DNA of 64,000 nucleotides from Crambe crambe (taxonomy: Eukaryota > Porifera > Demospongiae > Poecilosclerida > Crambeidae): assembly GCA_963924555.1 (NCBI GenBank), contig OZ004588.1:3348001-3412000 (forward strand). Direction: 5' to 3'. The notes below the pieces were generated by a model. It was not told the origin of the DNA. It did not search any database and saw only the letters and a list, made by a program, of their open reading frames with translations. Within the stretch, counting starts at the first letter, position 1. Each line of letters begins with the position of its first letter. A program made the position numbers and the translations under genes. Of this stretch, positions 1 to 64,000 are shown in pieces.

Positions 1-1280
1 ACAAGGCTAATCATGATAAATTTTTGATTTTGATTTGTTTTCAGGGTCATTAAAATTAATCACATGACATTTAATTACCTTGTACAAAATGGAGTAAAAG
101 GTAATTATAAGTATAAGCTGTAACAATGAAAATAAACAAATTAAAAGCATGAATTATTATTTAACTAAAATCTCCCAATTTATGGTAGCTACTTACATTC
201 AAGAATGAGCCTTCAACAAGAGAACAATGTTCTAGCATAGCTGTACTACTCCACTGACTGTTAAAGATCGATACTCTGCGTATCTAATTCATGTTTTTAT
301 ATCCAAATAAGACAAGTCCAAACTTTATTAGCTGATTCCACAGTCTTCTGTGCCTAATTGCTTCAGCCAATTAACAAATATTGTGGTTATGTTTGACTAC
401 TTCAGGTTCAAAGTTGGATGAGCAGTGCTTGTAGGATGCTATAACTGAGCTAGATTCATTTACAAGTAAAGGGAAAATATCTATTCTGAATAAAGAAGGA
501 AAGTTAGGGGTGGCCATGTGTGATTCAAAAAGTTCAGCAACAAGAGAGTAGGATAAGATAATATAAAGGGAGTGAAGTAGCTCGTAGTTTGGCTTACTTG
601 ACTGAAGTTCGCTCTCTTAACAACATTACATAACCACATACCTCAACTACAAGCACATTACAAGCTTATATGTACATGACATTTTTTAAGCTATTTTATG
701 AGGACCCCAAGTGGCATCAACCAGGCCCAAATTTTTGTGAGGTAGAATTAGTGAAAAAAAAAGTTTTCTGCACTAATTTTCATGAATTCCATACCCAACA
801 AAATTTCACACTATACGATAATGGAACTTCAGCACAATAATTATAATTTATTAGCACTTTGTTGGCTACAGCAGAATTTGCTATAAGAATCAAAGTAGTT
901 TGAACAGAGTCACTTAATATGAAAGCCGAGAAGGGCACTTTTTCCGCGTAAACTGAATAACTTTTTATATGTTCCACCTGATCGGCTGGATAGTGTGACT
1001 ACTACCTTTAGGCGAAGTTACCTTCACATATCACATAAATAATTATGATTTGCATTAATCATACCCACCAGACTTCCAGCAAGTTTTCTTCTCAAGTGAA
1101 TAACCTCTGCCTTCAAGCAACATTGACCTCATTTCAGTTTTGCTTGATCGACCACATACCCATTATTTAACTGGGTATAAGTTACGTATGAGCTCACTTT
1201 ACTTACCCGAGTAGCCAATCACTTAATGAGTGATGAAAGAGTGATGTAGGCTGGAGTACAAAGTACGGAAACAAGGTGTA
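1..1280. other. AT-rich non-coding stretch
   Basis: No convincing coding region, RNA gene or inverted repeat was seen here. The short open frames have no splice context or recognisable motif. A segment near 597-667 resembles the tails of the repeats near 4066-4120 and 4410-4475 (shared text around 'cacatacctcaa' and 'aagcacattacaagc'). Confidence 0.5.
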
Positions 1281-1373
1281 CTGCATTTGCTCTGCTAACT
1301 GTCACAGAATTGACAAACCCTACATCGCTGCATGGACTGCATTTGTCACTGTGCTCTGCTAACTGTCATAAAA

Positions 1374-1450
1374 TTGACATAAACCCTACATCGCTGCTGC
1401 CATATTATCTTTTTTGGCTACACCTTGCAGTGATGTAGGGTTTATGTCAA
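1374..1450. repeat. Short fold-back repeat
   Basis: The arms at 1374-1397 and 1427-1450 are near-perfect reverse complements with a core of about 24 bases (TTGACATAAACCCTACATC on the left) around a 29-base loop. A partial direct copy of the left arm lies just upstream near 1311-1330. It is likely a MITE remnant or a hairpin; no coding content. Confidence 0.65.
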
Positions 1451-1781
1451 CTCTATGTCCAATTGGGCAGTCTGTGCCATCCCTAGCTACTTATCGTACT
1501 CTCTCATACTTTACTTAAATTTTTTTTCAGTATTTTCAAAAATTCCTGTCAAATTTAAAAATACTAATGAGTCGATATGGTGGGAAAGCACTACATTCAT
1601 AATAGCATATCTCACCCGAACTATGATAACATGCATGTGTGACAGTTGAGGGTAGAAATCAAGCTTCATTCACGCTTTCTACTTTTGAAAAAAAGTTTGA
1701 AAGGCAGAAATTTTGACAAAAGTAAACTTTGACTAAAACGTTGGGGTTGTTCCCAGAAAATAAAAGTAGAGCAGTAAATTA

Positions 1782-3046
1782 CAGTGGCCCATAAGGGCCA
1801 TGTCAAAGTAAGATTTTTCAATTTCCAAACTGAATATTTCTATTTTCTGAAATGAGTATTTCTAAAATGCACAATTCTAAAATGCGTATTTCCAAAATGC
1901 AAAATGTCTAGCTACAATTCCACTACACGGTGGAACCATACTTTGCCACTTACCTAGGCTAGCTATACATGAATAATTTTAGCCAGATAAATGGCTACTA
2001 AGCTAAAGCTACCAGTGCATATTAGTTGGAGGGTGTGGTCTCATTCAGTGTAGTTTTTTTAGAGTGATCCTGAAGAGTATGAAGGCTAGGCTTGCTGGAA
2101 AAGTGTTACACAATTCTATGTAGCTATATAGGTTGGAATTTGAAAAAGCTTGTATGCATGCTGCCTAGCTAGCTGCATGTAAGTTCATGTTTGGATCACT
2201 CTGTTTCTAATTATGTTGCTCACTCCTCTGCATTAAATATAATTTTATAAGGATACAGTTTAAGTGTGCCATCTACCCACTCCTCTGCATAGACAGCAAG
2301 CTATATAGCTAGCTATAGTCTTTGCTATTTCCAATCTTGCCATTTCCAATCTTACCATGAAGAGCAAAATAGCAAGATTGAAAATGAAATGGTAGCTATC
2401 TAGCTAAGATTGAAAATAACAAGATTGGAAATGGTAAGATTGGAAATGGCAAGATTAGAGATAGCAAGAATGGAAAAGTTCACTTTGCAAACTAGCATAA
2501 TAGCTAATATTATGTGGAGGAGTAAGCAACATTTAGAAAGAGAGTGATTGAACTTAGGCACACAAGCTTTTCAAAACACTCCAACCTACATAAAATCATC
2601 AACTGAATGTGACCACACCCTCCAACTAGCCTATTAATTTGAGCCTGAGTTGGGTAGATTGCCATTGATGTATAGCCATGTAGCCTAGGTAGATTTAGCT
2701 ATCTATATAGCTATTTATGATCTCAAAGGAACAACAGAAACAAAGCTTAGGTTGATAACACTTTACCTATCTGAAATCTTTCAGTTGATGCATTATAGAT
2801 AAACATTTTTAGTCATGTTAATTAGTAGTTAGCTATATGCATAAACCTAGTATGCATTGCCTATAGTCTCTATAAATTGGTATACCCAACAAGACTACCT
2901 ATCAACTACTATCTATGTGCATGCATGTTTTCAGAATCTTATCGATTTTGGAAATGTACATTTTAGAAATACTCATTTCAGAAAATAGAAATGTTCAGTT
3001 TGGAAATTGAAAATTCTTACTTTGACATGGCCCCTATGGGCCACCG
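1782..3046. mobile_element. Non-autonomous TIR element with nested inverted repeats
   Basis: The ends are long inverted repeats of about 90-100 bases: left begins CAGTGGCCCATAAGGGCCAT, and the right end read in reverse begins CGGTGGCCCATAGGGGCCAT. Both sides are flanked by TA (1780-1781 and 3047-3048), the target duplication expected for Tc1/mariner-type or pogo-type transposition. A second inverted pair lies inside (about 2027-2055 and 2605-2632, around GGAGGGTGTGGTC), and a third palindromic pair inside that (about 2325-2360 and 2425-2460). No transposase was seen, so it is non-autonomous. Superfamily is inference from the TA flanks only. Confidence 0.75.
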
Positions 3047-3169
3047 TAAAATTGTGTCACTGTGCATGCATGTAATCGATCGCGCACAAGATCGTCGGTC
3101 AGTACAGTGCAGTAGCCTCGTCCAGGCTCTAATTTTACAGCTATAGGATAGCTCTCATGTACCAGTTCT

Positions 3170-3450
3170 TTCTCAGTGTGCGGATGGTGTGTTTGTTTAG
3201 CTGGGATAACCCCACCTAGTACTGAAGAAGGATCAGCAGCAAGCAATTCTCTCCATCGGTCTGTTCATTGGTGAATAGTGCAGAGCTGATGCTATGATCA
3301 TCTCCTCTGACTTTAATGTAGGTTGGTTTACGAATACACCACTATGGAAGTGCCAGAGAACAGAGCAATGCTCATACACATAGTTACATGCTGTGACATC
3401 ACATACCATCATAAAGTGTAATAGGCTGGAATTTCGCGTGAAACGAGACT
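3170..3450. repeat. Dispersed repeat shared with 26570-26910
   Basis: This stretch matches 26570-26910 over most of its length: shared text includes 'ccacctagtactgaa', 'tgatcatctcctct', 'catcataaagtgtaatagg' and 'ggaatttcgc'. The 26-kb copy carries about 60 more bases in the middle and lies between inverted termini. The open frames differ between the copies, so it is more likely a repeat than a gene. Confidence 0.65.
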
Positions 3451-3973
3451 ATACAGTGCAGGTGCAGTGTAAATGGGCTGAGTTTCGATACAGCTAGAGT
3501 CAAGTAAGGTATCGAAGAGGTAGTGAAAATAGCTTAGTTCATTATTCCAAGTCCATAAGCTTAAAAGCCTACCTTATAGCTGTTTGCTGGATTCTCTCCG
3601 TTCACTAGCTAGCTGAACCAAGACCCTCGTGAGACTATAGCTAGCTTTAGCTTGATTTGAAGTCTCACTCTAAAATCTGTTTTGCAACAACTGAATTGCT
3701 CCATAGGAAGCAGGCATCCTTGTTTTTTTGTCGAGGAAGGGGGTGATGGGGTCACTGGTGGACTACAAGCCTGTGACTGCACAGTTTCAGCATAGACCAT
3801 TTTATAGAACTTATCCAGACTGAGCCTGGTACATTCTGTGATGCATAAGGAGCCCCTCCCCCATTTATGTCCACCCCCTAGCCATAATCATATGATTTTG
3901 AACTTACAATATACTGTCACTTAGTGCAGTCTAGAACTGAAATGGAGAAAGTTGAATATTGTGTCTCCACTGT

Positions 3974-4058
3974 AGCTCTGGACTTCTCACTTGGAGGTCC
4001 TTGTCTCAGTTCTTACTGCAGTCACACTTGCTTGCTTGTCTCAAATGACAATCAGTTT
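3974..4058 (+). pseudogene. Decayed fragment of the Roco-like GTPase gene
   Basis: The segment from 'gctctggacttctcacttgg' to 'atgacaatcagttt' is a diverged copy of coding bases 8036-8115, the stretch of the downstream Roco/Death gene that encodes ALDFPLGGPRLGTYCS. It has substitutions and no surrounding open frame. It suggests that a paralogous gene copy once lay upstream and decayed. Confidence 0.6.
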
Positions 4059-4334
4059 ACTCTTGAGCTAGTTAACAGCATCACCTAACCACATACCTCA
4101 ATATCTACAAGCACATTACAAGCAACAACCCAAGAACCAAATTTAAAGTTAGTGCTTTCTAGCTCTATAGAAAGCATACATGAAGAAATCCTTTAGTTAA
4201 AAACATGTTTACTATATCATCATTCTATGAAACGTTTCCCTGATTCCTCGTTGATTCTTAAATAACTTCAAACCTGAAATACAGTCACTTGATTAGAACT
4301 GAAATGGAGAAAATCCATGTCTCCAATAATTTGG

Positions 4335-4412
4335 CAGTAGTTCCTCTTGCTCTGGACTTCCCACTTGGTTGTTAATTCTTGCAGTCTTACTTGTCAAATA
4401 ACAATCAGTTTA
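4335..4412 (+). pseudogene. Second decayed fragment of the Roco-like gene
   Basis: 'tgctctggacttcccacttgg' followed by a shortened version of the same coding stretch repeats the fragment at 3974. The two lie in a direct repeat of roughly 190 bases spaced about 355 bases apart; both continue into the same tail ('gagctagttaacagcatcac'). The reading frame is lost by deletion. Confidence 0.55.
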
Positions 4413-4479
4413 CTCTTGAGCTAGTTAACAGCATCACATAACATACCTCAATATCTACAAGCACATTACAAGCATATTC

Positions 4480-5460
4480 ATGCAAATTTGCAAGCTATTT
4501 GTAATGCGATTACAGGAAGTCATTTAAAGGTTCAATATGAAGAACCCAATAAGTTATGTTTGTGGAGTTGTTATCAAGGCAAGGCCATCATCCAAACCCA
4601 AGAACTACTTCTAGTTCAGATCATTGATAAAACGTCAGTTATATTGGCTATAGCAGCTACAGGACTTACAATAAATAGAAAATAAAGAAGAAACATAAAG
4701 ATTTAGATATTCAACTGGACACATAATTGAAAGTTTACCATCTTAATGAGCTTTCTGGAAAAGAATCACCTGTTCCTTGCATTGATGAATTTGAGCATTT
4801 AGTTTAATAATAATTCATGAGGTTTGTATGATAAAGCACTAGCTATTGAAATATCAAAATCTCATGGAACCAATTAGCTCTTTGTGGAATCAGTGTACAT
4901 AACATTGTGTGTAAGTGGTTGAACTTTCAATGTTATTACGGTTTTCAGGAATGTGATAAGTAAATGTTTGTATGGTGTTAGTTTTATAGGAAGGCACTTC
5001 AGGAGTTGAATAGCATTATCTGGTTTTCTGTTTTGGTAATTAACCATTGGCTGACACTGAAGTCAGCAGCTCCAGCTGAAGTGGTACTAGGTAGCTAGCC
5101 TGTGAATGGCTAGCAAACTATTGATTGCTGATTGAATACATAGCCATTCTTGACCTTCCGTAATACAGCTGACTACTACTAACGTGAGTAGCACTTACTT
5201 TCCTAGGTCCAATGCACTTGGCAACTAGTGAGCATAAGAAAGAAGAAAATAAATTGTTTACTTATCATTCCACTAATATAGTAGAATGTTCTTACATGTG
5301 CATGCAAAAAAAGTATTCATATAGCTATTAAATTTTCAATCCCATGGTACAAATTATTCATGATGTATGCAATGATGTTCTATGTCAGTTGTGTGCATGA
5401 CACATACCAAGTAGAAAAAAATTAATTTCAGTGGGTATATTAATATAATTTGATGTTTAT
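4480..5460. other. Non-coding, nothing recognised
   Basis: AT-rich sequence with only short open frames and no splice-flanked coding segment, RNA gene or clear repeat. Confidence 0.45.
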
Positions 5461-5468
5461 ACATGCAT

Positions 5469-6343
5469 AATAGCCTCGTACCCAGGCCCACTTTTTTCGC
5501 GGGGCAGTGGAAAAGTGAAGGGCCTAGTATAAGTTGCATGCGCATGCACTTAATTAGACACGAGATAATATGTAAAATTTCATCCATGATGAATGATGTA
5601 ATCATAAAAACGTATGTAGCACGTGCGCATTCAATCAGTGCATGCAGCTAAGGCATAGATAGCCCTAGCCCTAGCCCTAGCCCTATGGCTAAGGTAAAGC
5701 GGGGCTATTTCGAACGGCAGGGCTATTCCGTAGGGTCAAATATTTTCAAAATTTCATGAGCTTACGAGCTCTATTTTGAAAGATATATTCTACCATTATA
5801 GTAGATCATATCCTCCAACATTGAGCTGAGTGGTTTCAGAAATATTTGAACCTACGGAATAGCCCCGCCATTCGAAATAGCCCCGCTTTACCTTATCTAT
5901 GCTTAAAGCTAGCAAGTTAGCTAGCTAGATCTGACTCCAGACCTTATCCACATCAGTGAAATTAACTAAGACACAACAAGAACAACACCATCCCTCTCAA
6001 CCCAATATGGTCAAAAAAGGTAAGACATGATACTTTGATAGCAGCGACTCTTCTCGTCTAACCAGTTGGTAGCGACACACAAACAGCTTACACAGAATGC
6101 TTCTGGGAGTGAGGTGAGTTGAATCTAGAGCAGAAAGACAGAACAGTCTAGAGCTAGCTGCTGACTCAGCTCTCAAAATTACGATGATGTAATGTTTATT
6201 ACGATTTGTGTAACAGACGTGCCCGAAAGTATAGCGAATCCCCCCCTAATTGGGGGGATGGATCGCATGCACATGCAAGTTATACCAGGCCCTTTGCTTT
6301 TCCACCGCTCCGCGAAAAAAGCAGGCCTGGGTACGAGGCTAAC
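5469..6343. repeat. Inverted pair of MITE-like ends around intron 1 of the GTPase gene
   Basis: At 5469-5545 the + strand reads 'tagcctcgtacccaggcc ... tttttcgcgg'; at about 6262-6343 the same text occurs in reverse complement, and both reach a 'gcatgcgcatgc'-like inner edge. They are either the two ends of one 870-base element or two copies of a short element in opposite orientation. The right copy lies inside intron 1 of the Roco/Death gene. No target duplication could be fixed. Confidence 0.6.
5653..5902. mobile_element. 250-bp fold-back MITE
   Basis: The left arm runs from GCATAGATA at 5653 through 'aaggtaaagcggggctattt' and 'gggctattccgtagg'; the right arm is its reverse complement, ending TATCTATGC at 5902. 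The left arm also carries about four tandem CCCTAG hexamers (5661-5685) that the right arm lacks. It is a palindromic element with no coding capacity. Confidence 0.8.
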
Positions 6344-9000
6344 ATGCATAATAACATTCATCCGGTTTTTTCATTGACTACCTGTAGGTTCCGCTGAGTC
6401 ACGTCGACTGTATAATGAGGCAATGAAGCAGGGACATGTAAAGTCCCAGATCAACAAAGCCCTCCTTTATGGGGCTCCAGGAACCGGAAAATCGAGTTCA
6501 ATTGACCTTTTCGTTGGTAACCCTCCAAGGCAAGCCAGAATAAGCACTCCTCTAGCTGCTCGTCCAATTACAATGATACATATGGGTGTAACCAAGAAGG
6601 AGTGGAAAAAGCTTTCCTCAAAAGAACAGAAAAAAATTCTAGCGAGGGCCATATATGCTCAGCTTCATGCCAATGACAAAGATTCTGGCGAGGATTCTGT
6701 CTCTGATGAGGGATCTGGTGAGGATTCTGAATCTGGCGAAAATTTAAGTTCCGATACGACTCTTGAGCACAAAGAAGCTCATAGTAAAGAAAATAAGTCG
6801 ACACATGACGTACATCCACAAGTACACCCAGCAACTCATTCCAGTCCAACACCTGCTAGAAAAACAAAGAAAGGTTCTCAATCAAAGGCACTGCCATCCA
6901 TTAGCACACATGAGGAACTAATGGAACTATTGGACGAGATCTCCAAATCAAATGAAGCCTTACCTGTCTTCCGGAAGGTCAAATTGATCGACTCTGGTGG
7001 ACAACCACAATTTCATGAGGTGTTACCTGTATTTCTTCGTCGCATGTCCCTCTACATATTCGTCTTCAAGCTGTCAGAAGAACTCGCCACCAAGCCCATG
7101 GTAGAGTATTTTGGGGAGGATGGGAAGCGTGTGGGGACACCTTACCGATCAGCTCAGTCCAACGAGCAGCTATTGAAGCACTGCCTTCGCACTTTGCACA
7201 CCCACAGATCATCTCCCGATACTAAAGGTGAGTGCTCCAAAATCATGATCGTAGGGACCCACAGGGACGAAGAACACCTGTGCACGACCGAAACACGAGA
7301 GCAGAAGAATAAGAAGTTAGAAAAGCTGTTGCTTCCGATGTTCCGAGAGGAAGTCATCTACTACAAACTGGCAGAAAATAAGTTAATCTTTCCAGTCAAT
7401 GCCAAAAATCCTGAAGAGCTTGATAAGGATACAGCTAGAGATATCCAAAGTGTAGTCCTAACTAAGTGTATGCCTGATCCCATTGATGTGCCCCTTCAGT
7501 ATTTCTCTTTGGAAATTATCCTTGAAGAAGTTAGCCTTTCTTTAGACAGAGGGGTATTGAGCAAAGAAGAATGCCTTAGAGCAGCAGATAAGCTTTTCTT
7601 TAATGACCATACACTGGATGGAGCTCTCCAGTTCCTAGATGAAATTTCATCGGTCTTTTATTTCCCCGAGGTTCTGGATGGTGTTGTATTCACTAACCCT
7701 CAAGTCCTCTTGGATAAGGTAACTGAGTTGGTGGAGATTACCTATTGCTTGAGAGAAAATGTTGGTTGTAAAACACTTGGTGCACTTTCTGGAGGCTGGC
7801 AGAAGTTTAAAGATCATGGCATTGTTAGCTTAGAGCTTCTGCAAGAGAAAGAGTTTGATAAGCATTATGTGCCTGATATCTTTACTCCTGTTGATCTGGT
7901 TAAGCTCTTTAGAAAGTTGCTCATCATAGCTGACTTTAGTGCTTCAGAGTACATCATGCCTGCTCTCCTTCCTGTTCTTGAAAATAAGAAAGTTCATGAT
8001 TATCGTATCACTAAAGATTCACCTGTAGCTCCTCTTGCTCTGGACTTCCCACTTGGAGGTCCTCGTCTTGGTACTTACTGCAGTCTCACTTGCTTTCTTG
8101 TCTCCAATGACAACCAGTTTCCACGTCCTTGGAAAATAGTGCTGCTTCCTCATTCCAACACTCCAGCTTGCCTGAATCGAAACTGCACCCAATTCATGGT
8201 ACCTGGCTTTCCTGGCTCTATCACTCTGATTGACACATTTTCTCATGTTGAGATCCATGTGGACACTGCCAAGAAAGTTTGTAGCAAGCTCTGCTCTTTT
8301 GTCTCTCAGGCTGTGTTTGCAGGTCTAAAGAAAGCCATGTTAGTTCTTGGGTACAATAACTCGATCCCTTCAAAAGCACTTCTTTGTCCTTGTGGGGCTA
8401 AAGATCCCCATGTTGCCACTTTCGGGGATGGTCTCTGGATCTGCAGTCAAGATAACAAAGTATTTGGAGATCTCACTCCTAGACACCTGCTGTGGTGTGA
8501 TCAACCAGATCATTCTCCTATGAAAGGTTGGTCAAATTATATATATAAAAAAGAGGCAATTGTTACACTTATTGATCTTGTTTTATTATAACTTATTTAG
8601 CTAGTGCCTTAATTCCTTCACTGCTTTGACTTTTGATAATTTTATCTTTATCATGGAATTTGTGATTATTTCATTTGCAGGAGCTTCTGCCTCTTCAACT
8701 CCTACTATGATGGAAATCATTCGCTTCCCTTCAAAAGATTCCAAAGTGAACTTGGCTCAAGAAATCGGAACTAAGTATTTCGAATTTGGAACTTTCTTGC
8801 TTGAAGATGCCACTGGTGCTCGTATCAGTGCCTTGAAAAAAGAGTTGAGAGATAATGCAGAAGATATCAATCGCGAAATCTTCCAAAAATGGTTGAGTGG
8901 AGATGGGAAAAAGCCTGTTTCATGGGAGACTCTAATTGCTGTACTTGAAGACATTGGATTGAGTGAACTAGCAAAATCGATAGCAGAAGTCAAACAATAA
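6007..9000 (+). CDS. Roco-like GTPase with C-terminal Death domain (3 exons)
   Basis: Exons 6007-6019, 6388-8526 and 8681-9000 join in phase 1 at both introns to give 823 residues, stop TAA. The first ATG encodes only MVKK plus one base; the donor is GTAAGA and the acceptor CTGTAG. The large exon opens with a P-loop (GAPGTGKSS, about residues 33-41), then an acidic Ser/Glu linker, a G3-like DSGGQPQF (about 206), a G4-like GTHRDEE (about 294) and a G5-like VNAKNP, followed by a winged-helix/COR-like region. The last exon carries a Death domain (about 735-820) ending in WETLIAVLEDIGLSELAKSI. Roco proteins are GTP-dependent signalling switches and Death domains assemble signalling complexes, so a cytoplasmic immune or cell-death role is inference. 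The middle exon would be functional from its own ATG at 6423 if the tiny first exon is wrong. Confidence 0.87.
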
Positions 9001-9129
9001 GCACATTATTATATCTATCTACACTTTTCATTACATTCTACTTCTATACCCATACTATAGCACTGTTCAATTAAAATTTTGTTTGCGTTAACAATAATGG
9101 TAGGTTATACAATGGTCTTTTAATTCCAG

Positions 9130-9285
9130 TGTCTTTCTCTCCTCCAACCATGATGGACATCCTGTATTTCCTCCTACCTCTACAAGACTCTAACTTGACT
9201 CAAGATTTATTATAGCTACCTTGAAGACAGAACTAGAGCTCAAATCTGAATTCAACTGCCAAGTGTTGAGAAGACTGGAAGCTAA
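9130..9285 (+). pseudogene. Relic of a duplicated Death-domain exon
   Basis: After an acceptor-like 'taattccag' the sequence reads in phase 1 as a copy of the start of the Death exon at 8681 (SPPTMMDILYF against STPTMMEIIRF), reaching an in-frame TAG at 9213-9215. Later text (EDRTRAQI-like) is still recognisable beyond it. It lies only 130 bases after the real gene's stop, so it looks like a tandem exon duplication that decayed. Confidence 0.75.
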
Positions 9286-9289
9286 TTCT

Positions 9290-9700
9290 TTATAATAATT
9301 TGAATTCTGATACCCAACAAAAGGCAAAATACACACACAAACAAAAAACCATTAACACAGAGCAGAGAACAACAGCAATAGCTACATTAAATACATTTAC
9401 TTTTATTAAACAACAATGAGCTTGACCAAAAATAATATATAGGAAAGAGGACCCAGATCATCCTAAAAAGCCCCAATAACTCAATGCTTTCTTTATGTCC
9501 TCTTTGATGGAGTTAGTGGCCAAAGGATTATGTCTACCAATAACCCAAACAGTTCCCTTCATTACATCACAATTCATTTATGTGGGTCTCTAGTTAGCAC
9601 TCTAAAAGAATTATTGTGCACAGATCATGGAAATATAAAGAAGTCAATCACTACAGTTAATAGCACACTCTGTCTGACTGGACCATGACTCTTTCTCCTT
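9290..9700. other. Non-coding, nothing recognised
   Basis: No gene, RNA or clear repeat was seen between the Death-exon relic and the first promoter-like module of the array. Confidence 0.4.
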
Positions 9701-9704
9701 ATTT

Positions 9705-9932
9705 TGCGCATGAGCAATGTGTTTGATTTTAAGGGGGTGGGGCAGGCAGGCTGGAATTGCATGGTGGGCATTATTTGCTTCAGTGGATAGCACATGCATT
9801 GGAATATTCTGACCGAGGACTCTGTTCGAAGATCGACGTGGAGACAGCTTGCCTGTTGAGTGTCTGCAGTCAGCGGCATTGAACGAGGTTTCATTCAGAG
9901 GGAAGTGTTCTGTATTAATAACTATGGGATCG
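9705..9932 (+). promoter_or_regulatory. Promoter/first-exon-like module 1
   Basis: TGCGCATGAGCA (9705-9716, an imperfect version of the TGCGCATGCGCA palindrome bound by NRF-1 in animals) is followed by 'tggtgggcattattt' and, about 200 bases on, by a donor-like GGATCG/GTGAAAG at 9932/9933. The same order of parts recurs at 15642, 47790 and 49723. No open frame with an ATG spans it, so it would be an untranslated first exon. Promoter function is inference. Confidence 0.4.
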
Positions 9933-10614
9933 GTGAAAGTACCTGCCTAGTTTTTAACAGTTAGTGAAAACTCTTGATCAGTGATATCTTCCAACTCATC
10001 CATTGATCCACCCATCTTTAGCATAAGACATGTTTCTTGGAGTCAGGTATGATGATGTGCATTTACATTGTATTAGTATATGATGTCATATGACTGTTGG
10101 GTTGCATACACGCAGTACAGCTTGCCAATGTCTACTTATATGGTACTGTTGCCTTACTGTGACCTTAATCAAGTTGTTTAAATTTACGTGCTGGGTTTAT
10201 GATAATTAGGAAGCATCGAAGGCTCTTGGATAAAACATCAAAGTCTTAAAATATCAAATATGCCAGACATCCTTTTGTGTATAATATTAGCAATGTGTGT
10301 ATTTACAGTGTACACCCTTCCTCTCCCCACCTTAGTTTTAACTGCTCGTTTACAGAGTGGAGTTGTAATTCCAGCATAGCTGGTCACTAGATCGTTTACT
10401 TTCAGAAAAAAGTTTCTGAGCATCTGGTAGGTTGGAGATATAGTGAGCCCCTTTACCCCCAATACAATAAACTAACATGTTGCATTTCCATGCAATCACT
10501 GGTAGTAGTAAAGCACTGATGTTTGTATATACAGATAGAGCAAACACACCCCCCACCCCCTCCATACTTCTTTTGGTTCTAACTAATCACTGTATGTTGT
10601 GTATGCAATTACAG

Positions 10615-10685
10615 AATGAGATGATGAAGTCCTCGAGGAAGAGGAGCAGTCGTAATTGTCCCTCTAAGAGACCAAACCCGTACAG
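10615..10685 (+). pseudogene. 71-nt exon-like module, copy 1
   Basis: Acceptor 'tgcaattacag' and donor GTAACC flank 71 bases open in one frame (NEMMKSSRKRSSRNCPSKRP and four further codons). Spliced to the exon-like block at 11054-11119 the frame stays open (joint AG/C), giving 45 codons. Other copies have shifted frames, so protein coding is doubtful today. Function unknown. Confidence 0.45.
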
Positions 10686-11053
10686 GTAACCATCAATCCT
10701 TCTCATATTTGTCTGTTGGATCCTAGCAGCCCTTACTTGCTTTCACATGTGATTTCCTTTTGATGTGGTTTTAAACATTGATATTATGTCTCAACCACCC
10801 CCACCCTCTGCTCAAGCTTCTTTGTGATTGTATGTACTAGCATGTCATGTCCTCTATGCCTCCCCTTTATAAGCTGCCAGTGCTTTATGTGGAATTGGCT
10901 CAGAAGGTATAAATAGTCCTATTGCTTAACAATAAGGTGTTGATATGCCACCTATGTGCAGTGCATCACATTTTCATAGGTACGTATAATCAGTACATCT
11001 TCTGATTTTCCCTTCCTCCCTCTATATATTGTCCCATCACACTTTATCCCTAG

Positions 11054-11119
11054 CATGGATAGTGCTGAGAGAGAGTTCGTAGACCTGAACACCTCATGGC
11101 CCACCACTGTCAATCTATG
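11054..11119 (+). pseudogene. 66-nt exon-like module
   Basis: 'tccctag' acceptor, then CATGGATAGTGCTGAG through 'gtcaatctatg' and donor GTATGT. In frame it reads MDSAEREFVDLNTSWPTTV, and its phase matches the end of the 71-nt module at 10615. Relatives occur near 11622, 16513, 18447, 20880, 52543, 54507 and elsewhere, mostly frameshifted. Confidence 0.4.
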
Positions 11120-11781
11120 GTATGTTTTGAGATTGACTATTCTGTTTTCGACTTTCTGGTGTTGAGACCCTTTACCCATTTTTGATATTGTGAACCTTCT
11201 CTTGCTTAATGGTAGCATAATTGCAAACCACCAAATTGTCCATCCACATGGAAATCTGTGCATCATAATTATGACTTTAGCTTCTCCAGGTTGGAAAAAC
11301 TTGCACCTCTGTACTGACATCAGTGTCACATTGATTAATCCCTCTCTCCCTTGATAGGGTCCTTGTACCATATGAATGTCTGGGATCCTACCCACATGCA
11401 AATTCAACTCCCTTCACCCCTTAGATACGAGTTGCATGCATGAAGGAAGGACTCGGTATTGTCGGTACATCTTCTAATTGCCCCTCCCCTATATATTGTC
11501 CCATCTCTGTCAGTTGTGGGGTGAATACAAGTTGCTTGCATGAAGGAAGGTTTCTCTTTGATTGGTATAATTGATACATCTTCTAATTCCCCCTCCTCCC
11601 CCTATACATGTCCCCTAGCATGGAAGATGCTGATGGAGTTAGTAGATGTGAACACCTCATGGCCCACCACTGTCATTCTATTCTGTACATATGACTTTCT
11701 AATGTTGAGACCCTTTACCCAGCTAATGTGTATAGAGTGGCAGTACAGGAACTTGACTTTGAGTGTTGAGGTGTCTCTCCC

Positions 11782-12057
11782 GGTGGGGGCGAGAGGGGCT
11801 AGAGACCCCATTTTTTAGCAGGAGGGGGCTGAGCCCCCCCCCCCCCCCCCCCCCCCCCCCACTAATTTGGACCCATTATATAATTGACTAACTGCAGCAG
11901 TAAAGTCTACTGTCTAATCACTAATGATGTTGACTGCATTGTTGTTTAGCCACATGTATAGAATCAAAACCTTCATGAATATCATTACAAGTCATCGATG
12001 TGCAATTTTGAGCCCCCCCCTCCCCCCCCTACTTTTTTAGGTCCTCAGCCACCCCTG
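11782..12057. mobile_element. hAT-like MITE with poly-C tract
   Basis: Other array units read 'gaggtgtctctccagagagg' without a break; here about 275 bases interrupt that text. The insert ends AGCCACCCCTG and begins with a GGTGGGGGC-like inverse, both rich in G or C runs, and includes a 27-base C run at 11834-11860. TCTC-type text flanks both sides. It fits a small hAT-type element; the exact ends are blurred. Confidence 0.5.
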
Positions 12058-12292
12058 TCTCCAGAGAGGTTGTAGCACTTTCAGTCGATTATTCCTTTCT
12101 GTTTCATAATGGCTCCCTTTCTATTATCCAGCCAGTATGTTTTTTTAGCTGAGAATGAATTTATTATGCATGTTTCAACTAACCTTAATTAAACCCAGAA
12201 AGTGCTGAAGTCACTGGAATGTAGAACCTTGAGTATTAGATGCTCTGTGTCCCCCCCAGATCAGGTTTTACTCTGGGGCTATCACATGTTTA

Positions 12293-12316
12293 ACACACAC
12301 ACACACACACACACTC
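12293..12316. repeat. (AC)n microsatellite
   Basis: About 11 AC dinucleotides in a row. Simple repeat. Confidence 0.85.
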
Positions 12317-12769
12317 TATAGGGTTTCATACGAATCTTCCAATAAGGGGGGAACCACTTGAAGCCCCTCTCCCTTCAAAAAAATTAGCCATTAAGAGACC
12401 ACCTCTATTTAAAGACTACATTTTCCACTGTATAGCTACATGAATTCTTATCACCACATCATCTCAAGAGAGAATGCAAGTATCAGACATCATGCAATAA
12501 GCTTCAGTCCCAAGTTGTATGTATCAATGGGGCATACAGACAATACACTTATTAACCCCCTTTGCTTGGTAAAGTCTTGATGGAGTACGTATGGTGGGCA
12601 TTATTATGTGACAGTATCAGGTAGAAATCCTTAAATCATGCTTTTAATAATGAAACTATCACAAGCTTTTAAGGTATTATTTGTGGTGTGGATGACCTTA
12701 CTTGGTCACTTTCCTTCCACATGTGATTTTCTTTTGATATTGTTTTTGAGCATTGATATTGTATTTCAA

Positions 12770-12796
12770 CCTCTCTCTCTCTCTCTCTCTCTCTCT

Positions 12797-12827
<31 letters not shown>
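12770..12827. repeat. (CT)n followed by 30-base poly-C
   Basis: A CT run passes into a C run at 12798-12827. The 92-residue open frame across it is an artefact of the repeat. Confidence 0.9.
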
Positions 12828-12828
<1 letters not shown>

Positions 12829-13660
12829 CCTCTTTGTAGTCGTAATAAACTATATAATTATGTACCAACATGTGGAATCATGTCCTCTATGCCTCTTTTC
12901 CAGCTTCCCCCTTTAGAATACAGAAGGGTATCAATATGCCAACTTTATATCCCAGTCAGAGGTACATATAATCAATACGTCTTCTGATTGCCCCTCCCTC
13001 CCCCTATAATGCTATCCCATCTCACTTCATCCCCTGCATGCATGGATAGTGCCTATGTAGAGTTTGTAGACTTGAGCACCTCATGGCTGGCCGGCCCACC
13101 CCTGTCATCTGGATGACTATATTCTGCACTTGTGACTTTCTAAAGTTTGCCCACTATAGCCTAACTTGCTAAGGAAATGGAGTGGTGTATCCTCATAATA
13201 GCACTTTCAGTCAATATGAGTTTCTATTTCAATATGAATCCCTTTCTATTGTCCTGTATCAAACCATATTAGTTGAGCTTAGCCTAGGAGGGTATTGTGT
13301 AGGCTGAGCATGTTTAATATCAGCCTGTCCGTCATGAATCACAAAATCATTCTGTTTCAGCTGTCATGCAATGTAAGTAAAATTATCAATTTTAGACCTA
13401 ATCACCTGATTAAGATCTTTAAGTAAGCACTGTGTGTGTTCCAGACAGATCCTGTTATTCCATAGAAGACTGCAAACTGAATAAAGTGTGTGATATTATC
13501 TGATAAGCAACTCTGAGACTTTGCTATTTTTCAGTAAAATTGTATGCTCTTTGTATATATAGAACCTTCCTCCATTTAAAGATCAGACATGTGTGTTAGT
13601 GAACTGGAAGAGGTTAGAATCTCTTCCAGAATTGCATGCTCAGCTGTGGATTGCAGTGAT

Positions 13661-13799
13661 CTTGCAACATGAAATTCAGAACACCAAACCAAAATTTACA
13701 TAGCTTCCTTTTAAGTAGCCCAATTTTAAAGCCACAATTAAGTCCTTTAAAGGAGGCTATGTAAATTTTGGTTTGGTGTTCTGAATTTCATGTTGCAAG
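13661..13799. mobile_element. 139-bp palindromic MITE, copy 1
   Basis: The ends CTTGCAACATGAAATTCAGA and their reverse complement enclose a near-perfect palindrome. Further copies are at 23441-23578 and 55911-56048. No coding capacity. Confidence 0.85.
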
Positions 13800-13863
13800 A
13801 CCACCTCCACTTTTTTTTTTCATTGTTCTAACTAATCACTGTATGTTGTGTATGCAATTACAG

Positions 13864-13934
13864 AATGAGATAATGAAGTCCTCAAGGAAGAGGAGCAGTT
13901 GTAATCATCGCTCTGAAAGAACAAACCCTTACAG
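13864..13934 (+). pseudogene. 71-nt exon-like module, copy 2
   Basis: Same acceptor (TGCAATTACAG) and donor (GTAACC) as copy 1, with an intact 71-nt frame: NEIMKSSRKRSSCNHRSERT. Conserved splice sites point to a spliced ancestor; present function is unknown. Confidence 0.45.
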
Positions 13935-14672
13935 GTAACCATCAATCCTTCTCACCTTATGATGCTTGTACTGTGTTTCTTCAAGGTCCATAAAGAAATT
14001 CCTTTTTGATATGGTTTTTTTAGAGCATTGTTATTGTATTTCAATCACCTTCCCTCCCTACAAGCCTCTTTGTGTACTATAATGTGGAATCATGCTCTTA
14101 TCCTGCCTTTTTAGAAGGTGCCAGTACATTAAGTTTTCCAAGTCTCAAATAATATCAATACGCCATCTTTTTCCATCGTAAACTCATGTGCAGACCATAA
14201 AAAAAATTTATTTTTGGTGGTTGTACTATGTCTAGTATTGGACTTTAGACTGAAGTAAAGGGTCCCTATGGGTATGTCAACCATGTGGTCCCATAACTAT
14301 CACATTTGTACACATTAATACAACATCTTATATAAAAGTAGCACCCTACGCTGGTGGAAACTATTTTGTCCTGCACTTACTGGGTATGTATTGTTTGATT
14401 CTTTATTCATTACTGATGCAGTCACCTAATCCAATGTCCTATACAACAGTTCCATTGCACAGAGAATGCCTTTGAAGTGGTTACAGGACAAACATGTCTA
14501 GAAATAAATGACTCCCATGATAGTACCTGACACTCTGTAGTGGTATAATGTACATGTGTAGTATTCCCCTCTGTTTTCTTTACAGATGCTTCAGCTAAAG
14601 GAAAACTGAAACATTTCAAACTTGGTTGCTGCTGATTTTGTTGACTCTACCTCCTCTCCCCTCCTCCCTCAG

Positions 14673-14751
14673 AGATTGCCTCCTCAATAAAAGGGTCCAG
14701 CTAGTCCTTACTGAAGAGCACTTGCACCCATGGATTCTGGATCAACTAAAG
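14673..14751 (+). pseudogene. 79-nt exon-like module, weakly CARD-like
   Basis: 'cctccctcag' acceptor and GTACGT donor flank a frame reading RDCLLNKRVQLVLTEEHLHP, then WILDQLK. The pattern of Leu and charged residues recalls the first helices of CARD/Death-fold domains, but the stretch is too short to assign. Copies: 48767-48845 (nearly identical) and 27205-27278 (diverged, indels). Confidence 0.35.
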
Positions 14752-15641
14752 GTACGTACATGGGGACTATTTAGAGTTATTCATGTGCAAAAGGTTTTAC
14801 GTAATTTGGACCCTTCTATATCAATGTTGTGGTTAATGAGCCTTTGATGTGTGAGATAATCCCCACTCGCTTATATACCTCAGCCTGTTTCAATTCCAGT
14901 GTCCTCCCTCACACCTCCCAATCACTATGACTTGTAACTATAGGCTGTGAATTGATTAGTCAATAATGACCCTTTGACCTTTGCCCTTTCTAGGAGAGAT
15001 GAGGGGTTGGTGTATCGTCACAAGAATCTGAAAATGACAAAGTCTCTCACTTATGGAGATTGTAACTCTACCAAGAACCAGTGGTGACTGATTAGCCACA
15101 CCCATGTGGCAACACCCACTTATATTGTAGTGGGTGTTGTCTTTCATCTTTTATAAAATATATCCATTATTTTGTATGAGAGTTCAGTATCATTATTTGA
15201 TGTGACCAGTTGATACTTCATTGTCAAATTAATACTACACAATATCTAATACTTACACAAAAAGTTACAATAAAGTCAAAAATAGCACTCCAGCAAGTCC
15301 AATGCAGTTCAATTTCAATGTGGTATGAATTCATCAGATGGTGTGGCAGAACAGATTGATTAGGCTGAATGTAAAAGGTCATCACCCTCAGTCGAATTGG
15401 ATATCAGGTCATGTAGAAGCTCTATAGTGTGATTCATGCAAAGTAACACTTTTATTGTCTGGAGATGATGATCTGATAGCACTTTTGAATGAACGAGCCA
15501 GAATGATAATACTGTACAGCAGCAGGTATTCCTTGATTCTATGCCTTTCGTGTGGATCTTCCATTTATTATGCAGGAAGTATGTTATTAATTTTATGACT
15601 GTACAATTCAATATACATGTATATTATTGCCAGGAGCAGTT

Positions 15642-15815
15642 TGCGCATGCGCATTTTTTGCAACCGGGTTGCAAAGTGGCGGGCATTATTTAGCGTAGTA
15701 GACTGCGGAGTTTTTCTGAGGAGTGACTGTCGTCAACCCAATTGAACGATCGCGTAGGGCAGTGCTGTGAATAAGAAAACTAGTCTTGAGTCTTTGTGTA
15801 CCTGCCTTTGGATCG
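15642..15815 (+). promoter_or_regulatory. Promoter/first-exon-like module 2
   Basis: A perfect TGCGCATGCGCA palindrome (15642-15653, NRF-1-type site) precedes 'ggcgggcattatttagcg' and a donor-like GGATCG/GTAAGC at 15815. A 72-nt exon-like module follows at 16085, 270 bases on; copy B at 49723 keeps the same spacing. No ATG-led frame lies inside. Promoter role is inferred from the motif and arrangement. Confidence 0.45.
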
Positions 15816-16084
15816 GTAAGCAATGAAAACTCTTGCTTCAGTGATAGCAGATCCACCCATCATAGAGCCATAGATAATCTATGATGTAGGAGATTCACCT
15901 CCCCATCCCCTCTCAACACAATACACATAATTTGTTGCATTTTTGAGATCACTGAAGCACTGATGTTCGTATGGATTGCAGATAGAGCTGTTTTTGACGA
16001 AAATACCTCTCACCCCCTCCACTCTTCTTTCTTTTCTTATTCATTGTTCTAACTAATCACTGTATGTTGTGTATGCAATTACAG

Positions 16085-16156
16085 AATGAGATGATGGAAG
16101 TCCTCAAGGAAGAGGAACAGTCGTTATCGTCCCTCTAAAATACCAAACTCTTATAG
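16085..16156 (+). pseudogene. 72-nt exon-like module, copy 3
   Basis: Same splice sites as copies 1 and 2, but one extra G after GATGATG shifts the frame and a TAA follows 17 codons on. The counterpart at 50164-50235 carries the same change, so the shift predates the 10-kb duplication. Confidence 0.45.
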
Positions 16157-18019
16157 GTAACCATCAATCCTTTTCATATTTGTCTGTTTGATCTTACTCG
16201 GTTACTTTCCTTTCACATGTGATTTCCTTTTGATGTAGTTTTGAGCATTTCTATTGCACTTCCCCTCCCCCCAAGCCTCTTTGTGATTGTATGTACTAGC
16301 ATGTGTGTGGATTCATGTCCTCTATGTCCCTTCCCTTTTAGAATGTTGCTGGTGCTTTTTGTGTAACTGGCTCAATGTGCAAGCTGGGCAATAAGGTGTT
16401 GATATGCCACCTCTGTGCAGTGCATCCCAGTTTCATAGGTACGTATAATCAGTACATCTTCTGATTGCCCCTCCCTCCCCCTATATATCGTATCATCTCA
16501 CTTTGTCCCTAGAGTGGATAGTGCTGAGGGAGAGGTTATAGACCTGAACACCTCATGGCCCACCACTGTCACTTTAGATCTAGATGGTGTGTTTTGACAT
16601 TGACTGTTCTGTTTTTGACTTTCTAGTCTTGAGACCCTTTACCCATTTAATGTATTGTAGTTGTTCTCTTGTAGTTGTTTATGACTTTGTCAATCTTTAC
16701 CAATTATTCCATTATTCAGCATAATGAACTTAGGTAGTTGAAGAGCCACATGTAAATCTGTGTATCATAATTATAACTTCTGATTGGTCTAATTGGTACA
16801 TGTTCTAATTGCCCCTCCCTCCCCTACATATTCCGTGTGTCCCTAGCATGGAAGTGCTGATAGATGTCATGCCCACCACTATTCTGTACTTATGACTTTC
16901 TAATGTGGACCCAACTAATGTGTATAGAGCGGCAGTACAGGAACTTGACTTTGAATGTTGAGGTGTCTCTCCAGAGAGGTTGTAGCATATAATTGTTTAC
17001 TTTCTGTTTCGTAAAGGCTCCCTCTCTATTGTCCTGTATCAAGCCAATATGTTTTTAAGCTGGAAATAACTGTATTTCGGGAGGGTGTGCTCTAATAGTC
17101 TGTGCATGTTTCAACTAGCCTTAAATCCAGGATTGTTGAAGTCACGGGAATGTAATTACTGTGCATTATTTAGAACCTTGAGCATTAGATGCTAGTATGT
17201 GTGTGCCCTAATATTATGCCCATTGATCCTTTTGTGCACAATATTGTGTTGTTTATTAGCAATGTGTGGATTCACTTTCCTTGAGTATCCTCTAAGATTG
17301 AAAGCAAGTACATTTGAACATTAGTTTATTCTTAAATTCTGTTTGCATTTTAGCAATTCTATCTCACAATTATTACTTGGAAATTTCATTTAATGTATCA
17401 CTTAATGTATCATTAATGTTTCATTTAATGTATCACTTTCTTGAATATTTAATTTTGTGTTGCCAAAATTTACACAGAGTACACACTGTTACCTTATAAT
17501 GTGATGTGAGCTTATAATGAAGCTGTTTGCTTGTTGGGTGTGCATCATAATGTGAGATTTATAGAGCCCTTCAAGCATCAGACTGAGAGTCTTGAAATGA
17601 CAATGTATTGACAGGATCAATACATGTATTAAGTTAATTGATCAAGATCACCTCCCATCCATTCAAGCCAGTGTTGAAGGTGCATGTTGAATGCACAACC
17701 AAAAGAATGGTGGTTGGTGACTAAGTGCTTTCAGAGGTTAGCGGGTCAGACTTATTAAGTGTGTGAGGACACATAATTCACCTTCACCACCAAAGACTAA
17801 TTACGTATCTGGGGTTGGAGATGATGTGGGAGATTCCCCTCCCCCTCCCCTCTCAACACAATACACATAATGTGTTGCATCTCCATGAGATCACTGAAGC
17901 ACTGATATTCATATTCATTGTAGATAGAACAGTTTTTGACAAACACACACCCCACCCCCTCTACTCGATCTTCTTTCATTGTTCAAACTAATCACTGTAT
18001 GTTGTATATGCAATTACAG

Positions 18020-18086
18020 AATGAGACGAAGTCTCAAGGAAGAGGAGCAGTCGTAATTGTCCCTCTAAAATACCAAACTCTTACAG
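18020..18086 (+). pseudogene. 67-nt exon-like module, copy 4
   Basis: Same acceptor and donor, four bases shorter than the 71-nt form, and open in a third frame. Counterpart 52125-52191 has the same deletion. Confidence 0.45.
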
Positions 18087-20030
18087 GTAACCATCAATTC
18101 TTCTCATATTTGTCTGTTTGATCTTACTCGGTTACTTTCCTTTCACATGTGATTTCCTTTTGATGTGGTTTTTGAGGATTGATATTATATTTCAACCACC
18201 TTCCCCTCCCCCCAAGCCTCTTTGTGATTGTATGTACTAGCATGTGTGTGGATTCATGTCCTCTATGTCCCTTCCCCTTTAGAATGTTGCTGGTGCTTTA
18301 TGTGTGACTGGCTCAGGAGGAATGAATATGGCAAGCTGGGCAATAAGGTGTTGATATGGTGCAATCCATCACATTTTCATAGGTACGTATAATCAGTACG
18401 TCTTCTGATTGCCCCTCCCTCCCTATCATCTCACTTTGTCCCTAGAGTGGATAGTGGTGAGAGAGTTCATGGACCTGAACACCTCATGGCCCACCATTGT
18501 CACTTTAAATCTAGATTGTGTGTTTTGATATTGACTATTCTGTTTTTGACTCTCTAGTCTTGAGACCCTTTACCCATTTGATATACTTGATGGTGTATAA
18601 TCGTTCTCTTGCTTGTAAATTCATGTAGTCGTTTGTGACTGTGCCAATCTTTACCAATTATTTGATTATTCTTATAGTATGGATAGTATTGAGGGAGACT
18701 TTATAGACCACATGGCCTATCACTCCCAGACCCTTTATAGAGTGACAGTGCAGAAACTTGAATTCCAATGTTGAAGTGTCTATTCAGATTGAGTGGTTGT
18801 ATGATTATTCATTTTCTGTTCACTATGCCCCCCTTTCTGTCATCCTTCTACCTAGTGTCAGTAACTGTGCCCTCGGACTCAGACCTTTCACAGTTTTTCA
18901 ATGTGTCCTACTAAAATGGCAAAATGCCCAGTACTGGGATTAATATTGGGGATCATTCATCTGATTGTACATGTGACGTACATTAAAAAGTTGTACTTTT
19001 AGTGGTTGGAATTTGACTGGAAATTAACGGGTGACTGGATGTTATTTGGAGCACTATTGGTATAGAGGTGTATGGAGTATGTACCACCATTACCCATCAC
19101 CAGGTTGGGATGTCATGTGACAGCTGGGTTGCATATTAGCCATTGTCTATACAGAGTATACACTGTTGTCTTATAATGTGATGTGAACTTACAATGAAGC
19201 TGTTTGCTCATTGGGTGTGCATCATAATGAGATAATGCTGAGCATCAGATTGAGAGTCTTGAAATGTAGATATTTTATTAACAGGACTCAATACATGTAT
19301 TAAGACCACCTTCCATGCATTCTCAAGCCAGTGTTGTAGGTACATGTTGAATGCATGACCAAAAGAAATGACTAAGTTCTTTCATAGAGGTTAGTGGACC
19401 AGTGTGTGTGTGTGGATGCATACAATGCCCTCTCAAGTTCCCCTTCACCACCAAAGACCAATCACAATTACAGTAACAGGTTCTTTGGTCTTTGCAGGTG
19501 TTAGGGAGTTGCTATGACTTCATAGTTTGCTAGTCCATGCTTTTTGAATGGTCATTATTAACCTTACATATGTGTGATCAACTCTTAAGTACATTGTACG
19601 AGTAGGGTAATATGACAGGCATCCTTTTGATTCATTTTTATCCTTACAGTGCACACCCCCTCCACCTCTATAAGTTATTCCTGACTCGTTTACACTCCTT
19701 CATCAGTGCATACCTTTGTTTCATGCACCTTTGTTTCATGCTGCTTTATTGCATGCTGCTCATTTTGTTTAGTTTTAGACAAAGTGGAACTGTGTCACTC
19801 TCCCATTCTCTACCTCCAGAATTTACTAACAATTGTATACACAGCTGGTCACTAGATCGTTACCTTCTAAAGAAAATGTCAAGTTTCCAAGCATCTGTTA
19901 GAACATAGCTAGTTTGAATTGAGCAATCTGATTGGTCACTTACAGGTTTCTTATTCTCATAGTTTACCTGGTACAGGTAGTCTACATATAGACTACCTGC
20001 TCTCAGGGCATTAATAGACACTTTCTTTAA

Positions 20031-20540
20031 GGACTTAGCAACGCACTAACCGTTTCCAAGGAGGTAGCTGTAGCATTTCAAAATTCTGAGATATTTATGA
20101 CAAGAACAACGTAGACATCACAGATGAACTCAACAACCCCAGCGTATTCTGTGGAACAGTAGAGCTGGACTGGAACAGTAGAGCTGGATAGAGAGCAGGC
20201 TTGACTGCAAAGCTGGAAAGTGAGGTGGATGCATTGGGGAGGGTGGAGCTGGTGACAGGAGAGGTGGAGCTGGAATGCTCTTCAAGGAGGGCAGAGTTTG
20301 AATCTAGTTGCTGACTCAGTTGATAGAATAGCTCATCCTCATGGTCTGGACTTGCCATGCTAGCTTCTTTACAAATACCCCAGGAGCTGCACCAGGGTTC
20401 ACCTAGGCAGCCTGGCTTACCACAGAATACGCTGGGGTTGTTGAGTTCATCTGTGACTACATTGTTCTTGTCATAAAATCTCAGCATTTTGAAGCGCTAC
20501 AGCTACCTCCTTGGAAACGGTTAGTGTGTTGCTAAGTTCT
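20031..20540 (-). mobile_element. Fold-back element with a 130-codon open frame
   Basis: Two arms of about 126 bases are inverted and differ at only a few positions; they share 'ccgtttccaaggaggtagct' and 'cccagcgtattctgtgg'. A minus-strand frame (20487 to 20095) runs from one arm through the loop into the other, with Cys-rich (KPGCLGEPWCSSWGIC) and Ser-rich parts. I do not recognise the protein. It could be captured host coding sequence or chance. Confidence 0.5.
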
Positions 20541-20546
20541 AAATCA

Positions 20547-20690
20547 GTTAGACACCTTGACCAACGGGGTCTACTGTATTTAGACACCCTCAGGCCCTTA
20601 GCAGCGCCCTCGCTGCGCTCGGGACGCTACAGCCCAGGGCCTTCGGGTTGTCTAAATACAGTAGACCCCTTGGTCTCGGTGTCTAACTAT
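20547..20690. mobile_element. 144-bp palindromic MITE
   Basis: The ends AGTTAGACACC and its reverse complement enclose matching arms that include 'tctactgtatttagacaccc'. The GC-rich centre ('cgctgcgctcgggacgct') is unlike the AT-rich surroundings. Confidence 0.75.
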
Positions 20691-21116
20691 TATATAGATC
20701 TGGGGGTTGGAGAAGATGTGGGATATTCCCCTCTCCCTCCCCTCTCAACACAATACACATAATGTGTTGCATTTTCATGAGATCACTGAAGCACTGATGT
20801 TTATAGATAGAGCTGTTTTTGATGAACACACACACACCCCACCCTCTCCCTATATATTGTACCATCTCACTTGTCTCTAGCATGGATAGTACTAATCGAT
20901 GGAGAGTTTGTAGACCTGAGCACCTCATGGCCAACCAGATGACTATTCTGCACTTGTGAGTTTTAATGTTGAGACCCTTTACCCATGGCTAATATACAGT
21001 GGCATATCTAGAAAGGTTAGCATTTTCAGTCAATATGAACATTCATTTTCTGTTTCAATATGGATCCCTTTCTTTTGTCCTGTATCAGTTGATTTAGCCT
21101 GTATGTGTAGTTTGTA

Positions 21117-21365
21117 GTATACTGAACAACCATGGAGTAGTATACTGAACAACCATGGAGTAGTATACTGAACAACCATGGAGTAGTATACTGAATACTG
21201 AACAACCATACTGAATACTGAACAACCATGGAGTTGTATACTGAATACTGAACAACCATGGAGTAGTATACTGAATACTGAACAACCATGGAGTTGTATA
21301 CTGAAGAACCATGGAGTAGTATACTGAAGAACCATGGAGTAGTATACTGAATACTGAACAACCAT
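21117..21365. repeat. Minisatellite (ACTGAACAACCATGGAGT units)
   Basis: About nine irregular units of 23-31 bases built on 'tactgaacaaccatggagt'. Copy B at about 54737-54815 has only about three units. The overlapping minus-strand frames of 100-171 codons are products of the repeat. Confidence 0.85.
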
Positions 21366-22095
21366 TGAGTAGTATTAGTAATGTTGACCTTGTCACCTTT
21401 ATCTGTTGGATTCAAGCAATATAATGCGATATCCTCTAGAAGGTGTGTGGAACTGGCCCAAAAGGTATCTTTTTCAATGAGGTATGCCTCATATCCTCCC
21501 AGTTTAGTACGTCTTCTGATTGTCCCTATATATTGTGCCATCTCTTAACATGCATAGTGCTGAGTGGTTTATAGACCTGGGCACTTCATGGCCCACCACT
21601 CATTCTAGAGATGATTTGGACTTGTGACTTTCTAATGCTGAGACCCTTTACCCACTCTGGCCTAGCTAATGTATATAGAGTGGCATATCCAGAGTTTGTC
21701 ATGTTAACACTTTCAGTTGATATGATAATTCATTTTCTGTTTCAATATGGATTCCTTTCTATTGTCTTGTATCAAACCATATCAGTTGAGTTTAGCCCTA
21801 GGAGGGTGTGCATAGTCCAGTGATAGCTTCCGAAGGTCATCCATTGATCCACCCATCTTGGAGCAAAAGACGTGTTTTCTTGGAGTTAAAGTGTGTATGA
21901 TGATAATTATGATGATAGTACATTTAACTAGGAGATTGCAAAGCTGAATAAAGTGTATGATATCTGATAAGCTTTTTCTACTCTGAAGTTTTCCATACTA
22001 AATATATACAGTCCATGAACAACCATGGAGTACATTGATCCATCAAAATATAAAGCCTCTGCTACTACTTCCACTTCACTAACACACATGCCTGA

Positions 22096-22174
22096 CAGGG
22101 TTTCAGTAATTGGTTGGGGGAATTTCAATCAAAGGGGGATCTCCCCCTTCCCCCCTGCGCTGTATGAAACCCTG
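22096..22174. mobile_element. 79-bp mini-element, CAGGGTTTCA ends
   Basis: Inverted ends CAGGGTTTCA/TGAAACCCTG are flanked on both sides by CCTGA, a candidate 5-bp target duplication. The middle is G/C-run rich. A relative is at 31459-31579. Confidence 0.55.
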
Positions 22175-22444
22175 CCTGATACCATCATATGTAGCAAGAG
22201 CAGCCAATGATTCACAAAAAATTTTTTTCCTATTATTTCTTCACTAAAATGCTTCTCACTCAACTGCTGGCATTGAGATTCAACCCAAATCTATGCCAGC
22301 ATGATTTGGATGTCCCTATCTCAAGTTTCCCCTTGTAAGTCCCCTCTGTAACTTAACCTATGACTACAGTAACCAGTGTTTATTTTCCCTCTGTTGATTT
22401 CACCTCCCCTGAGCTAACATTCTTAGTCAACAGTCGGCACTTAG

Positions 22445-22504
<60 letters not shown>
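22445..22504. repeat. (CT)n microsatellite
   Basis: About 29 CT dinucleotides in a row. Confidence 0.9.
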
Positions 22505-22507
<3 letters not shown>

Positions 22508-22932
22508 ACTCACTCTCCCCTTCCCTGAATTTCAAAAAATAATTTAAAAACCGAGTAAGTGTTTGCTATGGTTCTATTTAGTGTTCTCTACATTGTGACA
22601 CATAACAATAACTGTGCATATGTGTCATCAATGCTCTGTACTGTTTTTGTTAGTAGGCTAAGCAGCTGAAACATCTCTGAATATTGTCCAGAAATTGTTA
22701 GAGTCTCCTCCAGAATTGTATGCTCAGCTGGTCACTACATTGTTCTTAAAAAGTTTGGGGTTGGAGATAACGTGGGAGATCCCTCCCCTCCCCTCAACAC
22801 AATACGTACACATAATGTGTTGCTGCTATCACTAGTAGTTGATGTTTTATACGGTTTTACAAATACACCCCCACCACACCTCCTCCACCTATTGTTCTAA
22901 CTAATCACTGTATGTTGTGTATGCAATTACAG

Positions 22933-23003
22933 AATGAGATGATGAAGTCCTCAAGGAAGAGGAGCAGTTGTAATCATCCCTCTAAGAGACTAAACCCTTC
23001 GAG
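22933..23003 (+). pseudogene. 71-nt exon-like module, copy 5
   Basis: Same splice sites; open frame NEMMKSSRKRSSCNHPSKRL. The counterpart at 55411-55481 is also open, so these keep the 71-nt frame where the copies at 16085 and 18020 do not. Confidence 0.45.
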
Positions 23004-23440
23004 GTAACCATCAATCCTTCTCACCTTATACTTGTGCTGTGTAATAGTTTCTTTAAGGTCAATTGGATCCTATAAAGGGTGTGCATGTATGGCAAAATGT
23101 GTGACAGCTGGCAGCAAGTGACCCTTACTTGGTTATCACATGTGATTTCCTTTTTGATGTGGTTTTTTAGAGCATTAACTGTTATTGTATTTCAATCACC
23201 TTCCCCCTCCTTGAGCCTCTTTATGGTTGTATATATACTAGCATGTGGAATCATACTCTTATCCTGCTTCACCTTTACTACATTATGTTTTCCATGGCTC
23301 AAAAAAGATATCGATATGCCACCCCTTTCCTCCATGCTGTCTTTTATATCAATACATTTCCTACTAACTCCTTCATATCCACCAACATCCTGTTGTCACA
23401 TAATTATGTTAATATCCCATGCAGGAGAAATGCTACTGTG

Positions 23441-23578
23441 TTGCAACATGAAATTCAGAACATCAAACCAAAATTTACATAGCTTCCTTTTAAGTAGCCC
23501 AACTCTAAAGCCACAATTAAGTCCTTTGAAAGGAGGCTATGTAAATTTTGGTTTGGTGTTCTGAATTTCATGTTGCAA
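23441..23578. mobile_element. 138-bp palindromic MITE, copy 2
   Basis: Same palindrome as at 13661. It is also present at the matching place in copy B (55911-56048), so it was there before the 10-kb duplication. Confidence 0.85.
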
Positions 23579-24287
23579 GATTATTGTAATCCACTATACA
23601 GTGTGTTGTGCAACACTCACTTGTACTTATAATAACACCAACCACTTCACAGTACAACTTTTCCACTGAGTGTGCACAAGTACATCACAACTAGAGAATT
23701 ACTTTTTCTCCAGCAGAACAACAAAGTGAAAAGTGTAATTTGTTAATCAGCCAGTGAGTTGTGTACAGGTTATGCTCAATGTTCCATTTTCTTTCCTCTG
23801 GCATAATGTAATCAGTATTCAGAACTAGTGAAATTACCCTTCCACAGTTAACCTCATCATATTGATGGGGAGACCCCCTAAATTAGTGTTAGTTGTGTGT
23901 TGCTGTGTATTACTTACCTTATCATGTCATGTGTTTCCAATCACAATCCTGTTAATTTCCTCTGGATACCACATGCACATCCACTGGTGTGTGTGTGGAA
24001 GTTATTACTAATTGGGCAATGCATATACAGTATGTCTAGAAGGTATATTATCCAGTGACCTTAAAAAAGGGAGTGTCTTATAGTAAAACACCAGGTGAAG
24101 GGTGGATCCTGTGCGTAAAACCAACCATGTATGGACAGTAACTCCAAGTACTCAGAGTACTTATGTTGTATACAACATAATGAGCCCTTTGATGTGTGAG
24201 ATAATCCCCACACACTTACCTCATCTGTTTCAATTCCGTCACATCTCCCAATCAATATGACAGGCTATCAGTATGTCTTCTTATTGT

Positions 24288-24313
24288 CCCCCCCCCCCCC
24301 CCCCCCCCCCCCC
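24288..24313. repeat. Poly-C tract
   Basis: 26 C residues. The matching place in copy B (56919-56940) also has a C run, of different length. Confidence 0.9.
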
Positions 24314-25889
24314 TCCCATCTCACTTGTATGGATAGTGGTTGAGAGGGGGTTTGTAACCTGAACATCTCATGGCGTATCCCTGTTGAATGATATAGAGGT
24401 TGACTTCGACTATTCTGAACTTGTGATTTTCTAATGTTGAAACCCTTTACCCACTCTAGTGTATTGAGCAGTTGTGCAGGAATTTAACTTCAAATGTTAA
24501 GTGTGTTGTCTGAATTTTTGAATGTCTTGATCAGCACTCTCATGTGTCTGTGCATTATTTAGAAGTATGAGTATTATGATGCTAGTGTGTGTGATAGTCC
24601 CAGACAGATTGGACACAACCCTTTAGAGCATATCCCCCATTGGTTGGTATGTACGTATATGAAATTCCTGCCAGGTTGGGACTGTCACAATTAATGACTA
24701 CAGCATATACGTAAAGTATGACATAGTGTTAAGATATCATGTGACAGGTGGGTTGCATAACCTCTCTACAAAGGACAAAAAGTTGGGTCCCAAGTGTGTC
24801 AGGTTCCACTGCAATAATCTCTATCCCAGTCCAATATGTCTTCTGACTGTCCCTCCCTCCCCCAATAATTACATTGTCCCATCTCACTTTGTCCCTAGCA
24901 TCACTTTGCATCTAGCATTGATAGTGAACACTTCATGCCCCACCCTTTTCTTTCTAGATGGTTTAACTTTCTATTGATTATATGAGGCTTTATATCATCC
25001 ATTTAAAATTAATTAATTGGAGTAGTAGCTTTGATAGAGATTTGAGGCTACTTTATGGATTCATAATATGAGCATGTTACTGATGGCCTTTTCCCCATGG
25101 TAGTTTCATGGTAATTGTTGTCAACCATGTAATGGAGTGAATCCATAATGGACCTTGCAGTTTTTATTCTCTATCCATATGTAATCAATGGTCTTAAATT
25201 GTATGCTCTATATAGAACAGGGATTGATACTGAGGGGGAGACTCACCCATGGTAGTAATATACAATGGATGATGTTCATGCACCCCCTTTCCCATATTAC
25301 ATATTGGTTCTTAATGATGCTCACCCTTGGAGGTATATAATACATTGGATGCTGCTCACCCACCTTCCTGTACTATTACATTGATGCTCACCACCTTTCC
25401 CATATTGATTAATGCATGGTAGTAACACATTTGATGTTGCTCACCACCCATCATTCTTATGATGTAATGTGTATGGACAGGTGGTACCATTGTACTTGTA
25501 ATGGCCTTGAGTGTTCCATAAGACCAGTTAGCACATCACTTAAAGGCCTTCAATTAGAAGTACTGTCCTGGCTCTGTTCCTCTGACATAATGTAATTGGT
25601 CTATTCTGAACTGGTGACGTGAAATTACTTTTCCACAGCTGATTGCTCCAACCACATCATAATGAAGGGGGAAACCCCCTAAATTAGTGTTGTGTGTACT
25701 AACTGATCCTGTTATGTGTTTCATTATGCACACTATCACATGTTAATTTCCTCTGGATACCACATATGTACATGCATGCACATCCAATGGCTTGACTACT
25801 AGGGCAATGTTCAACATTCAGTTGACAGCGAGTGAGCAAGCATTCTTTAGTGCTACAATTCTTTAGAAGATTTTGCTGTTTAGTTTATA

Positions 25890-26121
25890 CAGGGGTGTAT
25901 CCACCACTCCTGTTGGTCCGGTTTTTCACCGGACAATTTTTATTATCCATTAATAATTATAATTTCATCCCATGCCTGCAGAGTTAGCTAAGTGATTATA
26001 TGAACTTTCAAGAATCGTGATCACATTAGCATCCTTCTGATAAGTGGGTAAAGGATAAAGTGGGCATGGTGATCCCACGCACACTGGGCCACTCAAAATT
26101 CTGTGGATACACCCACCCCTG
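25890..26121. mobile_element. 232-bp hAT-like MITE
   Basis: Inverted ends CAGGGGTGTATCCAC and GTGGATACACCCACCCCTG, flanked on both sides by TTATA. CAGGGG ends are usual for hAT-type elements; the 5-base flank would fit the hAT5 group rather than classic 8-bp hAT. No coding frame. Confidence 0.7.
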
Positions 26122-26416
26122 TTATATGTATTAGATAAGCTACAACTACTACTTTAGCTTTAGACAGTGAGCAAGTGAGCATGATAGGCTCCAGTGCTTG
26201 ATATTGTGTCTGAGACAAGAGTCATGTAAGTGGTGGTTCCAACCAGAAAGCTCCACCCACCAAAAGCTGTAAATACTTACGCCAAGCGCCTACAATTCAC
26301 TTTGATAAGCCTAGCGCCTCTATGACAAAAGACTGTAGAAAACAATCTAGCTTGATTACAATTATTGGAGAATGCGTATTATGCACACACAGGTGCTACT
26401 GGGGCATTTTTGCTCT

Positions 26417-26975
26417 AATTTTGTGGAGGCGGACAAAAGAGCCTGGTACACACTGTTTGCGCATGCGCCAAATTTCCCCCCAAATTGGGGGAAATCGTAA
26501 TCTCAGTAATCTTCCGTGACGCATGATGCAATACTGCTGAATCAGCACTGCAGCAGACTACCTCTAGTTCTTCGCGGACGGTGTGTTTGTTTTACACCCT
26601 ATCTCGGCTGGGACAATCCCACCTAGTACTGAATAAGGAGCAGCAGCAAGTAATTCTCTCCGTTCGTTTATTCGTTTGGGAATATTGCAGAGCTGAGGCT
26701 GTGATCATCTCCTCTGGATTTAAGGGAGAGCGGCTTATGGATAAAGAAATTCTTGCCACTATAAATAGTTTTAGAAGTGCCAGTCTTGTCTTCTCTTCTC
26801 CAGAGAATTTAGCTTTCTTGGTACCTTATAGCGCATGCTCATACACGTACTTACATGTTGTGACATCACGCACCGTCATAAAGTGTAATAGGCGGGAATT
26901 TCGCATGAAATTTTTGGCACATGCGCAAACAGTGGGTACCAGGCTCTATTTTCCGCCTCCGCACAATTTTTATGG
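26417..26975. mobile_element. 560-bp TIR element enclosing a dispersed repeat
   Basis: Inverted ends of about 60-65 bases: the left contains 'ggaggcggacaaaagagcctggtac' in short form and GTTTGCGCATGCGCC; the right is the reverse complement with a few changes. Inside (26570-26910) lies the segment also found at 3170-3450. The 169-codon frame at 26581 crosses the right terminus, so it is unlikely to be a gene. Confidence 0.65.
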
Positions 26976-27099
26976 GTATGTCAACCATGTGGTCATTACT
27001 TGGGGGAATGATAATACTCTTGAGAGTATTTGCATTGGAGTATTTAATTTTATTGGTGTGTTCTATTCCATACAGCATGTGATATATTAATAACTCACA

Positions 27100-28410
27100 A
27101 TCTTCTAGAGAAGAGTAGTTGGGTCTATACATACTAGTATGAGTTACATGATTGCTTGGTGGGTGTGGTTTGTTTGGTTGACTCCACCTCCTCTCTGCCC
27201 ACAGAGACTGCCTCCCCTGAGATGAAGGGATCCAGCTGCATTCATTATCTTCACCCAAGGATTCTTGATCAACTGATGGTATGTACTTTGGGTACAGAAA
27301 GGTTGCATTTGTATTCTGTGCCATTACCTCTATATCTGAATATTTCATCTTATGTGGTTAATGGATCGGTGAGATATTTATCTCAGCCTGTTTTGATTCC
27401 AGGGTCTTCCTTCATATCTCCCAATCATTATGGCTTATATTATTGCCCTTAGTGGATTGACCCTTTGACCGTTGTCCCATCTCATTTTATCTCTAGCATG
27501 GATAAGTGACACATGGATAGTGTTGAGAGGTGGTTTATGGACCTGAACACCTCTCAATGGTTGACATTGACACTCTTTTGTACATATCATTCTAATGCTA
27601 AAACCCTTTACCCACTCTAGTTCAGGTGTCTAGGTTATTATGTCAGCACTTTCAGTCAATAATTATGATTGTTCACTATCTGTTTCAGTATGGTCCCCTT
27701 TATAAAATATTGTAAAACATGATGGAGATTCGATAAGGGTGTGCTACAATATGGATTCACATTCCAAGCATGTTAGTTAAACAGTCAAGGTTTATTTCAA
27801 GGGGAGTGAGGGGGCTTCTGCCCCCCTCCGAACAATGGCTTGCCCCCCTAGGAATTTGCTAGGATGTATAATGAGATCATTATAGAGTTCCACATGCATG
27901 TACTTGTTTGTAGTTGCCCTCTTCATTTTTTTTTCACTAGCCCCTTGAGCAAAATTTGCCAGTGGTGCCATCCATGAATGTGTGAAAGTTTCAGTTGCCT
28001 AAAACTTTCTTTGAAAGAACTTTCTTCATTTGCCACCTATCATCCCAGTTTTATAAGTATGTCTTCCGATTGCCTCATATATTTTTAGTATAGACAGTGT
28101 TAAGAGTAGATTTGTTGACCTGAACACCTCATGACCCACTCCTTTTAAACTAGATAGTTGACATTGACTATTCTGTTTGTAATATTGAAACCCTTTACCC
28201 ACTTTAGTGTGTTAGCATAGCATTCAAATGTTGAACACTTTCAATCGTTTAATCACTTTCTGTGAATTAAGCTGTGACAGTGTTGGGTAGAGATTTGAGG
28301 AGGGTGTGCTACAATATGGACTCATAATCCGAGTGGGTTATGATGGTTTTTACACAGGATGGTTTACAGAGTGAACAATGAGAATGTAAATTCTATGGTA
28401 ATAAATTTTG

Positions 28411-28452
<42 letters not shown>

Positions 28453-29500
28453 CACATACGCACACACACAAACAGGTCATATTAATGTCTTGATCAGCAT
28501 CTTGTATGTACCATAATGTACGTACTGTGGATTATTTAAAAGTTTGAGTATTGTGATGCTAGTAACAGCCTCCGAGAGAGATCAAATATTAGTTCCTTTA
28601 GGAACATACTTTAATTCTCCAATTGGTTGGTATGTGAGGTATTTAACAATTTCTACCAGGTTGGGACTGTTACATATACTGTAGCACGTATACATAAAGC
28701 ATAAGTTTATGACATCATTAGCCTGAGTGTTATGATGTCATGTGACAGCTGGGTTGCATATGGGCAGTACACATAACTTCTCTGCAATGGACAAAAAGTT
28801 GGGTTTACTGTACATTAATCTCTATCCCAGTCTGATAGGTATAATCAGTACGTCTTCTGATTGCCCCTCCCTCCCACATCATCCCATCTCACTTTGTCCC
28901 TTGCATGAATAGTGTTGAGAGACCTGAGCACTTCATGCCCCACCCTTTTCTTTCTAGATGGTTTATACTTGTGACTTTATTTGAGGTTAAGTTTAGTAGA
29001 AATTTGAGGAGGGTGTGCTACATTATGAATTCATAATACAAGGATATTGTGTACTAATGGCCTTATTTGTGTGTTTTTGTTGTTGTTGTTGTTGTTTGTT
29101 TTTGTTGTTTTTTTGTTGTTGTTGTTTTCTCGTGATAACTGTTATTATAGTGGAGTAAATCCATAATGGACCACACAGTTTTTATTCTCTATCCATAAGT
29201 TGATCCATATGTAATCAATGGTCATATAATTGTATGCTTTATATAGAACAGGGATTCATGTGGAGGGTGCATGAGGACTCAGTATCTCACCCATGATATT
29301 TTAATTGTGAAACTCTCCCTAAATTTTGTGTTTATGCTTGACACTGTCACATGTAGACAATATAGCAATAGGGATTTTGATTTGTGCTGAATCACCTGTA
29401 CGTACCTGAAAGACTGTCACCACCCTCTTTAATGAGAACATTACACTGTACTGTCTGGACCTTCATTTAATGTAGTTGATGTAGTTCATTTAATGTAATT
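27100..29500. repeat. Decayed repeat array, part 2
   Basis: Contains a diverged CARD-like module (27205-27278), exon-like 'tagcatggatag' blocks near 27496 and 28905, and recurring 'gaaaccctttacccac' text. Microsatellites: (CT)n at 28413-28451 and a GTT-rich tract at 29078-29130. No intact gene was seen. Confidence 0.55.
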
Positions 29501-29519
29501 GAGGTGGTTTAAATTGTGT

Positions 29520-29900
29520 ACAATTGTTTCAACTGAGATTATTGAGGGGTTCTACTGTACTATTGTGTGAACTGAGATTGTTTAAATTGAGGGGTTCTAC
29601 TGTACTATTGTGTGAACTGAGATTGTTTAAATTGAGGGGTTCCACTGTACTATTGTGTGAACTGAGATTGTTTAAATTGAGGGGTTCTACTGTACTATTG
29701 TTTGAACTGAGATTGTTTAAATTGAGGGGTTCCACTGTACTACTGTGTGAACTGAGATTGTTTAAATTGAGGGGTTCCACTGTACTATTGTTTGAATTGG
29801 TGGTAGTTTAAATTGAGGGGTTCTATTGTTTGAACTGAGATTGTATAAATTGAGGGGTTCCACTGTACTATCGTTTAAATTGAGGGGTTCTACTGTAATT
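29520..29900. repeat. 45-bp minisatellite
   Basis: Units spaced exactly 45 bases (TTGAGGGG at 29542, 29587, 29632 and on) continue for about six full and several partial copies. 45 is a multiple of three, so both strands stay open (GSTVLLCELRLFKLR per unit on +). The unit in reverse begins ACAGTAGAACCCCTC, close to the end of the pogo-type MITE at 52625, so the array may have grown from a transposon end. Confidence 0.9.
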
Positions 29901-31458
29901 TGGAGCATAACTTTTATATGCATAGGAGGAGATGCATGAGGTTTATGTCTCCAGAAAGTGCTCTTTTGTGGTATTGTGAAGAACCTCTTTGGATGGGACA
30001 AAAGGTAAATTCCTGAGATGTACTGATAGTATAGAGTGATTATCCTCTTTCAGAATTAAGTCATCTATTCATGAATTGTCATAAGTCCATTTTTTGTTGG
30101 AGGCCATTTCGGTTTGTTTGTTTGTTCCTTTGTTTTTTACAGGGTCAGCTACTTCTTTCTGCTTCTGGTGATCTTCCTAACTGGTTAGTAGGACAATACC
30201 TCTGTGGATGTGACCTCTCTGACTATCCTGGCACCTTGAATCTTCATTTCATCTACCAAACCTATTTCATCTACAAAACAATGCATCCCTATTTTAATAA
30301 CAAGATAATTTATAATGAAGATGGGTGGGGCTATATGGCGTTGTCGACCCTGTACCGTATTTCTCAAAAGTGGGGTGGGGCTCGCTAGCTACAGTAACTT
30401 TAGTGGGCGTGACACCGGGCTTAGAGTGATGGGGAACAAGGCAGGTAAAAAGAAGCATCGGTCCGAATTAGATTCTTCTGAGTCCGCAGGGAACGATTTT
30501 AGTCCCCCAAGCTGCGAATCAAGTAACGAGATCGCAGAACCTGCCCCTTCTCAAGATACTGGACCTGATAAGGAGAGTGAGCCTCCACCTGATACCGATG
30601 ATCTTCCTCCTGATGGGTCCTCTGATCCTCCACACACTCCTAGTATAGCTGCAGAGAGTGAGTCAAATCTTAAATGTCAACAAGCAAGAAATGCAGCTAC
30701 TCCATTGATTGAAAAGAAAGTGTCCAGACAGGAAAGGAGGAGAAAACAAAGGATGAAACGCAAGTTCAAAGGTAACTTAACTAGATACATATTTGTACTT
30801 GTCCACAGGAATAGAGAGGTTGCAATAGCCATGGCTTTTCACAAGAAGCTTTAAGTTGGTGTAGGGTGGATGAGTCAGCTAGGTATTGTTGCTTTTTTCT
30901 TTGAAATGGACTATCTTAGAATGCTGAAAATTGCTCTAGATATAATGTGTGGAGAAAGTAATACATTTTGTACACACTCGGGAAGGTATTATGAGTCAAA
31001 GGTATGAATTATGAGTCACTGGCTTGATTTTTATCTTAAAAATTGATAGTGTAGCTACGATTTCTACAAAATAGAAATAACCTTAAAATTCATCCATCTT
31101 GTAGCATCATTGCTTCCCTGCGCTTTTTTTATTCAGATTTGTCACGATTATACCCATTTTTAAACTTCTTATTTAAGATTATGTTTATGCATGAATAAGG
31201 CATTTTCTGGATGATTTTATATGATCAAAAGACCAAAATAATTATTAAGTTTTCATATCTAAAAGTATCAACTATTGTAGATTCTTATAAAGTGGTGAAC
31301 CCATAATAGGGACTGACTCATAATACCCACACCTACCCTACACCTGTGGAGTGTGTCTAATGAGTATTTTACTTCTTCATGGGGTATAAATGGCTCCACT
31401 TCTTCAATTCTACATCTGTAGCCATCTCTTAGTGTATTCTGTAAGACTTTTATAGTCA

Positions 31459-31579
31459 GGGTTTTACGGAGGGGATGGATTTTCCCACCCCAAAAAAATC
31501 CACTTCAAAGATAAAGTACAATTGTATTTTAAGTCTTGCTGATACTTATGCCCCCCTTATGAAATTGTGAAACCCTGAT
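31459..31579. mobile_element. 121-bp mini-element, CAGGGTTTTA ends
   Basis: Ends CAGGGTTTTACGG and TGAAACCCTG, flanked on both sides by ATAGT, a candidate 5-bp target duplication. Related to 22096-22174. Confidence 0.6.
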
Positions 31580-33075
31580 AGTGTTAGTCAAACTGCTGAA
31601 TGAAATCCTCCACTGAATTTTTCCAGCCATGTAGTATGTGGGTGGGAGGTGTCATAGTCAGGAGTGACTCCCTCAATTGATAATTCCCAGGTGACTCCTG
31701 ACTAGGTGTGGTATAATATAAGCTCATGAATTGATGAGACCAGTAGTAACTAACTAGGCTTCAGTCTAATATGCTATTTCCCCGACCTACCACAAATCAG
31801 GAAAATTTCGCTTTTAAAAATAATTTGAATTTACCAGTTTTATCCCTTTGAGCAATTCTGAATAAGCTACCATGAAATTATGCTCAAGTTATGCCCACAA
31901 TTTATCGCAATTTGGTTCATTGCAAAAATCCATTAGTTGTAAATTGAGTCAGTAAGTCACAAACTATACACATGACTAGTCAGTGGCAGTTGTATTGGAG
32001 TAGGAGTGATAACTTTATAAGGATCGATCTTGTTAAGATTGATAATGCACATTCCCAGACAGTTGTACAAGTAAGAGCTACTTGAGCCCCAAAAGGTTAT
32101 CTTGACCTTTGAGGGATTGCTTACACTGCATGCATAGGGACTTTATTTACTATTTTGCCAAAATTAATATTCCAACTTTATGCGGGAGTACCAAGTAGTA
32201 ACACCAACTATGAGATACTCGGATAAGGTGCGTGCTGCATTATAAGTGGTGACGTAAAATTGGCATGGCTAGGCTGGTCATTTGTGGGGCACTACAGTAC
32301 ACCATTGTCTGGCTGGCTTGGGAACGAGGTGTCACCAGGATCCAGGGATCCTGCCATGAGCTTGTTACAGGATGTTGCATTGTTGGTATTATAGGTGAAG
32401 GGTGTGTCTATGAGTATGAAGTGTCTGTTATTTCATAAACCTCATGCAAATATACTTCTTTTTAGAGTTAAAACATATCTAACATACCAGCAACAGGACT
32501 CCTAAAGGCAAACTAGTACATTTCCCCTATACCATGTACACCAATATGGACAAGTCCAACATTATAGAAAGCCACACCTATTACAACCTCTCTATAGGAA
32601 CTGAGGGGACTGAAATATCATACTGTATATATTGCCTGGAATTAATAGGCTCCTGCAGATTATGCTCAAATTTATCTATTCTCAGATTCTCACTCTAGCC
32701 CCTATTATTCTTTCAATTGTACCCATTATTCCCAAAGATTCTCTTATGCATAGCTATGGCAACAGGGCTGGATTTGGATTACTAAATAGATGGAATTACA
32801 TGACTAGGGGCACACACACTGGACCATGGGGGAGGGTGTGGGAAAGGGCATATGGCATAATTATTTGGAGGACCATGTTGGCTTCTGATAGTTTAGCTCA
32901 ATTTTATTGATCTTCTGATGTGAAAAAAAAAATTTTTTTTGGGCCACCCGGGTCACCTTTTTGCACTCAACAGCCCAAGCAACAGAAAATCAATTAGAGT
33001 AGTCCCTATACCATAGATACATTTGTGTATGGTATTACATTCCTGTGGGTTGTGGTTTGTAACCTCAATACATAA

Positions 33076-33465
33076 TCAAACCATGATAATAACATTGAAC
33101 TGCATGCCTATCCCTTTATTTTTGTTGGCTTCTTCAAGCTTTTCCGTACTGGTATCACGGGTTCTGGTATCCACCACCTTAGACCCAGACACCTTCTGCA
33201 GCTTCTCAGTAACTTCACATTTCATACTCTGGATTTCTCCTGATGAAAGCAGGGGTGAAAGTACCTCAGCTAAATGTAAACAACTGGACAGGTGTTCCAT
33301 TTGTATGGGTTGAAAGGGTGATATTATAATATGGGTCCTTACATTCAAGGGGTCGTTACTATTCAGTTGTCTATGATATCCCCCTAAATGGCATGCTTTG
33401 TATGCTGTGTGGTCAGTCATGCATTTGTGTAGGTAAGGGATGAAGCACACCAAAAAGTGACACAT
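33076..33465 (-). other. Unrecognised 129-codon open frame
   Basis: The frame contains an amphipathic stretch (MEHLSSCLHLAEVLSPLLSS) then a Lys/Glu-rich part (TEKLQKVSGSKVVDTRTRD). Composition is more protein-like than the neighbouring chance frames, but there is no motif I know and no splice context. It could be a fragment of an old mobile element or chance. Confidence 0.2.
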
Positions 33466-33894
33466 GCATGGTCACAGGTGTGGAAATCACAGTTTTTATG
33501 TACTAACTTATAAAGTATGTGTCCTTGAAAGTGCAAGTTAAGGTTTCATCTAGGAATTTCACTTTGGGGGGAAGCTGGGGGAGGGTGTGGGAGGGGGATG
33601 TGCCCCCTCCCGCGCGGAGTGCGAAAGAAAATTTTACTTATTTTTGGAGGACTCATTGTTGCTAATTGTTGCTAATTCACAAGGTTTATAGCTATATAAA
33701 CCTTATGAACATAAAAAAAGTAGATGAAACCCTGCAAGTCAAAGTACAGTGCAATATGGATGTGTCATATATACATAGACTGTTTCTTACCACTTTGATG
33801 AAGTATGAAGTATGTATAATTATTATTATTGTCAAAGTAGAAATGCACATGACCAAGCAAGTAGGTATGGTCAAAATTACTGTGCACTGTTTTA

Positions 33895-33922
33895 GGGGGG
33901 TTGGGGGGGGGGGGGGGGGGGG
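33895..33922. repeat. Poly-G tract
   Basis: Six G, TT, then 20 G. The overlapping Pro-rich minus frames are artefacts. Confidence 0.9.
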
Positions 33923-34599
33923 CAACCACCCCTGGATACAGCCCCAAACATGTAGGGAAAGTATAAATAGAACTGGTTAGTACCCTTTGTGGATGTCACC
34001 ATCTTATTCACCATAATCTCCAGTGTGGGGTATGTTGAAGTGTGTTAGGTGTGCCAAATTAAACAGCTGTGGGTCCCTTTCCTGTCTATTATAGGAACTG
34101 CTGAGAATCCAAAACTGAATGTGTGGGATAGATTTTCACCTGTCTGAGTAATATGAGTTATTTTTTTCACTAAGTTGTGGTTAATATGGGTACATCCCTG
34201 CTGATATCTATTAATTAGTGTGTCATTCATATTTTGTTTGTAGCTCCTCCACTCAGCTTAAGTAATGTTGTTGCAGTCCTAAACAAACTTTCGTGGAGCC
34301 ATGTTGGTAAAAGAATACTGAAAATCCCCCAGACTAAGTTAGATGCTATCAATACGGAGTGTGATACGGTTGAGGAAAGACTTGTAGCCATTGTTAGGTA
34401 CTGGTTATTGAATGATCCAAATGCGTCCTGGAGGAGACTTATATACCACCTTGACTTATGGGACCATTCAGATATAGCAGACAGGATACGGAAGTATGCA
34501 GAGAAACTAACAGGTTAGTGAGAGCTTCAAACATATTGACATATGTACATGAATAGGTTGCATGTGCAGTTAAAACATTGCTGCTGTTCTGTTCCACAG

Positions 34600-34682
34600 G
34601 ACTCAGTTGTATTATCTCTAATCTCCATGACGTTTTACATAATTACATAATTATATCTGCTGAGTCAGCTATATCATTGTAA
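34600..34682 (+). CDS. Possible alternative last exon of the Death-domain gene
   Basis: Acceptor 'ctgttccacag' 86 bases after the exon 2 donor; in phase 1 it adds GLSCIISNLHDVLHNYIIIS and seven more residues, then TAA. It would give a protein with one Death domain and no need to splice over the transposon-filled intron. Use is inference. Confidence 0.35.
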
Positions 34683-35121
34683 CTACTTGACTGCTGCACA
34701 TGCTGAGACCCATGCCCAGTTGTTATGAGTAGAGACTCAAAGTCTGTAGTATATGAAACAAAGTTTAATTTTTTGCTTGTCAATTTCATTGCACTATTCC
34801 AACAAACCCTATAATAGTCTATTTACATTCACTCTGACACCTTGAAGTTAATGAGTCATGTATATAACTTTTTACTGGAGTCTTATAGTAACCACCATTA
34901 GAACCAGCATGTAATCAGCTTTCTGCTGATGTCTTAAATCGGTCAGGAATCTACAAAGTTATAATGTAATTCCAAGTTGAAATATTTCACATTTTTATTT
35001 TTCAATGAAATTTAATTTCGGAAACATTATATACAACATCCAAAAATTTTAAACAACGAATTGTTATTGCATCAGATGTGCGTGAATTAGAGTTCGACTA
35101 GTTACTGCATGTATGTATGTA

Positions 35122-35564
35122 ATGGCAGAGTCCGTGGCTGAGTCACAATGTGAGGTGGATTCCTGCATCAGAGGCTATCATGAATACAGAGCAATATGGA
35201 CAGCAGCTATTGGAGTCTCTTTGTTGTATTAGGGGAGCCTACTAATATAATAGATCAATACGCTGTTGCTGTAATTAGAAGTGGACTAGTTGTTGGACAT
35301 TTGCCTAAGAAGATTTCAAGAGTTTGCTCAGTTTTTTTGAGGAGAGGAGGTACCATATATTGTATAGTCACCAACACCAGGAGATATTCCGCAGACCTCC
35401 CTCAAGGTGGATTAGAGATCCCCGTAGCTACTTTGCATTTTGAAGGGATCAATTCTTTGAGAAGACACTTAAAAAATGCATGCCCAATCTCAATTCATAA
35501 TCAGTACTTAAATCATCTGCTAAAATTATATTATAAAAGTTACTACCGTACAGCGGTTTTTTAA
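35122..35564 (+). pseudogene. HIRAN-domain protein, frameshifted
   Basis: From ATG 35122 (MAESVAESQCEVDS) the frame reads GYHEYRAIWTAAIG and hits a TAG near 35231. One frame over it continues as GEPTNIIDQYAVAVIRSGLV, then VGHLPKKISRV and RRYSADLPQGGLEIP. The pattern GYHxYxxIW, NxxDxYAVAV, VGHLP is that of HIRAN domains, a DNA-binding fold. Small HIRAN proteins occur in invertebrate genomes, so this one may be carried by the adjacent transposon. One frameshift breaks it. Confidence 0.65.
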
Positions 35565-35980
35565 ATATTTCGTTAATCATCAAAGGACAATACAGATGAA
35601 GAATTACGGTAGTCTTTTATTCCGTATGGTACGATTATTTTAGCACATGTACAACAATATCTGCGGACTTCGCTTCACAGCTGCTTTTTCACTGGCTTGC
35701 ATACTATTCTTTGCCTTCATTTCTTCAGGTATAGCCCTCTTCGCAATCGTGGCGACTTCTTAAGTGATGGAATTTAGCTAGCTAAGAAGAAAGTGGACCA
35801 GAAGGTTATGTAAGTTACATATATTGCATGCTGTAGTTGAATGTACGAACGTCTACATGTGGCTAAACGGTGGCTTTATATTGGAAATAGAAAATTTTTC
35901 GATACACTGATTACTGAAATTACCGAATTTTTATTCCCACCAAGATTATCCCGCTGTAAGGTACACATTAAGTACATCAA

Positions 35981-38373
35981 TCAATCACTATTCACATCCA
36001 CTTCTTCTATCTCTGAATCTTCCACACCAAGTGCTTTATTGTCAACATCAAGTGCTTGACATATTCCAGCTTCGTTCACTATGAATGATGGATTATCAGC
36101 AATGTGCTGAACTGTCTTGACAAGCCATTTGGCACCAAGTTCTTTCATAGCTGGTAAACATATATAGGTCAGCAGGTTCCAATCTTGATCCAACTGCTCT
36201 GCTATTTGACTTGAATACCAGTCTTGAAATTTTCACCGAAGAAAATCCTTCACAGTCTTATTAACAGAGATGTCCACTGGCTGTAATAAATCTGTAGTAT
36301 CAGCAGGCAACAAACAAACATGAATCGAATTCTCTTCAAGAATAGCTTTAACCTTTAAAATTATCCACAATCACAAGGGCAGACTTGTCTTCCCCCAAAT
36401 TGTCTCTTTGCTTTTCAACATATGGAATGATTATGGCTTTGATGTATTGAAACATTGCTTCTTCATTTGACCAATGTTTGGGTGAATGTGTAATATCCCA
36501 GTCACTTGGAAATTTGAAATGGGGGTGACAACGGTTTGTCTTGACAGTGGAAGTGACATCATTTAGAAATTCCTTCTTCAACTGTGAAAAATTGGCAACA
36601 CTAAATTTGTTCTTTGTTCTGGTGGCTTTTCACTGGACAAATTTCATCCACACAAGAAGTGAATTTGCCCATGGTCTGTAGCCACCAAACTCTTCTAACT
36701 TGAACTTGTCATATGTCATCACAATACCTCGAGCAGCAGCAACAACAATACATGCAGATACAACACCTCCAGCTTCTCTCAGTTTCAGCAAATATGCTTG
36801 CACAACCATTGTCATAGGGTGGAATGTCCCCCTCTTAGAATGACCCGGGGGTCAGGGTGAAGTGACCTGGGGTCACTCTAACCTAGGCTGGAATGACCCC
36901 CCTGTGTCACTCAGCCCTAGGGTATATTGACCCCTCTAGGATGTAGTGACCCCCTGGGTCACTTTGCCCTTTGGTATAATGACCTCTCCCTCCCCGTCTC
37001 TACATAGGATGTGGAATTAGACAATCAAATCAATTACTTTGGTGAACATCAAAACCACTTGATACTTTATTTTTCTTCCATGCTGCTGCTGGTGCTGTGA
37101 CACATTGCTTATGAAATCACTGAGTCTTGGCATGAACTGCAACTGATCATTTTCCATATTCAGTTACAAAAAATCTCAAAGGTAATTGCTGCCAAACTTG
37201 AGCTTTTTTCTGGTTTTTCTGCTGTGGAAATGATGTCAGCGCCGATTTTCTAACGGTTGAAAAGATGCTTCCGAAACTTATGTAATATATGCAACAGAGC
37301 AAACAATCACTGCCATTACCCTGAATTTTTGTACATTGACGAAACATATATCCAGTAGAGTAGGAATATAGGAAATTTATCGGGGGGAGGGGGGCAGGGA
37401 CAATAATAAGTTAATCACAGTAATAGCAACAAAATTCAATCCTTCTGTCATTAAATTGCATTAGATAACAGTCAGCAAGCAGCAGTGAAATTGCTGACAT
37501 CACACTGCAATGACATGTAATTGCTTGGTGCTTGGTCTTACTTTCAATATACTGTTCATATTTTTTTTGGGGGGGGGGGCAGTACCTCTCCATCTATAGT
37601 ATTGGGGGGCAGTGGCCCCCCTGCCCCCCCCCTCTCCCCCCATTCCTACTCCACTGTCTGATATCATAAATATAGTCTCGTGGGCCAATCCTTTACCAAA
37701 ATACACCTCCTGCCACACTGATATCAACGGAACTGTAAAGAAATATTGTTCTGTGATCATGAAGTGCCGAATACTTATTAGAGCATGCGCAACTCACATG
37801 TACACTTTACTTATGTGGGGGTCACTTGACCCTGAGGGGGGTCATTTAACCCTAGATTAGAGTGACCTCTGGGTCACTACACCCTAGGGTAGAATGACCG
37901 GGGGTCACTATACCCTCCAACTCCGTATCTAAATAGTCCCCCAACAAAAGTGGCCTACCACGCTTTCTTTCAGGAAGCTCATCCACTCATTATTATCTGT
38001 TTTCCGTTTCTCTCTCACACTTTCAAGGTAGTCCTTGATCGAGATGGTACTACTGTTGATTTTCACCCTCAACTTTCAAGAGAAATGTCCAGCAGCTGCT
38101 GAAACTCCATGCTGACTGCATATCTGCCCATATCAGCACAATCCTTAGGACTATATTAATAGAATTGTTATCTTTTTCCTAAACTAGCTTAGCTACCTAC
38201 GTAAGTATATACTTCATATATGGACCACGTTTTTTCTGTTTCTTAGCTTCAACCATCACTTTGTCCACTTCCTTATTAGCGAGCGCTACTGCCCTCAAGG
38301 TCATAATGTTGGATAAAGATCCACTGGGGCTTGGAAGTCCATCCTTAGCCTTGAAATACTTCTGTAAAGACAT
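35981..38373 (-). pseudogene. pogo/Tigger-like DDE transposase, broken
   Basis: Read from ATG at 38373: MSLQKYFKAKDGLPSPSGSL, a basic KKQKKRGPYMK, RPLLLGDYL, then after an insertion VQAYLLKLREAGGVVSACIV, later YRPWANSLLVWM, HPHFKFPSDWDITHSPKHWS, ALVIVDNFKG (catalytic-core Asp) and LLPADTTDLLQPVDISVNKT. The last motif (TDLLQPxD) is diagnostic of DDE_1 pogo/Jerky-type transposases. Several stops and shifts break the frame, and a 1.1-kb element (36815-37918) lies between the N-terminal and middle parts. It cannot make an active enzyme. Confidence 0.8.
36815..37918. mobile_element. Nested element with GGGTCA-type terminal arrays
   Basis: It splits the pogo-like gene between RPLLLGDYL and VQAYLLKLRE. 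Both ends are arrays of short repeats built on TGACCC/GGGTCA (about eight on the left, 36815-37010; about six on the right, 37810-37918) in inverted orientation, with 'taggGTgtaatgaccc'-like spacing. The centre has C/G runs (37566-37640) and no recognised gene. Family unknown. Confidence 0.65.
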
Positions 38374-38525
38374 GTCTCGAGTATGTCAGAGCCACGTGTT
38401 ACCATAATTTAAATTTTCATACAAATATAATTTCTGGTAAGTAGTTTTATTCAGACAATTTAATTTCGGAATACTTCCAACTTCCGAAAATATTTAATTT
38501 TTGAATTTTTCTGGAACTACAGTAA

Positions 38526-39780
38526 CTAGTATCAATACTCTAAGTGCTAAGTAGATTTTTCAGAGCTATCTAGATCTTGGGGTTAGTAGGTGAATGCATT
38601 GCACATACAGAAAGAGAGCAAAGAGCATTATAGAAATCCAATAGTCACTGAAAGGACAACAAAGAGGCTATGTAACTGAAGTTATTCTGTAATGTATGGA
38701 AATGAGTTGTCTCACATAGCCAACCTCTTGATTACAACACTGAGATCACTAGCATATGTTAGGAAAGGCTATCGTAGAGGTTTTGTCCCTAGGACCAGAA
38801 GAGGTGTGATTGAGTGAATTAGACTCTTGCTCTCTAATACAATTTCTTTCTTATTTCTTGGCTAGCAATAGTCATGCAAAATGTTAAATTTTAATAATAA
38901 GGTCAGTCAGTCCTATTGAAGAGAGCTGCAAGAAATGTGAACAAACTACGTATAGTAGTAAGAGACTTGCTGTATTCTATATTCTGGGGGAAAGTTTAGT
39001 ATTATTTTGGACAACATCTAGGGGATGAAATTTCCTCTACACCTCCCCCCCTTATGGTTAGTTAGACACAAGAATTAGGTAGTTTGAGATTTCCATGCAA
39101 TGGTTAACAGTGACTTCTAAATGTTTGACCTCGTAACTTCCCCTCTAAGTCGAAAATCCTCTTATCTGTATGCTTTGGTACATTATGAAAGAGCCACCTT
39201 TGGAAAAGCTGGACCATCCACAGCTACTTTAATTAGGTATTGTGTCTCTGAGAGTTTGAGTTGAGCATTTGCATGTGATGATTATTTTACATATACACCA
39301 TAGAATATGTGGTTCATGATTGGAAGACTGTCAGTTTAGCAGACTAGATCCACCCTTACATGCTCTTACCTGTACAGAAACTATTATGTGTGTCTATAAT
39401 TGATTTTGTATTTAAAATCATTGAGTGGGAAATGGGAGTGGTTATGGGAGGAGTATTTTAGTTCCTCCTCAAAGAAGAATCATATGCCTTCATTTTTTTT
39501 TCTAGATTTACCTACTGAGCATACAAAGTCACAAAAATGGCATACAATATGAGTACATAATTTGTTTACTGTGCGATGAAGACATGTGAGCTTGACCAAA
39601 CCCATTTCTTGCATGTTAGTGATGCAATTCTGGATTGCTGCATGAAACATGGAAGTGAGGGGATCATGCTTTTTGCTAAGTAGGAACCTCACCTTTTAAA
39701 TAGCCTAATAGATCCGTTGATAGCATAAACTTCCCCTCCCACATTGATTATTAATTGTATTATCCTCAAACATATACACT
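38526..39780. other. Intronic, nothing recognised
   Basis: Between the pogo-like composite and the next transposon; no repeat pair, gene or RNA seen. The 70-codon minus frame at 39480 has no recognisable motif. Confidence 0.4.
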
Positions 39781-40335
39781 AGTCTGGCATAGCGGCGACC
39801 CTTACCAACCCAAGGGAAGGAAAAGGAATTAGCATCAACGACTTGTGTCTCACATCAAGATTTTGACGCCACCAATCAGATCACTTGATGGATAATTATT
39901 GCATCTTTGACGTACACGTGACGTATAATAATGAACGCGCACACTGCAAAAACAGGGTACTAAAGTCGAGAGTAAAAAGTACTAATTGTAAGTAAATTTG
40001 ATACTCACTGACACAAGATATGATTGTACTAATGATTAGTAGCACTGCTTTGAAGTGAGAGAGTAGGTTCTAGTTTTTAGTATCAAATGAAACCTGTTTT
40101 TAGTAAAGTAGTAGTTTGTGACACTTACAACTAGTACAAACAAACATAATACTGAGAGCATTGAACTAAAGACTAGTTCATATGTACACTTGGTTCTATA
40201 CATTTAAATCTTTATCCTAGGGAGGTAGCTACTAGGTTCAAGTATTTCCTGTCTTAAAGCTAGTAATTTGAATTGCATGATTATGTATTGGATATGGCAT
40301 AAGTATAAAGAGAGAGAGAGAGAGAGGGTGTCACA

Positions 40336-42269
40336 TTAAAAGTCAAGACATTCCTGAGTTTCTGATTCATCTTCTGTTTCATTAGTATCATCAGCATCAT
40401 CACTCTCTTCCTTACAAAGCCTTTGCTGAATACAATTTAGTGCCCTAAAGAGATTGGAGTAGGCAGTACTGATCTTTTTCTTAGCAGGAAGGTTGTCAGC
40501 CATCAATATTTCTTGCAAAAACTCGAGCACTTGTTGAGTAGATGGATTGTATGATAGTTCAAAAGTATAGTGTATTGCCAAGAGAGTAAGAACGGCTGAG
40601 AATACCCACTGACCAATTTCATACGTGATGACTTTTCTATTACAAATGGCTACAGCCGAAGAGAATCCAGAAATGCTGCCAACACAAACTATGTAAGGGT
40701 GAGTGTTATCGGCATTCTCTTTGATTGCTTCATTAACAGTCTATAAATATAAAGCATAATAGCTATAATTTTTTCACCTCACATTCACACAATAACCATA
40801 CCGGAGCAAAACACACAAGTGAATTCATCATTTTATCTGCCGAAACTTTTCCTCTTGGCTTGAGTTTGTCTACCAATAATTCCAAACAGTACACTGTAAC
40901 AACTATAACAAGAATAATAATTATTATATAAAATAATTATACATGCTCTACCATTCATATCATCTGACTCGGGCTGATGTCTTCCAGATTCAACTGCAAA
41001 CCGGACTATTGCTGGAGCTACAGCAGTAGCCCAATGGTTCTGCAGAGAACGGATCTTTTTTCGGACATCATCTATGGATTGAAATCTTAGTCCAATGATA
41101 TGGTACATGTCCTGGATCAACTAAAATTAATATATACATGATAAATTCACCAACAAGTATCACATCCCTATAACTTACATATATAGGCTTCTTGAAAAAG
41201 GGATAATTCTGTAAAGTAGTTGTAACTCGTGTATTGGCTGTTAAAGATAGCATTGTATTCCTGCGACTGGCAAAGGTGAGAGACATTAATCGGGTGACTT
41301 TTCCTTCATCAATACGACTTTTTTTGCCTTCCTTTTGAAGCACACTCAAATGTGACTGAATTGCTTCATCATCTTCAACCTCATCGTGTCCTGAAGAAAC
41401 CACAGTTTTCCTTTTCTTTGTAGTATTTTCACATGATTTTCGATCAAGGTATAAATGGTTTTGAAACCATCTAACTATCTGTCCATACAATCCGGCCTAT
41501 AACAAATATATATCTTTTTAACAAAACAAACAAACAAAAAACAACAACAAAAAATCTTGGAATTCTATAACAAACCTCTGGTGAAGATTTATTTCCATTT
41601 CCATAGTCACCCAAACTCTTAGGAGCCAACTCTAATAAAGATTTCGCCAATGACCTTTTATCTGTAGTAGAAACAGAACAATCTCTTTCCCAACAATATC
41701 CTCGTAGTGCCATACATGCTTCTTTGATTAGTCGATTTCTCTGTGTGGAAGTATAGAAAGCGTCATTTTGTATGCATTTCTTTAAATCTGGTGAAAATAC
41801 AGGAAGTTTAAAGCTATCATCTGATGTTTCACCAAGACATTTTGTCATTTCAGGGTGTCTACGCTTTCGTGAAGAGGAAGAGTGGCTACTACATGGTGTA
41901 GATGCACGGCTATTTGAAGAAAATGAGAAATGAGATGTATTATCATCATCCAGTTCACTCAATTCATCAAGCAGATTCTGGGTATCTGTCTTCTCACTTG
42001 AGCGAGCCGTCTGTGAAATCCTAAACAAGTTTGAGCCAAGCAAAAATTTTTCATTGCCCGGATAAATAAGTGAAAAATCTTCTCTTGTGAGATATATGAA
42101 AGCTTTCCCATCAATATTTCTCTCTAAATGAAGTTATAATAACTGAGAAATTCTATTTAATGCCCACTCACCACTCACTCTCGAGTTCCTTGGCATCTTC
42201 ATGAGGCACATTCATTTCCTTTGTCAAACATGCTAAGAGTTCCTTACAAGTCATAGATTTTATGTCCAT
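40336..42269 (-). CDS. CACTA accessory protein with SAM-like N-terminus (6 exons)
   Basis: Exons (minus strand) 42269-42179, 42123-41576, 41496-41179, 41120-40952, 40893-40802 and 40740-40336 close in frame to 540 residues with TAA. Introns are 49-91 bases except one of 79 and one of 61, all GT-AG. Residues 1-60 (LACLTKEMNVPHEDAKELE, then RNIDGKAFIYLTREDF and FLLGSNLFRI) match the SAM-domain pattern. A Ser-rich linker with RKRRHPE follows, then a conserved-looking body (IVRWFQNHLYLD, WATAVAPAIVRFAVESGRHQ) and an acidic tail (EESDDADDTNETEDESE). It is divergent to the transposase with about 220 bases between starts, suggesting a shared promoter. In CACTA elements a second protein usually helps bind subterminal repeats; that role here is inference. 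Confidence 0.85.
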
Positions 42270-42486
42270 ACAGCGTTGTAGATCTATACCTGATATTTAA
42301 GCCTATGATTAACCTACCTATTTGCTTATCTGCATTATGGTAACGTACCAGCCATAAATTGCACTGATACAATTGAAGGAAGGAGACAATCAAGGATAAA
42401 GAAGCAAAAATCTCACAACCGTGCACTTCACACCAGTCCTGTGTCCCGCGCGCTCAGATTGCATTGACCTTTGACCTTATACAAAG
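42270..42486. promoter_or_regulatory. Bidirectional intergenic region of the CACTA element
   Basis: 217 bases separate the start codons of the two divergent transposon genes. It is likely to hold both promoters; 'cccgcgcgctcag' near 42446 is a GC-rich spot close to the transposase start. No TATA box is obvious. Confidence 0.4.
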
Positions 42487-45400
42487 ATGGCCTCTTGCTG
42501 CCAACTATGCTTTGTTGAATATAGTAGTCTATTCGACTTAGTCAGTCACGTTAGAGCTGCTCATTCTTCGGATATGAACCTTAATTATGTCTGCAAAGTG
42601 GATGGTTGCCCTAGGATGTTCTCAAAGACTAACACCTGGTATAAGCACGTGATACAATATCATCATGAGGAGTATTTTAAGAAGAATGCATCCTCAGAGG
42701 TGAAGTATGGAGCAGAACCTGATGATGATGATGACGATAATCAAATGGAATTATCTGTGGGTGGAGCATGGCCCGAAGGCAGTGATGGTGAAATGGATTT
42801 TTCTGGCGGTGGAGCATGGCCTGAAGGAAGTGATGATGGTAATTATTTACCAACTACAATTTTGAGTGAGAAAGTGATAGCTGGGAAACTTCTTAAAATA
42901 CGAGAGAAGCACCTAGTGTCACATGCTGTAATCAATGACATCATGGAATTGGTGGAAAGCATTTGTAATGATATGTCTACTAAAGCTATATCTTCAATAC
43001 ACCAATCTGGTGATGAATGTGGTATGGATACCTCATCATCATTCTTTCAAGAGCTACCACAAATCTTTGAACGATTGAATTCACCGCTGGCTTCGATTGG
43101 TACAGCTTACAAACAACAATCTTTTATTGCAAAGAATCTTCCATATGTGGTAAGTATCATTATTTCACTTAGCTGTCAATTTTATATGTATTTGTCATAA
43201 GAAACCTATTTGGCATGAAGTTGGAACACATGTGGCAACTGTTGGACGAAGTGTGACCCCAACTAATGTATCTGATGGTTTTTATTATGTCCCCTTCCTC
43301 CAGTCCATAAAAGCACTATTAAAAAATCCTTCTACATTTCATCAGGTAATAATTATTATATATATATTATTATGCTAATCAATCAACTCTTGTATTTAGG
43401 TTATGTCTGGTGCACACCAAAGTCCTGATAAATTAATGTATGACATATGCGATGGCACTATGTTGGAGAACCAACAAACTGATGTACTTCAGATTATTGC
43501 CTACTACGATGAGGTTTCAATGACAAATCCACTGATGTCTAGGTCTAAAAAGTACAAAATAGGTACGTATGCACTTCAGTATGCATGGGGGTGCTCTAAT
43601 TAGATTTTATAATAGGTGCCATCTATTTTATGTTGGGAAATTTGGATCCAGCACTGCGTTCAAGATTGGAATCCATAAGTCTTATTGCTCTATTTAACAC
43701 AAATTTATTAACTGAGTACTCGATAGATGACATTCTCAAGCCTTTCATTGAGGACTTGAAGGATTTAAATGCTGTTAGTTTAATATTTAACTTTTATACT
43801 AATTATAGCCATGTATATTTTTGAAGCCTAGTGGATGGCCTGTCAATATTGATGAACATCAGTACCATATAAAAGGTAAATTAGTGGCCTTTTTGGGAGA
43901 CACTCCTGCTATTAATATGGTAGGGGGATTTAAAGAAGGTGTGGGTATGGCCATGCGCAAATGCCGGCAGTGTATGGCAACATATGATCAGATACAAACA
44001 AAGGTTAGCTACAGGTTCATATGTGCTTTGATAACGAATAGTTTATCTTTCCTCTCAGTTTACAGAGAAGAAATTTCAGATGAGGAATAAAGAAGGATAT
44101 ACCAAGCAGTGTATGTATATCAATGCGTCAGATATTTCTGAGTCTGAAAAATTGCATTATTCAAAAGTGTATGGCATAAATCGATCCCCGATCCTTTTGG
44201 AGTTGCCTTATTTTGATGTCACACAACACTTACCACAGGATTTGATGCATGTATTACTTGAGGGTGTTTTTCCCCTTCATGTGGGACAGCTATTGCAGTA
44301 CGTCATCCACGAGTCCAAAATTCTGACCCTTTCTCAAATAAATAGTCGCATCTTAGCACATCCATATGCCTATTTTGAAGAAAAACCATCACCCTTGAAA
44401 GACTTAGAATTCGAAGGAAGTCAGTCAGGTTATAGTGCATCCAATAATATTTATCAGTTTATACTGTTCTTTGATCTTTTCAGCTGCTCAGATGTGGGAA
44501 CTGATGAACATACTTCCCTTCATTATAGGAAGTGATATGCCACCAAATGATCCTCACTATCAGTGTTTTTTGCTACTGAGTGATATTTCAAAGATGCTTT
44601 TTTCTAAAGTGATTGCTAACGATCAGATTCCACTCTTACGCCTACTGATAGAGGAATATTTAGAAACTTTTGCTAGCCTTTATCCTCACCGACCATTAAC
44701 TCCGAAGATGCATTACTTAGTGCATATTCCAACTCTTATTCAAAGGTATAAGAATGGTTCCCACATGAACATGCAAATTCTTTTTATCTCTTTAAGTCAA
44801 CATTCTATAGGTATGGTCCACTAATCAATCTTTGGTGTATGAGGTTTGAGGGTAAACACAAACAGTTTAAAAATGCTGCCAGAAGCACTAGTTTCAAAAA
44901 TATCCTTAAGACCCTCACTTACCATCATCAACGGTTAATGGCTTTAAATTTATATTATGATAATTCATTTGCATCAGTGACTGTTTCTACTGGGCCAGGT
45001 GTGTTTAGCATGATACCATCTTGCATGTAAATATGTATTGTTGTATTGTTACAGCTCAACCTGTTACTGTGATGTCCATGCCCTATGGTGATGCAATTAA
45101 GATTCATTTTCCATCTTTGCTGAATGAAGACTTGTACAGGTATTCAAATTAATAAGCTGTGTGTGTGTGTGTTTGTTAGCCAGCTAGTCATGAAAGTAGC
45201 TATAACCAGGATATTATATTTGGCAGATCTCATTGGGTTAAAATAATAGGAACGATGTACAAGACAATGAAGTGCTACATGATGATTGGAACTACTGAGT
45301 GCCAATCTGGTAGTGTTCCACAATTTGGTTTATTGTACGATATTATTATATACGGTCAAGAACCCAATATAGTCTTCGTTTTTAATAAAATGGAAACTCT

Positions 45401-45572
45401 CAAATATGATTCATGTTTTGGAGCTTATGAGGTAGTATCACTAGCAGAATATTGTTGTTTTTATAGATCATCTATTAAATGTTACCATCTTTTTAGTGCC
45501 ATTCAGCATGGCAATCATGTAACTAGATACATCAAGTCTAAATATGATCTCACTGTTTATTGCAACTATTAA
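42487..45572 (+). CDS. EnSpm/CACTA-like transposase (10 exons)
   Basis: Exons 42487-43149, 43202-43345, 43400-43562, 43616-43773, 43809-44003, 44059-44428, 44484-44745, 44811-44998, 45055-45139 and 45227-45572 give 857 residues with no internal stop. Two C2H2 fingers lie at the N-terminus (C5-C8-H21-H26 and C36-C41-H54-H59), then an acidic linker with a duplicated GGAWPEGSD. Candidate DDE residues are D306 (AYYDEV), D407 (AFLGDTPA, followed by GGFKEGVG and CRQC) and E509 (MHVLLEGV). A C-terminal block reads TPKMHYLVHIP and MRFEGKHKQFK. The GDTPA/CxxC and DLMH motifs resemble CACTA tnp2/Plavaka-type enzymes. Introns are 35-87 bases, and exon sequence is undecayed, so recent activity is plausible. 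Catalytic assignments are by motif only. Confidence 0.88.
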
Positions 45573-46111
45573 ACTATTTTGACATTAGGCTACTATCTTT
45601 TAGTAGCTGTAGATAGAAATAAGTAGGTGGGGCTATCTAAATGTAGGAACTTGATACTAATAATGAGTATTATGGACTAAAACTAGGAAATTTACTAAAG
45701 ATTAGTAGTATTAACTATGTTCAAGTATGCATTATGCTCAATTTTAGGCACTGTAATTGAAGCTTGCTTGAATCTATAATTTTAAGTGATTTAACTATAA
45801 TTTTGAGTATCTAACTACAATTATTTTAAGTGTGCATAATAAAATCCAGAATTTTCTTCTGAAACATAGTAGGTTTATCTCAAACTTGGAAATGCCTCTT
45901 TATATTAGGAAGGTGGTGTTTCTAAATATAGCAACTTCATACTAATAATAAGTGTTGTGCAATAAATCAAGGCAAACCGTACTAATTATTAGTATAATAT
46001 GTCCTAGATTTGAATTCAACCTAGTCAATTCGGTGGAAAGCTACTTAATTCAAGATTTTATGACTAAGAATAAGTTTTTAAACCTAACTTTTAGTACCCT
46101 GTTTTTGCAGT

Positions 46112-46693
46112 GCAGCCTTTAAGCTTTCAATGCTCAAGATCGATTGCAGAGACATGGAAGATAAGTAATGTATCGGCTGCGGTGAGCTGACAGAAGGGAT
46201 CTAGAAGAATCATATCTGACTCCACAGACATTCTTAGCATTGAAAGAGACAAGGGCCAAGAAGATGATAGATTTATGTAGAAAATGCTTTAATAGCTATG
46301 TCAAAGTTAAGAAAAAACTAGAGGTATCTAGTCGAAGTTTTAATATAGCTATCTAGTTATATTTAGCAACTTCACTACAGGGCATCCACCAGAATTTGAG
46401 CAAGGCTCTTGATGCACGCAAAATTATGATTATTCCGCGCACGTGATAATCTTGTTGTAAATTAACGTTCCTGGAATTCCAAAGTGACAAGTCGTTGATG
46501 CTAATGTCCTCAGACCCTTTTCCTTCCCTTGGGTTGGTAAGGGTCGCCGCTACGCCAGACTACATATACACACCCACACACAAACATCCCAGTGCCTCAC
46601 TCTATATGGAACCCTCCATGGTGCTTGATTAGTACTATAAATTCTGTGGGTGTGTCTTATCTGAAGTAATAAAAGTGTTTATGTCCTCTCCAG
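46112..46693. other. Right part of the host TIR element and intron end
   Basis: 46113-46560 is the right portion of the GTCTGGC element; 46561-46693 runs to the acceptor of exon 3 ('tgtcctctccag'). No gene of its own. Confidence 0.6.
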
Positions 46694-47548
46694 ACCCCAG
46701 CCTCACCTCTCACAGTTTGCTGGCTGCTCTGGAGACTGTGGGGAATGCAAAGAACATTAGTGAGATTAATGATTCTGAAGGTGACTTGGAGCGTGTACTT
46801 CAACTACCACTCTCTAAGATGAGGGAAATGAGATTGCAATGTTCAGCAGAGGCTGATTATCGCTATCAACTGATGGAATATTATCTAAAATGTCATGAGT
46901 GTCCTGGGTGGAATCACCTGGCTGGGGGACTTCTCTACAAGGAACAACACAGCGCTCTTGAGAAAGTGAAGGGGAATGTTACAGCTGATAAAGGTAAGTG
47001 TGTTGTAGATGACACATACTAAGTGAGGCAAGGGTGAATATAGTCATGTGATTGGTCAACAGTGGATTAATAAATGACTCTCCTAGTTCAAGACTATATA
47101 TGTACAACACTAACAGTGTCCACAGTCCAAAATACACTTTTCCTAGTTAAGAACAAGTTTATTACAATGTTTTTCCAATATTTGCTAGTCCCATGGTTTC
47201 ATAATTAGCTATAGTTCTCTGGCCTAGAAGCAAAGAGTCACAACTTGAATAATGAAATTTGTGAGAGCATCTTATGTCACCTCACTCTTGTTTAAGTAAA
47301 TTTCCTGGAACTCCCTTAATCTTTACTGGAATAGATGACTGAGAGTATTTTCTTATATCTAGTTACATCTATAAATGAAAGGCTGGGACAACATTACTAT
47401 AATCAAGTCATGATTATTAGTACTTCATCGTCTTCTGTCATTTAATTCTACAGTGTCTTGCCCTCCTCCAAACGTGATGGACTTCCTGTGTTTCCCCCTA
47501 CAAAACTCAAATAATGTGAACTTAACCACAGAAATCGAAGCAAAGTAA

Positions 47549-47743
47549 CTTGAATTTGGAACACTCCTCCTGGAAGACCAGACTGGTGCACAAATCAGTG
47601 CCTTTGAGGTGGAACTCTGTAGGAATGCACAAAGCATCAACTATCGAGTGTTTCGGGAGTGGTTACATGGGAAGGGAAAGCAAGGGAGACTCTGATTTCT
47701 GTGCTGGAAGATATTGAACTTGCTAAATCTATAAGACTATAGA
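47549..47743 (+). pseudogene. Untranslated remainder of a Death-domain exon
   Basis: After the TAA at 47546 the frame continues as a good copy of the Death domain in the Roco gene (LEFGTLLLEDQTGAQISAFE, then CRNAQSINYRVFREWLHGKG). A small deletion near 47680 shifts the frame, and the end (TLISVLEDIELAKSI-like) reads in another frame. Together with exon 4 (47454-47548) this is a disabled paralogue of 8681-9000. Confidence 0.8.
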
Positions 47744-47789
47744 ATATAATTTCTAAGTGAGATTCAAAGTCAAATGCAAAGTGTCATTT

Positions 47790-47906
47790 TGCGCATGCGC
47801 ATTGTTTTAAAAGTGATGGGCATCATTTGAAACGAAGCTTCAATGTGCTTTGCGGAACTGTGTGGCCAGAAAGTTCGTGTTCTTGCTTTTGGACCGACAT
47901 TATTGG
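47790..47906 (+). promoter_or_regulatory. Promoter/first-exon-like module 3
   Basis: A perfect TGCGCATGCGCA lies at 47790-47801, only 47 bases after the dead Death exon, followed by 'gatgggcatcattt' and a donor-like TATTGG/GTAAGC at 47906. Same order of parts as at 9705, 15642 and 49723. Confidence 0.4.
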
Positions 47907-48766
47907 GTAAGCAATGTATCAGTGATAGCTAGCGCCAATGATCCACCCACCATGGAGCTGAAATACAGGTTTTTTGATGGAATCAGCGTTTGAACACTGT
48001 ATTTAGGGCATAGTTAAAATTCTAGTGACATGATTTTACAAAAGGACTAGCTAGAGCATGATTAAGTTATCTGCACCCTGTGCTGTCACTAAATGTCCCT
48101 TCCTCCCTCCCTAAACATGGATCCCTTCACCATTTGAATGTCTAGGAACCTACCTCCAATGGCCATATAACTCCTTTCCCTGATGAACAAGTATCAGAAG
48201 TTTCTTAAGAGAAAAGTGGATCTGCATGTGGTATAGATGACCGAGTGGCCACGAGGGGTGTGTGCCCCCTCCTGTGCAGACCATAAAGAAAATTTTATTT
48301 TTGGTGGTTGTACTATGTCTAGTATTGGACTTTAGACTGAAGTCCTGGTAAAGGGTCCCTATGGGTATGTCAACCATGTGGTCCCATAACTATCACATTT
48401 GTACACATTAATATAACATCTTATATAAAAGTAGCACCCTACGCTGGTGGAAACTATTTTGTCCTGCACTTACTGGGTATGTATTGTTTGATTCTTTATT
48501 CATTACTGATGCAGTCACCTAAATCCAATGTCCTATACAACAGTTCCATTGCACAGAGAATGCCTTTGAAGTGGTTACAGGACAAACATGTCTAGAAATA
48601 AATGACTCCCATGATAGTACCTGACACTCTGTAGTGGTATAATGTACATGTGTGGTATTCCCCTCTGTTTTCTTTACAGATGCTTCAGCTAAAGGAAAAC
48701 TGAAACATTTCAAATTTGGTTGCTGCTGATTTTGTTGACTCTACCTCCTCTCCCCTCCTCCCTCAG

Positions 48767-48845
48767 AGATTGCCACCTCAATAAAAGGGTCCAGCTGGTC
48801 CTTACTGAAGAGCACTTGCACCCATGGATTCTGGATCAACTAAAG
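48767..48845 (+). pseudogene. 79-nt weakly CARD-like module, copy B
   Basis: Counterpart of 14673-14751 with the same acceptor and donor and a few substitutions. Same frame open. Confidence 0.35.
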
Positions 48846-49722
48846 GTACGTACATGGGGACTATTTAGAGTTATTCATGTGCAGAAAGGTTTTACGTAAT
48901 TTGGACCCTTCTATATCAATGTTGTGGTTAATGAGCCTTTGATGTGTGAGATAATCCCCACTCGCTTATATACCTCAGCCTGTTTCAATTCCAGTGTCCT
49001 CCCTCACACCTCCCAATCACTATGACTTGTAACTATAGGCTGTGAATTGATTAGTCAATAATGACCCTTTGACCTTTGCCCTTTCTAGGAGAGATGAGGG
49101 GTTGGTGTATCGTCACAAGAATCTGAAAATGACAAAGTCTCTCACTTATGGAGATTGTAACTCTACCAAGAACCAGTGGTGACTGATTAGCCACACCCAT
49201 ATGGCAACACCCACTTATATTGTAGTGGGTGTTGTCTTTTAGAATATATCCATTATTTTGTATGAGAGTTCAGTATCATTATTTGATGTGACCAGTTGAT
49301 ACTTCATTGTCAAAATTAATACTACACAATATCTAATACTTACACAAAAAGTTACAATAAAGTCAAAAATAGCACTCCAGCAAGTCCAATGCAGTTCAAT
49401 TTCAATGTGGTATGAATTCATCAGATGGTGTGGCAGAACAGATTGATTAGGCTGAATGTAAAAGGTCATCACCCTCAGTCGAATTGGATATCAGGTCATG
49501 TAGAAGCTCTATAGTGTGATTCATGCAAAATAACACTTTTATTGTCTGGAGATGATGATCTGATAGCACTTTGAATGAACGAGCCAGAATGATAATACTG
49601 TACAGCAGCAGGTATTCCTTGATTCTATGCCTTTCGTGTGGATCTTCCATTTATTATGCAGGAAGTATGTTATTTATGACTGTACAATTCAATATACATG
49701 TATATTATTGCCAGGAGCAGTT

Positions 49723-49895
49723 TGCGCATGCGCATTTTTTGCAACCGGTTGCAAAGTGGCGGGCATTATTTAGCGTAGTAGACTGCGGAGTTTTTCTGAG
49801 GAGTGACTGTCGTCAACCCAATTGAACGATCGCGTAGGGCAGTGCTGTGAATAAGAAAACTAGTCTTGAGTCTTTGTGTATCTGCCTTTGGATCG
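49723..49895 (+). promoter_or_regulatory. Promoter/first-exon-like module 4
   Basis: Counterpart of 15642-15815, with TGCGCATGCGCA at 49723-49734 and the donor-like GGATCG/GTAAGC at 49895. The palindrome is unchanged between the copies. Confidence 0.45.
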
Positions 49896-50163
49896 GTAAG
49901 CAATGAAAACTCTTGCTTCAGTGATAGCAGAGCCACCCATCATAGAGCCATAGATAATCTATGATGTAGGAGATTCACCTCCCCATCCCCTCTCAACACA
50001 ATACACATAATTTGTTGCATTTTTGAGATCACTGAAGCACTGATGTTCGTATGGATTGTAGATAGAGCTGTTTTTGACGAAATACCTCCCACCCCCTCCA
50101 CTCTTCTTTTTTTTCTTTTTCATTGTTCTAACTAATCACTGTATGTTGTGTATGCAATTACAG

Positions 50164-50235
50164 AATGAGATGATGGAAGTCCTCAAGGAAGAGGAACAGT
50201 CGTTATCGTCCCTCTAAAATACCAAACTCTTACAG
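50164..50235 (+). pseudogene. 72-nt exon-like module, copy 6
   Basis: Counterpart of 16085-16156, same one-base insertion and same splice sites. Confidence 0.45.
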
Positions 50236-52124
50236 GTAACCATCAATCCTTTTCATATTTGTCTGTTTGATCTTACTCGGTTACTTTCCTTTCAACATGT
50301 GATTTCCTTTTGATGTGGTTTTGAGCATTTCTATTGTACTTCCCCTCCCCCCAAGCCTCTTTGTGATTGTATGTACTAGCATGTGTGTGGATTCATGTCC
50401 TCTATGTCCCTTCCCCTTTAGAATGTTGCTGGTGCTTTTTTTGTAACTGGCTCAATGTGCAAGCTGGGCAATAAGGTGTTGATATGCCACCTCTGTGCAG
50501 TGCATCCCAGTTTCATAGGTACGTATAATCAGTACATCTTCTGATTGCCCCTCCCTCCCCCTATATATTGTATCATCTCACTTTGTCCCTAGAGTAGATA
50601 GTGCTGAGGGAGAGGTTATAGACCTGAACACCTCATGGCCCACCACTGTCACTTTAGATCTAGATGGTGTGTTTTGACATTGACTGTTCTGTTTTTGACT
50701 TTCTAGTCTTGAGACCCTTTACCCATTTAATGTATTTGATATTGTAGTTGTTCTCTTATAGTTGTTTGTGACTTTGTCAATCTTTACCAATTATTCCATT
50801 ATTCAGCATAATGAACTTAGGTAGTTGAAGAGCCACATGTAAATCTGTGTATCATAATTATAACTTCTGATTGGTCTAATTGGTACATGTTCTAATTGCC
50901 CCTCCCTCCCCTACATATTCCTTGTGTCCCTAGCATGGAAGTGCTGATAGATGTCATGCCCACCACTATTCTGTACTTATAACTTTCTAATGTGGACCCA
51001 ACTAATGTGTATAGAGCGGCAGTACAGGAACTTGACTTTGAATGTTGAGGTGTCTCTCCAGAGAAGTTGTAGCATATAATTGTTTACTTTCTGTTTCGTA
51101 ATGGCTCCCTCTCTATTGTCCTGTATCAAGCCAATATATTTTTAAGCTGGAAATAACTATTTCGGGAGGGTGTGCTCTAATAGTCTGTGCATGTTTCAAC
51201 TAGCCTTAAATCCAGGATTGTTGAAGTCACGGGAATGTAATTACTGTGCATTATTTAGAACCTTGAGCATTAGATGCTAGTATGTGTGTGCCCTAATATT
51301 ATGCCCATCGATCCTTTTGTGCATAATATTGTGTTGTTTATTAGCAATGTGTGGATTCACTTTCCTTGAGTATCCTCTAAGATTGAAAGCAAGTACATTT
51401 GAACATTAGTTTATACTTAAATTCTAGCAATTCTATCTCACAATTGTTACTTGGAAATTTCATTTAATGTATCACTTTCTTGAATATTTAATTTTGTGTT
51501 GCCAAAATCTACACAGAGTACACACTGTTACCTTATAATGTGATGTGAGCTTATAATGAAGCTGTTTGCTTGTTGGGTGTGCATCATAATGTGAGATTTA
51601 TAGAGCCCTTCAAGCATCAGACTGAGAGTCTTGAAATGACAATGTATTAACAGGATCAATACATGCATTAAGTTAATTAATCAAGATCACCTCCCATCCA
51701 TTCAAGCCAATGTTGAAGGTACATGTTGAATGCACAACCAAAAGAATGGTGGTTGGTGACTAAGTGCTTTCAGAGGTTAGCGGGTCAGACTTACTAAGTG
51801 TGTGAGGACACATAATTCGCCTTCACCACCAAAGACTAATTACGTATTTACTGTATACTGTACACACAGCTGGTCACTAGATCCTAAGATAATTTCAAGT
51901 TTAAGAGCATCTGGTAGATCTGGGGTTGAAGATGATGTGGGAGATTCCCCTCCCCCTCCCCTCTCAACACAATACACATAATGTGTTGCATCTCCATGAG
52001 ATCACTGAAGCACTGATATTCATTGTAGATAGAGCAGTTTTTGACAAACACACACCCCACCCCCTCTACTCGATCTTCTTTCATTGTTCAAACTAATCAC
52101 TGTATGTTGTATATGCAATTACAG

Positions 52125-52191
52125 AATGAGACGAAGTCTCAAGGAAGAGGAGCAGTCGTAATTGTCCCTCTAAAATACCAAACTCTTACAG
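52125..52191 (+). pseudogene. 67-nt exon-like module, copy 7
   Basis: Counterpart of 18020-18086, same deletion and splice sites. Confidence 0.45.
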
Positions 52192-52624
52192 GTAACCATC
52201 AATTCTTCTCATATTTGTCTGTTTGATCTTACTCGGTTACTTTCCTTTCACATGTGATTTCCTTTTGATGTGGTTTTGAGCATTTCTATTGTACTTCCCC
52301 TCCCCCCCAAGCCTCTTTGTGATTGTATGTACTAGCATGTGTGTGGATTCATGTCCTCTATGTCCCTTCCCCTTTAGAATGTTGCTGGTGCTTTTTGTGT
52401 AACTGGCTCAGGAGGAATGAATATGGCAAGCTGGACAACAAGGTGTTGATATGGTGCAATCCATCACATTTTCATAGGTACATATAATCAGTACGTCTTC
52501 TGATTGCCCCTCCCTCCCTATCATCTCATTTCGTCCCTAGAGTGGATAGTGGTGAGAGAGTTCATGGACCTGAACACCTCATGGCCCACCACTGTCAATC
52601 TATGGTGTGTTTTGATATTGACTA

Positions 52625-52943
52625 CAGTAGAACCTCGTTTATCCGTACCTCGATTATCTGGAACCTCGATTATCCGGATTCAGAATTCAACCAGCCACGC
52701 CCCCATTTTCACTTAATTAGAACATCAGCTGTTAGCGATCAGGTAGCTTTTGTTGTTGTTGCTTGTCTTGCTGGCTAGTGGTTGGCTTTTGCTAAACAGA
52801 AGAGAGTAGTGTGACTGTTAATGAGAAGGTGGCAACTGGTAAGCAGCTAGTAAAAGCTTACTACTACTTCAGTTATCCGCACTATTTCAACAGCAAACAA
52901 ATTTCTGAGGACAAAGCTGTTCGGATAACTGAGGTTCTACTGT
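52625..52943. mobile_element. 319-bp pogo/Tigger-type MITE
   Basis: Ends CAGTAGAACCTCGTTTATCC and GGATAACTGAGGTTCTACTG, flanked by TA on both sides. Copy A at about 18540 shows the uninterrupted site ('gatattgactattctg'). The termini resemble those of pogo/Tigger elements. No transposase. Confidence 0.88.
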
Positions 52944-54736
52944 ATGACTTTCTAGTCTTGAGACCCATTTGATATACTTGATATTGTACAATCGTTCTAT
53001 TGCTTGTGAATTCATGTAGTCGTTTGTGACTGTGTCAATCTTTACCTTATTCTTATAGTATGGATAGTATTGAGGGAGACTTTATAGACCACATGGCCTA
53101 TCACTGCCAGACCCTTTATAGAGTGACAGTGCAGAAACTTGAATTCCAATGTTGAAGTGGCTATTCAGATTGAGTGGTTGTATGATTATTCATTTTCTGT
53201 TCACTATGCCCCCCTTTCTGTCATCCTTCTACCTAGTGTCAGTAACTGTGCCCTCGGACTCAGACCTTTCACAATTTTTCAATGTGTCCTACTATAATGT
53301 CCTGATAATGTATTTTGACCTGCCACCCTTAAATGGCAAAATGCCCAGTACTGGGATTAATATTGGGGATCATTCATCTGATTGTACATGTGACGTACAT
53401 TAAAAAGTTGTACTTTTAGTGGTTGGAATTTGACTGGAAATTAACGGGTGACTGGATGTTATTTGGAGCACTATTGGTATAGAGGTGTATGGAGTATGTA
53501 CCACCATTACCCATCACCAGGTTGGGATGTCATGTGACAGCTGGGTTGCATATTAGCCATCGTCTACACAGAGTACACACTGTTGTCTTATAATGTGATG
53601 TGAACTTACAATGAAGCTGTTTGCTCATTGGGTGTGCATCATAATGAGATAGTGCTGAGCATCAGATTTGAGAGTCTTGAAATGTAGATATTTTATTAAC
53701 AGGACTCAATACATGTATTAAGACCACCTTCCATGCATTCTCAAGCCAGTGTTGTAGGTACATGTTGAATGCATGACCAAAAGAAATGACTAAGTTCTTT
53801 CATAGAGGTTAGTGGACCAGTGTGTGTGTGTGTGTGGATGCATACAATGCCCTCTCAAGTTCCCCTTCACCACCAAAGACCAACCACAATCACAGTAACA
53901 GGTTCTTTGGTCTTTGCAGGTGTTAGGGAGTTGCTATGACTTCATAGTTTGCTAGTCCATGCTTTTTGAATGGTCATTATTAACCTTACATATGTGTGAT
54001 CAACTCTTAAGTACATTGTACGAGTAGGGTAATAGGACAGGCATCCTTTTGATTCATTTTTATCCTTACAGTGCACACCCCCTCCACCTCTATAAGTTAT
54101 TCCTGACTCGTTTACACTCCTTCATCAGTGCATACCTTTGTTTCATGCACCTTTGTTTCATGCTGCTTTATTGCATGCTGCTCATTTTGTTTAGTTTTAG
54201 ACAAAGTGGAACTGTGTCACTCTCCCATTCTCTACCTCCAGAATTTACTAACAATTGTATACACAGCTGGTCACTAGATCGTTACCTTCTAAAGAAAATG
54301 TCAAGTTTCCAAGCATCTGATAGATCTGGGGGTTAGAGAAGATGTGGGAGATCCCACTCTCCCTCCCCTCTCAACACAATACACATAATGTGTTGCATTT
54401 CCATAAGATCACTGAAGCACTGATGTTTATAGATAGAGCTGTTTTTGATGAACACACACACACCCCACCCTCTCCCTATATATTGTACCATCTCACTTGT
54501 CTCTAGCATGGATAGTACTGATTGATGGAGAGTTTGTAGACCTGAGCACCTCATGGCCAACCAGATGACTATTCTGCACTTGTGAGTTTTAATGTTGAGA
54601 CCCTTTACCCACTCTAGCCTGGCTAGAGAGGTTAGCATTTTCAGTCAATATGAACATTCACTTTCTGTTTCAATATGGATCCCTTTCTATTGTCCTGTAT
54701 CAGTTGATTTAGCCTGTGTGTGTGTAGTTTGTAGTA

Positions 54737-54815
54737 TACTGAAGAACCATGGAGTATACTGAATACTGAACAACCATGGAGTAGTATACTGAATACTGAA
54801 CAACCATTGAGTAAT
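54737..54815. repeat. Minisatellite, short allele of 21117-21365
   Basis: About three units of the ACTGAACAACCATGGAGT repeat, against about nine in copy A. Confidence 0.8.
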
Positions 54816-55410
54816 GTTGACCTTGTCACCTTTATCTGTTGGATTCAAGCAATATGATGCGATATCCTCTAGAAGGTGTGTGGAACTGGCCCAAAAGGTA
54901 TCTTTTTCAATGAGGTATGCCTCATATCCTCCCAGTTTAGTACGTCTTCTGATTGTCCCTATATATTGTGCCATCTCTTAACATGCATAGTGCTGAGTAG
55001 TTTATAAACCTGAGCACTTCATGGCCCACCACTCATTCTAGAGATGATTTGGACTTGTGACTTTCTAATGTTGAGACCCTTTACCCACTCTGGCCTAGCT
55101 AATGTATATAGAGTGGCATATCCAGAGTTTGTCATGTTAACACTTTCAGTTGATATGATAATTCATTTTCTGTTTCAATATGGATTCCTTTCTATTGTCC
55201 TGTATCAAACCATATCAGTTGAGTTTAGCCCTAGGAGGGTGTGCATAGTCCAGTGATAGCTTCCGAAGGTCATCCATTGATCCACCCATCTTGGAGCAAA
55301 AGACGTGTTTTCTTGGAGTTAAAGTGTATGATGATAATTATGATGCCCCCACCCCACCCCCTCCACGTATTGTTCTAACTAATCACTGTATGTTGTGTAT
55401 GCAATTACAG

Positions 55411-55481
55411 AATGAGATGATGGAGTCCTCAAGGAAGAGGAGCAGTCATAATTGTTGCTCTAAGAGACTAAACCCTTCAAG
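55411..55481 (+). pseudogene. 71-nt exon-like module, copy 8
   Basis: Counterpart of 22933-23003; open frame NEMMESSRKRSSHNCCSKRL with the same splice sites. Confidence 0.45.
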
Positions 55482-55910
55482 GTAACCATCAATCCTTCTC
55501 ACCTTATACTTGTGCTGTGTAATTGTTTCTTTAAGGTCAATTGGATCCTATAAAGGGTGTGCATGTATGGCAAAATGTGTGACAGCTGGCAGCAAGTGAC
55601 CCTTACTTGGTTATCACATGTGATTTCCTTTTTGATGTGGTTTTTTTGAGCATTGTTATTGTATTTCAATCACCTTCCCCTCCTCGAGCCTCTTTGTATA
55701 TGCTAGCATATGGAATCATAATCTTATCCTGCTTCACCTTTACTACATCATGTTTTCCATGGCTCAAAAGATATCGATATGCCACCCCTTTCCTCTATGC
55801 TGTCCTTTATATTCAGCCTCAATACATTTCCTACTAACTCCTTCATATCCACCAACATCCTGTTGTCACATAATTATGTTAATATCCCATGCAGGAGAAA
55901 TGCTACTGTG

Positions 55911-56048
55911 TTGCAACATGAAATTCAGAACATCAAACCAAAATTTACATAGCTTCCTTTTAAGTAGCCCAACTCTAAAGCCACAATTAAGTCCTTTGAA
56001 AGGAGGCTATGTAAATTTTGGTTTGGTGTTCTGAATTTCATGTTGCAA
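55911..56048. mobile_element. 138-bp palindromic MITE, copy 3
   Basis: Same element as 13661-13799 and 23441-23578; orthologous in position to the 23-kb copy. Confidence 0.85.
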
Positions 56049-56068
56049 GATTATTGCAATCCACTACA

Positions 56069-56231
56069 GTAGTTTGCAGAACAGTTGTCATGCATCAGGC
56101 AGGGATAGGTGGTGGCTTTGAAGTATTTGTGGCTGGGGAACAATACAATGTTTTCATAGCCCTATTGTTCTTAGCCACTAGCTACTCCAGAGCCACTGCC
56201 TTATGCATGACAACTGTTCTGCAAACTACAG
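56069..56231. mobile_element. Fold-back MITE private to copy B
   Basis: Inverted ends of about 29 bases (CAGTAGTTTGCAGAACAGTT on the left) with TA on both sides. Copy A near 23590 reads 'ccactatacagtgtg' without a break, so the empty site is preserved. Confidence 0.88.
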
Positions 56232-56918
56232 TATACAGTGTGTTGTGCAACTGTCACTTGCACTTATAATAACACCAACCACTTCACAGTACAGCTTTTC
56301 CACTGAGTGTGCACAAGTACATCACAACTAGAGAATTACTTTTTCTCCAGCAGAACAACAAAGTGAAAAGTGTAATTTGTTAATCAGCCAGTGAGTTGTG
56401 TACAGGTTATGCTCAATGTTCCATTTTCTTTCCTCTGGCATAATGTAATTGGTCTATTCAGAACTAGTGAAATTACCCTTCCACAGTTAACCTCATCATA
56501 TTGATGGGGAGACCCCCTAAATTAGTGTTAGTTGTGTGTTGCTGTGTATTACTTACCTTATCATGTCATGTGTTTCCAATCACAATTCCTCTGGATACCA
56601 CATGCACATCCACTGGTTTGTGTGGAAATTCTTACTAATTGGGCAATGCATATACAGTATGTCTAGAAGGTATGTAATCAAGCGACTTTAAAAAAAGGGA
56701 GTATCTTATAGTAAAACACCAGGTAAGGGGTTGGTCCTGTGGGTAAAAATGTATGGACAGTAATTCCAAGTACTCAGAGTACTTATGTTGTATACAACAT
56801 AATGAGCCCTTTAACGTGTGAGATAATCCCCACACACTTACCTCATTCTGTTTCAATTCCGTCACATCTCCCAATCAATATGACAGGCTATCAGTATGTC
56901 TTCTTATTGTCCCTCCCT

Positions 56919-56940
56919 CCCCCCCCCCCCCCCCCCCCCC
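56919..56940. repeat. Poly-C tract
   Basis: 22 C residues. It matches the 26-C tract at 24288 in copy A. Confidence 0.9.
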
Positions 56941-57471
56941 ATCCCACTTGTATGGATAGTGGTTGGGAGGGGGTTTGTAACCTGAACATTTCATGGCGTA
57001 TCCCTGTTGAATGTTGATATAGAGGTTGACTTCGACTATTCTGAACTTGTGATTTTCTAATGTTGAAACCCTTTACCCACTCTAGTGTATTGAGCAGTTG
57101 TGCAGGAATTTAACTTCAAATGTTAAGTGTGTTGTCTGAATTTTTGAATGTCTTTATCAGCACTCTCATGTGTACCATATTTACTGTGCATTATTTAGAA
57201 GTTTGAGTAATATGATGCTAGTGTGTGTGACTGCCCCAGACAGATTGGACACAACCCTTTAGAGCATATCCTCCATTGGTTGGTATGTACGTATGTGAAA
57301 TTCCTGCCAGGTTGGGACTGTCACAATTAATGACTACAGCACATACGTAAAGTATGACATAGTGTTAAGATATCATGTGACAGGTGGTGGGTTGCATAAC
57401 CTCTCTACAAAGGACAAAAGGTTGGGTCCCAAGTGTGTCAGGTTCCACTGCAATAATCTCTATCCCAGTCC

Positions 57472-57985
57472 AATATGTCTTCTGATTGTCCCTCCCTCCG
57501 CCTAATAATTACATTGTCCCATCTCGCTTTGTCTCTAGCATCACTTTGCATCTAGCATTGATAGTGAACACTTCATGCCCCACCCTTTTCTTTCTAGATG
57601 GTTTAACTTTCTATTGATTATATCTTTATATCATCCATTTAAAATTAATTGGAGTAGTAGCTTTGATAGAGATTTGAGGAGGGTGTGCTACATTATGGAT
57701 TCATAATACGAGCATGTTACTGATGGCCTTTCCCAATATGTCTTCTGACTGTCCCTCCCTCCCCCAATAATTACATTGTCCCATCTCACTTTGTCCCTAG
57801 CATCACTTTGCATCTAGTGAACACTTCATGCCCCACCCTTTTCTTTCTAGATGGTTTAACTTTCTATTGATTATATGTGGCTTTATATCATCCATTTAAA
57901 ATTAATTGGAGTAGTAGCTTTGATAGAGATTTGAGGCTACTTTATGGATTCATAATACGAGCATGTTACTGATGGCCTTTTCCCC
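57472..57985. repeat. Tandem duplication of about 260 bp in copy B
   Basis: Two successive blocks start 'caatatgtcttctga' (57472 and about 57734) and both run to 'gagcatgttactgatggcct'. Copy A has this block once (about 24830-25090). Confidence 0.75.
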
Positions 57986-58329
57986 ATGGTAGTTTCATGG
58001 TAATTGTTGTCAACCATGTAGTGGAGTGAATCCATAGTGGACCTTGCAGTTTTTATTCTCTATCTATATGTAATCGACTGTCTTAAAATTGTATGCTCTA
58101 TATAGAACAGGGATCAATACTGAGGGGGAGGCTCACCCATGGTAGTAATATACAATGGATGATGTTCATGCACCCCCTTTCCCATATTACATATTGGTTC
58201 TTAATGATGCTCACCCTTGGAGATACATTGAATGCTGCTCACCCCTTCCCTGTATTACATTGATGCTCACCACCTTTCCCATATTGATTAGTAACACATT
58301 GGATGTTGCTCACCCACCTTCCTGTATTG

Positions 58330-59200
58330 CACCACTGTCATTCTAGAGGACTATTCTGCACCTAATGTTGAGACCATATACCCACTCTTTCTAATGGTGA
58401 AACCCTTTACCCACTCTAGCCTAGGTTGTCATACTTTCAGTTGATATGGGCATTCACTTTCTGTTTTTAATATCTGTAGTTGTACCCAAGGTAGTTTACA
58501 AGTCATGGGAATGTGAATTGTAAATCAGAAAGTACACAACTAGGTAACTGTTACTTGTTCACCATGTAAAATTGATAACCAATAATAGACCTCTTTAGAT
58601 GTGAAATAGGGACACCCTCTCTAATAAGGACACTTTGTTACGTCCAAAATGTGCTCTTTTAGTACAAATCAACCCCTGAAATAAGGCCACCCTTCTACAA
58701 AGGCCATAGACTTTGGCAAGCAAGGGGTTAAGTATGTGGCACTATGCAACCCAGCTGTTACATGACATAACATTTGGATTAATGATGTCATAAACTTATG
58801 CTTCAAGTATTCCGTATTCTGATTATTCAAATTTGCTACCTATTATTCCTGATTATGTATTCATATGTGTTGGGTGTGCATGATAATGAGATAATGCTGA
58901 GCATAACCATTGAAAGCCCCTTCCTCTGGTTGTGAACTGTCTCTGACTGCTCTTCTTCCTCCCCCTATATATTGTACCATCTCACTTTGTCCCTAGCATA
59001 GATAATGTTGAGAGTTAGTAGACCAGAACACCTCATGGCCCACCCCTGTCATTCTAGACAGTTGATATCAACTATTCTGTACTTGATGTTGAGACCCTTT
59101 ACCCACTTTACCTTAGTTAATGTGTGTAGAGTTGTAAAATGTTGAGGTGTGTATCCAGAGAGGTTATCATATTTTCAGTTTCAATATGGTCCCTTTTATT
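58330..59200. repeat. Decayed repeat array, part 3
   Basis: Recurring text ('gagaccctttacccac', 'catctcactttgtccctagc', 'cctcatggcccacc') in the order seen elsewhere, with no intact frame. Confidence 0.5.
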
Positions 59201-59204
59201 ATGT

Positions 59205-59462
59205 ATGGGGTTTTTGAATAGACCATTGGAAAGCTTTTTGGTGGTAAAAAGGTTGTACTGGTATAGTCTATAGAAGTTCAAATAATTTCTTTTTATTTTG
59301 GTGGTCATCAACCCCTTAAGGGAGTTGCTACCCACAATTTTGGTGATTTTCGAAATATTTTGTCGAACTTCTAGGCTTCATACATGCCCCTAGAACCTTT
59401 TTTTTACCACCAAAATGCAGCTTTTTAAAGAGCTTTCCAATGGTCTATTCAAAACCCCCCTA
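59205..59462. mobile_element. 258-bp fold-back MITE
   Basis: Left arm around 'ttgaatagaccattggaaagc' (short form TTGAATAGACCATTGG) and right arm its reverse complement, with 'accaccaaaa' inside both. It lies in the array just upstream of the hAT element. Confidence 0.7.
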
Positions 59463-59654
59463 GTCCAACCATGACCGAGATAGCAAAAATATTTTGGAAA
59501 ATTGTACAACTGATATCTTATACATTTATAACCCTTCATACTTATCAGAGAGTGTGGTAGCACTCTCTATGTAGGATGACTCGGATATGGCCGTGTGCGC
59601 CGCCTATAGACTAATACAAAAGTGAAATTCTAGTTCCCCCACTTAGAGCTACTG

Positions 59655-62600
59655 CAGGGGCGGATCCAGAGAAGGTTTGACTAAGTTCGTCCGAACCCCC
59701 CCTTTTTTTAGGGCTGACTATAAGGACTGAAGGGCGGCTAGCCTTTATGATCCATGGTCTCTGCCTGCTCAGCAGAAGTCTCGCGTAGCCAGGACTAGCT
59801 CACTAACTCTTAGTACATAGTTCGATCGATTGTAGTATTCTAATTAATGCACGCTCACGTGTACAAAACATTATTAGTCATTTTTTTGGTGAGAATTTCA
59901 TTTGTTCAGTTCGTTGTTAAAAGACAAAAGCCTGTAGGTCCGCTAGCCAGCCATACTTAGGAATTGTCTGAGATGACACATCAAAGGAAGTTAGACTCTT
60001 TTTTTATCCAGCCAAGGTAACTTTATCTCTTAAGATACCTAGCCATTATCCATAAATAAGTCGTAGCTCAGCTCAGATTGAGGCATTATCTAACCACCAT
60101 TGTTTTAACGTTTTTAACGTTTCAAATGTTAGCCACTGCTACTGTTTACAGCAAACGTCAGAAAACCACAGCCCAAGCCCTGAGCCCCAGCTCAGTTTCT
60201 ACATCTATGATTGATTTGAATTAATCTTCTCTGGATTTATCTTCTCCACCTGCCAATCTCCAATCTTCCATCTTCTCAGTGTGATGATGCACATTGTGTT
60301 GAGTATGATATTATTGATGATCCTCTTGATAGTGATGATTTCCGCCATGTGGTATTGAGCATGATAATATATGCGATGATTCTCTGTGGTATCATGATGC
60401 GGAGGAATCTTTGTCTCGTGCAGGTGCCTTGCAACCCTGTAATATTGATATATATGATGATATTGGCTTATTATTGCGTTCAATGCCGCAATCAGTAGTT
60501 CGTAATTTACCTCTAAAGAAAAAAATATTCCCTTTAAACCTAACTCTAGTTTTTAATTTCCTAGCAGATTTATAGATGGTTGTAACAGGGCTTGTCAATA
60601 TAATTACTTGTTAGATAATCCATGGTTTGTATATAGTAAGGCTGAAGATGGTCTTTGTGTACTTTTTGCAAATGTTAAAGGCCTAGGTCAGTTGGTATGT
60701 AAAAAATTTGATCATTGTACTAAGAAATCTACAAAATTTGCTTCTCATAACTCAAAAAAATATCATCAGCTTGCTATGACTCAAGTAGATGCTCTTAAAA
60801 CTAATATGAATAAACCTGGTTCTTCCATTGAAGATCGCATTCGGCAAACTAATAAAGAGGAAGTATTAAGGAATAGGTACATTATAAGATCATTAGCTGA
60901 AGCTATTTTGTTTTGTGGTAGGCAGTGCATATCTCTCAGAGGGCATAGAGATGACAGCACAGCTGATGCTGAGAATAACGGGAAATTTTCTTGCTCTAGT
61001 GGATTTTGCTGTAAAATCTGGAAATAGAATCTTGGGTGATCATCTTGAGTCAGCTGCTAGGAATGCCATATATACTAGCAAGACTACTCAAAATGAGATT
61101 ATTGAATGCATTGGTGAACACCTTGGAGATAAAATACTTAAAGATATAAAGGCAGCAAAATGGTTTTCTATTCTATGTGATGAGGTGGTTGATGTTGGGA
61201 ATAAAGAACAAGTGTCTATTGTACTCAGATTTGTGGATGGGCAAACTATTAGGGAGGAATTTTTGGATTTTGTTACAGTAGAAAGGATAACAGGAGAAGT
61301 ATTAGCAAATAAGCTTAAAGATATGTTAATTAGTTATGGTTTGGATATTGGTGATTGTCGGGGACAAGGGTACGATGGTGCTTCCAACATGTCTGGTAAA
61401 TCTGGTGTACAAGGGCGTCTTATGGCGGTCAACCCTAAAGCTATATATGTGCATTGTAATTCACATATCCTTAATTCATGTATTGTTCAAGCATGTAGCC
61501 TACAGGCAATTAAGAATATGAATGCCACAGTGACTGAAACAGCTCATTTTTTTAATAATAGTTCTAAGCGGCAAAATGTTCTTGAGAAAGTTATTGACAA
61601 GACAAGTGGCATAGTTAAAGTTAAAGACCTGTGTCGTACTCGATGGATTTATCGACATGAAGCCTATGAGAATTTACTTTTTAAATATCTTGTAAAGTAG
61701 TGGCAGCAATTTCAGAACGAGATTCAACATATGGGGAGATGAATTGGGATGGCAAGACGATAATTGCTGCTAATGGTTTATTCAATCTTTTTCATTCATT
61801 ACATCCTTTGTGGTAACAATGAATGCCATGGCAGTCATTAAACCTGTCAGTATTAAACATTGTGTATGCCTACTCTAAAGTCAAAGATGTAATAGATGAG
61901 CTTGGTGACATTCGTAAAGATGATAAAATTATTCATTCTTGGTATGTACAGTCAGAAGCTGTAGCTGCAGAGGTTAATGTAGTACCTGAAGTGCCATGGA
62001 TAGAGTGCCACAGGGATAACGTTGAGCATGCATCAACTGAAGAATATTACCGCAGAACGAATGGCACAAATGCGTGAGCGTTTTGGTGATACTCAAATTA
62101 TTGCTTCCAAATTAATTAATCTGGTAGCTACCTTCTGTAATTTGTAATGTTAATTTTTTGATGATTTAATTTCTTTTTATAATGATGATTTGCCCAATCC
62201 ATCTGTTGTTGCCACTGAGATTTTGAGATGGAAGGCTAAGTGGGAGAGACAAGGTGCAGAGGATCGACCTGAATCTCTGGCAACTGCCATCTAGCAATGT
62301 GATAAGGATTTCTTTCCTAATATTTATGCACTGCTACATCTTGGTTGTACTGTACCAGTCACTTTCAGTGAGAATGAAAGAGCCAATAGTGTACTTAAAA
62401 ACTTGAAATCATTTTTACGTAGCACCCAGGGACAAGAACGATTGTCATCCTATAGTTTACCTGTAGATCTCGATGAAGTAGTAGAAAGATTTAAACTAAA
62501 ATGTAATAGAAGAATAAACTTATGAATAATTCCACATCATTATCACTTTACACTTGTATTCTTTTTTTCTATCCGTAAATTTATACTTTACCGATAAAGT

Positions 62601-62700
62601 GGTGTGGTTACGTAAAAAGTGGGCGTGGTTTTCTAAAATTTTCGCCCATGCACACGGTACAGTTCAGAACCCCCTTCTAATTTTTCTAGATCCACCCCTG
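59655..62700. mobile_element. Dead hAT transposon
   Basis: Left end CAGGGGCGGATCCAGAGAAG and right end (reversed) CAGGGGTGGATCTAGAAAAA; both are classic hAT termini. The right flank (GCATGGAT) is array sequence, but the left flank (AGCTACTG) does not match it, so no 8-bp duplication is visible. The internal gene is broken. Confidence 0.85.
59973..62525 (+). pseudogene. hAT transposase (TTF zinc finger, DUF4371-type), broken
   Basis: Exon 1 (59973-60016) begins MTHQRKLDSFFIQP and ends at a GTAACT donor. After several stops a TTF-like finger appears (RFIDGCNRACQYNYLLDNPW), then CGRQCISLRGHRDDSTADAE. One extra G near 60980 shifts the frame into NFLALVDFAVKSGNRILGDH. The catalytic core follows: WFSILCDEVVDVGNKEQVSI, GQGYDGASNMSG, HCNSHILNSCIVQA and CRTRWIYRHEAYENL. 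Further breaks precede the C-terminal dimerisation region (62160-62525; NIYALLHLGCTVPVTFSENE). Full-length relatives are single proteins of this order, often annotated ZMYM1- or PRKRIP-like. At least four disruptions make it inactive. Confidence 0.88.
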
Positions 62701-64000
62701 GCATGGATGAGTTCATAGACCTGAACATTTCATGGCCCACCGCTGTCAAACTGAGATTGACTATTCTGTTGCTTTTTGTTGGTTGTTTTTTTGAAGTGTT
62801 GAGACCCTTTACCCATTTAAACCTAGGTGATACTGAACACGTACACTCATTTTGAACCTTCTCTTGCTTAAATTCATATAGTCGCTTGTGACTTTATTGA
62901 TCCTTACCAATTAATCTAAAGTGTAATTATTCTTGCATAAGTTTGGTATAGTTTAAGTCCTTATTTACCAAACCACCAAATTGTCCATCCACATGGAAAT
63001 CTGTGCATCATTAGCTTCTCCATGTTGGAAAAACTTGCACCTCTGTACTGACATCAGTTTCACATCGATTAATTTCTCTCATCCTTGATAGGATTCTTGT
63101 ACCATCTGAATCTATGGGAACTTACCCACATACACAATTCAACTTCCTCCACCCCTTCCTCCCTGCTGAACAAGTTATGGGTGAATACGAGTTGCTTGCA
63201 TGAAGTAAAGACTCTCTGATTAATATAATTGGTACATCTTCTAATTGCCACCCCCCCTCCCTTATACATTCAGTTTGCCGATGGTAGACATGTCATTCTA
63301 TTCTACTTATGACCTAATATTGAGACCCTTTACCAGCTTATGTGTGGCAGTATAGGAACTTGACTTTGAATGTTGTCCAGAGAGGTGGTAGCACTTTCAG
63401 TCGGTATGATTGTTTACTTTCTGTTTCACGATCGCTCCCTTTCTATTGTCCAGTGTCAAGCCAATATGTGTTTTTTAGACTGGGAATACCTTTATTTTAG
63501 GAGGGTGTGGTCTAATATGAATCCCATGCATAGTCTGAGCATGTTTCAACTAGCCTTAAACTGGAATGTAATTACTGTGCATTATTTAGAACCTTTAGTA
63601 TTAGATGCTGTGTATTATACAGTGAAACTTGTCATCTTTAGATACTGTATCAACATTATCAATGCATGTATAAGTTTAATCAATGACCACCTTCCATCCA
63701 TCCAAGCCAGTACTGTCATGTTGAAGAATAGTGACTAAGTGCTCTTCCATGTGTCAGAAGTGCAATGTACTAGGGTAGTATATCAGACATCCTATTGTGC
63801 ATAATATTGTGTTGTTTATTAACAATGTGTGAATTACAATTTACTACTACACACACCCCACTCCTCTTCCACACTTCATTCTTTTTAGCTAAGCACTATA
63901 TGTTGTGCATGTGATTACAAAATGTGATGACGAAGCCCAGAAAGAAGAACCATCTTAATCAATCTATCTCACCTTTATCTGTTCAAGCAGCCATTACTTG
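62701..64000. repeat. Decayed repeat array, part 4
   Basis: 62981-63210 parallels 11240-11450 ('ccatccacatggaaatctgtg', 'aaaacttgcacctctgtactg'). A degraded 71-nt module lies at about 63921 (acceptor 'gtgattacaaa' has lost its AG). No intact gene. The array runs off the window. Confidence 0.55.

Follow-up and report, generated by a model that had tools for sequence, protein, structure and literature searches.

Maize Spm combines subterminal repeats with a TNPA/TNPD protein pair, in which TNPA acts beside TNPD by binding the subterminal repeats or bridging the ends. To our knowledge, two-product CACTA transposition has hardly been studied outside plants, and non-plant CACTA elements that are intact and precisely delimited are therefore useful. 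According to the part of PMC12730594 available to us, the wider CMCT group (EnSpm, Mirage, Chapaev, Transib, Plavaka and others) is characterized by target site duplications of 2-5 bp and CA..TG ends. For the animal element SmTRC1, the accessible portions of two reports describe a 2-bp duplication that was demonstrated by paralogous sequences without the insertion (PMC1636069, PMC4298943).

The window analysed here, a 64,000-nucleotide stretch of Crambe crambe contig OZ004588.1, had been predicted to contain an intact two-gene EnSpm/CACTA-like transposon with identical 23-bp CACTG termini, and both the element and its termini were borne out. It spans 39942..46112 (6,171 bp), with two open spliced genes lying between a left terminal inverted repeat at 39942..39964 (plus strand) and a right one at 46090..46112 (minus strand), as identified by inverted-repeat comparison and genome search. 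The two arms begin with CACTG and are complementary at 23 of 23 bases, for which simple arithmetic (4^-23) suggests a chance of ~3e-7 within 6.7 kb; at up to three mismatches, they are the sole occurrences of the 23-bp end in the 143-Mb assembly. The host site is a dispersed repeat. Seven of the eight element-free relatives of the flanking repeat that were fetched (on contigs C3, C6, C9, C11, C16 and C17) carry one CA and no extra bases at the junction, versus CA-element-CA in the window; in the eighth (L062), a deletion affects the insertion site. Because seven of eight show a single CA, the ends can be placed exactly and the target site duplication assigned as 2-bp CA copies at 39940..39941 and 46113..46114; a 3-bp duplication was ruled out by the single-CA sites together with the duplications of the miniature elements (MITEs) described below. 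A flank search of the assembly found no empty site of 100% identity. With boundaries fixed in this way, the CACTG..CAGTG ends have the CAC..GTG form of EnSpm/CACTA, and the ends and duplication together fall within the 2-5 bp and CA..TG description of CMCT elements, the 2-bp length being that of animal CACTA (TRC) elements.

The transposase gene (42487..45572, plus strand) encodes 851 aa in a frame without a stop, using hand-chosen GT-AG splicing of ten exons (42487-43149, 43202-43345, 43400-43562, 43616-43773, 43827-44003, 44059-44428, 44484-44745, 44811-44998, 45055-45139 and 45227-45572). An alternative with an eleventh exon (intron 45432-45506) is likewise open and gives 826 aa; we set it aside as first choice and prefer the ten-exon model because the unspliced tail aligns better with that of a relative on C10, and the 3' end of the model is uncertain. 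All 15 introns of the two genes measure 49-87 bp, and the sixteen in-frame exons proposed originally become 17 (10 + 7), the frames being open on both strands as claimed. Near the N-terminus, residues 4-60 (42496..42666, plus strand) resemble two C2H2-like zinc fingers, on the basis of weak, sub-cut-off Pfam matches and of GLI fingers in the PDB (E 0.0028); the three PDB matches of the transposase are all zinc-finger chains. The catalytic-type residues lie at 43508..44262 on the plus strand: D306 (43508-43510), D401 (43899-43901), C422 (43962-43964), C425 (43971-43973), H499 (44248-44250) and E503 (44260-44262). All six are conserved across the aligned relatives, one of which, on C6, aligns only from residue 408, and they yield a D, D, E triad with a C(2)C motif (C422-x2-C425) between the second D and the E, as in CMCT transposases. 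As for the H(3-4)H motif before the last E, H499 is present with Q495 four residues upstream of it and H492 seven upstream; among nine other distinct segments, the position equivalent to Q495 is H in four (L012, L018, L019, L022) and not His in five (Q in L035, R in L032, P in L033 and L037, V in L034). The best Pfam match was Plavaka (1.6e-5; 24.7 bits, below the cut-off of 26.3), and Transposase_21 (0.011) also fell below its curated cut-off; transposase pieces of the C10 and C14 relatives had no Pfam match at 0.01. The EnSpm/CACTA-like assignment is thus supported by the CAC..GTG ends, the acidic triad with C(2)C and the weak Plavaka and Transposase_21 matches.

The second gene (40336..42355, minus strand) encodes 552 aa in seven GT-AG exons, spliced by hand (42355-42349, 42289-42179, 42123-41576, 41496-41179, 41120-40952, 40902-40802 and 40740-40336), and has homologues in two loci elsewhere in the genome, L053 and L054. 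Its first coding exon, at only 7 nt, is weak and uncertain, and ATGs in exon 2 could serve as alternative starts. No database match of the protein exceeded its cut-off: SAM_PNT was weak (0.037, scoring 14.5 bits where the cut-off is 24), comparison with the ERG Pointed domain gave 1.2, and a viral_contigs scan gave seven pattern matches with none confirmed. With its SAM/Pointed-like N terminus and a C-terminal region resembling that of SAMD3-like animal proteins, the second protein may be SAMD3-like, an assignment that is tentative. Judged by titles and abstracts, six papers listed for SAMD3 and transposons apparently do not deal with such an element.

The start codons of the two genes are separated by 131 bp (42356..42486), presumably a two-way promoter, and this interval includes a perfect DR1-type direct repeat, AGGTCA-A-AGGTCA (42465..42477, minus strand). 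The same repeat has 833 copies in the genome, against 8 for a reversed control, and none in any fetched locus that does not overlap the element. Both noncoding ends are rich in TACTAA/TTAGTA motifs, with six on the left (39942..40335; shuffle mean 1.16, six reached in 1 of 1000 shuffles) and eight on the right (45573..46112; mean 1.50, eight reached in 0 of 1000), versus three in the middle 5,237 bp (mean 3.88). These clusters correspond to the subterminal repeats of EnSpm/CACTA elements, and are absent from the relatives L053 (one motif in 332 bp) and L054 (two in 246 bp). The subterminal sequence CACTGACACAAG (40006..40017, plus strand) recurs near the second-gene-side end of L053 (8433) and L054 (6215), where it reads CTTGTGTCAGTG.

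The near-identical copies that the original prediction proposed to look for were not found. DNA searches of the 143-Mb assembly detected no second copy; besides the element itself, a whole-element search gave just three matches, with identities of 64% (585 bp), 74% (132 bp) and 95% (37 bp), and no internal-deletion derivatives, while transposase matches outside the element reached 22-56% protein identity in the 53 of 241 candidates scored. Together with the search for the 23-bp end, this led us to reject the idea that the element is one of many near-identical copies, and as no second copy was found in the assembly, there is no sign that it has multiplied. More distant relatives do exist. The relic L053 has the same back-to-back two-gene layout; its alignment with the transposase is broken by three gaps and one frame change, all at modelled introns, and three edges of its second-gene matches, at residues 329, 386 and 419, coincide with modelled exon starts to within one residue, which lends the gene models independent support. 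Third codon positions differ most, both in the transposase (143/263 codons for L053) and in the second gene (105/173 codons for L053, 166/281 for L054), in a comparison whose block filter favours conserved codons. Decay is seen in the relatives on C16 and C13. The claim that neighbouring transposon genes are broken stood for one ORF, at 60897-61697, a DUF4371 match whose surroundings contain stops in each of the three plus-strand frames. It was the one transposase-like ORF among the 20 scanned with Pfam, out of the 44 that lie beyond the element and reach 95 aa or more.

To date the insertion, we compared its flanks with two element-free duplicates, from which they differ at 101/4395 (2.3%) and 98/3897 (2.5%) bases. 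From the indel and substitution rates of these duplicates, an element present since the split would be expected to have suffered 13.6 and 14.8 disabling hits, giving probabilities of 1.2e-6 and 3.9e-7 for the zero observed and a 95% bound of ~0.0025 substitutions per site, which presumes neutral change and indels as frequent within genes as elsewhere, and uses assumed rates for nonsense and splice hits; L062, the duplicate in one of the two comparisons, is deleted across the site and so does not preserve a clean pre-insertion state. Because the genes are intact, the sequence comparison suggests that the insertion is younger than the split of the flanking duplicates. Recent arrival is therefore shown for this insertion, from the empty sites and the dating, rather than for the family in this genome, for which no near-identical copies were found.

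The family may instead be an older resident, as suggested by MITEs with a matching end. The first 14 bases of the element end occur 89 times in the genome, versus 0 for a control, and in the fetched sample these are mostly the ends of ~180-bp miniature elements. Among 14 fetched copies with a right end found, the duplication is 2 bp in nine and 3 bp in one. The distances of 12 copies from the majority sequence span 1.1% to 15% (the closest pair differs by 1.1%), so that ends of this type probably belonged to an element present here earlier. The element and the MITEs have about the first 14 bases in common and no more, with blastn finding no further likeness between the element and the five stretches compared. 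Apart from the element's own, the 44 transposase places taken from the scored candidates (53 of 241) are all more than 25 kb away from every one of the 89 ends; a broad CACTG..CAGTG pattern search was uninformative.

Taken together, we are confident in reading the locus as an autonomous CACTA/EnSpm-type cut-and-paste transposon that duplicates 2 bp, as animal members do, and that inserted here recently; it is perhaps still active. The transposase would bind the 14-bp end and excise the element, and the second protein would bind the subterminal repeats or bridge the ends, like TNPA beside TNPD, with both genes driven by the single 131-bp promoter. The same transposase may also mobilise the ~180-bp MITEs.

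A serious possibility, falling short of probable, is that the element is intact but silent, for example methylated, and due to decay like its C16 and C13 relatives. The absence of copies would fit, but so young an insertion must have moved recently, and the 1.1% difference of the closest MITE pair, relevant only if the element is their mover, also speaks against silence. We think it unlikely that a single element entered the genome or population horizontally very recently and has made no copies yet, even though this would account for its youth, its single copy, its unique 23-bp end, the lack of internal-deletion derivatives and its GC content (35.6%, against 39.4% in the rest of the window), since relatives with the same layout and common intron positions lie within this genome, the one eukaryote genome searched, and the diverged MITEs indicate that such ends are probably older here. 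More doubtful still is the idea that the locus is the sole remaining, cutting-competent mover of several dozen MITEs, with both genes expressed from a 131-bp promoter built on a DR1 motif that the host would use genome-wide; a nuclear receptor of the host would then govern its movement. Domestication, in which selection rather than mobility keeps the locus as a host gene pair, could explain a single copy with intact genes and a perfect host-type DR1 between them, but is very improbable given the still perfect ends and the motif clusters, and because closely similar segments lack the element, whose apparent youth leaves little time for a host function to have become fixed. Least credible is an old insertion, with the element having been precisely lost from the paralogous sites that are now empty: cut-and-paste excision exists and L062 is deleted there, but seven of eight sites retain one CA with no added bases, and an old element should carry lesions.

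As a recently inserted CACTA/EnSpm-kind transposon, the element belongs to an ordinary type, but its dating is unusually good, and a lone intact, dated copy alongside MITEs that share its 14-bp end allows a direct test of what moves them. It resembles the plant and fungal EnSpm/CACTA elements, as described in the available part of PMC12730594, in its 5'-CAC..GTG-3' ends and its acidic triad with C(2)C, but differs from their 3-bp duplications in having a 2-bp CA. Whereas the products of Spm come from one alternatively spliced unit (PMC1636069, in the portion available), those of the element come from two back-to-back genes. Plavaka, its best Pfam match, albeit below the cut-off, has 2-bp (PlavakaA) or 2- or 3-bp (PlavakaB) duplications according to the same part of PMC12730594, compatible with the 2 bp here, but its ends are TGT..ACA or CATCA..TGATG rather than CACTG..CAGTG. 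Finally, the animal TRC elements SmTRC1 and Spongebob, in the accessible portions of PMC1636069 and PMC4298943, have spliced transcripts, as predicted for the element, and share its CACTA-type transposase and 2-bp duplications; the element differs in beginning with CACTG rather than CCC and in having a separate, divergent second gene.

The window element is a real, complete and young CACTA-type transposon of 6,171 bp, bounded by 23-bp perfect inverted repeats that start CACTG. A search of the same genome with its two flanks joined without the element, keeping one CA, returned 68 matches, many of which cross the junction, because the insertion went into a dispersed repeat; among these, only the window's own two flanks are 100% identical to the joined sequence. 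We fetched eight junction-spanning matches for comparison, and seven of them carry a single CA where the window reads CA-element-CA, so that the limits of the element are exactly 39942-46112 and the duplication is 2 bp. The eighth, L062, is deleted across the insertion site. The host repeat around the transposon (window about 39782-46563) has inverted ends of its own (TAGTCTGGCATAGCGGCGACCC...) and is present in many copies on several contigs.

Two element-free segments of the same contig run for several kilobases alongside the window flanks (window 36587-47203 versus C11:1704700-1711600 and C11:2282400-2288250), at 2.3-2.5% substitution divergence. In the L061 segment, 101 of 4395 aligned bases differ from the window and 23 indels are not a multiple of three; the corresponding values for L062 are 98 of 3897 and 22, L061 being the cleaner witness because L062 is deleted at the site. 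Had the coding sequence of the element been drifting since these splits, the expected number of disabling hits would be 13.6 and 14.8, and none is seen (P = 1.2e-6 and 3.9e-7), which bears out, for this insertion, the recent arrival proposed in the original prediction. Under neutrality the 95% age bound is about 0.0025 substitutions per site; the model is approximate, its nonsense and splice rates being assumed.

The transposase gene (42487-45572, plus strand) has ten exons and encodes an 851-aa protein, while the second gene (42355-40336, minus strand) has seven exons and encodes 552 aa; all 15 introns are GT-AG and 49-87 bp long. The anatomy first proposed holds, its count of 16 exons being one short of the 17 found here. 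An additional transposase intron at 45432-45506, giving an 826-aa protein, was rejected as first choice, since the tail of a relative aligns better with this stretch read through. In L053, the closest relative having both genes (contig C16), the transposase pieces are interrupted at modelled introns by three gaps and a single frame change, and some edges of the second-gene pieces fall at modelled exon starts.

The transposase begins with two C2H2-like fingers and has weak Pfam matches to Plavaka (1.6e-5) and Transposase_21 (0.011), both below the Pfam cut-off. Its residues D306, D401, C422, C425, H499 and E503 are kept in aligned relatives from contigs C10, C1, C8, C5 and C14, plus C6 from residue 408 on, which amount to about three lineages because the first four are mutually close. 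Four residues before H499 the window protein has Q; at this place His is found in four of nine other distinct segments from fetched loci (L012, L018, L019, L022) and another residue in five (L032 R, L033 P, L034 V, L035 Q, L037 P), so the missing His is not special to the window copy, although decay affects several of the other segments. No firm database match was obtained for the second protein, whose first 80 residues have a weak SAM/Pointed likeness (0.037; ERG 1.2); we take its layout to resemble that of SAMD3-like animal proteins, as a lead only.

The genome shows no sign that the element has multiplied. Near-identical copies had been anticipated, and the whole-element search gave only three partial matches beyond the element itself, with identities of 64%, 74% and 95% over stretches of 585, 132 and 37 bp respectively; the 23-bp end was found nowhere else in the genome with up to three mismatches allowed. 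With 53 of 241 first-look candidates scored, the transposase has at least 71 matches; nine of these matches are exons of the element itself, and the remaining 62 lie at 22-56% identity. Another transposase family, at L055 (C10), L056 (C1) and L057 (C8), is 98.7-99.7% alike across about 5.1-5.2 kb, with right ends near ACTGTGTAG and a conserved core (query residues 245-807) that forms one open stretch without the introns of the window gene; it is a second young family, with an end unlike that of the window element.

Besides itself, the second protein matches only C16 and C13. The C16 relic, L053, is heavily decayed and lacks the starts of both genes, its adjoining pieces starting with residue 195 of the transposase and residue 329 of the second gene, and its transposase match stops at residue 484. 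Its second-gene relic seems to hold an insert (L053:4140-7569) whose 26-bp inverted ends are 96% complementary. In the C13 relic, L054, the greater part of the second gene survives (residues 129-535), with no transposase found alongside. Differences from the window by codon position are 86/52/143 over 263 codons for the transposase in L053, and for the second gene 72/45/105 over 173 codons in L053 and 102/80/166 over 281 codons in L054, counted with a block filter biased to conserved codons and with synonymous change saturated; from this pattern, both genes look to have been constrained as proteins in the past. An end of a C16-type sister family is seen at L073 (C3:1386697; 54 bp at 96% to L053), with no second inverted end found within the 1.4 kb fetched.

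The first 14 bases of the element (CACTGCAAAAACAG) occur 89 times in the genome versus 0 for a reversed control, its own ends accounting for two. The 19 stretches fetched cover 20 of the 87 remaining occurrences, and 18 share recognisably one start sequence of about 40 bases, judged by eye; L083 differs. A right end with at most three mismatches is present in 14, giving miniature elements of 166-186 bp in twelve cases, 110 bp in one and 579 bp in one, with a 2-bp duplication in nine (TA seven, TG two) and a 3-bp match in one. Leaving out L078 and L091 on length, the 12 copies are 1.1-15% away from their majority sequence, and pairs differ by 1.1% (closest), 8.9% (median) and 22% (farthest). 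Apart from the two that belong to the element, all of the 89 ends are more than 25 kb away from each of 45 transposase places, taken from the scored matches with neighbours merged and the element counted as one. This makes the window element, or some earlier relative that had the same end, a candidate for their mover. The ends of the element and of the miniature copies diverge past base 14, and blastn finds no added likeness between the element and the five stretches compared.

TACTAA/TTAGTA occurs six times in the left noncoding end (shuffle mean 1.16), eight times in the right (1.50) and three times in the 5,237 bp separating them. CACTA elements carry subterminal repeats, which this clustering resembles; it is absent at the comparable end of L053 (1 in 332 bp) and L054 (2 in 246 bp), and CTTGTGTCAGTG lies near that same end in all three. 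An interval of 131 bp separates the two start codons; within it, at window 42465-42477, is a perfect DR1-type AGGTCAAAGGTCA, a putative nuclear-receptor motif. With 833 genome copies of this 13-mer and 8 of its reverse, the transposon thus carries a word in which the genome is strongly enriched, perhaps a host promoter motif. Among 92 fetched loci it was found only in the nine overlapping the element itself, and other transposons thus lend no support.

Elsewhere in the window, the stretch 6378-8997 has a long ORF with a weak Roc match and, downstream of it, an ORF with a weak Death domain match, and an ORF at 35184-35561 has a weak HIRAN match (0.00069), all below cut-off. Around a DUF4371 transposase remnant at 60897-61697, presumably hAT-like, each of the three plus frames is interrupted by stops. 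In the genome, CACTACAAAAATGCAAATAATA recurs in outward-facing pairs spaced about 2.4-2.9 kb (C1:5926185/5928541, C14:513145/515749, C15:4105399/4108258 and C16:6535886/6538398), a candidate repeat family.

A literature search that covered neither Repbase nor most subscription papers turned up no published two-gene or SAMD3-bearing form that we recognised, and given this scope we do not call the form new. EnSpm elements have CAC..GTG ends and 3-bp duplications (Kojima 2025, PMC12730594), a 3-bp duplication also being given for CACTA elements (PMC4158355), animal CACTA elements have CCC ends and 2-bp duplications (DeMarco 2006, PMC1636069; PMC4298943), and CMCT elements have mostly CA..TG ends, 2-5 bp duplications and a C(2)C + H(3-4)H motif (Kojima 2025, PMC12730594). 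The window element pairs CACTG ends with a 2-bp duplication; it does not fit strict EnSpm in duplication length (2 bp versus 3 bp), nor the animal TRC group in end sequence (CACTG versus CCC). Judged by its sequence, it is CACTA-like in its predicted working and fits the CMCT group.
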